DNA of 64,000 nt from the NCBI RefSeq assembly GCF_013426205.1, contig NC_089425.1:1240001-1304000 (forward strand). The letters are read 5' to 3'. Positions 1-64,000 of the stretch are shown piece by piece. The position numbers and the translations under genes were made by a program. Origin of the DNA: Metarhizium brunneum (Eukaryota; Ascomycota; Sordariomycetes; Hypocreales; Clavicipitaceae). Position 1 is the first letter of the stretch. Every line of letters starts with the position of its first letter. The notes below the pieces were generated by a model. It was given only the letters and a program-made list of their open reading frames with translations, was not told where the DNA came from and ran no database searches.

Positions 1-934
1 CTTACAGATTGCGGCAACAATCTGGACTTCAAGCCCAAGTTGGTTCTGGAACCCACCAGTGAAGTAAGTGATGCCGCCTTTGCCATCTCCCGCGACGTAA
101 GGGACCTTTCGAATGTGGTTGAACATGTGGCCACTAATGAAGAGCAGAATGGCAATCATGCTGCCAGCAGCCCAGAGATTTCGGTTCTGTATAATAGGAA
201 GAATATATGGTGACGCAGAGACCATTGCGGTGACGGCGCCAGCCACAAAGGTGAAGAGAGACGCCCATTTCAACCAGTTGATAGGGCGCTTGATCTCAGG
301 GTGAGGGCGACCAGGAAGATGGCGGGCCAACCAATTTCGGACTTGTTCAGCGGTGGGAGGTCTGCGCAGTTCATTCATTAGCCTACCGTGAACAAAATTC
401 ACTCCATTCTTATCGTTTCTCACCCAGTGGTAAAGTCATAGCGGATGGGTTCGGCAGAAGCGACGGCGTGGGGTCCTGTCGTAGGAGGGAAAAACATCAA
501 GACGGGAGCTGTTTGAAGACCGAGCTGCATAAACAGCATGTTAACGCTGTAGACCATGATTTTCAGCCGGCAGCCTTCCATACCGATAAAAAGGTTTCTC
601 TGCCCTCAGTGAAATCCAAAACACCAAAGAACAGCCGAGACTCTTGTTGCTTATCACCTCGAGCCCAGCTCTGGGCGATCAACTCCCACTCTGGTTTGAA
701 GTCCCTGCAAAGCTGGCACCCGAATCGAGTGTCCTGGGCCGTCAAGACAATAGCAACGGAATAATCCCGTGGTGTGCTCGTCAGTGACTTGTACGAAACA
801 TCGTTGAGCTGGAGGGGAGACGAGAGACGGGCGAGACGGTTGAACTTGATGAATCTCTCCTCGGTGGATTGCTCGGTGGCAAATGCACTGGCGACAAGCG
901 CGCTGGCTGAAGCTAGTAAGGGCAGGAAGCGCAT
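1..934 (-). CDS. OST3: OST3/OST6-family oligosaccharyltransferase subunit (3' part outside window)
   Basis: Subunit of the ER oligosaccharyltransferase complex that N-glycosylates proteins; Ost3/Ost6 supply a lumenal thioredoxin-like oxidoreductase domain. Exons read on the minus strand: 934-584, 524-425 or 424, and 361 to beyond position 1. Introns are 525-583 and 362-423, both GT...AG. The start MRFLPLLASA gives a clean signal peptide; more upstream in-frame ATGs would bury it. The CxxC redox motif CQLC lies at about residues 73-76. After the first junction the protein reads LGLQTAPVLMFFPP, the hallmark of the family's thioredoxin fold. The last exon encodes at least two hydrophobic membrane segments before it leaves the window. 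Starts head to head with the coiled-coil gene at 1495. Family assignment is confident; whether it is the Ost3 or Ost6 paralogue cannot be told here. Confidence 0.93.
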
Positions 935-1494
935 TGTGGACAGCAGTGAAACTGTCGTTGTTGCCAATTGGGCTTGTGAGAGAAGCAGTGATTGGGGAGG
1001 GAGTTGAAGCTCACGGAGCTTCGTCTGCAACATGGAACTTGAAGCTGAGGTGTCCTCACAGTGGACTGGTAACGGTGGCTTGGCCAGGAGCTTAGCCACA
1101 GAAGACGCCACACTTCGCCAGCCAGGGTATATGCTGGATTAGTCAGCCATCGCCATGGAGACATCACGTGCACCCCGCTATTTCCGAACAAACGGCTGCG
1201 CGGTTACGCTAGGCTGAAAACAGCAAAATGTTTACTCCTTTTGCGGGATGCCCAAGCAAAACACAGGACCACCCAACAGTTGCCCAAGGCCACCAGCAGC
1301 CAGCTTCATCACCCACCAAGATCGTGGTCGACAACGGCAGACAACTGTATCTGGGGACCGAACCCATATGACAGAGGTTGCACGGGTATTGCAGCCAACG
1401 AGCACACGTTCTTGCGTTCAAAGTCTTCATTTCCCGCGTTTCTCACACCCAGAGAGTCTGGCCTGCCTGGGAGGCCACACAAAATATAGCAACT
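935..1494. promoter_or_regulatory. Divergent intergenic region OST3 / coiled-coil gene
   Basis: About 560 bp between two head-to-head starts, so it should hold both promoters. No coding similarity and no strong TATA element was seen. Confidence 0.5.
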
Positions 1495-3286
1495 ATGGGC
1501 AGCAACTCAAATGAGGTACGGCATTTACTGGCATTTTCTCTCTGCATACTTGGTAGGGGCTGCAAATGCTAACTTGTTCTAGCGCCTGGCGCGCATTCAC
1601 GAACTTGAATTGCTCAGGCAAGATGCCCTGCACAAGACTGAATCCATCACCCGCGACGAAGAAGCTCGACTCTTGCAGTTGCGGCTGTTAACGATGCGAG
1701 ACGAAAATGCCAGTCTACGCGAAAAACTTGGCCAGAAAGACTTCAAGATTAGCACACTTATCAGAGATTCTGATCAAATTAGGATCGACTTAGATGACAG
1801 CAGGCAGATAATTCGTGCCCAAGAGGCACGGCTGAAGAAGCAAGATGTCGACAGGGCCAGCCTCAAGGTATGGCGATACGATGATGGCTGCGAGGCCTCA
1901 GTCACACTCACTGACGTCTTCTAGGCTGAAATCGAAGCATTAAACGGCACAATGCAGGATTCTGGAAAGGCCATGCAAGAGAAATTCGCATTGACGAGGG
2001 AACTGAATCGAATCAAGCCGGAATTAGAGCATTTGCAGTCACAACTCACCAGCTTCCAAGCGACAGTGGCCGAGAGAAACGATCTCCGTCGACAGCTTGA
2101 CTCTCTCGAAGTGGAACTGGAGAATGAAAAGCGGTCAAAACTACGGTTACAATCTAGGGATGATGACGCCGCAACGACAGAGCTAAAGTCGCGGCTGGAG
2201 AAAGCCGAACAGAAGCTCGCTGCGGAGAAACGAGAGCGCGAGAAGATGAAGAGAGAACACGAGCGAGAGTTAGCCTCGGCAAACGCAGAAAACGAAAGAC
2301 TGGAAGAGCGTATCTCCGACCTGAAAGAAAAGTCTAAGGCTTTACAATCTGATCTCAAGGGGGTAAAGGAGCAGCTCGAGGACGCGCAATCTGAGCTGGT
2401 TTGCGACAAGCCGCACGTTCTTCCCCGCGGAGGCGAGGAGAAGCCTAGGAAGGCTGTTGCTTTGACAGCTGACGTTGGAAAGAAGCGTCGTGCTGCAGCA
2501 GAGATGAACTTTGAGTCAATCACGATTCAGACGCCAGGCAATGACATTGTCGCGCGGGAGAGACCAACGAGGAAGCGTGGAGCAGACAAATCTACTGTTG
2601 GGGAGAAATCGGCCTTCTCAGTCACGCCATTCTTGAATCGAAACAAATCACTCACAGATGAATCTGGCCAGGAGTCGTCCCATGATGTATCCGCAGAAGC
2701 TGATCCGGATCCCGTGCCAGACGAGCCAGCTGATCATGGACCGCCTTCAGAATCAGAGGACGAGGAGGAGCCCGCTCCTCGGCCCAAAGTCTCCTTTAAA
2801 TCTACTGTTTCGTTCAAATCCCCAGCTAAGCCCAAAAAGACTCGTGGGAGACCGCCAAAGGCAGCACCAGCGCCTCTCGCCGAGTCCACTCCCGCAAAGA
2901 CAAACCGCGTCATGAAAACTCGTGGAACGCCCAAGGTGAAGTCAATACCAGACATTTCTGTCGAAAAGTCCGCCGACAATTCAACCAGCACAGACCAGGA
3001 GAATGTTCCTATCGCTGCTTCCAAGAAGGCAACCTCTGTTTTGCAGTCTAAGGCACCAGAAGGAGAAGTCAAGAAAAAGAAGCGCAAGTTACTGGGTGCT
3101 GCAAATGCGACGTTGTTTGACGATGATGATGGCGAAGCAATTGCCAAACCCAAGCCTCAGCCTGCCACTAGCAGGAGGACGCGAACCGTTCTCGGGGGCG
3201 GCGTCAGGAACGCGTTCGCGGCGGGCTCCTCGTTCTCACCTTTGAAGAGGGATCGGAGAGGTGTCAACGCTAGCTTCTTGGCTTGA
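1495..3286 (+). CDS. Unnamed coiled-coil protein with basic, AT-hook-like C-terminal half
   Basis: Exons 1495-1515, 1583-1867, 1925-3286; introns 1516-1582 (with a gctaac branch site) and 1868-1924. The junctions keep one frame and give about 555 residues. Residues about 8-300 are rich in E, K, R, Q and L with heptad-like spacing, predicting a long coiled coil. The rest is disordered and basic, with an acidic stretch (SESEDEEEPAP), one AT-hook-like core (TRGRPPK) and basic clusters such as KKKKRKLLG that could be nuclear signals. The C-terminus FSPLKRDRRGVNASFLA looks like a short conserved tail. I do not recognise the family. A chromatin, kinetochore or spindle-pole structural role is only an inference from the architecture. 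The seven-residue first exon is small, but its phase and splice sites fit. Confidence 0.8.
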
Positions 3287-3927
3287 GCGTAACTTGATGG
3301 TGTCATGATTGGATGAGTGCAAGAGCGAGTTTGGAGTAATTGGATGTGCATTATTGGGCTTGCATTAGTGGTGTTCTTTGTTTTATGGGTATATGGACAT
3401 GGGAATAGGTTTCAATAGGCGTATTGTAATATTATTGAGCAGTCATTTGACTGCATGGTCATTTTTCAACCTCTCTCTTCATGTTGTTCTGTTGGCATTT
3501 GGTTGTGCTCCTAGTATTTGCTAAGGTCATAGAGTGGGAGGCAAAAAGTATTTGACCAGGCCAGGTACCTGGCTATCACGCTTTATATCACAACAATTTA
3601 GGGTATACTTCTTTTTGGGAAAAATATTTCATTATCCATTATATATTGGCATATACTTGGTGGGCGAATATATTCTGTCACAGACTGTAGAAGTTGTTCA
3701 GGGTAACCACTTTAGAGTTGGCATGTCTATTAGACCCACATCACCAGTTATCAGAACCCATCCAATTGAGAGTGAAGAAAGCCAGACTCTTCATGGAATA
3801 CCGAGTCCAACATCACACATGAACCACAAACTACGTCTCAATCGCAAACCATGATAAACTTCAAATAATGAGCAGGATATAGAATCTAGGCAGCTGAGAT
3901 CGGTCCAGCGCCACCAGTCCTCTCGCA
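3287..3927. other. Intergenic, AT-rich
   Basis: 641 bp between two co-directed genes, AT-rich around 3400-3700. It should hold the 3' end of the coiled-coil gene and the promoter of the methyltransferase gene. No RNA gene or repeat was recognised. Confidence 0.4.
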
Positions 3928-5266
3928 ATGACCACTCGACAGCCCCTTCGGATACTGAGCCTCCTATGCTCCCGCCAGTGCACCAGCTCTCGCCGTCTCG
4001 CAGCAGCCACATCCACCCTGAAGGCTGACCTCCGCTGGTCGTCATCCAGCTCGCGATGGAAGCAGCGCCAGGGAAGGGACGCATTCTCGCGAGGAGCAAA
4101 AGTCCAAGGCTTAAAAAGCAGAGCTGCCTTTAAGCTCCTCGAGGTATTCTACACCGCGGCCCCCCACCAACATATTGTCTAATGCGTTGCAGATGGATTC
4201 CAAGCATAGGCTTTTCAAGCCCGGACAGACTATTGTCGATTTGGTATGAAGGCCGTGTCTCGCGAGTTTACGTTTAGTTACTGACGGCGGGGTAGGGATA
4301 CGCGCCGGGCAGCTGGTCGCAAGTATGTCAACCGCCCCCTTCTTACTGGAAGCTGTTTGGTGTGAAAAATGGTGGTGTATTAATAACGTAGGTCGCGCAG
4401 GAACGGACCAGGCCGCACGGGAGGGTCATTGGGATCGACCTGATTCCCGCGCAGCCTCCGCGCGGCGTGGCTACTTTCCAGGGGGACTTTCTGTCGCCCG
4501 GTGTGCAGAGGCTTGTGAGGGAGTTTATCGCCCGGACGGGGAGGCCCGTCGAGAAGGTTGAGAGGGGGGAGGAAGGGGAGACGATGAGCTATATTGATCG
4601 CGAGAGACAGGCTTCCGAGGAGAGGGAGGGGAATGGGACGTCGGCGTCGGTGGATGTGAGTGCTTCATGTGTCTGGTGTTGCTGTCATGTGTTTGAGCTG
4701 ACTTTTTTTTTGGTGTTGAGGTTGTTCTAAGTGACATGTCAGCACCCTGGGATCAAACCTCTGGCTATATGTCCAACACGTTGACCAATCCGTATCGTAG
4801 GCTGATGAACACGAGTGGTGTTGCGTTTCGAGACCACGCAGGGAGCATGGTATGTCTCTTCGGGCTGCGTTGCGAGCCGAATGTCCTTTTTTTCTTGTTG
4901 AATTGGACTCGGGTTTCTGCTTTGAACGTGTTGAACATAGAGGAGCTGACAGGGGTAGGACCTTTGTGCGGCGGCGCTACAATTTGCAAGCGATACCCTT
5001 AGGCCAGGTGGGCATTTTGTGTGCAAGTTTTACCAGGGGAGCGAGGACAAGAAGTTTGAGGCGAGGCTGAAGAAGATGTTTGCAAAGGTGTTTAGGGAGA
5101 AGCCCGAGTCTTCGAGAAGCGTGAGTTTTAATCGCCATTGTCTATTGTTCCGTTTTTCGTCTTGTATGTTGATGGGACTGACGTTGCACAGGAGAGCAAG
5201 GAGGCTTATTTTATTGCCTTGAAGCGGAGGGCGGGTGTTGTCGTTGATTTTGAGGACTCTGTATAA
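3928..5266 (+). CDS. MRM2: Mitochondrial rRNA 2'-O-methyltransferase (FtsJ/RrmJ family, MRM2-like)
   Basis: Predicted SAM-dependent enzyme that 2'-O-methylates a uridine of large-subunit mitochondrial rRNA. Seven exons: 3928-4143, 4193-4243, 4296-4322, 4392-4655, 4721-4849, 4959-5120, 5192-5266; all six introns are GT...AG, and phases add up to 307 residues. The Arg/Ser-rich N-terminus looks like a mitochondrial targeting peptide. Family signatures are KSRAAFKLLE (catalytic K), the SAM loop VDLGYAPGSWSQVA split over two introns, GRVIGIDL, VVLSDMSAPWD (catalytic D), GGHFVCKFYQG (second K) and ESKEAYFIAL (E), completing the K-D-K-E tetrad. There is an insertion of about 35 acidic residues (near residues 145-180) between the GIDL and LSDM blocks. 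Exon 3 is only 27 nt. Ends convergent to the eL18 gene. Confidence 0.92.
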
Positions 5267-5710
5267 CATTTGTATGATAGCTTGTTTGGGCAATGTACAG
5301 TCTGTATCAATACATATTTACCTACCAAGAAACATACGCCAATATACTATATTAGACGATAATATGGAGCGCGACAGCCAGATACCTGACCTGGTTAAAT
5401 ACTTTTTGCTTCTCGCTGTACGAGTGAGACTTTACATAGGGAGTCCCAGTCATGTAAGATATTGAGACGATTCCACCACACTTTGCGTGGAGAACATATG
5501 AAGAATTTGGTCACGGAGAAAAATCACACTTGCATTGAGAGCCAGCATGCGCAAAGTCATGTATTTTGTCGTGAGATACCAAGACACGCCTGTTCCATGC
5601 AAAGATCCATTTACTAAGCCTAACCGGCGTCCCTTCCCATTCGCTGCCGCACACCTCACACGGCACAGACCACAGGATATTTTCACCTCCGTTCCATCTA
5701 CCTAACCGCT
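5267..5710. other. Convergent intergenic region
   Basis: 444 bp between the 3' ends of MRM2 and RPL18. It should carry both polyadenylation regions. Nothing else was recognised. Confidence 0.4.
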
Positions 5711-6839
5711 TTAAACCTTGAAACCGCGAGAGCGTCTTCGGCCACGAGCACGCTCGAACTTGCGGCCCTTGGAGACAACATGGGGCTTCTACAAGGGGAG
5801 TTAGTCGCCGTTTTCAAGGCTGGGAGTAACAACCATTGCAGTTCATAATTTTCTGCTAATGCAAAAAACTAAAACCAGGTATACCCAAAGAATCGAGGTG
5901 CGGAGCACCGAGGAAAAGATACTGACCTTGTGCTTGTGGGGACCCATGCCGAAGTGCTTGACAGCCTCACGAGCATTCTTGGGGCCACGCAGGGTCAGAG
6001 TGTTGCTGCCAGTAGGGGCACGCAGAGCAAGCTGATCCAGGGTGATGGCCTCGCCGCCGGCCTTGACAATGCGGGCACGGGCAGTGGCGGTGAATCGCAG
6101 AGCAGCGACATTGACCTTGGGGAAGGTCAAGAGACGGTTGTCGTCGGTGACGGTGCCGACGACGACGACGGTGCGCTTCTCACCCTCCTTGTTGATGTTG
6201 CCGACGATGCGAGACAGCGAGACAGGAGGGCGGTTGATCTTGGACATGAACAGGCGTCGGAGAATGACCTTGTTGAAGTTTGCATCCGTACGGCCTGTAA
6301 AACTGTCAGATGCGGCTTCCCGTACTCGTGGAGACCTTGGTGTTTGGACGCCAAAAAATTATGCCCTTCAAGTCACAGGGTTGTTAGGAGCTTCGGGATG
6401 GAGAGAGCAACATACGGGACAGGAAGCGGTAGAGCTTCACCAAGAGCTTGAGGTAGACATTGTCGCTCTTGGGGTTCTCGCGATGAGTGCCCTTGACGTG
6501 GTGGCGGTTAAGATCGATACCTGAAGGTGAGAAAGTTTTCCATCGTCAGCCATTTATTCCAAGCATGCTCTGAAAAGAAAGCCGTCATCTCCCGGTGTTG
6601 AGAAAAATTCCAAATCGTCTCTTCTCAGACAGTCCAATCGCATCCATATTTCAGGAGAACGTAGTTGGCAGAGAAAATTGACAATTTTTGTGGTGGAAAA
6701 TTCTCGACCGGGAGGCGCTCTCGACCGCAAGAAGAGGCACGCAATCAATTTCCCTTCGCAAATAGAAGGATGTAATTGACGCAGTGACCTCTCTCACTCG
6801 CATACACAGGCTAATCGAATGGTGTTTTCACGTACCCAT
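5711..6839 (-). CDS. RPL18: 60S ribosomal protein eL18
   Basis: Structural protein of the large cytosolic ribosomal subunit. Minus-strand exons: 6839-6836, 6520-6416, 6294-5927, 5788-5711, giving 184 residues (yeast eL18 is 186). The first exon is just ATG plus one base in a strong context (gccgccATGG), followed by a 315-bp intron, an arrangement common in fungal ribosomal protein genes. The translation reads [17 protein letters not shown], then [14 protein letters not shown], and ends in [11 protein letters not shown], all hallmarks of eL18. Exon 2 ends in codon phase 1 (tcc c), rejoined to gc to make Arg. Downstream is the convergent MRM2 gene. Very secure call. Confidence 0.97.
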
Positions 6840-7793
6840 GGCGGCGGTGGTCGCTGGTGTTCAGTTGGCGATGGGGATCTTCGGTTGGAGTTTGCGCGCA
6901 GACGAGCGTAGAGGTATTTCGAGAAAATTCAGGGCTTGGGAGTCGTGCGGGGTTGTGATTGGCTGACAGGGCGGGAGGGAAGGGGCGGTGAGTAGAGGCA
7001 GTTAGGGTTTGCATGCAGCTTGGAGAATTGCAAGGCCACACGTGAGTGGGCTGGTGACTTGCGACTTGTGCCTGGTTTCAAATGTGGAGCCGCTCGTCTT
7101 GAAACAGGTGGAATTGTCGAGGATGCTGGACGGCTATCTGGGCGGATATAGAGCATAACGCTACGTAATGAAGAGCTGTTTACAACCCGTGCTAGATCAA
7201 CCTGCAGTGTTGGTCTTTCTTTGGCTACATGAGCCAAGTATTGGTTGAAAAGATGGACTCCGATTCTTCTCAGTGACCTTAAGCATCACCCGGACACACA
7301 TGAAGCTAACGGCCAGCATTTATCGATGTCATCGCATGAGCAGGTTGCTCGTCTATTCCAGGCTCCGTCTATCCACGTCGGATTCTGCCCGTACTCGTAT
7401 AACCCCCTGCCATCATGGTTTCCCTTACGGGCCTTCGGTCTAGATATCTAGATCGAGTCTGAGTCTTGATTTTTTTTTCAGCCGCAAATAGCCATCTTTA
7501 TCCCCCATGTGATTTTACCCATGATCCCAGCAGCTTTTCTTCTAACATGAAACATCCGCCCAAAACAAAATGCCAGCTCAACAAAAGGGTTCGGGTCAAA
7601 AAAGTGTGAATATACTGAACAAAGTGAACAACCAAAATAATAAAAATTTGGACAATGTAGGGGCCAAGGCAAGATGGAATGGTTGAAATAAAAGGGATGG
7701 ATATATATGTTTGAGACCGCACCCATGTGAAGGCATTTCCCATGGTGTTTTGTTTTTTTCGTTCTCCAAAGGTCTTAGTTTGTACATGCTTTA
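6840..7793. other. Intergenic between RPL18 5' end and carrier 3' end
   Basis: 954 bp. The part next to 6840 should be the RPL18 promoter; the part next to 7793 should be the 3' UTR of the carrier gene. No gene was recognised. Confidence 0.4.
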
Positions 7794-9049
7794 TTACAAG
7801 GCCTGTTGGCTCACTTCTGGTTTTAGGCCAGTCAGGAAGTCGCGTGTCATTTCGAAACTCAACCAGCTCGAGGCCATGCTGGGAGCAACCTTGAGCAAGT
7901 TGGGCACGATGCCTTTGTAGAGGCCGCGGATGCCTTCTTGGCCGACAATGACTCGGATGGCGTCGAAAACGCCTTTGTATTGGTATCCCATGCCGGACAT
8001 AGTGTTGATTTGGAAACGTCGTCGAAGGACGTCACTGACTGAGTTAGCTATGCGTGGCCACTTATAATACAGCGCATTGGATTCGACGTACAATGGATAG
8101 GTGAATGTTTGAGCAACAGCTCCGGAGACGGCACCTGCCAATAGTTTTCTTGATGCGCTGGGATTTTGTTCCCCATCATAGGTTAAGTATTTTCTGACAG
8201 ATTCATAGACCATGAAGTTTAGACCGACCTTCACACACTTGTTTAGTGCTCTGCATGCGACAAGTTTTAGGGGTTGGTGCAAGTACGTACATATGGAGCA
8301 ACACCTGCAACAGTCGGGATAATGCCACGATACAATGCTTTCATGCCACCCTCGGTCCTGTACATCTGAGCCATGGTGGCCCACATGCCAGGCATATGTG
8401 CAGGTTTTGATCCCAACTCTGCAAAGCTGGCCGTCTGAATAGAAAGTCTCGTTCGAACGATATCAAGGGGGTATGTGAAAAAGACGGAGGTAATGCCGGC
8501 GATACCACCACATATCAGACGGGTAAAGGGAGCCAGATCTTGTCCTGGATACGATTCGAAGATATTCTGCCGCCCCGAAACGAGTTAGCATTCACCGACT
8601 TTGTCCATCTATTCCCTGTAGCCGCCATAACAACTGCTTACCCGTTTGTAAAAGTTATAGCTGCTAAATTGCACAGCAGAATAAGGCACGATGCGAATGC
8701 AATTCGTTCCATTCCCGCGCATGAAGCCCCTCCATCCCTCCTCCTTCCACATCTTTGCCAGCGCCTGCCCAACAGACAACTTGTAGGCATCCCGTCCTAC
8801 GCTCTGTATCTGCAACAGGATTTTTAACCGCTCGAGCGGCGAGACGACTGTTCTCGAGACGGCACCGGCAATACCGCCCGCGCAAAACGCTGCGATAACA
8901 GGCTGTGAGATCCTCTCCTTGAACCCAGCAAATCGATCAGGAGCAGGGACGGCCTGCGGTCGGGCAAGGCCGGTGTCGGAAGGCTGCATCTGGGGGTTCA
9001 GCGGAGCCGGTGACGGCGATTGCAACTGAGATCCCTTCACCGCAGACAT
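7794..9049 (-). CDS. Mitochondrial solute carrier (SLC25 family, yeast YPR011C-like)
   Basis: Inner-membrane transporter. Minus-strand exons 9049-8642, 8566-8291, 8228-8092, 8034-7794 give 353 residues; introns 8567-8641, 8229-8290 and 8035-8091. All three carrier repeats carry the P-x-[DE]-x-x-[RK] signature: SPLERLK, YPLDIVR and, spanning an intron, YPFDVLR. Other family matches are RGNGTNCIRIVPYSAVQF and RGIIPTVAGVAPYVGLNF. The pattern is closest to yeast YPR011C, reported to carry adenosine phosphosulfate compounds, but the substrate is inference. SLC25A16/A42-type carriers are the alternative. The N-terminal ~45 residues are Pro/Ser-rich and variable. Confidence 0.9.
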
Positions 9050-11166
9050 TGTGTGACACAGGCAATGGCCAAGGAATGACCCTTTGAGAAGAAAATCGAA
9101 AGCGGCTGCAAAATCGAGTTGTTGCCAAACCCAATTGGGTATCACAGACCCTTCCCCAAATCACTGAGCCTGAATCCCCCGTATCGCCTGGCAAGCTGGC
9201 ATCGACTGCGATCAAGGAGAGGGGGAACGCTTCCGAGGCGATGAGTTTCCGTTGGGTCAAGATCCCCGATGGGTCACGTTTCGGAGGGAGCGACGGTGGC
9301 GGAGCTTGGACAGTCGAGCGCTGCGAGGACGATGTGAAATAGCAGCAGAAAGCAGGTCGCTATGATCTTGAAGACGAGGGCATCGACAGCATGCTATGAA
9401 TTTCAAGGAGGACAAGCCGCCTCGTTGGGGTTTTCTGCTGTGGTAGAGTGGAGAGTGCGAGAAGCGGGTATCGTCGAGTGTGTTGGTTCTCGTGAGTGGT
9501 GGATACGGGGTACAGCTACTTTTGATTCCGCGGACGGTGAGCGATGCGCCGATGCTGCGATGCTGGTGGCGATGAAATGTCCGGGTTAAAGCTCTGCGGA
9601 CCAGGTTGCAAAGAAATCCTGTCTTCGCGCTTGGGTGCAGGTATGTCGATGAAGAATACCGAGGGCAGTCGACAGGGGGAAAAAATGGGAAGAGTCATCA
9701 AAGTCCGGGTTGTCGAGGCGTCGTGGTACACGCGGGAAGGGAGGGCCAGGAAGGAGGCTGAGGGATTGGCGGGCCAGGCGTGAGCACTAGGCTTGGCAGA
9801 TTACAGTTGTAGCGGCTATGTTGCGTGCTCGTGGCTATTAGTGGACATTTACGGGCCAGCTCAGCAACCAGACCGCATCAAATTGCATTGACCAGACCAG
9901 TCTGCACGGTCAACGGCTGCGTTGGAGCGCCCAGGTGCCGCTGGAAGTGGACCCGGTCAGCCAGCACTGAGACTGAGCACCAGTTGACCTCGAGTGCTCG
10001 CATCACCTGCACCAACATGTCTGAGCCTCATAGCCAAAGCCAACACTCAAGACAATGCGTGTCTCTAAATGGGGGACAAACAAGCGAGTTGACACGCTGT
10101 TGACATGTCAGCAACGCTGAAAGCCAAGCGCCAGCTCTAGAAACGATCCACAGGGCTGTCACCTCAATGAGCGAACATTGAAGGGCCTCGACCAGTCACG
10201 GACTCAGCTTGTGCCAGCGAGCCAGCGAGCCAGCGAGCCAGCATCAGCCGAGCTCGCATCAGCCGAGCCCCTCAGTTTATCTTTTATATCGAGTAAAACA
10301 AAGCCATTAGCATTGCTGCGAAATAACGGCAATTGATGCTCCAAGACCTGGAAACACTGGGTCTGTTCACATCCGAGCTCCCTTCTACACTCTGTCCGTT
10401 CGCCTCATTTTTATACATGCGCCCGCCATACCAATGGAATTCCGGGCCAGCACCAACGCCTGCCCTGGCCGACACCAGACCCTCATCTCGGCCAGTATAT
10501 ACGGAGTGGTAGTAGTTGTCCATCTCAGGAAATCGTCAAGCGAGCGAGCTCCCGGCCCTCTCTCGGGATGTCCGTGTGACTATCGATAGTGTTTGGTGCC
10601 ACTACTGTTTCAGACGAGGCCGTGATTGCTGAGACGACATTCCAACCTCATACTTCCAATTTACAACCTATCACACCATCGTAAATGTGAGCAAGGCAGT
10701 TTTCACGGCCGCAATGCCAGATCAGTTGATCTCCAGCGGACGGAATCAACTACTGCATCGTAGTAGTACACCATTCGCATCCAACACAGATTATTTGTTG
10801 TAGCCTGGTCAATTAAATTCAATGTCAAGTATAAGCCTATCCGTACAAATCACTTTCTAACTAGCCTGAGATGTGCTTTCGAGCCTCGGCCTTGTCCCTA
10901 CATATTTTTTTAAAGCCGAACAAGCATCTTGTGGGTGGCATTACCAGTATGCCACAGCTCGCCAAGTTTTCTACGACGCTATATTTCCGTCTCGATCGAC
11001 CGATTGGAAACTAGAACAATACAGAACCATGAGTGGGGAAAACGGGGGAATGGATAACAATCGTGTCGCGGTGCGCAGACATCAGGGAATAAGGATGCCA
11101 TCAAAATACCCGACAAAATAACTCCGATCATGGCGCTGGATTGATTTGTTACCAAGCTGTTTCTGT
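9050..11166. other. 2.1-kb intergenic region with short tandem repeats
   Basis: Holds the carrier promoter side (9050 onward) and the 3' side of the SR-protein gene. Around 10214-10270 there are four copies of an 8-mer (gagccagc or register variant), followed by two copies of a catcagccgagc unit. Reading frames here lack family similarity or codon structure. No gene was recognised. Confidence 0.4.
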
Positions 11167-12472
11167 CTACTCAGCCACATCAAGATCATCGTCGCGAGCA
11201 GGAGGAGGGCTATCGTCGCCTACGTCGTGTCAGCGTCTTGTCCAGTGTCGTGAGGGCAACTCGCCATCGTTTGCGCTCACCTTTTCTGTCATCGCCGTTG
11301 GTTCCGTTTTCTCGGCGGTCACGATCATCACGGTCGTCCTTAGCATCACGATCGCGGTCGCTGCAGGGCAAGAATTAGCCACTCGAGCTTCATGTTTGAA
11401 TAGACGTACTTGGGACTTACCGAGTATCGGGGCTGCGAGAGCGGTCGCGATCTCGACGGCTGTCGCGGTCGTAGTCGCGGTCACGGTCACGGCGGTCATC
11501 CTTGCGCGGAGAGTAGTCTCGTGTACTCCGTCGAGGAGACGGGGACCGGCCACGACGAGGAGATCGGCCGCCACCACTGCCGCTGCCGCTGCCGCTACCA
11601 CCACCGCGACGGTCACGGTCACGACCGGACTCGAATCGCCATGATGCTGAAGGAGGAGTTCTGGCCCACTGCGCCGTGTTAGAAAAATGTCCTGTATTTC
11701 TTCGAAGGCAATCACGACGGAATACGTACCTCAATTTTCAGGATATCGTCACGACCGATACGCTTGTTATGCATCTCATAGTAAGCATCATCGGCGTCTC
11801 GTCGATCCTCATACTCGACGAAGGCGAAGCTGGCGCAAAACGTAAGTATATGTGCCGTGGTAGAAAACAAAAATAAGAGTACCGTGTCAAACTTACAGTC
11901 GGCTAGATGAAGATCTCGGAGCTGGAATATCGCACCGAACTAGACGTCCATAGCTAAAGTAACATCTTGTCAGTATTTCATCAGTAGAATAACGTACGCT
12001 TAGACACTCTGGTTGATAAATTCGATATCGAGCTTGGCCACCGAGGGCTGATATCAGAAAACGTATCACTTGCACGCGCCGAGGTGCAGGCTAAAAATCG
12101 ACCCGAACGAAGAGCGCTTCTCGAGGCGAGCTAGCATACCGACGACCGACGTGAAAGAGGTGGGAGAGAGCATGGGGAGGGACAAATTGGGGCGGGTAGG
12201 CGGTTGCGACGAAGACGGAGGCACGACGAGACGACGGGGGCTGATCTGGAGCGACACCGAGCCTAGGCAAGAGGACGGGATGCCGGGAGGATCTATCTCT
12301 CGTCGGCGAGACAGGACGGGGTGGTGGACGGAGAGGCGAGGTACGGAGGACGGCAACGAAGGCGAAGAGCGTGAGCGTGGTTGACATACCGTTCGAACTC
12401 GTAGGCGAGATCGCGAGCGCGGGTGCCGTGGCTGAAGCCGGTAACGTACAGGGTGTTGCCGCCGCGAGACAT
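11167..12472 (-). CDS. SR-type pre-mRNA splicing factor (one RRM plus RS/RD-rich tail)
   Basis: Nuclear RNA-binding protein acting in splice-site selection. Minus-strand exons: 12472-12390, 11953-11897, 11829-11730, 11668-11421, 11360-11281, 11219-11167; phases sum to 206 residues. The RRM occupies about residues 6-80: NTLYVTGF is RNP2 and LFAFVEYED is RNP1, the latter created across an intron. The second half is arginine-rich: a GGG/GSGSG stretch, [13 protein letters not shown], then RD/DR dipeptide repeats, and an acidic end DDDLDVAE. It resembles fungal Srp2/SRSF-like proteins; the exact orthologue is not certain. Intron 1 is 436 bp, several times longer than the others, and may be regulated (see findings). 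The final three exons are short, and their phases fit well. Confidence 0.88.
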
Positions 12473-13781
12473 GATTGCTGTGGGTGCTGCGGTTGAGGCA
12501 GTTGGAGAAGCGGGCTATAGATCTAGAGCTAGGATTGCAGGACTGACGGAACAGTTCTGGACAATGCGCCAATTGGAGAAGCAGAAGTCGATGATGATGC
12601 AACCGCTGATGAGGCTGGCAGAGTGTATGGTTCAGCCGTGGTTGGCGGAGTGGTGAAGCAAAGTATCAGTGTCGACAAGATTGGCTGTAAAGTTTTGCCT
12701 GCTGACGTAATCATCGAGGCGAAAAGTGGAGCCGTGTCGCCTGACTGGTTGCCGAGTCTTGCAGCGGAAGCCCGTCAAGTTGATGTCATCGGGTGTACAT
12801 TGAACGGCCAACATTGAAGCACGTTACAGAATGTAAAAAAAAAAAAAAAAAGGCGTTGGAAAGTGTGAATTTCGGCATGCAATGTATCATTTAAAATTTC
12901 CATCTGTAAAATTCTGTTATTAAAAATGTAGAAATCATTTACGGGCAGTAATTTGCTGCCCGTTTGTGAATAAACGCTCGCGGCCAAACCGGACATGATC
13001 CACAGAAGCGTCAAGTACTCTCCAAGTTGGGAGTACCGGCGATGTCGAAACTTGCAACATTGAATCATGACTTACACAGGCTGGACGCAGGGAAGACGGA
13101 CAATGCAACAGTCCGACGGACACGAATAATCCACAGCGCGAGCGTGGATTGTTTTCGCGGGGATTATGAATAATCGGGGATATATGTTAGGTTCGGGATC
13201 GTGCGGAGCTTTAAGTTAGCACTCTACCAGTTATTTTGGTTCTGTCAACCTGCCAAGTTCACGGGTTGCTCGGATCCCAAGCTCCAGCTCGGACACCGCA
13301 GAATACCACAACCTCCGACTGCCGACTGTACATGTTTAAACGAGGCACTAGACCATGAGACCCTACATCATCGCAGTTTTTCCAGTCCTTCCGAGTGAAA
13401 TATAAAAAAGCTGCTGCCACGAAGACCACAGCACTGCTGGTACCATTGCGGCGTCGTATTTAACGACATAACTTCAGAACAAGAGTCTCTACACAACTTA
13501 GCCTTTGGAGCATCCCGCAGCTTCCGCATCGTACTTCCTCAAACCACGGCAACGTCATACAAGACACAAGCCAAGACCAGCTGCCGACATTGGAATACTA
13601 ATCGGCAGGCACGACCTGCAGGTGGGCTCAAGTTGCCTGGCATTCCCATCACGCCCACTTTTGATAAATCATACACGCTGGGCCACTTTCTGGCCTCCAA
13701 TGCGCTAGGTTGCGCTGACGCAAAGTCGAACTTTGCACAGTCGCCTTTCTCTGTCATCCCCCCCAAACGACGAGGATCATC
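12473..13781. promoter_or_regulatory. Divergent intergenic region SR protein / sterol acyltransferase
   Basis: 1.3 kb between two head-to-head genes. It contains an A-run of about 17 at 12835-12851. The stretch just upstream of 13782 is likely 5' UTR. No coding gene was recognised. Confidence 0.4.
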
Positions 13782-16159
13782 ATGAGGATTGGCGCTATGC
13801 ACAGTACCGTGACGCAGACTCCAGATGAGCGGGCCCTCAGCGCCCCGCCCACGCGGCATGTGGATGCTGTCAACGGCGGCCCCCCGGATCACCATCCTCG
13901 CCAGACGCAGCCAAGGTCTCTCGGCGAAGCTCTCCGTGAGGCTGGCGTCTCGCTGGAAAGCTCCGGACCCGCTTCCGAAACACCCAGCGAAGAAGATTAC
14001 GATGAAAATGTACGCCCAGCATATGCCATCGGGGGCCAGGATCAACAACATCAGCAGCAGCAACCGCAACTGTTGCAGAGGACAAAGAACGAGAGGCATA
14101 TAGGCAGAAAGGGGCTCGTCTCTGCACAAATTGACTCAACCATAGTTCGCGATGATGCAGGCGGAGTAAGAATATATCCTGCAAACGATCAGGCCCTCCA
14201 AGAGCTTCTTCGACGGACTTCGGAAACGGCTAAACATCCAGACAAGGCAGCTAAACTGAAGCGCAAGTTCCGTGACCATTTTTTTACTCACCAGTTTTCG
14301 GCCTTTGATCCCCATAATTCGGCCGCCGCAAATAGTCCTTTTCATGGCTTCTATACTCTCTTTTGGCTGGCTGTGGCCCTATTTGTCCTAAAGATTTCCG
14401 TGAATAACTGGAGAGCGCATGGCACTCCATTGGGGTCAAACGAGATTATGAAGACCATGTTTCATCGGGATGGTAGGGCAAGCAGACAAAGCGTTTTTGA
14501 GAAATTATTGTTTTTGCTAACTAGTCTTGGTAGTAATTGTGCTCCTGCTTTCGGATGGAATCATGTGTGGACTCACCGGTGTAAGCTGGCTCATTCAGAA
14601 GTTGGTATACCACCGCGTGGTCGATTGGGATCGAAGTGGGTGGATTATACAAAACGTATGGCCTCAAACGTACAAAGACCGAGGCTACATTCAACTAACC
14701 CAGAGCGGCAGATCTGGCAGACCCTCTTCATCACCGGCATTATCGCCTGGACCCATGTCCGTGACTGGCCGTGGACTCATACCGTCTTTTTCGTGCTACA
14801 TGGCATTGTCATGCTCATGAAGCAGCACTCTTATGCCTTCTACAACGGCCATCTCTCAACAGTCTATTTGGAACGCCTATTTCTCCTGTCCAAACTGAAG
14901 CAACTCGACCTTGTCCATCCATCCGAGGAACCATCATCTGCTGTGCCACAGGTGTCTAGCCTATCAATCGACCACCTCAGAGTCCCTCCGACTGCCATGG
15001 AACGCCGCCATTCCCTCTCGCAAATACCTAAAACGGAAGAGACAGACATTGACAGGATTGCAAAGGCGATTGCCTCGCGTGAGCCTCTGAATGACGAACA
15101 AATCGCCGTATTTGAACGAATCATCAAGTGGGAAGTGGATGCATTGGCAGACGAACTCAGAGGAACGGCCAGCGATCCAAACAAGGCGTATCCGAACAAC
15201 CTGACATTCTTGGGTCATTACGAATGGATACCTCTGCCAACGCTGGTCTACGAACTGGAATACCCGCGCTCTCAAGAAATCAGTTGGAAATATGTTGCCG
15301 AAAAGCTGGTCGCCATGGTTGGCGTGCTTTTTGTCATGAACCAGGTGGCACAGTACTCCATATGTACAGCATCCCCCTCTTTTCTCGCCACCCTCAACGA
15401 GGCTAACTCCTGTACAGACCCCGTGGTAATGAAGACGGTGCAGATGAAGGAGAATGGACTGCCGCTGGCCGCTCGATTTCGAGAATTTCCGCTGCTTTTG
15501 CTTGATCTCATCTTCCCATTCATGATGGAGTATCTGGTACGTCCGACTTCCATGTAGTGACCTGTTGCATATTCACCGGTGCTCTCCGTGTTCGCAACTA
15601 AAACCCGACAGCTCGTCTGGTATCTCATCTGGGAAACCATCCTCAACGTCCTTGCCGAACTCACGTATTTTGCTGACCGCAGTTTCTACGACGCCTGGTG
15701 GAATAGCGGTATGTTTGCATCTGTTCCTCTATCCGCATAAACACCCCAGCTAACGGGTGCAGTCTCCTGGGACCAATTCGCACGCGACTGGAACCGTCCC
15801 GTACACGTCTTCCTCCTCCGCCACGTCTACCACTCGTCGATATCATCCATGAAAGTCAACAAACATACTGCCACGCTGATAACCTTTTTCTTGTCCGCAT
15901 GCATCCACGAGCTCGTCATGTGGTGTTTGTTCAATAAATTGAGGGGGTACTTGCTTGTTTTGCAAATGTGTCAGCTACCTGTATGTATTGGCTTGTCGTC
16001 TTGTTTCAATTTTGATTGCAAAGCTAACACAAGCTACAGTTGGTCCGACTCAGTCGTACAAAATGGCTAAAGGGCCAGAAAACGCTAGGAAATCTAATTT
16101 TTTGGCTGGGTATATTCACGGGTCCAAGTCTACTGTGCAGCTTGTATCTAATCTTGTAA
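13782..16159 (+). CDS. ARE2: Sterol O-acyltransferase (ACAT/ARE family, MBOAT)
   Basis: ER membrane enzyme that esterifies sterols with fatty acyl-CoA for storage in lipid droplets. Exons: 13782-14472, 14525-14655, 14712-15536, 15612-15708, 15763-15980, 16040-16159; 693 residues. Landmarks are FRDHFFTHQFSAFD before the membrane domain, the family motif FYDAWWN (completed by VSWDQFARDWNRPVH across an intron), and the MBOAT active-site histidine in SACIHELVMW. The C-terminus KWLKGQKTLGNLIFW fits the family. The N-terminal ~170 residues are variable and disordered. An alternative start is ATG 13797. Introns 1 and 2 (52 and 56 bp) contain no stop in the frame of exon 1, so an uninterrupted reading across them exists, but only the spliced form restores the conserved membrane segment. 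ARE1 versus ARE2 is not decidable. Confidence 0.92.
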
Positions 16160-16355
16160 AATGTGATTTGGAGCATTTTTGGGCATGGACAACAAATGGA
16201 AGGCGCTTTTGTTTCCCGGCGGGAAAAGGTCTTGGGCAATGGAAAGTACAGAACATATAGGAAATTGAACTAGTGCATAATATATGTATTTTCACTTAAA
16301 CTGCGCTTTTTCTCTCAAACACATCCCACGCTCATCGTAGCCCGGTAAATCACAC

Positions 16356-18703
16356 TCACAACTTTTCATGTGTCGCCATCAAAGAAGCTAGATGCTATTA
16401 GCCAAAATCCAAGTGTCTTAGGTCTCACGGTGAGGAAATTCTCGACTTACCAACAAAAGAAGTCACCAATTTATAGCGAACTTGGCAAATATCCTCCGGA
16501 ACCAACCAAATAGTCGCTCCCATCTTTCTGGCAATGCTGATGCTCAACTTGGCATTCATGTAGGCCCTCTCATCATTGTCGCCGGCTGTAACAAGTTCAT
16601 CATCGACGTAGCTGCTCTCCATGCCCTTCAGCACATTCAAAAGGAATACACCGGATGAGATGGACCGGTCCTTGAAGCTGCGTATGGAAGATGCGTGGCC
16701 GCCCTTGTGAGCCATCTTGTTGGCCCAGTCGACCATGATCTCGTCCGTCATTTCCTTTTTCCCAAGCTTCTGAGCGAGCGAGGCTAGAGTTACGTTGATG
16801 TCCTTGCGCATAAGCTGCCATACGAATCCCAAGGTAAGGGTTCTATCGCCTCTTGTAATATTGGAGCCTTCGGTGTTTCGGAGGATCATGCCATGCTTTT
16901 TACCAATATCAATCACTTGATTTGTATTCTGGAGAGCCTGGAAAAGCTCCATGTCAAGAATTCTCTCCAGATGTTCGCTTTCGGACTCCTCATCGTCGGG
17001 GTTGACAATCTGTGGACTGTTGTTTTTGGTGGGGTCGTTGTCGAGGGATCTGGGTTTGCGCACGCCACGCCAAAACACGCTGCCTTTGATAATCTTGTCG
17101 AAGGCTTGGAGCAGGACATACCCGTTGCCAATATCATTAAAGAAGGAGACCACAGGCGGCCGCACATCAAGACTGTTGAGCCAGAGAGTGAAGACGCGGG
17201 CTTCGCGGTCGCCCTCAGCGTCGAAATCTTCCACTTTGACCTTTACCTTCTCTTCGTCTGTGATGGGTTCGAGAGCAGGGTGGTTGTTGAAGAGGTTAGC
17301 GACGAAGGCGAGGTTGAGCTTGGAGTTACCGCCAACAAGAGATTTTGGTGTCAAGAATTTGCGGCAGCCGAGTTTGTCAGCCTCCTGAAGGACTTGTTCA
17401 GCGCGTTGGAGCTTGTCTCTTGTGTCGAGGGGCGCGCGCGTACAGCCGTACTCGCGGCCGATTTGGCTGAGGAGGACGGTATAATTTTCGCCATCTTTTA
17501 TGTCATCTGAGAAGTTGTTCACACTACGGAGATAGGAGTTAGAGGATTTCCAGTTGAGGTACATGGTGGTATGGACAAACCTTCTGGGCCAGTTAGCGGC
17601 CTTGAGGTGGTAATTAAACCATCGCAAGAGGATCTGCTCCGGGGGCAGACGGAGGAACTTCTCAAGCTCCTCACCTTTTCTCAGGAGGCGGTACAGTTCA
17701 GGGTGGAGTTTGATGTCAATTTTACTCAGAAGACCGCGTCGAATAATCTGCCAGATGAGACCGAGGATGAGATGCTCACGGACCTCAATGATGTCTCCAG
17801 CACCAATATTGACGACGGAACAGCCAATACCCTTGGCTGATTCAATGACAAGGTTGTTGTTCTCGGTCATTTGAAACGCATTGAGAGTCTTGGTCTTGCG
17901 GCCAGCTATGTTGAGGATTCGTTCGTCGATGGTGTCAGGCACACTATCGTTGATCAGCTTGGCCAGGACCAAGCCATCCTTGCACTCGTCGAACATTTGG
18001 AAGGTATCGGTGGGGAAGGGAAGCCGGCTGCCAATATCAGCGTCACCATCCAGCACGGCGTTGATGTGGCGCGTGAATTCGGTTCTTTCATCCTCGTCGA
18101 TAGTGTGGGTGACGTTTGCACTGGACCCTTGAACCTGAATCTTGCCGCCGACGCTGCTCTTGGATACATGACCTTGTCCGCGCCCGCCAGTGCGTTGAGC
18201 TACAACGCCACTGGGGCTAGCTGGCTGCGGGCCAGTGGATAGTCGCTTCTGAGCCGGCGAGGAGTCGCGAAGTTTGGTAATGAGCTGGAGCTTGCGATTA
18301 GCGAATATTGGGAGTGGCAGGATAGAACCAGAGCACAGGAATTTTTGAGTGACGGTTGGGTGTAGGGATGGTAGGACAAGACGCACCCCGAGGTAATCTT
18401 CAAGCTCTACACGCCGCGAAGAGTCCAGCTCAACTTCCCTGAGAGCCTGTCGCACCACATCATATGGCTGATTCTCGCTCTGTTGAGTGGCCTTGATGGC
18501 GGTAGCTTCGTCCAAGTAGCCCTTGTCGTCGATATCGAGACGCTGGAAGTTGCCAGAGAGCGAGGTAATTTCATCTGCTAACTGGGGGAATTTTCTGGAT
18601 TCAGCAATGACGGCGGTTAGCAAAGCGCATCAACATACAATGGCGGAGAGAAACAGCAGGGTTGGTAAAAAAAAACGCACTTTCGCAATTGGAGGACATT
18701 CAT
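16356..18703 (-). CDS. SAC6: Fimbrin/plastin, actin-bundling protein
   Basis: Cross-links actin filaments in endocytic patches and cables. Minus-strand exons: 18703-18681, 18594-18387, 18290-17581, 17523-16451, 16387-16356; about 681 residues. The N-terminus MNVLQLRKKFPQLADEITSL leads into an EF-hand-like region (FQRLDIDDKGYLDE, first ~75 residues). Four calponin-homology domains follow, visible as repeated blocks such as LAKLINDSVPDTIDER, LGLIWQIIRR, GENYTVLLSQIG and LTLGFVWQLMR. The short last exon gives SLMATHEKL, matching fungal fimbrin ends. It is about 35-40 residues longer than yeast Sac6 (642) because of an acidic insertion (NNSPQIVNPDDEESESEHL...) inside the third CH domain region. 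Ends convergent to the acyltransferase gene, 196 bp away. Confidence 0.93.
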
Positions 18704-19494
18704 GGTGGGGGTTAAGCTGAGGGGTTGCGATGGCCAACCCACGGAATAGGCGGAGGGAGAAAGAAGCCTGTAGTCTGTGACAAGCTGAGTGAAGATGTGA
18801 GGAATGCAACGGCTTGGGTTTTGGGGGCAGTCCTGTTGTTCTTTTGAGAAAGGGAGGAGGAGGGGAGAGGACGGAAGAGGATGACGAGGCAGGGGAAGAT
18901 GGCGTGGTGACGATGACGACGGAAGGCTTCAAATGGCTGAAAGACACAAAGGCATGCTCATCAGTTATGCGCGGGAGCTGCGCAAGTGTGTCAAGTGGGC
19001 AAAGCGGGGCATGATGTAAACCTGAGTACTTCCCGGCACAGCATGGCCCCACTTGCAGGTACTTTCGTGCCTGAGCTGGTCGCTTTACAGCCCGCGGTTC
19101 GCCCTTTCGGCCCTGTCAGGCGGCAGCCATGGCCTGGCCTTGGCAGGCGACGGGGCTCGGAGGTCCCAGATGGCAGAGGCTATGCAATGAGTGGCAGAGC
19201 CAGAGACTGGCCCAGGCAGAAGCAAACATTGTGACGCACCTCATGCCTTGCATCAGCGGTAACATGACGAGGTTACACGTTGCTTGCACCCTGTTGACGC
19301 CAAGGGTCAACCGATATTTTAGTCAGCAACATTATGCCTACCGGCAACTATAAGATTAATAGCTCTGCTCCCACCAGACAGTTGCGACATCCAAGCCAAG
19401 TGTTTGATGGACTAGGCGCACACGATATTTGGGCTTTTACTAGCAATATCAGTCACTGCCTTCTTTCTACAGACTCAAGTCATCATGATTAGTC
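18704..19494. other. Intergenic, SAC6 promoter side
   Basis: 790 bp upstream of SAC6 and downstream of the DUF7730-like gene. Purine-rich tracts lie near 18840-18900. No gene was recognised. Confidence 0.4.
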
Positions 19495-20748
19495 TTAGGC
19501 CAGTGGCCTGCCCCAAAATCTATCATACTCCGAGTAATGCGAGGGCATCAGCAACAGTCTATCATTCCAACCACTGCATATCCAATAGCTGAGCTCTTCA
19601 TCATCCGATCCGCTTCCCCGCAACGACTTTTGAAAGCGTCCAGTGACTGGAGTATCCAACTCACACACTAGCTCGTGTCCTCGCAAAGCGTACTCATCGT
19701 GAAAGAGCATAAGCCATACTCCGCCCGGAATAGTCACATTGAATTCATCTCTAGGCCCAAGACCGCGCAGCATGTCTTCGATGGGGCCCAAGACGTTGCG
19801 CTGAAAATATGGAAGACGGTCCTGTTCGGGATGTTCGTCTCCGGATGGTACCACCCAGAATTGTATGCAGACGTGTAGTTTTTGAACGTTTGGGCACGCT
19901 TCCGAGATGCCTCGACACAATTTACGCAGTATCTTGTCCTCTTCGTGCTCCACGGTCGATGGATTCCACAGCTCCTGGGCCAGGGGATGTTGATCGAGGA
20001 AACGTTCGTGATCGCCCCAGAGAAGCTCAAGGCTGGTAATTTGCCGCAGGAAACGAGGGTATATCAACTCGGGCAGGTGAAGCAGTAGGTCCAAGCTGGA
20101 AATGTGAAATGTGCTAGTCGAGAAGAGAGCCTCGAGGCCCTCGGCGCAAGCACTGCGACATGACAGGAGCCAGCCCATGATGCCAATGAAGCACGAGTCG
20201 CTCCCAGTACCTTGTTGCGTTCCTGTATTGCACCAGCAGACGGTGCCTTTGATACATTCGTCGTCATGTAGCCCAATCGTGCTACCAAGGTTCCACCAGT
20301 TTTTCTCGCGCTCTGCGGCCGTCCACTCTGCGCGTCGGTGGCATACGCAGCCGAACCATTGCCAACGCCTCGGCTGACACGTGTCCGGGACTAATCTGAT
20401 TCCGAGGCCACAGTGTCGAGCGTCATCTGGCGAGCTGCTGGTTGAAGTTGTGAGACTCGGCCGTCTTACCAGCGGGTGGTCAAAGGCCAGGTCAATGTGG
20501 ATGGTGCGGTAGCCGAACGCTTCAGCGAGAATGATCCGACGGATTTCCAGAGGCAGACGATGAAACAAGCCGTATTTTTTTCCTGAGACGGTCAGCTTTT
20601 CAAAAATGCCATCCTCCGCTGTGAGGACTGGAAGTGGAAGATGTGGAATGGGCCGCGATTGTATAGCTGGACGCGGCTGTAGACGGCGACGAGGTTTAGC
20701 CTTCCTGCGGAACACCCTGCGGAGTAATTTGCGAAAAAAGCCAGACAT
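19495..20748 (-). CDS. DUF7730-like fungal protein of unknown function
   Basis: Single exon, 417 residues. After a basic N-terminus (FFRKLLRRVFRRKAKPRRR) the sequence shows the family layout I recall for this fungal group: FHRLPLEIRRIILAEAFGYRTIHIDL, then WQWFGCVCHR, GWLLSCRSACAEGLEALF, and ITSLELLW. These resemble F-box/LRR-derived domains in which LP.E.R..I is the F-box-like start. Many Cys residues lie between 130 and 190. Function unknown; the family is expanded in Pezizomycotina and often sits in variable regions. Head to head with the RING-like gene at 21210. Confidence 0.8.
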   Translation of the reverse strand: MSGFFRKLLRRVFRRKAKPRRRLQPRPAIQSRPIPHLPLPVLTAEDGIFEKLTVSGKKYGLFHRLPLEIRRIILAEAFGYRTIHIDLAFDHPLVRRPSLTTSTSSSPDDARHCGLGIRLVPDTCQPRRWQWFGCVCHRRAEWTAAEREKNWWNLGSTIGLHDDECIKGTVCWCNTGTQQGTGSDSCFIGIMGWLLSCRSACAEGLEALFSTSTFHISSLDLLLHLPELIYPRFLRQITSLELLWGDHERFLDQHPLAQELWNPSTVEHEEDKILRKLCRGISEACPNVQKLHVCIQFWVVPSGDEHPEQDRLPYFQRNVLGPIEDMLRGLGPRDEFNVTIPGGVWLMLFHDEYALRGHELVCELDTPVTGRFQKSLRGSGSDDEELSYWICSGWNDRLLLMPSHYSEYDRFWGRPLA

Positions 20749-21209
20749 GGAAGATGCACATTACGGATGGCGCGGCAGCAGAGGCATGACAAGAGTACGG
20801 AGTAAAGGAAATAAATACCAGGCTGGTACGACCATGTATATGCGTGCACGGTGTGTTGCCCGCGCCTGATGTTAAAAATTGGGGGTTAAATTGTTGTCGC
20901 TGGACCCTTAATGTCGAATCCACTTCCATCGACGTCACTTGAGCAACTTGTCGGAATCTTGGATGCCAAAGAAAAATTTAAAAAATTAAAATTTTAGTTA
21001 AACGTCGACTCGACTTGGGCGCGTCCAAAAACGGATAAATTCTAACCAAAGCTAGCCATATCGATTAAGACACGAACTATCAAGCAGATCACCCCGCCGG
21101 TTAGATTTTTGGATTGTTCTAAAAATACCTCGACACCACTTCCTGTCCAGTCCAACGTTTCAGAGACGCTTGAAACACAGCTCTCAGCCCTTCAGTGCTC
21201 CTTTCAACA
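20749..21209. promoter_or_regulatory. Divergent intergenic region, AT-rich core
   Basis: 461 bp between divergent starts. Positions 20970-21010 are very AT-rich (aaaaatttaaaaaattaaaa). It probably contains both promoters. Confidence 0.4.
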
Positions 21210-22031
21210 ATGTCAGCCTGCAAAGTTTGCAACGAGCCGCTCGTCCTCCGGCTGGACGACGACGCGGACAATGACGACACTGAAACCGCAGAGACTGTCC
21301 CCGATGATTTGGAGCTCGGCTGCGGATGCCATTTCCACTGGTAAGCCCGCGCACCATCCCGAACGCTTTCGTTTCCCAACACGACTGACCATCGGGGCAG
21401 GGAATGCCTCATGGAGGAAGCGTCCACGGTAGCTACATCTCTGAAATGCCCCAGCTGTGACATATATCTGCCGAGAAACCAGGCCGGCGCCTCTTCGACG
21501 ACTCAGTTCCGCGAGGCTTCCGCCGCCGCTATCCTGGCCCAGTACAGCAACGAGGGCGGCGTGCAAAAGGACCTCGACATCATGGCTTCAATTACCGAAG
21601 AAGCGTATGTTCAGGCTCACCCCGAGGCGCGCCCTGCGAGGGCATTCCACGTCATGTGCGCCGAGGGGGACATTGCTGGCGTCATCGACTTATTGAGAGA
21701 CGCGAGCGACCAAGGCGCGGATGCTGGAAGCATTATTCGCTACCAGGACCCCTTGGAAGGAATGAAGAGCGGCCTTCATTTGGCTGTTGAGAATAAGCAG
21801 GACGAGATTGTGTGGACGTTGTTGTGGCTGTCGTCTAGGATTTCTACGGATGCTTTCCCCCCTCTGGTCCGACAGATGGCCGAGGGTGTCGGATTGGGAC
21901 GCATCAATGTGGATGCCGATGGGGATGTTCGCTGCCTGAGGGATTCCCAGGGCCGGGTGGCGGAGACTATTGCTCAGCAGAATCCAGAGGTGTGGTCGGC
22001 GTTGCTTGATGGAGGTGTTTTGAGTCCTTGA
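21210..22031 (+). CDS. Small RING-like zinc-finger protein with ankyrin-like C-terminal part
   Basis: Exons 21210-21340 and 21401-22031 (intron 21341-21400), 253 residues. The N-terminus has a zinc-binding pattern: CKVC at 4-7, then CGCHFHWECL formed across the intron, then CPSC, which suggests a RING-H2-like fold and therefore a possible E3 ubiquitin ligase role (inference). The C-terminal two thirds reads like helical repeat sequence (ARAFHVMCAEGDIAGVIDLL, SGLHLAVENKQDEIVWTLLW), similar to ankyrin repeats. The intron interrupts the zinc motif exactly at the Trp codon. I do not recognise a named orthologue. Confidence 0.82.
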
Positions 22032-23264
22032 GTGACGGCCATACAGCGTATATGAGAAATGTTACGAATAACGGAACCAAGACCATAGTAACGAAGGGAG
22101 TGAATGGAAAGACACGTGGGCCGGGGAGTTGACAGGCTGGCAGGTGGCCAAGGGAGCAGAGGTGGCCGACACCCAGCTACCTGGTTCTTATTGACGACAG
22201 ATGAAGAGAACAGACAATGATGAAAACGGATACACAATGTGGCGTCGGGAATGGGCTTGAGGCATAGGCAAAAACGGCGTTTAGAGGCTGACGTGGAAGA
22301 TGCAAGCCAGACAGTGGGCGCCTTGTTTAATCTCTGAAATAGTATAGAGGCAAGATGAGTGATTTAGTCAAGGTCAAAATGCATATTTTAGACCCGTTCT
22401 GAATACTTCAAGGGGTGCAAGAATAGTACCAAGACGTCCCGAAAGCGTTGTGATGAGCTAATGTGCACCTAGGTAGATATTAGCCAAAGATTAACTGTGC
22501 TTCCTTGCAAAGTTCATTTCGGCTGTGAAATAAATAGGATTATTAGCCTGAAACAGTTTGTTTAGAGCCAAGGCGGGTGGCATAGTTGATGGCTCGGAAG
22601 GAGAGGTTTGGCTCTTGGGTGGGTTTAATAGGTCAATGACTGCAGAAATGGCACCATCCCCTATGTTGTCCGAAGGCTTATAGATGTTAGGACTGAGGTC
22701 GTAGCAAGTGAAGCATGTGAATGGGTTGATATGTTTAACAAGAGAATCAGCGCGAAGATAGTTGACAAGTTCAAACCTAGCCTAGACGACAGAGATTGAG
22801 AGCTAATATTCTTGTACCAAGACCAAGCTGTATACAACGATAGAGGTATTTTCTGTGTCTGATGAAAAAGCGGTTAGACGCAGATGCAGCTTATTTAATA
22901 CCAAGAGTTGCCCGCCGTCTTTATTACGCCCGTGCGAGCTTGCCTATTCGGTTATGGTGACAAATGAAATTGGGCTGCATGTACGCTGTGACTCACACGG
23001 CAGACAGCGAAAATGGATCAGACTGATATCATAAAGACTCATACTCGAATCCGGAAATAAGACGCGGAGAAAGAAAGGTTGGTCATTTCTATCAAATATT
23101 TTCAGTGTACTTTTATAGTCGGGCAACTTGATATAATAACCACGTTGAAGGCGGCCATTTATCTGAGTTGGTCTCTCTCCACCATTATCATGAAAATTTA
23201 CCTGCTTCTTCTTATAGTCCCATTTCTCTCAGATACGGCCCATTGAACTGGCACTGCTTCCACG
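22032..23264. other. 1.2-kb intergenic region
   Basis: AT-rich in 22300-22900. No coding similarity, RNA gene or repeat was seen. Confidence 0.4.
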
Positions 23265-24485
23265 ATGGACAGGCCCAATTACGCAAGATATCTAGAATCC
23301 GTCTACCAAAATACTCGCTGGGAAGCAGCACGCACGCCCCACGGTTCCATCAACGCTACACTGCGCGCCAGAAAAACATCAGGCGAAGCCGGACCACAAT
23401 CCGTAATCCTGAAGCATGCGAGCCCATTCTTCGAAGATGACGGCAATCTGCAGCCTTTTTCATTACACCGTCAAAAGGTAGAGCAGGTCATGATGACTCT
23501 CTGGAACGAGGGCGGCCTGCTCGCCGAGCACGCCGCCAGCCCAGAATCGTGGCGTGTACCGAAATGCATACGCCACGACGAGGGGACAGAAGCAGACTTG
23601 CTGATGACAGACAAGCGCGACGAGGCATCTATTCTCCTGCTAGAAGATCTTGGCCAAGTAGTCAATCTCCGGGAGCGCATTGAACTCTGGGCAGAGGACG
23701 GCCCGTCGCCAGACACAAAGAACAAGGTGGCACGCATTGGAAACATACTGGGAGATTCGCTTGCCGTCATGCACAGCCGACAAACTTCTCTGGCGATTGA
23801 ATCCGACCCCAAAGCGGCAGAGGTGCTCTCCCAATCGTCGACCGACGACGTCGTGTGGTATCTCGCCATGGAGATTTTCCCGACGTATTTGGGAAACACC
23901 CCCAAGGCAGACGTATATTACCGGCGACTGGTTAGGGACATCAAGAACCCGCTGTATATATACCCCCCGTGTCTCGTACACGGCGACTTTAACTTTGGGA
24001 ACATTATGCTGCCGCTGCGCGAAGACGACAGCCCCCGACCGGTTGTTATCGACTGGGAGTTTGCCACGCGAGACGGCAGGGGCGTCAATGGGGATGTATC
24101 CGAGTTTCTGTCCATTCTGCACTGTCGCCTGGTGAGCGCGCGCCGGCGGCCAGGGCAATCGACGCTGACCGAGTTGGTGAGAGGGCTGTGCGGGGGCTTT
24201 TGCGAGGGGTACCGTCAAAGGGCGGGGCTGAAGTGCACGATGGAAGCGGAGGATGTGAATTCGCAGCTTTACCGGTCGGCCTTGCTGCTGAGTGGGCGCG
24301 ACATGATCAACTACGCGCAGGATGCCTGTGCGGAGGACGAGGCGTTTGATGAGATGATGGGGGTTGGGCTGTGGTATTTGGAGCGGGCGGGGGAGGACAT
24401 GGGGGAGTTTTTGGAGGGATCGAATTCTGAGGAGCTTGGCCGGGAGGACGAGGGGCTGGTTCGATCGCTGTTTATGTTTGGCTAG
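23265..24485 (+). CDS. Aminoglycoside-phosphotransferase-like (APH) small-molecule kinase
   Basis: Single exon, 406 residues. APH-fold kinase: an N-lobe with QSVILKHASPF (candidate ATP-binding Lys) and VEQVMMTLWNEGGLL, then ILLLEDLG, the catalytic loop CLVHGDFNFGNIML (HGD...N) and the metal-binding VVIDWEFATRD in the place of DxD. This arrangement is shared with methylthioribose kinase and choline/homoserine kinases; the phosphate acceptor is unknown. The family is large in filamentous fungi, so an antibiotic-resistance role should not be assumed. A good start is MDRPNYARYLESVYQNT. Codon use is normal for the window. Confidence 0.87.
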   Translation: MDRPNYARYLESVYQNTRWEAARTPHGSINATLRARKTSGEAGPQSVILKHASPFFEDDGNLQPFSLHRQKVEQVMMTLWNEGGLLAEHAASPESWRVPKCIRHDEGTEADLLMTDKRDEASILLLEDLGQVVNLRERIELWAEDGPSPDTKNKVARIGNILGDSLAVMHSRQTSLAIESDPKAAEVLSQSSTDDVVWYLAMEIFPTYLGNTPKADVYYRRLVRDIKNPLYIYPPCLVHGDFNFGNIMLPLREDDSPRPVVIDWEFATRDGRGVNGDVSEFLSILHCRLVSARRRPGQSTLTELVRGLCGGFCEGYRQRAGLKCTMEAEDVNSQLYRSALLLSGRDMINYAQDACAEDEAFDEMMGVGLWYLERAGEDMGEFLEGSNSEELGREDEGLVRSLFMFG

Positions 24486-25764
24486 ATGTTGGTTGCTGGG
24501 GGCTGGTGGTGATGAAGTTGAGCTTCAATGTTGGGGACTTGCATCTGCATTTGGTAATGGTAACTAGTAACTACAGGGTATCTTGTGAATACAGAGCAGT
24601 GGAGCGTGCTGAGTTCTAACCACCACAGAGCATTTAAAAAAAGACAGATTGGCAATGTAACGTAATGTAATGTACTACACGTATTTCTCATTACCTTCCG
24701 GTAAAGGCTCGTCCGTGACCTTGAGGTTGCGTTATGTTGTGGTGTGAATGACGACTATGGCCGACTGTTCAATTTGGGCAAGTAAACCGGCTCTGTCTCG
24801 CTAGTCTTAGTCTGATTGAGCCGAGTATCCGGGCACCTGCTAGTTTCGGCAGAGGGTCCAGGCCTCGCCCACTGCCATTGGCCGATCACTTGGTTAGTTT
24901 GAACGTAGGACCAGCCTTACGTGGGCAATTACAAACCTCCACGCGCCAAGGAACGCGGGTCACGATCCTTTGGCTTCCGTTCTAATCGAGTGAAGAAGGG
25001 AGCCAGCACAAAGTGAAAATGGCACAATGACGGGCGCCCACTATTGGCCCTACCACCGGCATATAGTAGCGCAAGGCCTCAACTCTCCGCAGAGTGCCCA
25101 GACATTGAACCACAAAATGGGGCCCTCGTATCCGACAAGTGCCCTACCGGACCTTTCACGACTCCATATAGATTTGTGACGAGTTGGCACGAGTACGCTG
25201 GATGGGCTCACTGATGAATGGGATTTCTCCAAAGGCAAGCACTGGCGTGACTACCGTATATGGGCAGTTGTTTGACGATATTCACTTGTCTTGCCATTTC
25301 GCAACGGACCCAACAGGGTTCTCGGTGAAGCACTGCCATCGTGGTATCGCGCTTTGACCGGTGTGTTGTTATATTGACCCAATTGCACAAGCGCAAGCGT
25401 CCGGCCGCGAATGCGCTTATACAGGCTTGGAATCGGCCAAGTTCCGCATGTACGACCTATCTCACGCTCACCTTCCTGATCGATTAGGTAGTTACGATAA
25501 CACGAGGCATACAGGTGACGAGAGAACTGGATAACATCAATACGCCATACTTACCTGCTCAATAGAGCTAGCTACCACAGTCAACGTTGCATATCGTGTG
25601 AAAAGAAGCAATGCTGTATTCGCCAACATGGAGTCGAACCTCGCCTGCGATTTTTCTATAAATGCGCCCGCTACCCATCGGACACAGTCTGAGAAGAAGA
25701 TATATAACAAACACCAGACATCAAATACATCTCATATCTTGACTAGAGCTTGTGTTTCTACACC
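24486..25764. other. 1.3-kb intergenic region; protease promoter at right end
   Basis: No gene was recognised. A TATA-like element tataaat lies at 25657-25663, about 108 bp before the protease ATG. Confidence 0.45.
25657..25663 (+). promoter_or_regulatory. TATA-like element upstream of the aspartic protease
   Basis: tataaat about 108 bp before the start codon, a spacing usual for fungal secreted-enzyme genes. Sequence match only. Confidence 0.45.
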
Positions 25765-27054
25765 ATGAAGACCGCATTACAGACTTCTGCACTCCTTGCA
25801 GCTATAAACACTGCACTTGCTGCGCCAGCCTCTGTCGGAGAGACGTTCAGTGTCAAGGCAAAATACAACCAGGATTTCAAGCCGGATACGACAGTAGAGT
25901 TGGTTCGCACGGCGCTGCGCTACGGAAAGCTGGCATCCAGAGACGTTGCCCGGATCCTTGAGCGCCGGCAGGACACCAACGGGACCGTCGTTGCTTCCCC
26001 CCCGTACAAGTTTGATAGAGAGTACCTCGCAGAGATTGAAGTTGGCACGCCGCCTCAAAAGTTGCTCTTGGACTTTGACACGGGTTCCAGCGATTTGTGG
26101 GTGTTCAGCACCGAGACCCCATCTGCCCAGTCCACGGGCCATACGTCGTGGAATGTCACGGCCAGCTCTACAGCCAAGAAGCTGGACAAGTACACATGGA
26201 GCATTGCCTATGGAGACAAGAGCACCTCCAGTGGCGACGTGTACACTGATATAGTGCGAATAGGCGGTGCTGAAATCCAGAACCAGGCGGTAGAGTCTGC
26301 CCTCCAAGTCTCGCAGCAGTTCACGCTGGACACGGCCAGCTCTGGTCTACTGGGACTTGCGTACGACAAGGGCAACACGGTGTCGCCAACGAAGCAAAAG
26401 ACGTGGTTTTCCAACATCTTGCCTCGGCTGAAGGAGCCGCTGTTCACCGTGAGACTCAGACACCAGGCTGGTATGTTTGCTTCCCCCGTCCTCCCCCCCT
26501 GATATGTGCCTTTTTTGACACAATTTGCAGATGGGTCATACAACTTTGGATACATTGACAAGGCACAATACACTGGCGATATTACTTACACGCCTGCTTT
26601 TACGGATGATTTGGGCCACCGTCTGTTCAAAGCCAGCGGCTACCAAGTCGGCAGTGGCAGCTTCGAGAAGCTCAGCATCACGGGGACCGCGGACACTGGC
26701 TCCACGGCGGTCTATCTTCCGAATAGCGTGTCCGATGCGTACTGGTCTGGGGTGAAAGGCGTCACGACCCAGGGCGGCTTCCTCGACTCGAAGGCCTACA
26801 ATTTCCCCTGCGATGCCAAGCTGCCCGACTTTACGTTTGGCATCGAGGACGCCAAGTTTACTATCCCGGGCGAGTTTATCAACTACGCGCCCACTGCGGA
26901 AGGCTCGACTATCTGCCAGGGCGGAATTTTGGGCATCGGCACCATCCCTGAGTGGCTGGGTGGGATTAGCATCTTTGGCGATGTTGCTCTCAAGGCTTCG
27001 TTTGTCGTCTATGATGATGGCAAAAACCGCCTTGGCTGGGCTAAGGGGGCTTGA
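25765..27054 (+). CDS. Secreted pepsin-like aspartic protease (family A1)
   Basis: Extracellular acid endopeptidase. Exons 25765-26470 and 26531-27054; 409 residues. The layout is a signal peptide (MKTALQTSALLAAINTALAA), a propeptide of about 65 residues ending near ILERRQ (dibasic-type processing), then the mature enzyme. Both catalytic motifs are intact: DFDTGSSDLWVF and TADTGSTAVYLP. A flap tyrosine lies in WSIAYGDKSTSSG. The end IFGDVALKASFVVYDDGKNRLGWA is the usual A1 terminus. Closest in feel to penicillopepsin/trichodermapepsin-type enzymes. Several N-x-S/T sites are present. The start at 25765 is the first in-frame ATG and opens the signal peptide. Confidence 0.95.
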
Positions 27055-27815
27055 AGAAAACTACCTAGGTATATATTATGGGGGTTGCTTGGAGACGGGG
27101 TTGTGAATTGAAGACAATTATAGCTGTTGTACTTTGTGTGGGTACTATAGTGGTAGTTGAGAAAGGATTCAGTTTCCCTGCCAAACGTCTGCTTGTGTCT
27201 TGACTTGAGGTAGAACCTGATTCCGTCGCATGGCTTACGACTGATGGCGCGAAGCACGCAGGGACTATAAAGTGTGCTATAAAAGATGATAAAAAGACTA
27301 TAAAAGATGATATAAATAAATAATACAAAATATAATAGCATGTTTAAAACCAACCATGACTTACATGCAAATGCACGACCAATAGACTGCTCAGGCGTCG
27401 AGGACCCACTCGCCGTTTTTGGATGTCGCGACTCGCAGATCCAAGCACATGCCAGCTCGAAAAGCAGGTACGGACCCAGTGACGTCGTTCAACTGGCCAG
27501 TCAGGACAGACCAGATATGACTTATGTCAATGATGCTTCACCACAAGCTTCCTTACCGCCTTTCGACCTCGCAATACACTGAAACCGCCCAACGCTCCCC
27601 GTCGTCCTAGTTTGCGCGTGTATCAGCCAGCCTCTCGCAGCCCCAGCCAGACCCGTTCTCGGGCGGCAAGCTTCACGACGTTGGCGCTACGCATTGGAGC
27701 CAGGTGCGCCTTGCGCTCGCAGTACCAGCACCAGCCGCCTCTTGGTTTTCCTCTTGCTGCCGCGAAAACCGTACACCCCGTCGCATGGCTGTCCTTTGGG
27801 GCCCGCCCGCCGAAA
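27055..27815. other. Intergenic between protease and phospholipase
   Basis: AT-rich 3' region of the protease (27060-27340), then a more GC-rich 5' leader of the DDHD gene. There is no in-frame ATG upstream of 27816 in the phospholipase frame. Confidence 0.4.
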
Positions 27816-30800
27816 ATGCCTCCCGCACCGGGCGATAAGAAACCTGAAAAGTCCTACTTGAGCTCTGCGGTCGACGTCATCTATCCGTGGTCGAGCAGTC
27901 GCACGGCGACGCCCACGCCGGAGGACAAAAAGAACGAAGGGAAGGCCGCCGTGGCTGATGGGACTGCTACGCCCAAGGCAGCGGCTCCCGCCGACCATGC
28001 CATAACGCCATTCTATGGACAGAGCTTCCGGACGTATCCCAAGGATTGTCCGCCACTAAATGTGCAATGGTTTCATGCGGCCGATGTAGGTATGCGAATG
28101 CTTGGATGAAGTCTCGGGGCTGACGTGACTCAGGTGCCGAAACGGAAACCGAAGCTGATCAAGGGACCGAAGAAGGAGGACAAGGAAGCAAAACCGCCTG
28201 TTCGGCCGAAGAAGTTTACCCCATTCTCCGAGTCTGACTCGCGGAGGACGGAAGCACGCTATCAGAGGCTTTTGGAGGCGGTAGAGGAAAAACATGACGC
28301 TCTCAGAGATTCTCAAAATAGGCCCTCAAAACGACCCAAGTCGGATAAATCTGACACTCTTGACGACTCATATCGGGGCCATACCCGGGTTCCTGTCAAC
28401 GAGGACTACCTGTTTGATCTTGACATTGAGGAGAGGGAACTCGCGCCGGTGTACTGGTTAGGGCCAATTTATGAAGGTTGGAAACCTGTTGAACTCGTGG
28501 TATGGAACATTTGTGCTGACGATTGTGGCCAGTACGACGTGGCACTTGGTTCTTCCAGGAGGGCTCGGGTCTGAGACCTTGCGAAGAGAACCTTGCAGCT
28601 CAGCTAGAAGAGGTAAGTGCTCACACTAATCGGAGGTCGAGTGGTGTGTGTCCTAATCAAAGCAGGGCTACTTGAAAACGAAACCGTGGCTGTTTCCTGG
28701 TATGCAGTGGACAAAGGTATTGGGTATTGAATCATGCTGACGGTAATCACAGGTCGAGCCCGAAGCAAGTCTGAAGTAAAGGACACTGCAGGGTCTGCCA
28801 AAACAGATAAACCTCACGCAGCGGCGGACCAAACGTCCCCGACAGCTACAGCTAGCATACAAAAGCTACCGGCGGGTACCACCCAGGCGCCGCAACCACC
28901 ACCAACATATCGACTATTTGGTGCTTATATGAACAATGTCGCTACATATGAGGACTCAAAAACCGCTTGGATGACTACCGATGGCATGCTCTCATGGGTA
29001 GCTGCTTCGGTGTATGAACGGTTCGCTGGTGGTGGCTACATGAGCGGTGTCAAATTGATTAGAGGGTATTCTGAGCCTAAAAAATCCAAGGACAAGGAGG
29101 AGGCGAAGCCTGTGGAAGAAAATCCCGATATTCCGGGCCTAGACGAACGACAGCAGAAACTGCTGAAGAGAAGATCAGCTCCTCCCGCCACACGAGATTC
29201 GTTAGAGGACTTGGGATATAGCCAAGTTGTAAAGAAGGAGACCCAGGAACGGGAGGCAAAGCTGCAGCGGCAATTGTCTTCCCTTATTGAGAGCGAAGGG
29301 CGTACCGCCGAAGAAACCGAGGAACAAATCAGAAAACGCGACGAGCAGGAAATAGAAGACGACTACAATGCACAGGATGGCGAGGCTCAGGGGCGTGAAA
29401 TTGAGCATTTAGTTCTTGTAACTCATGGCATCGGACAAAGACTAGGTTTGCGGTATGTTGCTTGCTGAGTTACATGTTGCACGGCACGCTAACTTTTACT
29501 ACCCAACAGCATGGAAAGTTTAAACTTTGTCCACGATGTCAACATCTTGCGCAAGACTACCAAGTCTGTGTACAGCAACTCAGCAGACTTGAAGGCACTC
29601 AACTCTGAGCTTGGTGCTGGGCCCGGGAACTGCAGAGTGCAAGTTCTTCCTGTGTGCTGGAGACACTTGATTGAGTTTCCCAGGCAACAGCAGAAAAAAG
29701 CCGAGCACGATCTAGGCGATGCTACAGATGAGGATGATAGCTGTGAGATTTCCGATTGGACGCTGTTGAGAGATGGTATACTGATTACCAACCAGACCCT
29801 TCACTCGAAGACATAACCGTGGAAGGGGTTGCCTTTGCCAGATCCCTAATTTCGGACCTCGCGCTCGATGTTTTACTCTATCAAAGCTCGTACAGGGAAG
29901 AGATTTCCAGGGTTGTTGTGGCAGAGACTAATCGAATTCTGAAACTCTTCCGAGAGAGAAACCCAGAGTTTAAAGGAAAAGTGCACCTCATGGGTCACTC
30001 ATTGGGATCTGCCATCTTCTTTGACGTTCTCTGCCGTCAGAGGGAGAGGCATCCTGGTGAAACTCGCCACCCGCTCCGATTCTGGCCCTCGCACAACCGA
30101 CCTGAAATCAGGCCAAAGGACGAGGAGCTGGAGTTCAATTTCGACGCCTCTGACTTCTTCTGCCTCGGGTCTCCTGTTGGCCTGTTTCAAATGCTGAAGG
30201 GGAGGTAGGTCGTATGGCTTGTTGTAAAGAGGTGCTGGACAGACACTAACGGTTGTCAGGACTATTGCTGGCCGCCATTCGCCAAATAGCTTGCCCTCAG
30301 CAAGCCCGATGAATCCCGAATACACTGATGATCCGTTCCTGACAGCGCCTGCAGGTACAGGCATGGATGGCATTTCTCCAATCAGCGGTCTGCCCATGTC
30401 GGTGTCATCACCCAAAGCGGAGCAGCTCTTCAACATCTTCCATCCATCCGATCCCATTAGCTACAGAATGGAGCCGCTGATTTCCCCTGCCATGGCGTCA
30501 CTGAAACCGCAAGCCCTTCCGTATACCAAGAAGGGAATCTTTGGCAATGTCGCGCCACAGGGCTTAACAGGCATCGGGGCCAAAGTCGGCCAGAGCGTCA
30601 GCGACCTGTGGTCGAGTCTAAGCGCCGGCATCGCAAGCAACATACTCAACCGCAGTCTTGGCATTACCAACGAGGAGGTTGCGCGTCTTGCTGCAGAGGA
30701 GCGCCATGGGGACCAGAAGAGCGAGGCGACTGGCAGTCAGGAAGCGGCGGAACTATCGGATGAAAGAAAGAGGCAGCTGGCTGAAGCGGCGGCCAGAGGA

Positions 30801-31196
30801 CGTCGTGTGAGCGACAATGGTAACTCGGTGACACTTATTGACGACGAGCTGGAGACGTTGTATTCGACGTTCCAAAAGCGGCACGACACGATGCATCCGG
30901 ACGAGGAGATGGCTCATGTTAACGATGAGTCGCGCAAGGCTCGTAAGCTGCGGGTAGAGGAGGCCAAGGTGCGGGCGCTGAACAGAAACGGCCGTGTTGA
31001 CTATAGCATTCAGGAGTAAGTGTGCCGTCGATGGCGCCCGATGAGTATCGTGCTAACATCATGTAGAAGCGCCTTGGACTTTAATCCGATCAACACGATT
31101 GCGTCGCACATGAGCTACTGGGCGGATGAGGATGTCACTCATTTTGTTTTGTCTCAGCTTTTGTCTGGGAAACCGGTGGATAAAGGTGCTAAATGA
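27816..31196 (+). CDS. DDHD-domain phospholipase A1 (intracellular PLA1)
   Basis: Predicted lipid acylhydrolase, homologous to mammalian DDHD1/DDHD2 and yeast YOR022C (Ddl1). Nine exons: 27816-28085, 28134-28476, 28533-28612, 28666-28699, 28753-29452, 29510-29742, 29796-30204, 30260-31015, 31067-31196; all phases agree and give 984 residues. The serine-hydrolase nucleophile elbow is HLMGHSLGSAIFFD (GHSLG). The C-terminal domain has the four metal-binding-type residues: VDYSIQE (D), ALDFNP (D), ASHMSYW (H) and DEDVTHF (D). Between the lipase core and the DDHD domain lie disordered linkers. Exon 4 is only 34 nt, and the terminal intron splits the DDHD region. The N-terminus PKMPPAPGDKKPEKS is disordered. 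Confidence 0.93.
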
Positions 31197-31723
31197 GTTG
31201 TACACGAGGTATCGGAGACTGGTGCAAGGTCATGATGTTACGTCTTGGGAATGGGTTTATGCGCACATGTACATACTGCTGCCGTACGGCGCTGGATTTG
31301 AGGCCTTGTATAGAATTGGCTGCAATAGATGGAGTTGACGACGCATCTGACAATCTGACTTGCTATAGTTGGACTGGTGGGAAGACGACAAGGGCCATGA
31401 CGAGCTCTTGGTTCTTGGTTCAAGGAGCTTTGTGCATTGAGAAATATGATGCCGTACGAGGCGTGGGCATGAAAGTTTGAATGCCAGGCGTTACTTGCAC
31501 GGCCTGGAATGCAGCATGGGGACCCACTAGCACCGACTGGATGGGTCGAGATTGGATTTGATTCAAATTGTCAATTATTTATGCGCTACGGAGTACAGAT
31601 GTATAACGGACGACACGGCCGAGGCTTGGCAGGGTCCTGTCCACAAAATGCCGAGCCATGGCGGCGGCATGACGCGGAGGGTTGGGCGCTTTTCATCGGC
31701 CGTCGGCGGCGGGACGTTGCGGG
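31197..31723. other. Convergent intergenic region
   Basis: 527 bp between the DDHD gene and the small secreted protein gene, with no recognisable coding content. Confidence 0.35.
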
Positions 31724-32034
31724 TCAACCGCACTTGGGGATCCTGTCTACCCAGCTTTCGGGGTTGATTTTGCCTCGGATACAGACTTCGTCGGGGAAGA
31801 TGTGCGACATGAGGTTGCCCTGTCGTTTATTTGCCTGTCGCGTTAGTGCCTGCCCACAAGCCGACTTTGTCGTGCGTGGTGCCCAAGGGGCGGGCGTACC
31901 TCGTCGGATGCGTAGTGGCAGCTCTGGCGGCCGAAGCAGAGTTGGTTCTTGGCCGGTTTCCAGGACGAGCTTGCCTGCGCACTGGCTGCGGCGAGCATGG
32001 CGAAGATGCTGAAGAGAGTTGCTGAGGGGACCAT
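31724..32034 (-). CDS. Small secreted cysteine-containing protein (effector-like)
   Basis: Minus-strand exons 32034-31900 and 31819-31724 with an 80-bp GT...AG intron; 76 residues. A classic signal peptide (MVPSATLFSIFAMLAAASAQA) is followed by a mature chain of about 55 residues with four cysteines, in the contexts QLCFG, SCHYA, EVCIR and PKCG, suggesting two disulfides. The splice keeps frame (DE|GNLMSHIF), and both exons have sensible composition, which supports a real gene. No family is recognised. Size, secretion signal and cysteines are those of fungal secreted effectors or small antimicrobial-type proteins; neither role is shown. It sits at the border of the gene-poor island, with an AT microsatellite about 70 bp upstream. 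Confidence 0.68.
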
Positions 32035-32101
32035 TTTGGTGTGAGGGGAGGGATGCTGCTTGGTGGCTTGGGTAAATCGCCGCCAAGGAGGACTGCATCG
32101 A

Positions 32102-32124
32102 ATATATATATATATATATATACA
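32102..32124. repeat. (AT)n microsatellite
   Basis: About 11 uninterrupted AT units, upstream of the small secreted protein gene; a shorter atatatat tract follows at 32168-32175. Confidence 0.9.
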
Positions 32125-32300
32125 TCAAGTTTGTTGTTTCCCTCTCGGGTCAATGATAATACGAGCAATATATATACATGGCCACTTCTGTGGGGGCTCG
32201 ACTGCCTATGCGTCTCCTTTCGCGGATAGTCTGGTGCTGGGGACGCTTTGAAGCACAAATTACAATCATACGATGGTGGTACACGGGAATGGACGTGTTA

Positions 32301-32898
32301 CACAAGGGCTACGGTCACGGGACCTAGGGCAAAGTCGCTCACTGACTTCTTGTATTTAGAGAGACCTTTATCCCTTAAGGCCTTGAGGAAAACCAAGGAA
32401 CTTTGATATCAAAGCAAAGTATTAGCTGAATATGAACACCGTCCGAAGTCCCTGCACACAAGGCCCTTGTCACACACACCAAAGGCTTATATAGAGATGT
32501 TTATGTGTAATGAGTCACCGGCTAGATAGTTACAGCTTCGAGGCTTCGGTTAATCCCACAAACGTGATTGAACTAGAGCGTCTACTTGACCAGGCTTGAA
32601 ATCCAGCTAGCAACTTCAAACCTGTGCTTCTCAGAAATCTACCCGTTGTAACAGGCCGAAATGGACGCGGCATGTCTATTTATTGAGTTGGTGCCGCATT
32701 TCGACTCTTGGTGGGCGGGGGTTTGTGTGACAAGGGCCTGTGTTTAGGGGCTTGGAACAGTGTTCATATTCAGCTAATACTTGGCTTTGATATCAAAGGT
32801 CCTTGGTTTTTACTGAAGCCCTAAGGCCGGAAGACCTCTATTTATATCAAGAGGCGGTGAGGGACCTTGCCCTAGGTCTCGTGATCAGAGCCCTTGTG
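32301..32898. mobile_element. MITE-like element with long imperfect terminal inverted repeats
   Basis: The left arm (about 32301-32475) and right arm (about 32722-32898) are reverse complements with scattered substitutions. They share the outer termini CACAAGGGCT / AGCCCTTGTG, an identical tattagctgaatatgaacac, the palindrome tttgatatcaaa and the inner gcccttgtcacac. The roughly 245-bp centre has no reading frame. A TA dinucleotide flanks both ends (32299-32300, 32899-32900), as left by Tc1/mariner/Fot1-class transposases, but because TA also extends the palindrome this is weak evidence. A non-autonomous DNA transposon is the best reading; a simple large hairpin-forming inverted duplication is the alternative. 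Confidence 0.75.
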
Positions 32899-32946
32899 TA
32901 ACTATCGTCGGGTTCAAGATTCGGCCCCTGCCTTCATGGCAACGTG

Positions 32947-33293
32947 TCATCCGTGTAACAGTTCGTCACTAACACCTTCATTCTTCCCCTGGTTGAAGTT
33001 GTCCTCGCCATCGTCGACAATCTGTTGGGCCGTATCGTGTGCATCCTGGTGTGCCGATTCCTTCTTTTTCTCGTGCTTCTTCACCTCCTCAAAGGCCTTC
33101 TTTCCCCTTCTCCTGCGTATCCCTATTCTAGCAACCTACTTATTGGCCTCGCGTGCCGCACCCTGAGCGGGCTGACTGGCGTCTCTGGTCAGAGGTTCAA
33201 GCTGGTTTCTCGGCCGGCTAGGAACGGCCTGCAGACCTTGGGCAGCCAGGGCAACTGTGCTACCGAAGTAGCTGAGTACATCGGAAGCATTTC
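32947..33293 (-). pseudogene. Reading frame broken by one in-frame TAG (possible decayed gene)
   Basis: On the minus strand a frame of about 115 codons runs from after a TGA at 33294-33292 to TGA at 32949-32947, with one TAG (33138-33136) in the middle. Upstream of the TAG it reads LSYFGSTVALAAQGLQAV...GAAREANK; downstream it is KKAFEEVKKHEKKKESAHQD...DNFNQGKNEGVSDELL, a hydrophilic protein-like composition. The TAG could be a CAG changed by C to T, the kind of change RIP makes. No start codon was found and no family is recognised. Alternatively a chance open frame. Confidence 0.33.
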
Positions 33294-33299
33294 ACGTCA

Positions 33300-34237
33300 G
33301 TACTAACAAGAGATGATGAAGTTAAAGCGGACCATGTTGACGGGATGGCTGTGTTGGTGTATTGCTATTGCTGTTACTTTTATTAGTAACAGTAAAAAAA
33401 GGACAAAGCCTCAATAGCTCCCTTATTTAGAGCTCGAATACCCAAATTGCCTCTGGCCTGGCATATTTCGAGTCATGCTGAGATGGGATACCCTCTTCGG
33501 CGCATCACGTCAGTTGTCTGCTGCTGAGTGGTCATGATAATCGCATAAGTGTTTCGTCTGATTCGGAATCGTACGACTGATCACTTGCTTCTTTCCAAAA
33601 GAGGAGCCTCTTTGCCTTGCCGGCCAACTTTAAAACAAGGTTGGATATTCTCCGTACCGAGCATTGCAGGAGGCAGGGCTACCCAAGCCGGGAGCCCCAA
33701 GCTGGGAGCGAAGGCGTACTCTGTTTCAGAAAGAGCGGTTGAGTCAGGCGAGTTAAGCGCCCGGCAGCTGGGCCGGTAAATAAATGCGCAGTGGAGCGTG
33801 ACGGGACCAACAAGGCGTATTCCAGGTGGTCATCTTCTTCTAGGCAAGGCAGATTCGAAGCAAGACATGCCGTTCCCTGGCGACTACCAACATCTCGACT
33901 CCGCCATTCACCATGCGTACCAGACTTTGGAATTGTCAGGTATACAACACTTGTATCAATTTCAATAATTTTAGAAAAAAAGATCAGAAGAAAGGGCTAG
34001 ATGATCATGCAAGACATCTGGGGACCCTATGTTTTGGCTGATACACTTATCCCCACAGCACTTATGCCTACAGCTCCCAATAGAGGGAAGCCAAGCGAAA
34101 AAACTCGGGGCGCTTCAAGCCAATTGCATCGAGTCTGGCACACACGTGCATGCCTCCAGCCGCAACGCCTGACTAGTCCTTGCACAATGTAAAGAAAGAA
34201 AAGGACGAGCAGAAAAAAATTCGATTTTAAAAATGGC
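33300..34237. other. Gene-poor stretch
   Basis: No coding or RNA gene was recognised. A T-run begins just right of 34237, at the U6 terminator. Confidence 0.35.
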
Positions 34238-34245
34238 AAAAAAAA
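34238..34245 (-). terminator. Pol III terminator of the U6 gene
   Basis: Run of eight T on the minus strand right after AGCTAAACA. Confidence 0.8.
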
Positions 34246-34407
34246 TGTTTAGCTTCTCTTTGATTGAGCGTGTCATCCTTAGTGCAGGGGCCATGCTAAT
34301 CTTCTCTGTGAGTGTGTTAGTAACAGAGTTCGAACCATCAACCTTATGGAGGAGGAGTTGTGGGTACCGACCTGTATCGTTTCAAATAAACCAAATGCCC
34401 GAAGGCG
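34241..34407 (-). ncRNA. U6: U6 spliceosomal snRNA gene with an mRNA-type intron
   Basis: Catalytic RNA of the spliceosome. Minus-strand exon 1 is about 34407-34372 (5' hairpin GCC-TTCG-GGC, then TTTGAAACGATACAG); exon 2 is about 34305-34241 (AGAAGATTAGCATGGCCCC, then TGCACTAAGGATGACACGC, ending AGCTAAAC before a T8 run). Joined, the conserved ACAGAGA box and AGC triad are perfect and the RNA is about 101 nt. The 66-nt intron (34371-34306) starts GTCGGT, holds TACTAAC (34322-34316) and ends CACAG. Inside it is ggttcgaactc, a match to the Pol III B-box. A TATA box (34436-34428) lies about 29 bp upstream of the inferred start. 5' and 3' ends are approximate. Confidence 0.93.
34326..34336 (-). 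promoter_or_regulatory. Intronic Pol III B-box of the U6 gene
   Basis: ggttcgaactc on the minus strand, within the U6 intron. It agrees with the tRNA-type B-box GGTTCGANTCC. In fission yeast the U6 intron is known to contain a B-box too; function here is inferred from that. Confidence 0.7.
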
Positions 34408-34427
34408 AAGGAAAGAGCGGTATTTAG

Positions 34428-34436
34428 CTTTATATA
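34428..34436 (-). promoter_or_regulatory. TATA box of the U6 gene
   Basis: tatataaag on the minus strand, about 25-30 bp before the U6 5' end, the standard position for Pol III U6 promoters in fungi. Confidence 0.7.
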
Positions 34437-34439
34437 GTC

Positions 34440-37400
34440 ATACTTTTGTGGGCCGCTCGGGCCGCAACCGCAGCGTCGCACTGTCCATGGACGATAAAAG
34501 CGCTCATAAAATACATAACGTGACCAGAAAAGTGCTTTGATATGTGATCATGTACAACGCAGCAATAAGGGGATAAAAAGCGAGGCATACTGGTCAAGAG
34601 ACGAGAAGGCGGCCTGGCGGGAGCGACGGAGAATTGGCACATCATGTACCGTACGAGGAAGGGTGGGCTTGTAAATTTTTTTCTTCTTCCATTACATGGG
34701 TTTTGTGTAATTGTCCATTTGAAACCAACGAATAAATAAGGAATGCAAGCTTGTGATTTACGTGTCTCAGTTCATTGTTGGTAGCCTCGTCGAAATTATC
34801 TTCAGACTCACTTCTCCGGTACTGAAGCAACATAAACGTCTCAGGGCTGGAAGCATCGTGGCCACAGCTTGTAACAGCTCTCCGGTATAAAGGGGTACAG
34901 TACTAAAATACCCAGAGCGCCAGTGCCCAGACGATCGCTGTTTGCACCAGTAACACGAGAGGCACTGGAGTTAATTTGGAAGGTCAAGCCCTAAGCTCTC
35001 TGCTTTTATAACTCCATTTGCCTACTCTATATTATCTCTTGGAGACTTATGAACACCAAAACCGCAGTCTCAGCGAGTCCCGGATAAAGGGGTAGGTAAA
35101 GTGGCGAGAGACGGATATTCGTCCCTTGATCGAAGCTGCCAGAAGCTCTGCGGGAGTCATGAAAGTGCTATTTGTCACGGAGGGCTTCACTCTTTTATGA
35201 ACTGTTTTCCACCAAGGATTCTGCCTTGAGATAGTTTGATACATGATGGCAAGGCACACATCTCAATTCAGAGGCCGAGAGGGAAGGTAGGGTCAGATCC
35301 TGATGCTTGCCAACGTGCCACATTTCATCACGTAAAACGCAGGCCGAGCTCCGCTTTCACCAACCATTGAGCTGTTTATGATGATGCAGCTGCCGCATGA
35401 GGAGGGGGGCTCCAGCCTAATAAAACCGTACAGGGTTGTAATGTCGGTTACATCGATGTCATGCGGAATATGAAAATCTACTTACTCGTGACATGAGGCT
35501 TCGAGTTGGAAAATCCATACAATAAACTCTATTAATATCCCCGAGTCCCGGAATATATTGTCTTTGGCGCCGTAGCCCATGTTTCCCTGCTGGGGGCACT
35601 TGGGAAGTATCTCGCCGTATTGCCCGAATCAGTCCTCGGCCCGTCCAGTCCTCCCTAGCCCTACAGCCCTGCAGAATTAAGTCCGAAGATAGTGTGCGAG
35701 GAAGAAAGAGTCTGGTAAATATGGGATAATTCCGCCCTACCGAAGAGAAGCTTGATCTACCGAACACAGCCTCATGCCAAGCTTGGTAAGGGATGTCGCT
35801 ACGGCTATTAGGTTGGACGTTGGACCATCAAGCTACAAAGGAAGTTCTATTAATAACGTTTGACAACGGATATCCCTACTTCTCAGATTCAGTACGCTCG
35901 TTGGGCGTTTTTTGGTTTCAGACAAGTGTCGGCTCGAAAAGATACGCCTTGTAGCCGTCAAGGATGGGCTGATTATTGACACGACAGCTTCCGTATGCCG
36001 TAAGGTCATTCTCATTTTGACACAACGGGCGTCTTATTCAGTCAAGCTGTGAGATGTCTGTTCTTGGAAGAGAAATTTTATCGACCCATGGGTCTCCCCT
36101 GCATGTATTTACTGAATGCTAGCCAAAACGTGTTTTTATAGTTACGAAATCGAAACTGCCGCTTAGTATGCACGCCTGGCCGGGCGTCGGGAACTGATAT
36201 CCCATCTTTGGGAGACTAATTACAAGGTGGAAATGGAATTCGTTTTCCTGCATGTGCAATCATGGAGCTTGAAAATGAGTCAATGACGAGTTTTGACATC
36301 CTGAACGGCAAGCTACCAAGCGCCGTTGGCCAGCTAATACGGCCACCTCAGCTTCATAAACTACCAGAATAAAGAAATCCAAAGGAGTATTCATGGTTCT
36401 CATGATATGGACTATGCGAGAATTAGCAGATATGTTTCCTGATATAAATCAGACTGGTTAGTGGTGAGCTCAAGGCCCACCCCTGCACAATATTGAAATG
36501 AATACCCGCATGCATGCATCAAGAATGGCTGGAACTAGTTCACTCTATACCAATGCGTGACTCGGCCAGCTAATTGAGCCAGGTTTCACCTTTCCGGGTC
36601 CCCAGAGTGTGCAAATGGCCGTTTTCAGCCTCAGCAACGTGAGCATTGAGCGGCGTCGCATCGTCTCACACAGCCACGCGAACGCCAAGTCGGAAGAGAC
36701 TCCAACAAAATCCACTTTCTTCGACCCCAACCTCTTATGGACAACAGTGCTGGGGCCCTCATGGTGCGATCGCACAGGACTTTTATTCGCGCGGAATGGG
36801 ACGGTTGTGGCGTGGAGGCAAGAGTCGGCCGGCAAAGACGGAATGGTGCAGCGACGTACATGTCCTGTTGCGCGAGTTTAATAGGGCCGCTCGGTTATGA
36901 CAATACGATTTGATGGATATGTGTAGTCGTAAGGACTTGGACTGTTACCAATGAGGAGATGAGATACAAGAGATGGGACTATATTGTGCCGCGTTCCCGT
37001 TCATCAGGGCGTCCTGTCAACGTCCACCAGAAGGGTTGCCGATTTCCAGAATTCATCAGCCACCGCATACATCGAATGAACAGTGCGCAGCATCGCCGGG
37101 GTGCTATATTCTATATTTGGAAACCTCGAAAGCTTGTTAGTCAACTCCACTCGTTGCCATAGCCCGTTGCTAACACAGATCCGTCCGGCGTGGCAATGCA
37201 ATCGCGCAGCGCAGCGCAGCCGGGGGTACCGGACGACCCAGACGGGAGTCGAGCAGGCCTTTTGAAAACCAGCCCGTCCTTGGATGTCATGTCACGTCAA
37301 TCTCGCGCGTGAAACGGCCAATGCCCATCGTGTGGGAGGCGCTATAAGGAGCCCGACTAAGTACGGACACACATCGAGTCATGACAACCCCCCCCCCCCC

Positions 37401-37791
37401 AGGATAGCACAGCCTGATCTTTTTCAAGACCCTACAGATCCATTCAACCGGGAACTGGTTCCCACGAGGCAGAATTCGTCATTTGCAGTGATTTCTCAGC
37501 CTTGTGCCGCATCTTGCATGAATGTCGCTTGCGTAACGGGAATAGCGCCATGATCGGGGAACTTCTGAATAGATTAATAGATTCAGACGACGGGGCAAGT
37601 AGTGATCTGCAGACTGTACAAAAGTCTATATGAAGGACTCCAAGTATTCGACTTTTCTGTCCTCGACCTGCTGGCTTACTTTGTCAAGCATCGAGTACTC
37701 CGAGCAAGACTTCACATTCCTTACCAACAACAAGTCTTCACGCTCCTTTACCATCCAACCTAGTTTGTTTGATTATCTTCGAAACATCACC
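34440..37791. other. Gene-poor region upstream of the beta-lactamase-like gene
   Basis: About 3.3 kb with only short frames lacking similarity, signal peptides or splice-supported extension. A run of 13 C lies at 37388-37400. The right end should be the promoter and 5' UTR of the gene at 37792. I see no transposase remnant. Confidence 0.4.
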
Positions 37792-39564
37792 ATGGGCTTT
37801 TTGCGAAGTCCGCTCCTGGGCATGGGCCTAGCCCTCACCATCGCGTGTGCAAGCCACGCTGATGCTCTGGTGCCGAGAAGAGACACGAACAACACTTCAG
37901 GCCAGAACCTCCTCACGAGCGAGGTTGCCGACTTCGTCAAGGAACACATGGACTTTTGGAAGATTCCCGGCATGGCCATTGCCGTTGTGGACAAGGATGA
38001 CATCTTTACGCAGGTATGTGCCGCTTCGTCAAGACTTGACTCAGACGTGTTTCTAACTGTCATGTCCGCAGGGGTACGGCTTCTCGGAACTGCCAGACAA
38101 GAAAGTGACTCCCGACACGCTCTTTTACGGAGGATCGACCACCAAGGCCCAGACCGCTGCTTGTCTGTCTGTGCTTATCAAAAACGGATCGTACGACGCG
38201 TTGGCGAACGGGTGGTCGACCAATATCTCGTCGATTTTGAAGGAGGACTTTGTCCTCGAGGACAAATGGGCAACGGAGCACATCACGCTCGACGATGCCG
38301 TCAGCCACCACAGCGGGCTGCCGCGCCATGATCGTGCTCTGATGCGCGAAAAGAACGGAGTGCCTCTCTCCACGGCGGACATTGTTCGCAATCTGAGGAA
38401 CTTGCCGTATATTCATGAGCCACGAGTAGCGTCCTACTACAACAACCACATGTACGTCGTTCTGTCTCATGTCATCGAGACGGTGACCAAGAAAGGCCTG
38501 CAGCAGGTCATGAGAGAATTGATCTGGAACCCACTCGGAATGAACTCGACATACTTGGGACTGGCGGACGCCCAAAAGGCGCACAAGGACCTTGCCACGG
38601 GATACCTGTGGATCAATCAGACGGCGCAAACCAATTGCACCAGACAAGCGAATCAGACTGGGCAATTCAAACCGGTTACTTATATGCCGATGACTGACTT
38701 GAGCGGATCGGCTGCCGTCATCTCCAACGTGAGAGACTATGCGCAGTGGATTCGAGGTCTTGTAAACCACACTCATATCTTCTCCGAGGACGTGCACGAC
38801 GATATCCGCACCGCAAGGTTTATATTCTCACCAGCTCCCCAATTTGGCTATGATCTCGACCTATATAGTCTGGGTTGGTTCCGAAATTTACTGAAAGGAC
38901 ACTTGTTTTACCGACACGATGGCGTCATGCTCGGTTTCAGGTCAATGGTTTACTGGTTTCCCGAAGAGAAGTTTGGCTTCGTTATATTTGCAAACTCAGA
39001 TACGGCAGCGACGGCCAATAGCATCATTGCCCGAAAGCTCGTGGCTATGAAACTCAAAATCCCAGAGAACGAAGTTTTCAATGTCACTGCGAGGTTAGTC
39101 AAATCCCCCCCCTTCCCCAGCGCAAGAACCATGACCACTAACTGAGACATGATAGTCGTGAGGGCATGAAGACGCCCGAGCAAGAGTTTGAGGTTGCGGT
39201 GAAGAAGTACTACCCCAACCACACCATATCCGATCCGTCCTTTTCTTTCAAAGAGATGGAGGGCACATACGTCAACGCTGGATACGGCACAATGACACTT
39301 CGCTCTGCCCCAGGCCCGAAGAACGAGACGGTTCTTATTGCCGAACGCTCAGATATGTCGTGGGACTATACGTATACATTTAGGCACATTTTCGGGGATA
39401 AGTGGATTTCGGGAGTATCGTGGAGTGAAGAAAGATTTAATACTGACAGCTTTGGTCCCGCCGAATTTATCAAGGGAACTGATGGAAAGCCAGCGGCCTT
39501 GAAGATGACATCGATGCAGGGTACCACTTCGGAGGGCAACATTACTTACAGCAAGACGGGGTAG
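37792..39564 (+). CDS. Secreted beta-lactamase-fold serine hydrolase (class C / penicillin-binding-protein-like)
   Basis: Exons 37792-38013, 38072-39093, 39156-39564; introns of 58 and 62 bp; 550 residues. A signal peptide (about residues 1-25) is followed by the beta-lactamase-related domain. The catalytic S-x-x-K is in YGGSTTKAQTAA, the Tyr-containing second motif in SYYNNHMYVV, and HDGVMLGF fits the third (K/H)-x-G position. The domain is followed by a C-terminal beta-rich lipocalin-like extension (EGTYVNAGYGTMTLR...). Many N-x-S/T sites fit secretion. Fungal members act as esterases, peptidases or thioesterase-like enzymes; the substrate is unknown and antibiotic hydrolysis should not be assumed. 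The chosen ATG is the one that opens a signal peptide. Confidence 0.9.
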
Positions 39565-40319
39565 AGTCATGGGGCTAGTCTCAGAGTGTAAATTACCCTT
39601 CGTTTTTCACGCACACCCTCTGGCCTTCCTTGCGAATCGTTAGCAAAGATGGGCCAAAAGGCTCTGCAATCGGACAGTCAAGTCGTGTCCATCGCCTTCG
39701 AGAAGGCAATGGGGCGGCGATGAAGCTTTAGAGACATAGATATATAGAGTGCGGCCACTAAACTATGTATATTTTGTGGCAAGTCGATTTCAAACATGGC
39801 GTGATAGTACTTAATTTGATAATGTCTGAGAATATACGAGTCCTTGATGCCGCGACTTTGAAATATGTCTCGGCCCTCTCCTAGACCAGAGCCGTGTAAG
39901 TCGGTTTACGCTAAGCCCAATTGGGAACCCCATAACCCCACCTCAGCAGCTGCATGCGCACCCACTTCGTCACACCGGAACCAAAAAGTCGAGGTGGATG
40001 CTGCCATAAATTTTACCGTCGTCGCCAACCATAATTCCGAACTTGACGCCAATATTTCTAGCCCACGTCCAAGAGTCATCGCTCGCGACACCCCTCTCGG
40101 AGGGCGCAAATCATTCACTTCCTTTGCTTCTAGCCATTCGTGTGTTTCTGTCATGTCGCTCGGGCTTGTTCTGCGATCGCAAACTGCGGCTGCCTTGTGA
40201 GACCCCTCCGAGTCCGAGTCTCAACCACGCCGCCAGCACCAGCTCAACGTCAAGGCCAAGCCACGAAAGCCTCGTCCTTCTCGCACGGCGCGACACCAAG
40301 CGACGCTCTACGACTCAAC
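39565..40319. other. Intergenic, RPC160 promoter side
   Basis: 755 bp. The frame of the polymerase gene is open back to about 40140, but its first ATG is 40320, where similarity to other RPC160 proteins begins. Confidence 0.45.
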
Positions 40320-43300
40320 ATGATCCACTCGACAGAGGGTCCTGTCAAGCAGCAGCTTGAGGACAAGCTGCCCAAGCGCTTCAAGGGCATCAAGTTTGGC
40401 ATTCAGTCGAACCAGGACATTGCCAACCAAGCCGTCCTTGAGGTCTCGGACCGACTGCTGTACGATATTGAAAACAACCGAGCTCCATATCGCCATGGGC
40501 CTTTGGATCCGAGGCTGGGAACCTCGAGCAAGAGCGGCAAATGCGACACTTGCCATGACTCTCTACAGAACTGTATTGGGCACTTTGGCCACGTCAGATT
40601 GCCTCTGCCGGCCTTTCATATTGGCTATTTGCGATTCATCATGTCCATTCTGCAGGAGATTTGCAAGGATTGTGGAAGAGTGTTATTGGAAGAGCCCGAA
40701 CGGCGGTCCTTCCTCAAGGAGCTGAGACGGCCGATGGACAACCTCCGCCGTACGCAGATTTGCAAAAGAATCAACGAGCAGTGCCGCAAGTCCAAGACTT
40801 GCCCCTACTGTGGATCGGTGAATGGCCAGATTCGAAAAATCGGCGTCCTCAAGCTCACGCATGACAAATTTTCCTTTTATAATAAATCTACCGCCGCCAA
40901 GAAGGTTCCTCCCGAAAGCAAAGTCAAGTTCGACGACTCCTTCTCCCAAGCAAAGCGCGAGAATCCCGAGCTCGAGAAGCACCTCCGCAAGGCCATGGAG
41001 GATCTGAACCCTCTCAGGGTATTGAACCTCTTCAAAATGATAAGCCCAACGGACTGCGAGCTGCTTGGTCTTGATCCAGCCGAGGGACGTCCAGAAATGT
41101 TCATTTGGCAATTTGTGCCTGCGCCCCCGGTGTGTATTCGACCCTCGGTGGCACAGGATAATGCCAGCAACGAAGATGATCTTACAACCAAATTGGCCGA
41201 TATTGTTTGGGTGAGCGGCATGATCCGATCAGCCCTACAAAAAGGCTCTCCCATCCAAACAATCATGGAACAGTGGGAGTACCTGCAGACTCAGATAGCC
41301 ATGTACGTCAACAGTGATGTTCCAGGTCTGCAGCAGCCAGGATTTGGCAAATCCACCAGAGGTTTCTGCCAGCGATTAAAGGGAAAACAAGGTCGGTTTA
41401 GAGGTAATTTGTCCGGAAAGCGAGTCGATTTCTCTGGCCGTACCGTTATTTCGCCCGACCCCAACTTGGGGATCGACCAAGTTGCTGTCCCCCAGCTTGT
41501 CGCCAAAAACTTGACATATCCCGAAAAGGTCAATCGGCAAAACATCGAAAAGCTACGCCAATGTGTCCGAAACGGCTGCGATGTGTGGCCTGGAGCGCAG
41601 GGAATCCTCAAGAAAGAAGACGACAGTTACTACAAATTCAATCTACGCTTTGGTAATAGAGATTTGGCGGCCAAGCAACTTAGCTATGGCGATATTGTCG
41701 AACGCCACCTCGAGGACGGTGACGTGGTGCTCTTCAACCGTCAACCCTCCCTTCACAAGCTCAGTATTATGAGCCATCTCGCCAAGATTCGACCCTGGAG
41801 GACATTTCGTCTCAATGAGTGTGTGTGCAACCCGTACAATGCTGATTTTGATGGTGATGAAATGAACCTCCACGTTCCTCAGACAGAAGAGGCGAGGGCA
41901 GAGGCTATCAATCTCATGGGCGTCAAGTACAATCTAGCTACCCCCAAGAACGGAGAACCGATTATTGCTGCAACGCAAGATTTCATCACAGCTGCTTTCT
42001 TGCTAAGTAGTAAGGATCGATTCTTTGATCGCAAATCGTTTTCATACATCTGCATGCACATGATGGAGCAGGGAACTAAAATCGAGATTCCTCCTCCCGC
42101 TATTGTGGCACCAAAGGCCCTGTGGACTGGAAAACAAATATTCAGCATCATGATGAGACCAAACAAGGACTGTTCCGTCAAGATCAACCTTGACGCAAAG
42201 TGTCGAGCATACAAAGCGCGCCCCGGGCAATGCCCTGATATGGACCCCAATGATGGCTGGCTTGTTGTTCGCAATTCAGAGGTCATGTGTGGTCGTATGG
42301 ACAAGTCAACCGTCGGATCTGGAAAGAAGGATTCCATCTTCTATGTTATTCTTCGAGATTTCGGCCCAGACGAGGCAGTTATTGCCATGAATCGGCTAGC
42401 CAAGCTTTGCGCCAGAGCGCTCACGAACCGAGGATTTTCTATTGGTGTTGGCGACGTCTTCCCTACAGAGACTCTGAATGTCGAGAAAGAGAACTTGGTA
42501 TCGACCGCCTATAAGATGTGTGACGATCTTATCGAGACTTTTAAGCAAGGCAAACTAGACAAGGCTCCGGGCTGTAACATGGAGCAGACTCTGGAAAACT
42601 CCATCTCTGGTATTCTCAGCAAGGTTCGACAGCAGGCCGGTTCTTACTGTATTGATACTCTGAGTCGAAACAACGCTCCCCTCATCATGGCGCAGTCTGG
42701 CTCCAAGGGCTCCGATATTAACGTTGCTCAAATGGTGGCCGTTGTCGGTCAGCAAATTATTGGTGGGCAGCGAGTTCCTGATGGGTTCCAAGACAGAAGT
42801 TTGCCTCATTTCCACAAGAACGCTCGCCAACCCCCCTCTAAAGGCTTCGTCAAGAATAGTTTCTACACGGGATTATTTCCCACGGAATTCTTATTCCACG
42901 CCATTTCTGGTCGTGAAGGTCTGGTCGATACTGCTGTCAAGACTGCTGAAACTGGTTATATGTCGCGACGACTGATGAAGTCACTGGAGGATTTATCAAC
43001 TCAGTATGATGACACTGTCAGAACATCAGGAGGTGGCATTGTTCAGTTCCAGTTTGGAGCTGACAAGCTCGACCCTGTTGACATGGAGGGCTCCGCTGAG
43101 CCCGTCAACTTTAAGCGAACTTGGAGTCATGCCGAAACACTTACCTGGGATAATGAGGAGGCCGCCATGACCCCCAGCGAAATCAGGGCATTCTGTGACT
43201 CCATGCTTGCTGTTGAGCGAAAGCGGTTTCCCAGGCATGGGCTAGCATATGGCGAGAAGCTTGACTACGAAGACACAACGGATTACGGTATTGATGAGCA

Positions 43301-44663
43301 CGAAGGTGCCCGACGCTTCCTGAAGACCATTGAAAACCATGTAGAAGGATTGGCTTCCAAGCTCGAGAAGGTCCGAAAGCTGGCTGGATTTGATGGCGAC
43401 AAGATGCTCAGGGCCACTGCTCAAGATCATGCTGACCGTACTGCCAAGGTGACGGCAACAACGTTGCGGCTCTTTATCAAGATGTGTCTTGAAAAGTACA
43501 AGAAAGCCCACGTGGAACCTGGCCATGCTGTCGGAGCCGTTGGTGCTCAGTCTATTGGTGAACCTGGTACGCAGATGACGCTGAAAACTTTCCATTTTGC
43601 TGGTGTTGCCGGTATGAGTATCACACAGGGTGTACCGCGTATCAAGGAAATCATCAATGCCTCCAAGAATATTAGCACGCCGGTTATTACATGCCCTCTG
43701 ATGAACGATAAACAAATTGAGGCCGCAAGAGTCGTCAAAGGCCGTATCGAAAAGACGTACATCTTGGACGTGCTACATTTTGTCGAAGACGAATGGCGTC
43801 CTGACGAGGGCAACGTGGTACTACAAATTGACCGAAGCGCTCTGTCAGACCTACACCTGGGCATTGGTATTTATGACATTGCCGAATCCATCTGCAAACA
43901 GCGAAAACTCAAGATTCCTCGGGAAGACCTGTCTGTCTATGGCGAGAGGATCGTCATTCGGGTACGGGATGCAAGTGATATGCCCGCCAGAAAGACGACA
44001 CGTACCAAGCCAGCCCTCGAGGACAGCGGCGACATGTTACTACGAGCCAACTTCTTGCGTCGCGCGCTCCCGCACGTCCCCATTTCTGGGTATTCGGAGG
44101 CTACTCGTGCCATTATTCAAACATCGGAGCAGAACACCCACATGGTGCTTGTCGAAGGTTATGGATTACGCGAGTGCATGACTACAGAGGGAGTCATTGG
44201 CACCCAAACCCGGTCAAACAATGTCATGGAGTGTCGTGACGTGCTTGGTATCGAAGCTGCACGAAGCACCATTGCTGATGAGATCAGCCAGGTCATGGGT
44301 GACATGGGTATCGACCCTCGACATATGCAGCTTCTTGCCGACGTCATGACGTACAAGGGAGAGGTGCTAGGTATCACGCGATTTGGTCTCTCCAAGATGC
44401 GCGACAGTGTATTGCAGCTGGCATCGTTTGAAAAGACGCCGGACCACTTGTTCGAGGCTGCGGCGGGTATGAAGACGGACCAGATTGAGGGTGTAAGTGA
44501 GTGTATTATCATGGGACAGACGATGGCTGTGGGCACGGGCGCATTCCAGGTTGTACGACGGCTGGGGATCCGACCGGGGGACATGGCGCAGAAAAAGACA
44601 CTATTCGAGGATGCGTGGAATTCGGAAGTGAGGGGGAAGAAGAAGGTGAGGAGGAGAGCATAG
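40320..44663 (+). CDS. RPO31: RNA polymerase III largest subunit (RPC160/C160)
   Basis: Catalytic largest subunit of Pol III, which makes tRNA, 5S and U6. Intronless, 1447 residues (yeast 1460). The N-terminal zinc clamp is CDTC...CIGHFGH, with a second metal site CKDC...CPYC. The active-site metal-A loop NADFDGDEMN lies at about residues 507-516. The bridge-helix/trigger-loop region shows GREGLVDTAVKTAETGYMSRRL, then GAVGAQSIGEPGTQMTLKTFHFAG. There is no heptad CTD; it ends GKKKVRRRA, which separates it from Pol II RPB1, and FGIQSNQDIANQAVLEVSDR at the start is Pol III-like. Start ATG 40320 matches the family's usual N-terminus. An intronless 4.3-kb gene is notable among intron-rich neighbours. 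Confidence 0.97.
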   Translation: MIHSTEGPVKQQLEDKLPKRFKGIKFGIQSNQDIANQAVLEVSDRLLYDIENNRAPYRHGPLDPRLGTSSKSGKCDTCHDSLQNCIGHFGHVRLPLPAFHIGYLRFIMSILQEICKDCGRVLLEEPERRSFLKELRRPMDNLRRTQICKRINEQCRKSKTCPYCGSVNGQIRKIGVLKLTHDKFSFYNKSTAAKKVPPESKVKFDDSFSQAKRENPELEKHLRKAMEDLNPLRVLNLFKMISPTDCELLGLDPAEGRPEMFIWQFVPAPPVCIRPSVAQDNASNEDDLTTKLADIVWVSGMIRSALQKGSPIQTIMEQWEYLQTQIAMYVNSDVPGLQQPGFGKSTRGFCQRLKGKQGRFRGNLSGKRVDFSGRTVISPDPNLGIDQVAVPQLVAKNLTYPEKVNRQNIEKLRQCVRNGCDVWPGAQGILKKEDDSYYKFNLRFGNRDLAAKQLSYGDIVERHLEDGDVVLFNRQPSLHKLSIMSHLAKIRPWRTFRLNECVCNPYNADFDGDEMNLHVPQTEEARAEAINLMGVKYNLATPKNGEPIIAATQDFITAAFLLSSKDRFFDRKSFSYICMHMMEQGTKIEIPPPAIVAPKALWTGKQIFSIMMRPNKDCSVKINLDAKCRAYKARPGQCPDMDPNDGWLVVRNSEVMCGRMDKSTVGSGKKDSIFYVILRDFGPDEAVIAMNRLAKLCARALTNRGFSIGVGDVFPTETLNVEKENLVSTAYKMCDDLIETFKQGKLDKAPGCNMEQTLENSISGILSKVRQQAGSYCIDTLSRNNAPLIMAQSGSKGSDINVAQMVAVVGQQIIGGQRVPDGFQDRSLPHFHKNARQPPSKGFVKNSFYTGLFPTEFLFHAISGREGLVDTAVKTAETGYMSRRLMKSLEDLSTQYDDTVRTSGGGIVQFQFGADKLDPVDMEGSAEPVNFKRTWSHAETLTWDNEEAAMTPSEIRAFCDSMLAVERKRFPRHGLAYGEKLDYEDTTDYGIDEHEGARRFLKTIENHVEGLASKLEKVRKLAGFDGDKMLRATAQDHADRTAKVTATTLRLFIKMCLEKYKKAHVEPGHAVGAVGAQSIGEPGTQMTLKTFHFAGVAGMSITQGVPRIKEIINASKNISTPVITCPLMNDKQIEAARVVKGRIEKTYILDVLHFVEDEWRPDEGNVVLQIDRSALSDLHLGIGIYDIAESICKQRKLKIPREDLSVYGERIVIRVRDASDMPARKTTRTKPALEDSGDMLLRANFLRRALPHVPISGYSEATRAIIQTSEQNTHMVLVEGYGLRECMTTEGVIGTQTRSNNVMECRDVLGIEAARSTIADEISQVMGDMGIDPRHMQLLADVMTYKGEVLGITRFGLSKMRDSVLQLASFEKTPDHLFEAAAGMKTDQIEGVSECIIMGQTMAVGTGAFQVVRRLGIRPGDMAQKKTLFEDAWNSEVRGKKKVRRRA

Positions 44664-44820
44664 GGCGCGTCATGCAAGAGTTTGTCGAAAATAAAAACGC
44701 TTTTTCAGTATATCAAGTCATGAAAGTCAAGTACAGTCTATCTGAAGGCCATGTCTTCAAGACAGTATTACCGCGAACTCGTCTGCCCCGGCCATTACAT
44801 CACCCATCACCCATCACTCA

Positions 44821-46295
44821 TCACCTCGTCTCCTCATCCCTCGCTCTTTGTCGTTCTCTTTCCTTGAAAACAACCAACAGCCCCAAATCATAGCAAACCT
44901 TCAAGGAACCAGCACACACAAAACTGACCCAGAACAAGTCATGATTTGCCAAGACGCCGGTGATGAGGGGTCCCAGACTTTGCGCACTCGTCTTGACGAC
45001 ATTGACCAGCCCCATGACTGCGGTCCGCTCAGAGGGCAAGAGGATGGCGGCCAGGAAGGCGGAGCGGGGAGCCACGTCCATGGATTGCGTGCACGCGCGG
45101 AGGGCCAGCAGAGTGAGGGAGAGGGAGACGTTTGAAGGGAGGGGGAGCAGGGCCAGGAAGACGGACGAGGGGAGGTGTGTGAACACCATGGTCTGTGGTC
45201 TTTTGTCAGCTTCGTCTCTCCCGGTGCGGCGTTTCCGGAGCTCACCTTGACGTTTCCGAGGCGTTTGGAAATGGACGAGGCCACGATGACGGAAGCCGCC
45301 GAGATGAGAGACGTGACGAAGAAGATGGAGCCCAGGCGGCCCTCTTCAATGCCGAACCGCGAGCGGAAGTAAAACGTCACCCAGGACCTGCGCCGAATTA
45401 GCAGCCGACGACGAGGTGCAAGCAAATCATACACCAGGGGAAGAACTTACAGCGGCGCGAGGCCGGAGGCAAACGCATCCAGGCCAAACAGCAGACACAG
45501 GGTGGCGGCAATGGCCCTGCTCTCGGCCGTGACGTGCGGCATCAGCGACCTCCACGACCTCCTCTCCGGCGGCGCCTCCCCGGCCGCGGCGAGCAGCGGC
45601 TCCGTCTCCGTCCCCGAGGGCCCCCCCTCCGTCGCGGTCTTGCGCTCGGCCTCGACGGCCCGCGACAGGCCCAGCGTCAGCAGCAGCTTGACGGCGCCCA
45701 GGCCCGCGTACCCCCAGAAGACGAGCCTGTAGGCCTCTCCCGGGTCCCAGCCAGCGCGGACCAGCGCGTGCGTCACCCAGCCGCAGGACACGATGCCAAA
45801 GGCGGTGCCCGCGGTCCCGAGCAGGCTGTACCAGGCGTAGACGTCGCTGCGCTCCTCGCGGGCCGTCAGGTGCGCGACGATGCTCTCCTCGACGGCGCGA
45901 AAGGGCCCGATCTCGTTGCCGCTGGGGGAGATGACGCCCAGGACGGCGGCGGCCAGGAGCACCCAGTAGTTGCGGAAGAGGGCGAAGGCGACGCCGCTGA
46001 GGGCCATGAGGGCGGCGCCCGCGGCGAGCGTGGCCCTGCGGCCGACGCGGTCCGCGGCCAGGGTGAGGAAGAAGCTGATGACCATGTCGCCGGCGAGGGT
46101 GAGCGTCATGAACAGGCCGGACTGGGCGCGGTCGTGGCCCAGCGACTCGAGGTAGCTGACGAGGATGAGGGTCGAGGCGCCGTAGGCGAAGAGGCGCGTG
46201 AAGCGCTGCGCCATGAGGAGCCGGATGTCGGGCGCGCACGAGGCGAGCGTCGCGAGGCCCAGCTCGGCGAGGGCGCGGGAGAGGATGCCCGGCAT
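44821..46295 (-). CDS. Major facilitator superfamily transporter
   Basis: Plasma- or organelle-membrane transporter, substrate unknown. Minus-strand exons 46295-45451, 45387-45246, 45192-44821 give 452 residues. About ten to twelve hydrophobic segments are visible (for example LLAAAVLGVISPSG and SVFLALLPLP). The MFS loop signature between TM2 and TM3 is AADRVGRRATLAAGAALMAL. A central hydrophilic loop (KTATEGGPSGTETEPLLAA) separates the two halves. GC content is very high in exon 1. The intergenic gap to the convergent polymerase gene is only 157 bp. The start MPGILSRALAE is chosen because upstream in-frame codons lack MFS features. Confidence 0.85.
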
Positions 46296-46475
46296 TGTGG
46301 GAGCGGGTTGATGCGGGTGCGAGATGGTTTCATGGCGGGCGGGCGGTTGTATTGTACGGTTGTTGTGTCTTTTATAAGGACGTGTAAGTGAGAAATGTGG
46401 AGCTGTGAAGTAGGTTTTGAGGCTGCTCGGAGGTAGCCCTTCATGTCCGAGATATTTCCGCACCAGTCGTTGGCC

Positions 46476-46697
46476 GGCTGTGACGACTGCGATAATAGTA
46501 GGTAGGTAGGTAGTAGGTAGTATGATTGATTGTGTTGATTTTTCCAAGGTTGGGCAAAAAATAAAAAAACTAAAAATTACATACAACACTGGGTATTCGC
46601 TGGTCGTCACCGACCCAACTACTAATCCAGCGCTCGCTAGGTTATTCAGGGAGATCAGACGGGATCCTAAGTTTTGCTAGCGGCTGTGGTCGTATGT
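46476..46697 (-). repeat. Copy 1 of a duplicated block holding 5S rRNA plus its 3' flank
   Basis: The stretch shares the order gacg.ctgc.ataat, tetranucleotide tract, ttgatttttcca.ggttg.gcaaaaaata, then the 5S sequence with 50791-51002. Identity is high inside the RNA and lower in the flank, where the tetranucleotide differs (taggtagg here, gactgact there). Confidence 0.8.
46579..46697 (-). rRNA. 5S rRNA: 5S ribosomal RNA (copy 1)
   Basis: 119 nt on the minus strand, ACATACGACC...TGTTGTATGT. The ends pair as helix I, and the internal blocks TTAGTAGTTGGGTCGGTGACGACC and GCGAATACC match the conserved 3' half of Pezizomycotina 5S RNA. CAGCCGCTAG and CTAGCGAGCGCTG can pair as helix II. A Pol III T-rich tail (aatttttagtttttttattttttg) follows. 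It differs from copy 2 at three positions only, all transitions. Dispersed 5S genes are the rule in filamentous ascomycetes. A pseudogene cannot be excluded by sequence alone. Confidence 0.92.
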
Positions 46698-47609
46698 ACC
46701 TGATGGTGGTGTAATTACATTTATAACCTTTGTTAGGTAGGAGGTTTTACGCCGCCTTGGGAAGCGTGGTTGTGTCTGCTACTGCGAGTAGTACGTTCGA
46801 TTAAGGTTAAATCTAGTAACAAGGCCCAAAGGATAGCAAAGTTGTCCTGAGGGATTATTTAGTGCCTAGTTACAGACTTACGACAAGTACATGCAGGGCC
46901 AAGTGCTTTATTCCACATGTCTTAAATCACACATAATGGCAAGGGCGAGATAAAGTCGACATCTTCTACCCAGGCACCTTGAGATTTATTCATTACGCAT
47001 CTATACTATTGAATCAAACAAGGACAAAGAAGCGGACTATAGATTCAACGTGTCGGCATGAAATCCATCATCTCATAGTTTCGCAACCAGCTTCGTCTGC
47101 TTCCGACGCTTCCAAACATGGACAAACCCAAAACATAAGTGTACTAGGACGGGCCATCAGCGGATGAATACAATGTAGCCTCGGACAGCAGACACTTTCT
47201 AGTACGGCCGTGGCATGTTCTTTAACACTGATGGCGCAGTATAGCGCGCATCGTCGCATATAGGAAGACGCCGGCGTCAGACGAGCTGGCATTAGGTTCG
47301 ACAGGTAAAGTTACAAGGTGCAACACGTGGTTTCTAATCGATTCTTTTCATTTTCCTGGCACGGGGTATAAAGCTTCAAGGTGCCCGCCTTTGGAGCAGC
47401 ATCAACACTTACCAGAACAATCATAATTAGACTCAAGCACTCAAACACTCAGCATTCAATCATTCAATCATTCCAGCATCCAAGCACTCACACATACACA
47501 CACTCATATTCTCACATACCCATATTCTCAAATTTGCACGCTGAAATATCCAAACGAGCAAAACATCGCGCACGACGCACGATCACATACCACCAACCCA
47601 TCACACATC
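46698..47609. other. Intergenic region with promoter of the small membrane protein
   Basis: No gene was recognised apart from regulatory sequence; a TATA-like tataaag occurs at 47367-47373, and ca/ct-rich 5' UTR sequence follows to 47609. Confidence 0.4.
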
Positions 47610-48029
47610 ATGCGCATCTTTTCCAATATCGCAGCCCTTTGCTGGTGCGCTTACGGGCTTATAGTCATTGATACCACATCAAATGCCCCTCCTTCATTGG
47701 GATTTTTCGCCAAAGTCCGCTACTACCTCTTCCGTCCACGAGTATTCCATTGGTTCGTGCGTTCCACGGCCTACATGACCATAGAGACTGGAATCAGGTG
47801 TCTTGAAGATTGGAGACTACCAAATAAAACAGAAGCCCACCCCATCGTTTTTCTGGTTCTCTATATCTTGGCAGTTCTCTTGTCAACGGTGGAGTTGATT
47901 GCAAAGGGGCCATGTTTCAAGGAAATTGCGAAAGAGGCATGCCTGGATTGGGCCAAAGAAAACGATCCTGACATGTATGCGCTCCTTTGTGCTAGGGACG
48001 CCGAAACGGCAAATCAAACGAAAAATTAA
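47610..48029 (+). CDS. Small membrane protein of unknown function
   Basis: Single exon, 139 residues. The N-terminus (MRIFSNIAALCWCAYGLIVI) is a hydrophobic segment that may be a signal anchor; a second strong segment is IVFLVLYILAVLLSTVELIA at about residues 80-100. The C-terminal ~40 residues are hydrophilic (KEACLDWAKENDPDMYALLC). A well-placed TATA-like element (47367) and a pyrimidine/CA-rich leader favour a real gene. I do not recognise a family. The leader is about 240 bp, longer than usual. Confidence 0.55.
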   Translation: MRIFSNIAALCWCAYGLIVIDTTSNAPPSLGFFAKVRYYLFRPRVFHWFVRSTAYMTIETGIRCLEDWRLPNKTEAHPIVFLVLYILAVLLSTVELIAKGPCFKEIAKEACLDWAKENDPDMYALLCARDAETANQTKN

Positions 48030-49064
48030 TGGCCCCGGATACCATGGGATTATGAGATTAATTTGCGTCGTCGCTGCAAGCCTTGTGGGCATGGCGACTG
48101 TCGCCCTTGCGTGATTTCGGGATATAAGTCGGTAGGTGGAGGAGAGTTGACGCAATATTTCATGGTGGAATCTCGCTGTGAGGATTTAAAGCATCTATGG
48201 ACTACTTTGATAAAGCACCAATTCTATCATTTGGCTCTGTGAATGAAAGCTGTTTCCGCTACTGAGTGTATCTCTACTTCCCAGCCCTCTGTGCTCTTGC
48301 TTTAATGCTCGCTCGGTGTCACACGGGGTTCACCCGGGATCCCTCGCGATGTTCGGCACGGACCGCCCAAAGGCTCCCGTGATGAGTGTTAGTCCTAGAC
48401 GGTGTTGGTCATAATGTTTGGCCGGATATTGGTTACACAACATGGTCACGAGGGAGGTATTGACGCCTTGGGCTCGTAGGAAGCCAACGGTATAAATGGA
48501 AGCCCTTAGGGAGGAAGGATGAGACTGAAACCAAGGCCCTTTGGCACCCTAAGAGATTATCTTGGAATTGAGTCCTTTCTCCAAGCCCTTGTCACACTCG
48601 GCCATAATGGCCTACAAGCTATGGAGAGCAATGAGGTCGATATGGAAATAGACACTAGGCCAGTAGATTATCAAGATATATATTTCGCATCTTGTGAATA
48701 GCATGAAAGTTCTAGGATGTCGTCGCCGCCTTCATAGACGTGTAATCCTGGTTCACCCACATCTGCTGATGTATCGTGATATCCGAAGATGATGATGCTA
48801 AAGATGATAGCGATAACGGCGTTTGGCGTGAAGATGCTAGTTTGTATATTCTATGACCAAGAAACCTGCTCTAAAAAACAAAATGAAATTATCCAACCAC
48901 ACATCTGAGGAATCCCAACAACAACATCCCCCATCTATATAAACGATGACCACACTGTAACATTCTGTCGCTTGAGCCCAATACAATTGTCCAACCCACA
49001 CCAAGCGAATACTAGTCAGAACCAATCGCCACCATTGACTCAAGTCAAAAACCAATCCAATCCT
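48030..49064. other. Intergenic with possible diverged relative of the inverted-repeat element
   Basis: 48432-48600 shares short ordered blocks with the right arm of the 32.3-32.9 kb element (gttacaca, tcacgag, tataaat, aaaccaagg.cctttg, cccttgtcacac). No gene was recognised. Confidence 0.3.
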
Positions 49065-49688
49065 TCAATGAAGGACTTTGTACCATCCAACACAGCCAAC
49101 CAAATCACCATTCAGGGTAGTCACGTCGTCTCCGAGCGTATCCCAGACATCTGCAGTGTCGACCTTGGAGTTCTCCCGAGAAGTATTTCCAGCGTTCTCC
49201 AAACTGCTACGTTCCCATGTCAAGGACCAAGACAGAGCGAGAGGAATTGCAGAAGCACCATACGGGGTTTCGTAGACACTAAGTGCAAGAGAGCAGCAAT
49301 ATAAAAGTATGACAATGAAAAAGACGAACAGAAAGGATAGCCATATTTTGAAGGGGCTGCTCGGGCCGTTTCGGGCTTCAACATCGCCTGTACTGATCAG
49401 ACGCGCAACAGCCAACTCCAGCCAAGGTCTCTGGTGAGGACTAGTCTGAACATGAGGATTTCGTCATGTGAGCTGGGAGAGGGTCCAAGGGATTGTCTTT
49501 GGAGTGATCGTGAGCCGCAAGAGTTTTTTCGGTAAGCCCAAGTGCACGTAGGTTTTCGTTGAGATAGCCATGACGATCATCTATCAAATGAACCGAAAAG
49601 ACCTAAAATTTCAATAAGTGTTGGGAGGATATTCTTCAGTATGCAGTGGACCAGAAGGAAAGAGTGATGGTTATACTAACAAGACACG

Positions 49689-49708
49689 ATGGATTGCAAG
49701 AGGGGTCC
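49689..49708. repeat. 20-bp direct repeat, copy 1
   Basis: atggattgcaagaggggtcc, identical to 49824-49843, 135 bp apart, in the middle of the broken minus-strand gene. On the minus strand both read GPLLQSI in one frame. Confidence 0.85.
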
Positions 49709-49823
49709 GTCGGTACTTCTGGCCCAACTGCTAGAGGGCGACTGATGCGTATAGAGCCCGGATGAGGATGATAATGGCCCCAAAGGCACGAGACGAGGAA
49801 GGCTGAATGGACCCGAAGGTCCA

Positions 49824-49843
49824 ATGGATTGCAAGAGGGGTCC
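49824..49843. repeat. 20-bp direct repeat, copy 2
   Basis: Second exact copy of the 20-mer at 49689-49708. Confidence 0.85.
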
Positions 49844-50790
49844 CTGGCTGGACCAAGGCGAGGGTACCAGGGTTGTCGCGGAACCGTCCGTCATCCCGAC
49901 TGGAAAGGCTTACCGGTGTCCTCCTTCTGGCACATTGCCGGCCAAAGTGTCAAACACAAACCTCCGAAAAGGTTCATGTTCCATCGCAATATGCAAAGCC
50001 CTAAAAAGGGCCTGCAATTGCTCCGGCGTGAACACAATGACCGCCGCTGTGGCCATAAGGAGAATCCCGATAAATGCCCGCCAGAAGGTCGGAAGGGATT
50101 CCAATGCCGTATTAAACATCTATTGCACGGTGACATTAGCAGGGATGACTATATCAGACGGATGTAGCAGAGAGGAAAACAAAAAGTTGCAACACTTACT
50201 ATCTGAATTTTTTTTGAAAAAAAAAAAAAAAAAGCGCTGCGTTTCCAGAAAAAAATTGTAGGATATTGGAGGGGCCGGCAAAGAGAAAAGGAAAAGAAAA
50301 GAAGCAAAAGAGAAATCGAGCAATATTTCTTGAAAAGGTGCCTTGCCGCTATCCTCGTTCTTGCCATTTGGAACTTGGATTGCAAGCTTTGAACGTGCAG
50401 TTCTGTAAAAGCAGGCAGGTGCGGCCCTCAGGCTGTGATATCGGAGCTGCCAAGGGAAAGTTACAAACATGCTTGGTACTGGCCAACACGAATCACACCG
50501 GTTTTCTACGCCAATCTGCCCATGTGTACATAATGACATTTAAAAATTGTCACTCAAGTCAAAGACACGCTTCCCACCTGTCTACCTTGTCCTGCGACCA
50601 GAACCAGCTGATAGAAGCAAGAGAAAGATTTGTTCAGCATCGGTCTGGAATTGGGCCATGTTCAACCGTCAAGTCGAGTGTAAAACCTTGCCAGAATTAT
50701 CAAAACGTTTGGACGGACAAGTGAATTTCTCCTTTTTTGGACGAACAGGATAAGTTCTCAGAGATGGAAAGTAGTTCTCCATTCATTCAT

Positions 50791-51002
50791 GGCTGCGACG
50801 CCTGCAATAATCGTGTGACTGACTGACTGACTGTCTTGATTTTTCCACGGTTGAGCAAAAAATAATAAATAACTAAAAAAATTACATACAACACTAGGTA
50901 TTCGCTGGTCGTCACCGACCCAACTACTAATCCAGCGCTCGCTAGGTTATTCAGGGAGATCAGACGGGATCCTAAGCTTTGCTAGCGGCTATGGTCGTAT
51001 GT
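50791..51002 (-). repeat. Copy 2 of the duplicated 5S block
   Basis: Partner of 46476-46697, same orientation; see that entry for the shared order of blocks. Confidence 0.8.
50884..51002 (-). rRNA. 5S rRNA: 5S ribosomal RNA (copy 2)
   Basis: 119 nt on the minus strand, with the same conserved 5S blocks and helix I ends as copy 1, three transitions apart from it. It is followed by a T-rich Pol III terminator region (aatttttttagttatttattattttttgc). Its 5' start ACATACGACCATAG agrees exactly with the start of Neurospora-type 5S RNA, which copy 1 (ACCACAG) does not. Confidence 0.93.
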
Positions 51003-53299
51003 GGAAGACAAGGCAGTTTATCCTGCCTATGAATCACAGCTATGAGCTCGACACGAGTCAAATAACGTTGGGATGAGGTATTGAGCATGTTGGGGATTTG
51101 GAAAACGGCGACGAATGAGAGGATTGGTAATGTCCTGACATGGAACGGTCATGGGGATGGAGTTGGCAGTAATTGGTCCGCAGTGGTCTTGGCTAATTCT
51201 AAGAGACAACGAATACTCTGCCTCCCACTATCGACCGGCCGCAGCGAATGCATTGTCTTTCCTAGTCCTAGTCGAAATTCTACCACAAAAAGGCACTCTT
51301 GGCCGGTGCTGGCTCTGCTGAGGTAGTGAACAAGAAGAGCTCTTTTCGCCTTCTCTAGACCGGATTTTCATCATCGGCTTCCCGCAAGCTCTGGTGACGG
51401 TCGTATAGGGTAAGAGCTTGACCAGTTTGCCTTGTATCTGCGCAACGGCCATGTGGGAAATCCTGGGCATCAAGTTCAACTTCAGAGTCGGAAACAGAAA
51501 ATGAGATTATGGCTCGGCAGATTGATGTTTTTGGTGACCAGTAGGCGTCACAAGTTTACATGTGCAACAAGTCCTCAACCAGATCAGGTCTCTGGTTACC
51601 ACGCATCATCAAGAGTCCAACGAGGTTAACTGGATGGGACCGCTTTGTCCCCGAATAAACTAGCTCCAGCGAACAAGTCTCTCAACATCAGTTTAGCGAC
51701 GCACAGTCCCTATAGTCTGACAGGTGCATCTGCCCTTATATGCGGAAGCGCTCCACCGAGCTGAAGAGGCTTCATCACCCAGTTTAACTTGTTGACAGCA
51801 AAGCCACATCTTGTACAGTCATCAAACTCTGTGCTGTCGGAGGGCTCCCCTGAACAAGTCAATGCTAAACGAGGAATTGGTGCTCATGGAAATTGGCTCA
51901 ATGGAAACTAGACAACAGTTGATATGTAATAGCAATATGTTGCCCGAAGAGCTTGTCCACGCTCGACCCGGGCCCAGCAGCAAATTGTGCTGTTGAAGCA
52001 AACACGAAATACGATGGCGGACAAAGGCAGAAGTTAGCCTGCTGCCTCGGCTGGGCGTAATTTCCCATTGTCCAAAAAAGGGGAACGTCTCTACGCCAAA
52101 TCACATTGGTCCGAATGTCAAAAAGGCACAAACCACCGCGGGCAACATAACGTCTTGACTTTTCAATCTTCTCCACAATTCGCATCAGCTCGCCGCTTGG
52201 TGACCCTCCATCAACCAAGTGCCCCTGCATTCGAGGTAAGGCTGACCCGGCAGTCGCCAGGTTTCGATTGCCTCTCTGGAACAGGGCAGACTGGCCGTCA
52301 GGGCTGAGACGGAGTCGCGCAGGCGAGAGGGACGAGCGGTATCCAACTCGGCTGGAAACATGGACGTCCACGGAGGACTATTGCATATACATATGGCATA
52401 CCAACGTACAATGCCCACCTGCTGACCGTGGCTGTCAAACACGAGGCCATGTATGCGAATGCCATGGCTCAAAGGATCGACTAGCCTCCAGACCAATTTC
52501 CACTACTTCGCCACGGGGAAGAAGTAATAATAGCAGTCTTGAAGCACAGCACCGTTCCCGGCACAGCATTACCGGGAATGGCCCTTGAGCAAAGCCCCGG
52601 TATAGAGTGCGGCTGGAAAACCTGGCGTCGAGCTAGGCGTGGCATGGCTTGCACCGCAATATCGCCAACCGAGCACACTGACTACGTGTGGTGCCTGCTT
52701 TGGCCCTGTCCGGGGTAAAAACACGCCGTGTTTCCAAGTAGTTTGTGAGGATGGCTGTTCGACTTACACGCTTTGTTAGGGCGGCGGCCTCGTCAAGGAC
52801 AAGCTGGGGTTGTGCAAGTCATGGCTCATGCTCCGTAGATGGAAATATCCACCGCTAGGCTGATCCTGTTTTTCCCTTCTTCCGGGAGTAAACTCTGAGC
52901 CGACACGCCCCGTGTATTTGGCAGTTTGGGTGCAAAAATGACAAACACCGAGGATATATCAAGACACCGCCACGTCCCGTCAAGAGGAATACCACACCCC
53001 TCCACGGACGATGCCATCTAGTGATTTCCGCTTCGGACCCCCGAGCCAAGTTTCCGGTACGCCATAGCCTGTCTAGCACGGCAGAGGCAGAGGCAGAGGC
53101 AGACACGCTGGCAGTCCAAACGGCGGACCCCATGGTGTTGAGCTGCTCCCGGCCCGGACCCCTATATAAAGTCCGTCTTCCCCCCGCAACGACGACAGCT
53201 CCCCCTTTTTCTTTCCTCCTACCCTATAATACTTAACACCATCCTCTCTCCCATAATTGCTTGCGGGCTCCGTCGCCAAGATCCCCCCAACCCACCACG
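51003..53299. other. 2.3-kb region without recognisable genes
   Basis: Frames up to about 157 codons occur (for example 51898-52371 minus) but have no signal, domain or splice support. Near the right end lie a (gcagag)n tract at about 53084-53105 and a TATA box for the next gene. Confidence 0.4.
53163..53170 (+). promoter_or_regulatory. TATA box of the GPI-protein gene
   Basis: tatataaa 130 bp before the ATG at 53300, followed by a pyrimidine-rich leader (ctcccccttttt...), typical of highly expressed fungal genes. Confidence 0.6.
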
Positions 53300-53806
53300 A
53301 TGCAGACCAAGACCGTCCTCGCCGCCCTCGCCGGCACCGCCTTCGCGGCCAACCTCCAGCCCCGTCAGACTGATCTCGGCGCGGCCACCCAGTGCCTCGA
53401 CCTCCTCAAGACGATTCCAACCCCGCCCCCCGACCTGGTCAAGGAGTGGACGACCAACCCCCCCAAGGACTACTGCTCCATCTCCATCCCCGCCAGCCTC
53501 AGCAAGGACTGGTCCAGCTACACCTCGTCGGCCTCGTCCTGGGTCAAAGCCCACTCCAGCGACCTGGCCAAGTGCCCCGGCGCCGGGCAGGTCACGGCCA
53601 AGGGCCCCCTCGACTGCAAGGCCGGCAGCGGCAGCGCCACCCAGGCCACTGCCACCAGCGGCTCTGCCACCGGATCTGCCACCGGGTCTGCCACCGGGTC
53701 TGCCGCCGGCGCCAGCCAGACTACCAAGACTGGAGCTGCTTCCCGCGAGACCGGTATGGCCTTTGCTGCCGTTGCCGCTGCCGGCTTCGCCCTGGCTGCC
53801 TTGTAA
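53300..53806 (+). CDS. GPI-anchored secreted protein, DUF7735-like
   Basis: Single exon, 168 residues. A signal peptide (MQTKTVLAALAGTAFAA) leads into a domain with two cysteines early (QCLDLL, DYCSIS) and two later (KCPGAG, LDCKAG), containing IPTPPPDLVKEW and SWVKAHSSDLAKC, the pattern I associate with fungal DUF7735. A Ser/Thr/Gly/Ala linker follows with four GSATGSA-type repeats, then a hydrophobic end (GMAFAAVAAAGFALAAL) suited to GPI-anchor attachment. A cell-wall or surface role is likely; biochemical function is unknown. Strong bias for C-ending codons suggests high expression. Confidence 0.88.
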   Translation: MQTKTVLAALAGTAFAANLQPRQTDLGAATQCLDLLKTIPTPPPDLVKEWTTNPPKDYCSISIPASLSKDWSSYTSSASSWVKAHSSDLAKCPGAGQVTAKGPLDCKAGSGSATQATATSGSATGSATGSATGSAAGASQTTKTGAASRETGMAFAAVAAAGFALAAL

Positions 53807-54696
53807 AACGGGGATGGAAAGATGATCAGCGGGGATGGGGCGTGGCAGCGGGTGACTGAGAGGATGGCGTTGTATTTTCCGGTTATGGGTACTGTATTTT
53901 ATGCCCAGTATGTAAATATAAGAAGGGGAGCGTGGTAGGGGGGCTGAATTTACCGTCTTGTCGGGATATCGGAGAGTTTCTGATGCACTTGATCACTTGG
54001 TGAGCGCTGAACAATGGGACAGGATTTGAGAATCAGTTGTACTAGTGCTAGTGACCTGACGGGTTATCAATGTATCAAATGCGGTATCAAGTGATAATAA
54101 AGGCGGGGTATTGTATTTCGTCTTCTAAATCACAGGGACAGCAGCTGTTTTGCGCACTGGCCAAGCTTCAATTTCGTCATGCTGTAAGCGAATAACGCGT
54201 CAACGGGCCTTGCCACCTAAGAAACATTTAATAAATGCATTAATGAGAGCTAGACGTCTCCCTAGGTGGATAACAAGTGTAATCAAGTAGCCATTACAAG
54301 ACACGTGCAAGTAGAGAAGGATCTGTTCTAGGATCCTGTTGGGCTAAACACTCTCAAGCTGTAGTCTGCTTCACGGCCAATCGCTCACTTGTCAACCAAC
54401 GCCTCGAACGAGGGCATCCTTTTGGAGCCAGCGGAATAGGAGTCGTGAACAAGCATCGACTCGGGTACTCTCAACCAAACTATGGTGTATGAGCCCATCA
54501 TCTTTCCCTTGCGTTGCAATACATCATCACACACGCTGGCACCTTGCTGGAATTGTCCGTTTTAACTTGTTGCATTACGTTGAATCATCCCATGCCACCA
54601 CAGCGGGCACACCAGGACTCTATTGACCTTTTTCTGCCACTGCATCTAACAAAAAGAAATTCATACGATCATTTCGCCTATTTGAACCCCTCCTTT
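53807..54696. other. Convergent intergenic region
   Basis: 890 bp between two convergent genes; AT-rich to 54300. No gene was recognised. Confidence 0.4.
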
Positions 54697-57566
54697 TTAC
54701 TCCTCTTCCTCGCCCTCTCCCTCTTCCTCCGCCTCTGCCTCCGTTTTCTCTTGCTTCTCGGTCCCAGCTTCGTCGTGCTCGCCGTTTGTTTCCGCCAAAT
54801 TATTCGCTGCCGAGCCGCCCTCAGTCTCAGCCTTTAGCCACGCATCCCATTCAGGGAACAAGTCACCGTCATCCTCGGGAACTCCAACAAGTTTCGCTAC
54901 TCGGCCCTTCTTAGACTTCTCCAAACTCTCTTTCCAGTCCTTCACAATGGGCTTGGTCAAGCTCGGCTTGTATGTTTGTGAGAAAAGAACAGCCTCGGCC
55001 AGTCGTCCCGTCTTGGTCAAAATGTCCGCGCACTGGTCGACGTCACCCAAGAGCCATGAGCAAGAAAACGCAATGTTGTGAGAGTTCGCTTCCTGTGCTT
55101 GCTTCGCAAGAGCTGCCAGGCCTTCCCTGTCACCAGTAGATGAGTGGAGGAGAAGCAATGAGCCCAGATCCTTGGCGTGAGTAAAGCACTCGGCGGCCAA
55201 AGCCACATCCCATGCGGCCAGGGCAGAATCTCCCACTGTCTTCCACTTGTGCTCCACATCAGCAGCGCGGGCCAGCTCCAGGGCCGTATCCAGCTGGTTC
55301 AATGCCAGTGCAAGATCAAACTTGTGCTCAGGGTCCGTGGCAACTTCCAACGCCAGCTCCTTGTGACCCTGTCCCTCGAGGAATCTCGCAATCTTGTTAA
55401 GCTGATCGTTGGGAATGGTGGGTAGCAGCTCGGCAGCCGTTTCCATGTCTTCTCGAAGAACCAAAGTCTGGTACTCAAGAACGGGAAGTGAGAGGCCAAA
55501 CGATGTGACGTTGACATCCTTGTCGGCCAAATAGATTTTGGAGTCTCGCTGGATGTAGCCCAGGATATACATGGGCTTGTCAAAATGTGATACGGTGTAC
55601 GTCTGGTCGCCAACCAAATAATTCAAGCGGTTGGTGCTGTTAGTGTAGAGGAAGCAGTCTCCAACCCATTCACCAGTTCGGACGCTGTAATTCAATCATT
55701 AGCCACCCTGGGTCCTCTTCGTTTGATTTCAAGTCCAGACTTACGTTTCGCTAATGTCAGTAATGACCTCGAAAGCCGACTCAACCCCGTCATCCTCTAT
55801 CTGGCCGGACTGGACAGCTTCGATATAGCTTTCTCGAGAAAATCTCAGGACATAGCAGCTGTCTTCGCAAGCAATGGCAACCAATTCTCCACTCTCTGAC
55901 CAGTAAACATGTTTTGGCTCGACTTCAATTCTTCGCACCAAGCCACCAGTTGCCCAGTCAAAGAATGAGATGCCACCCTGGCCAGTAACACCCAGAAGAA
56001 TGCCACCGGTAAGACCATCAGCCTGGAAGCCGACATCGAGACCGCCGCTCTTTTCAACAAAATTTTTGTAAAGTTTGACACTCATTGCTGACTCGCGAAT
56101 GGCAAAGTCGTTGCTGTTCTCCTTGGAGCCCCAGACAAAGTCCAAGGCAGATCCGAACGCCTTGTTGCGCCATGCTAGAGCTGTGTAGATGATATACTCG
56201 CCATCGCCACAAACTGCGACAAAACGGCCGTTTGGCGAGTGAATCAAAGTCTGAGGGTATACTTCACAAGTTCCAAGGTCCTTGGTGGGGAGCGAGATGG
56301 GATCATTGTCCTTGAGGGAGGCATCTCCCTTGATGATGGAAGACACGACCTCGTTATGTCTGGCCCAGATAAGCTTGCCAGACGCATCCATAGAGACAGC
56401 AGGCTCCTCTCGGCCCAGTTTGACCACGACAGCACCATCGTCGTAGCCGACAGCAATTCCTTGCTTGCCCTTCTGGTAAGAGACACACCAAGCGCGCTCC
56501 AGGCTGTAGTTCAACGATTGCTCGAATCGATAGGTGTTGGCATGCCAGATTCGGATGGTCCCGTCCTCGGAACCGGAAACGATGACGGGAAGTTCTGGGT
56601 GGTAGCAAGCAAAGGAGACATTGTTGGTGTGGCCTTCGAGCGTGGCAATCAGGGACTTGGTGGTGTAGTCCCAGACCTTGACAGTTCGGTCGTCAGAAGT
56701 AGTGAGAAGATAAGGCTTGTCGGAGTGAGGGTAGTAGTCGACGTGGTTCACGCCCTTGCTCTCGTGAGCTTCCAATGTGAAGTTGGCGGTTGACGAGCCC
56801 AAGCTCCATATCTTGACAGTTCGGTCCAAGCACGCAGAGGCAAAAGTATTTGTATCCTTGGGATTGATGGCAATACCCATGACATAGTGGCTGTGGCCCT
56901 CAAACACCTGAACACACTTCCAACCCTTGTCCCAGTCCCAGAGCTTAATCGTCATATCGTCGGAGGCGGTCAAGATGAAGGGAAGAGTTGGATGAACCGC
57001 GATTGCGCGAATGTAGTCGGGGTGAGCCTCGAATTGGGCCACTTTTTCCGACGTGTTGTAATTGTAGACGCGTATTTGGAAATCATCTGAGCCGCAGACA
57101 ATCCAGTTCTTGCGTGCGACGAATCGACCAGCTCGAACAGGTACCTCGGTAAGCTCGAAAGTCTTGACCGTTTGTTGAGTCTCATACGACCAAATGTAGA
57201 CATGGCCTAGAATTCGGGAGAAGAATGAGTATACACAAGTTCGGGGGAGACGACTAGTCGTGCCTATATGGGGGTTAAATGCCTACCGCTGTAGAGTGTG
57301 GTGAGGATCCATGGCTCCTGGGGGTGGAAGTCGACGCCTTTCACTCGCTCACTGCGAGCATACAGCTGACGCTATAAACAACACAATTCCAGGTCAGCGA
57401 TTTTTGCTCCTGCGTCTGTGGCCTATTCCGAAAAGATGATTTCTGGCCGCGAGAGGCGGTGGAAGCGAGGAGTGAACCAGTGAGCTCAAGGCCTAGCTTT
57501 TGGCGCCCGCAGAAGAGGACCATTACAGTATTTAAACAGGCAACTAACCTTGACGTCGAGCTTCAT
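54697..57566 (-). CDS. SEC27: Coatomer subunit beta' (COPI)
   Basis: Vesicle-coat subunit for Golgi-to-ER retrieval. Minus-strand exons 57566-57549 (six codons), 57371-57287, 57206-55745, 55684-54697; 850 residues. The N-terminal half has WD40 repeats: [14 protein letters not shown], then [48 protein letters not shown] and [10 protein letters not shown]. The C-terminal half is the alpha-solenoid ([35 protein letters not shown]), ending in an acidic tail of E residues. Introns are 57372-57548, 57207-57286 and 55685-55744. The match to Sec27/COPB2 is very clear. Confidence 0.96.
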
Positions 57567-59770
57567 GATGCCAATATGTATCGCACACGATCAATGGCTG
57601 TCGCCAGGGTCGAAGCAGTCGGCAGGGACGAGGAAGTTGTGTCGCTGGCGGGGTGGAAAGGACGGAGTTGTTGGTATCGTGGCAGCCACCATGCGAGTGT
57701 ATGGACAATGCGTGATGAGAAGAGTTGGCGCAATTTATTCAAGGGGTCGTAACGGCAGGACTCGCGCGGAGATAGTAGGATGGCGCTGCGGCATCGACAG
57801 AGTGGCAGGTTGGCAAATCGGCAGCGGGCGCAGACGATGCTCGAGTTGGCAGCGAGACTACGTTTGGCTCGAAGTCGAACAAGGGAGCTTCGTCGAAAAT
57901 GTGTCCAATGTGTCCCAGCCGTTGTCACACTGGCTGATCGCAATACGTTGTGCCAGCCTGGCACCTGTGCATGGACCAATGAGATCGGGTTCCCTGGGCC
58001 TGGAATGTCAGGTATCAACCCCCTTTTAGCGGGGAGCGACCTCAACCACCTGAGCTGAGCGTCTGTCTATTACGCACTCCGGTCATGCAGTCAAGTTACC
58101 TAAAGTTACTGGAGATACTTCACTCGAATATTAATAACATCCAATCTGCTGTTGCAGGATGCGATCGGCTTTGATTCTGAGGGCCGTGTAACCAATTGAT
58201 GTCATGTTGGGCACAAGTGGCTTCTATGGCACTCACCGTGATTTCCCATGTCCGTCCGTACGAAAACCCCTCGTGAATCTAGATGATGAGAAAAATAGGC
58301 CGTATCCGGCCCCAGAGGTAATAATCTCCTGTCGGGTGTAGCTTCAAGCATCAAGATCGGAACTTCACTGTACTCATGAGCTGGCGGTCTAGGGTAGTGC
58401 GATATCCGCGTTCCCCTTACACTCTGGAAGCATGCTTTACGTAGGGTCAGCCGTGTCATATGTCCCAAGAAAAGCATGCAAGGCCGTGAAGCCAATGGCG
58501 TAGTCATAGTTCTTTCTCGAGACACACTCAAACCCGACATACATATCGCCTCGTTCAGGGGTTTGGTCATCGCGGTCCCGCTCGAGATGACCCAGTGCCA
58601 CGTTCGTGCAAGACCTCGGACAAGAGTATGCGCACTGTAGACAGAGTACCAAACAGTAGTGATACAGGGGAGGAAAGACGTTGGCCAATGTGCGAATTAC
58701 AAAGGCAAAGGTAGTTCCATATCCACGTGCTGCGCCATCTTCGGTCTGGGCATTGACAGCATTGACGGCATTGATAGGCGCTGCCCTCCAACATGAACAG
58801 CCATCGCGAGACGAGACACGACACTCCAGCTGGCCAGGAAGCTGCTTCGCCTCATTTGATTACCCAAGCCATTATCTGGTGTGCACTACGTATCCTCCGT
58901 GCTAAGTAAGTCACGGGCCACTGCGTCGGCGCAGTCAACTTGACGCTTGACGACTTGACGAGTCAATTCTAAAGTTGGCACGCTGCAGCGCCGGGGTCGC
59001 CTGTCAATGCCCCAAGCATTACGAACCACGGCCTCGCCTCTCGACATCTTTTCAGTCAAGTATTAAATAAAGTTTGGTTGCTCGTACATTGAAAACTCCT
59101 TGACGTGCCTGCGCCATTTCTTTCCCTCCCCCCCTCTATTGTCTTCTGGATTGTACGGATTCCTCTTCTCCGCCTCTCGAGTACAGAAGAACTACCACCG
59201 CCAGTGTCCAATACCCGCAAACATTGAAACCAGTGGCTTTGCCCGTCACCACCAAGCGTAGAGTCTAATAAGACCAGACCGGGCCGGACCAGTCCACTTG
59301 TGCTGAACATTCAAGTGCTCAAGCGCCCCAAGTGTTCACTTGCCCGCTCCAGTCAGCGACCGTCTTGAGCAAGGGCCGTCTGGTGTCTGCGGGGTTGCGG
59401 GAGCCTCTGTCTCCAGTCTGCTTCTGTCTCTGGCTGTGGTGCAGCAATCATCTGGACCGTCCGCCAAACCACTCATCCAGTCCACATCAGCGTCGGCCTT
59501 TCCTCCCTACTCCGTCCAACCAGTATTCCACCCACGCCTTCGCCTCCGTCTCCCGCCATCAGCAACCCGGCTTGTCTGCAGGCCCTTGACCTTCTCACTC
59601 CAGCTGGTGGCCGAAGATTAGACTCGCCCCCGATTTCTACGCCTAGGGCTCCTTCAGAGGATACCCTTCCCACCAGACCAACTCTCAGATTCTGTCTTAC
59701 ACTCTCGACACCGCGAGACAGACCTTGTCCGACCCCGACGAGTGCTGATATCCACGCCGTGATAACTGCC
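57567..59770. other. Divergent region SEC27 / SCH9
   Basis: About 2.2 kb. The part near 57567 is the SEC27 promoter; the pyrimidine-rich right part (59330-59770) is a likely transcribed SCH9 leader. Frames here show no protein similarity. Confidence 0.4.
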
Positions 59771-59797
59771 ATGTCTTGGAAGCTCACTAAGAGTTAG
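59771..59797 (+). promoter_or_regulatory. Upstream ORF 1 of SCH9
   Basis: ATG TCT TGG ... TAG, eight codons plus stop, 113 bp before the kinase ATG at 59910. Relevant only if this part is in the mRNA. Confidence 0.45.
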
Positions 59798-59817
59798 TAT
59801 CTCCTCCAACGCATTCC

Positions 59818-59940
59818 ATGCTTGGGGAATTGAAGTGCCACCCTTTTGCTCGTCATGCAACACCTCCCGACGTCATCCGTTTGAATCCCTTTCGGACCAA
59901 ATGCTTACCATGGCTACAGAGCTCAAGGAGACCCATTTAG
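59818..59940 (+). promoter_or_regulatory. Upstream ORF 2, overlapping the SCH9 start
   Basis: 40 codons plus TAG in another frame, ending 31 bases past the kinase start at 59910. An overlapping uORF would prevent simple reinitiation at the main ATG. A third ATG (59855-59884, nine codons) lies inside it. Confidence 0.45.
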
Positions 59941-61968
59941 GGACTCTGAGCCCCTTTGCTCGATCGCCGTCCACCTCGACCATCACGGAGAAAGATGACA
60001 AGACACCATCAGCCTCCGGCGCCGTCACTCCGACCACAGAGAGCGCCATCGGTAAGCAGTGACAAGCCGCTTCCCTTTGATCCAACTTCATGCCCTAATA
60101 TGCACCCGATCCAGCCGCTTCAGAAGCCATGGCTCAGGCACCCGTCGTCACACCACCGAAGCCCGGCATTTTGGTTGTAACACTCCACGAGGGCCAAGGA
60201 TTTTCATTGCCAGAGTCACATCGAAACGCCTTCACCTCACAGCATCAAGGATCGCTATCTACCAGCAATGCGGCGTCTAGCGTTGCCAGCTCTGTTCGGC
60301 CCTCATCTTCTCAACGAGTCGCCGGATCGTTTATAAACGGATCTGCCCGACCACACTCGTCAGCAGGAGGGTTTGGAGGCATTCCCACCAAACACGGCCG
60401 TATTTCGGGCAAGTATATGCCATATGCCCTTCTCGATTTCGACAAGGTCCAGGTGTTTGTGAATTCGGTCGACGGCAACCCCGAGAATCCACTCTGGGCA
60501 GGCGGAAATACTCAATACAAGTTTGACGTTTCGCGAGTGACAGAGCTCGTCATTCACCTCTACTTGAGGAATCCCAGTGCAGGCCCTGGGGCCGGTCGCA
60601 GTCAAGATATTTTCTTGGGTGTTGCCAGGATCAACCCGAAATTTGAAGAGAGGCATCCCTACGTCGAGGACCCCAAGGCGAGCAAGAAAGATCGAGAGAA
60701 GGCGGCCGCTGAACACGCACAACGCCACAAAGGTGACGGCCACAGCGGCGTCGAGTGGGTTGATATCCAATTTGGCACTGGAAAGATCAAGGTTGGTGTT
60801 GAATACGTCGAAACCCGCGCGGGTAAACTCAAGATTGAAGACTTTGAGCTGCTCAAGGTAGTCGGAAAGGGCAGTTTTGGCAAGGTCATGCAGGTTCGCA
60901 AGAAAGATACGAATCGTATCTATGCCCTCAAGACTATTCGAAAGGCACACATCATTTCCCGATCTGAAGTTGCTCACACTCTAGCTGAGCGGTCTGTGCT
61001 GGCGCAGATCAATAATCCTTTCATTGTACCTCTTAAATTCAGTTTTCAGTCGCCTGAGAAGCTGTACTTTGTCCTTGCTTTTGTCAACGGCGGAGAGCTA
61101 TTTTACCATTTACAGAAGGAGCATCGTTTTGATGTAAACAGAGCTAGGTTCTACACGGCGGAATTACTTTGCGCCTTGGAATGTTTACATGGATTCAGTG
61201 TTATTTACCGCGATCTTAAGCCTGAGAATATCTTGCTTGATTACCAGGGCCACATTGCGCTCTGTGACTTTGGTCTTTGCAAGCTCGATATGAAGGATGA
61301 AGACCGTACCAACACCTTCTGTGGCACTCCCGAATACCTGGCCCCGGAATTGCTCATGGGCAAGGGATACAACAAGACAGTTGACTGGTGGACACTCGGG
61401 GTTTTGCTGTACGAGATGTTGACGGGTCTGCCGCCATTTTATGACGAGAACACCAACGAGATGTACCGCAAGATTCTATCCGAACCGCTCCACTTCTCTG
61501 ATATCGTACCCCCGGCTGCCAAAGATCTTCTCGTCAAGCTCTTGAACCGAGACCCCGAAGAGCGTCTAGGTGCCAATGGCTCTGCTGAGATCAAAGCACA
61601 CCCCTTCTTCCATGCTATTGACTGGCGCAAGCTGCTGCAGCGCAAGTACGAGCCTACATTTAAGCCCAGTGTTGTAAGTGACAACTCCACCAAAAAAACA
61701 ACTTCAAAATCCCTGCGCTGTACTCTATGAATCACTCCGAACTCCGACTAACTAGTCGCAGGCTGACGCCTTGGACACTATTAACTTTGATCCGGATTTC
61801 ACTAGAGAGGCACCCCAGGATTCATATGTGGAAGGACCAATGTTGTCACAAACCATGCAAAACCAGTTCCAAGGGTTTAGCTACAATCGGCCGATTGCTG
61901 GACTTGGAGATGCCGGCGGCAGTGTGAGCGATCCGTCGTTTGTGGGCAGTATTCAAGATCAACGATAA
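59910..61968 (+). CDS. SCH9: AGC-family protein kinase Sch9 (nutrient/TORC1 effector)
   Basis: Serine/threonine kinase under TOR control of growth, stress and lifespan. Exons 59910-60051, 60115-61673, 61762-61968; 635 residues (638 if ATG 59901 is used; 59910 has the better context, accATGg). An N-terminal C2-like domain (about 60-230) starts KPGILVVTLHEGQGF. In the kinase domain: glycine loop GKGSFGKV (about residue 298), ATP lysine in YALKTIRK, catalytic loop VIYRDLKPEN (about 411), DFGLCKL, activation segment TNTFCGTPEYLAPE (PDK1-type Thr). C-terminal extension: LDTINFDPDFTREAPQDS turn motif and the hydrophobic motif FQGFSYNRP, the place phosphorylated by TORC1 in yeast. Strong call for Sch9 over plain PKA because of the C2 domain. 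Confidence 0.96.
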
Positions 61969-63440
61969 AAAATGATTCTCGATACATCCAAATTAAGCGA
62001 GCATATAGCGGGAACGCGATGTTGCATCACGGCTTCGAATGATTCCGATACTGTCAAGAAAAGGAAATGGACGATTGACGAAGCCTGAAGTTATGTATAC
62101 AGAATAGAGCGAGAAGCCAGTCCAGAGAGGAGGGGCAGACGTTGCCACATACTTGGCATAAGAGTAAAGATGAACGACTTTGCCCAAGACCCTTTTTATT
62201 TTGTACCCCCTTTTTTTGTTTCGGCAAAAGGTATCATGACCATGCATTCGGAGTTTTGGCGGGCATATGCACTCAGCCTGTTTTAGAGAAAAAGGGTTGT
62301 TTGTCAAAATGCCTTTGATTCCTCCTTTATTGTTCACATGACTTTGGCCACTCTCGTTTCCTTTTCACACTTGTTATTTATACTACTGCACCAACGGAGA
62401 ATGCGCACTTTATGGTGAGCAGTCACATCACCTAGTTAGATTATTTTAAACATCACTACGTTGGAAATTAGGAAATTCAGCTGCCAAGACGGATTACGAG
62501 TTGTAAAGAATGTCACGATGTGCTAAAAAGGTGCTGTAGCAGGGGGCTTCGTGACAATTGATGACATATCCGTAGCAAGCGAATGGTCAGGGCACAGGTC
62601 AGCATGATTGAACATCAAGCGAGACAGAAACAAAAACAGACTTAGCGTGAGAAGCGGCAAGATGATACGTGGGCATGTTACAGGGCCGAGAGCGACGAAT
62701 TTCACTCATGAGGATCAGGGCGCGCGAATGAATGAATCAAGGTCCACGAATGCGTTTTTCAAGCCCCGCATGGGCAGGAGAGCTGTTGGCTGGCCCCGCT
62801 CCTTCCTTGGTTCTAAAGTCCAAGACGTAATTGCGGCAAGTCCGGCCGCAGAAAGGTTACCCCTCCCCCTCCTCAGGTCCCTGCTGGCTTTAGCTCGCCA
62901 GTGGTTGCACTTGCCGTGGCTCAGATAAGAATCCAGTCAGCATCACCAAGCAATTCGCCAGAGTGGACGAGAGCTCCACAGAAGCTTTGCCAGCTGCGGT
63001 ACTTATTATTTGGCGACCATAATATCGATCCTCGCTCCCGACTCTTGTCAAGTCCATTTTGCATTGCAACAAACGCACCCCCGCTCGAAGTCGTTCCCCA
63101 TTGAAGAAACCTGATCATTGTCGACCCTCTTGGTAAGTTGGAAGTAGTATCTGTTTTTGGACCCCCCTCGAGGTGTAAAGGATGTTGATACGGCCGGTAT
63201 ACCGATACCTCCGTGGCAGCCGGATCCGTCGTCTTTGTACGTCACAACCAAGGCTGGTCTGATTCATTCATGTGGCAAGCTATATAACCCGGTTGGACGG
63301 ATTCTGGATCCTGCCTCGCATTTCTTTGGCTTGTGCTGCAATCCGATATTGTTTCCCTTGACTAATCGTTACCTTGGGCCGTTCCATATAGACTCTTAAC
63401 ATCTTTCATTTTCTTGATCAAACCTTCAACCACCACCAGC
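61969..63440. other. Intergenic with PGI promoter
   Basis: 1.5 kb without recognisable genes. A TATA box (tatataa, 63281-63287) lies 160 bp before the PGI ATG, and the leader is C/T-rich near 63395-63440, as in fungal glycolytic promoters. Confidence 0.5.
63281..63287 (+). promoter_or_regulatory. TATA box of the glucose-6-phosphate isomerase gene
   Basis: tatataa, 160 bp before the start codon. Confidence 0.5.
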
Positions 63441-64000
63441 ATGGCCCCCGCCAATACGCTGCCCGCTTGGGCCGAGCTTCAAGCTCACCGTGACAATGTC
63501 GGCAAAAACTTTGTTCTCAAAGAGGCCTTCGCTTCTGATCCGGAACGATTCTCTCGCTTCACTCGCACCTTCGATTCTAAGGGCGTTTCGGCCGAGATCC
63601 TCTTTGACTTTAGCAAGAACTTCTTAACTGAAGAGACCCTCGACTTGCTGGTCAAGCTTGCTGAGCAGGCTGGCGTGGAGAAGAAACGAGATGCCATGTT
63701 TGCTGGAGAGAAGATCAACTTTACGGAGAAGCGTGCCGTTTACCACACTGCTTTGCGAAACGTCGGCGGCTGGGACATGAAGGTTGATGGCGTGGATGTC
63801 ATGAATGCCCCCGGCGGTGTCAATGATGTTTTGAAGCATATGAAGGAGTTCTCGGAGCAGGTCCGAAGTGGAGAGTGGAAGGGTTTCACCGGCAAGAAGC
63901 TGACTACCATTGTCAACGTCGGTATTGGCGGCTCTGACCTGTGAGTATTCCCTCTCAAAAAAAAAAAGCTGAGCAGGCAATCGCTCTGGCAGCTTTTGCC
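63441..64000 (+). CDS. PGI1: Glucose-6-phosphate isomerase, first exon (3' part outside window)
   Basis: Glycolytic enzyme interconverting glucose-6-phosphate and fructose-6-phosphate in the cytosol. Exon 1 is 63441-63940 (166 codons plus 2 bases), ending at a GTGAGT donor; the coding sequence resumes past the edge. Family signatures: NFVLKEAFASDPERF, FDFSKNFLTEETLDLL, MFAGEKINFTEKRAVYHTALRN (residues about 90-111), and the start of TTIVNVGIGGSDL. Start context agcATGGCC follows a C/A-rich leader. Highly biased codons suggest strong expression. Confidence 0.96.

Follow-up and report, generated by a model that had tools for sequence, protein, structure and literature searches.

The closest described counterpart of the gene studied here is the U6 snRNA gene of Schizosaccharomyces pombe (Tani & Ohshima 1989; Frendewey et al. 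1990). It is a Pol III gene with an mRNA-type intron near the catalytic nucleotides, and this intron contains a B box, a feature of Schizosaccharomyces U6 introns from which the 1990 article takes its title (cited in PMC10484740). This precedent was tested: the S. pombe U6 transcript is reported to be made by Pol III and its intron to be taken out by the spliceosome (PMC8917221). Lsm2-8 is described as binding the RNA before splicing and capping as following splicing, and reverse splicing close to the catalytic nucleotides is regarded as the source of the intron (PMC10484740). Multiple intron insertions in fungal U6 genes are announced in the title of Canzler, Stadler & Hertel (2016), a paper also cited for the statement that fungal U6 often has multiple introns.

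Within Hypocreales, a Trichoderma reesei 'U6 snRNA promoter with 1st intron' (Bodie et al. 2021) is listed for guide RNA expression in a row of a 2022 review table and, to judge from the wording of this table, intron and promoter stay together (PMC9518982). T. reesei is reported to have two U6 genes (PMC10170752), whereas one was found in Metarhizium. Fungal U3 snoRNA genes offer a further parallel: they, too, encode a structured RNA and have spliceosomal introns, with RCTRAC branch sites and GT-AG ends. However, the RNA is another one, and section 9 of PMC5832005 describes no intron-borne B-box.

The window analyzed here is a stretch of 64,000 nucleotides from the insect-killing fungus Metarhizium brunneum. 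On its minus strand, positions 34406-34372 and 34305-34241 together make up a U6 snRNA, interrupted by an insert of 66 nt. Read from 34436 to 34238, this strand carries in order a TATA box, exon 1, the insert, exon 2 and a T8 run. An uninterrupted U6 sequence, without the insert, would read ...GATACAGAGAAGATTAGC. The features of the locus are the following.

34429..34436, minus strand: TATA box TATATAAA, a motif read directly; by computation, its start precedes the first base of the U6 5' stem by 30 bp.
34372..34406, minus strand: U6 exon 1, 35 nt, from the 5' stem-loop GCC-UUCG-GGC to ...GAUACAG, with a gapless junction against the comparison U6 once spliced; the exact 5' end (34406) is the probable one.
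34383..34393, minus strand: A-box-like TGGTTTATTTG, inside exon 1, position computed; a putative match to the A-box consensus.
34306..34371, minus strand: intron, 66 nt, GT...AG, between ACAG and AGA of ACAGAGA, from the sequence and the junction alignment.
34326..34336, minus strand: B-box-like GGTTCGAACTC, inside the intron, 10.3 bits on the tRNA matrix.
34316..34322, minus strand: TACTAAC, a perfect branch-site consensus, whose branch A precedes the last intron base by 11 nt.
34241..34305, minus strand: U6 exon 2, from AGAAGATTAGC to the T run, including the AGC triad and the 3' domain, by Rfam match and alignment.
34238..34245, minus strand: T8 run, read from the sequence, likely the Pol III terminator.

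The identity of the gene was assayed with the U6 covariance model of Rfam (RF00026), which matched positions 34344-34241 with 62.1 bits, despite the insert, against a gathering threshold of 44. Exon 2 aligned with two single-base inserts only. The first 40 or so positions of the model were placed on intron sequence, because the model does not jump the insert. After splicing, the ACAGAGA box, the AGC triad, the 5' stem-loop and the 3' T run are all present.

The sole comparison sequence obtained was the uninterrupted U6 of locus L044, which scores 104.9 bits with the same model. This eukaryotic U6 (L044, 2255-2359) lies on a contig labelled as a Verrucomicrobiaceae MAG. Because it carries a eukaryotic-type U6, the contig is probably eukaryotic contamination. 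In the genome contigs searched for U6, this eukaryote-like, uninterrupted gene was the only one and no other fungal U6 was seen. Viral contigs yielded 0 loci when searched for a comparison U6, and likewise 0 for the U6 intron.

Aligned to the L044 U6, the spliced string scored 114.4 and the unspliced one 86.5. Stretches of all lengths from 0 to 109 nt were taken out at every offset, and the best alignment was obtained with 66 nt. Offsets 31 to 35 tie for this length, because ACAG is repeated at both ends of the insert, and the GT-AG ends single out offset 35. The spliced U6 is not identical to that of L044: exon 1 and the 3' domain both show differences, of the kind expected for eukaryotes that are far apart. 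The first-pass annotation had proposed a U6 snRNA gene in a hypocrealean host, with a spliceosomal-type intron inside ACAGAGA marked by GT-AG ends and TACTAAC. The Rfam match and the junction alignment uphold the gene, the best removal length agrees with the intron, and the host is as proposed.

The GT-AG ends, the branch consensus and the branch-to-acceptor spacing of the insert are those of a U2-type intron. In fungi, a branch consensus RCTRAC and a spacing of 6-36 nt are reported (PMC5832005). Among the 469 GT...AG 66-mers on both strands of the window, a single one has TACTAAC 4-16 nt before its end, and this is the U6 intron itself. At free length, 10 intron-like strings with TACTAAC were observed in 187 kb, the U6 intron included, for 11.2 expected from shuffles. 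Such strings are therefore frequent by chance, and the weight of the argument rests on the junction, not on the motif.

At two places the donor GTCGGT does not fit GTRWGT, with C at +3 and G at +4. In canonical fungal U3 donors GTRWGT is usual but not defining (88 of 136), and nearly all non-consensus ones are reported to differ at one place (PMC5832005). The donor had been described beforehand as non-consensus, and it is so at two positions, yet it ranks 20th of the 256 GTNNNN donors in predicted pairing with the U1 of this genome, in the U6 exon context (-7.4 kcal/mol, versus -11.6 for the best donor). Both U1 loci found, L010 and L011, start with the 5' end ATACTTACCTTG. Their Rfam scores (56.7 and 45.3 bits, respectively) are both under the cut-off of 69.5. 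A scan of 187 kb for the intron pattern had little power, with 316 strings observed for 287.4 expected. At the +3 base, the same low-power scan gave an excess of A (80 versus 49.5 expected) and no excess of C (75 versus 77.4). From these sequence features, we infer that the U6 precursor is spliced.

The tetranucleotide ACAG closes exon 1 and also closes the intron. Because the intron ends in ACAG, the unspliced RNA still reads ACAGAGAAG and so retains a complete ACAGAGA. The earlier claim that unspliced RNA would be inactive since the intron sits in this box is thus not borne out. Unspliced U6 would instead lose continuity with the 5' stem-loop/GAUACAG domain, and its inactivity, if real, would stem from this separation. 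The predicted fold of the unspliced RNA did not stand out from those of shuffles (z 0.31; 119 of 200 shuffles equally stable). Duplex predictions of U4 with both spliced and unspliced U6 gave no pattern readable as the known U4/U6 pairing.

An RNA with intact ACAGAGA and the whole of exon 2 might in principle need no splicing, U6 working with the insert still in place, or being transcribed from an internal start, by means of the ACAGAGA at the intron end. We consider this extremely improbable, as the GT, TACTAAC and AG signals are all there and exon 1 preserves a 5' stem-loop and GAUACAG, which in this case would be severed from the rest. Moreover, the U6 precursor of S. pombe undergoes splicing (PMC8917221). 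Removal of the intron from the Metarhizium precursor remains the reading that we prefer.

The TATA box at -30, the A-box-like sequence and its distance to the intronic B-box-like site support, at the level of sequence, a putative Pol III promoter whose B-box is intronic. The B-box was scored with a matrix derived from tRNAs of this genome. Thirty loci were taken from the 62 matches listed, and ARAGORN identified in them 26 tRNAs of differing letters, some of them near-duplicates; two Met tRNAs, in which the T-loop pattern was not found, were left out, so that the matrix rests on 24 tRNAs. With 10.3 bits, the intronic site is at the bottom of the range of these tRNA B-boxes (10.2-17.7 bits, n=24). 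About 0.006 such sites are expected by chance in the 56 positions of the intron. Both strands of the window together hold 13 sites of at least 10.3 bits, the intronic one included. Its 10th base is T, where C is found in all 24 tRNA B-boxes. The orientation of the site is ambiguous because its TTCGAA core is palindromic; on the plus strand, AGTTCGAACCA also scores (11.0 bits).

Measured from start to start, the A-box and the intronic B-box are 57 bp apart. By the same measure, the spacing in the 24 tRNA genes is 43-105 bp, with 43-45 bp in 18 of them. The first-pass annotation had placed a B-box in this intron. A B-box-like element is indeed there, at a TFIIIC-compatible distance from the A-box, but it is imperfect and low-scoring, with one constant base missing.

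This departure, together with a comparable B-like site at 33861 (same strand, 9.7 bits, 380 bp downstream of 34241), is what one would expect if the intronic B-box were incidental to the same intron-containing U6, and transcription were driven by the TATA box alone or by a downstream B-box, as in budding yeast. For SNR6 of budding yeast, an extragenic B-box past the terminator and TFIIIC-independent transcription in vitro are reported; on chromatin, however, TFIIIC is required (PMC11346459). The 33861 site is 532 bp from the A-box, whereas the intronic site falls inside both the tRNA range and the reported spacing optimum of 30-60 bp (PMC11346459). An intronic B-box is also an arrangement that exists in Schizosaccharomyces, according to the title of Frendewey et al. 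(1990). An incidental B-box is therefore rather unlikely, and an intronic B-box acting in the promoter is the interpretation that we retain.

Copies of U6 were sought in the whole assembly (37,771,916 bases, or 37.77 Mb, in 7 contigs). The Rfam U6 search, in which 47 of 2078 first-look candidates were scored, gave one match. A 19-nt U6 core had one perfect match genome-wide and six places at three mismatches, none of which reaches the Rfam U6 threshold; simple arithmetic predicts 7-8 such places by chance, versus 0 in the reversed-pattern control. The end of exon 1 was found in one perfect copy and three one-mismatch places, and the reversed control also gave three. Finally, a 191-nt DNA search of the assembly returned one match. 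A search for further copies had been proposed together with the first-pass annotation, and by Rfam, core and DNA searches no second U6, intron-free or other, was detected.

No 5.8S rRNA was found in the assembly, which is therefore probably incomplete and could lack a U6 copy. Thus, the conclusion that the genome holds no second U6 is well supported, not absolute. The same incompleteness would favour the locus being a U6 pseudogene or decoy, with the working U6 elsewhere. U6 is essential, the exons of this gene are intact, its TATA box and T8 run are present, and the three kinds of search found no other U6. We accordingly give a pseudogene next to no credence.

Altogether, the locus is very probably a functional and apparently sole U6 gene, transcribed by Pol III with an intronic B-box, its precursor being spliced and its intron being kept for the promoter. 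Pol III would transcribe pre-U6 from the TATA box, the exon-1 A-box and the intronic B-box, to which TFIIIC would bind. The major spliceosome, which would contain mature U6 from earlier transcription of this gene, would then remove the intron. Because the B-box sits within the intron, no clean intron loss would be available: precise removal from the gene would also delete a promoter element, which would explain why the intron is retained. With one U6 gene found and an intron in its catalytic box, existing U6 molecules would be needed to make each new one. This circular need for mature U6 would be softened by a partly competent unspliced pre-U6, in which ACAGAGA and all of exon 2 would allow some entry into U4/U6 or some support for splicing of its own precursor. 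We regard this as very unlikely.

The first-pass annotation had located the novelty of the gene, besides its position, in its host and in the coupling of promoter and intron. Novelty in these two respects is not supported, given T. reesei, itself in Hypocreales, and Schizosaccharomyces. As titles and table wording indicate, the intron-borne B box (1990), repeated intron gain in fungal U6 (2016) and the T. reesei promoter (2021) are already in print, and the novelty is low. The locus would be a neat example of promoter capture fixing an intron, a principle already known from Schizosaccharomyces. The two hosts, Metarhizium and Schizosaccharomyces, are only distantly related. No description of this Metarhizium U6 gene was recognised in the literature covered, which lies mostly outside subscription journals. 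In practice, guide-RNA cassettes for Metarhizium that contain the U6 upstream region alone would be without the intronic B-box.

Other genes and signals related to Pol III or to small RNAs were observed in the window and in the genome. A tRNA-type B-box, GGTTCGACTCC, scores 16.8 bits at 25630-25640 on the minus strand of the window. ARAGORN found no tRNA there, whether or not introns were allowed, and this B-box could be left over from a tRNA, serve as an additional TFIIIC site or have arisen by chance. RPC1, the gene for the largest Pol III subunit, is located at 40134-44663 on the plus strand, some 5.7 kb away from U6. The genome has another long RPC1-like gene (L045, G000:C3:1194958-1198962), which shares 75% protein identity with the window copy over 1320 residues and 98% with a Metarhizium robertsii protein (residues 114-1448 of 1448). 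To our knowledge, two long genes for the largest Pol III subunit in one fungus are unusual. At 46578-46697 and 50883-51002 of the window, on the strand of U6 (minus), lie two dispersed 5S rRNA genes, separated by about 4.2 kb. The sole U3 snoRNA match in the genome lies on the minus strand of L013, at about 1780-1870. By eye, it seems to be interrupted close to the 5' end by an intron whose donor is GTAAGC; U3 introns are reported in the vast majority of the Pezizomycotina examined (PMC5832005).
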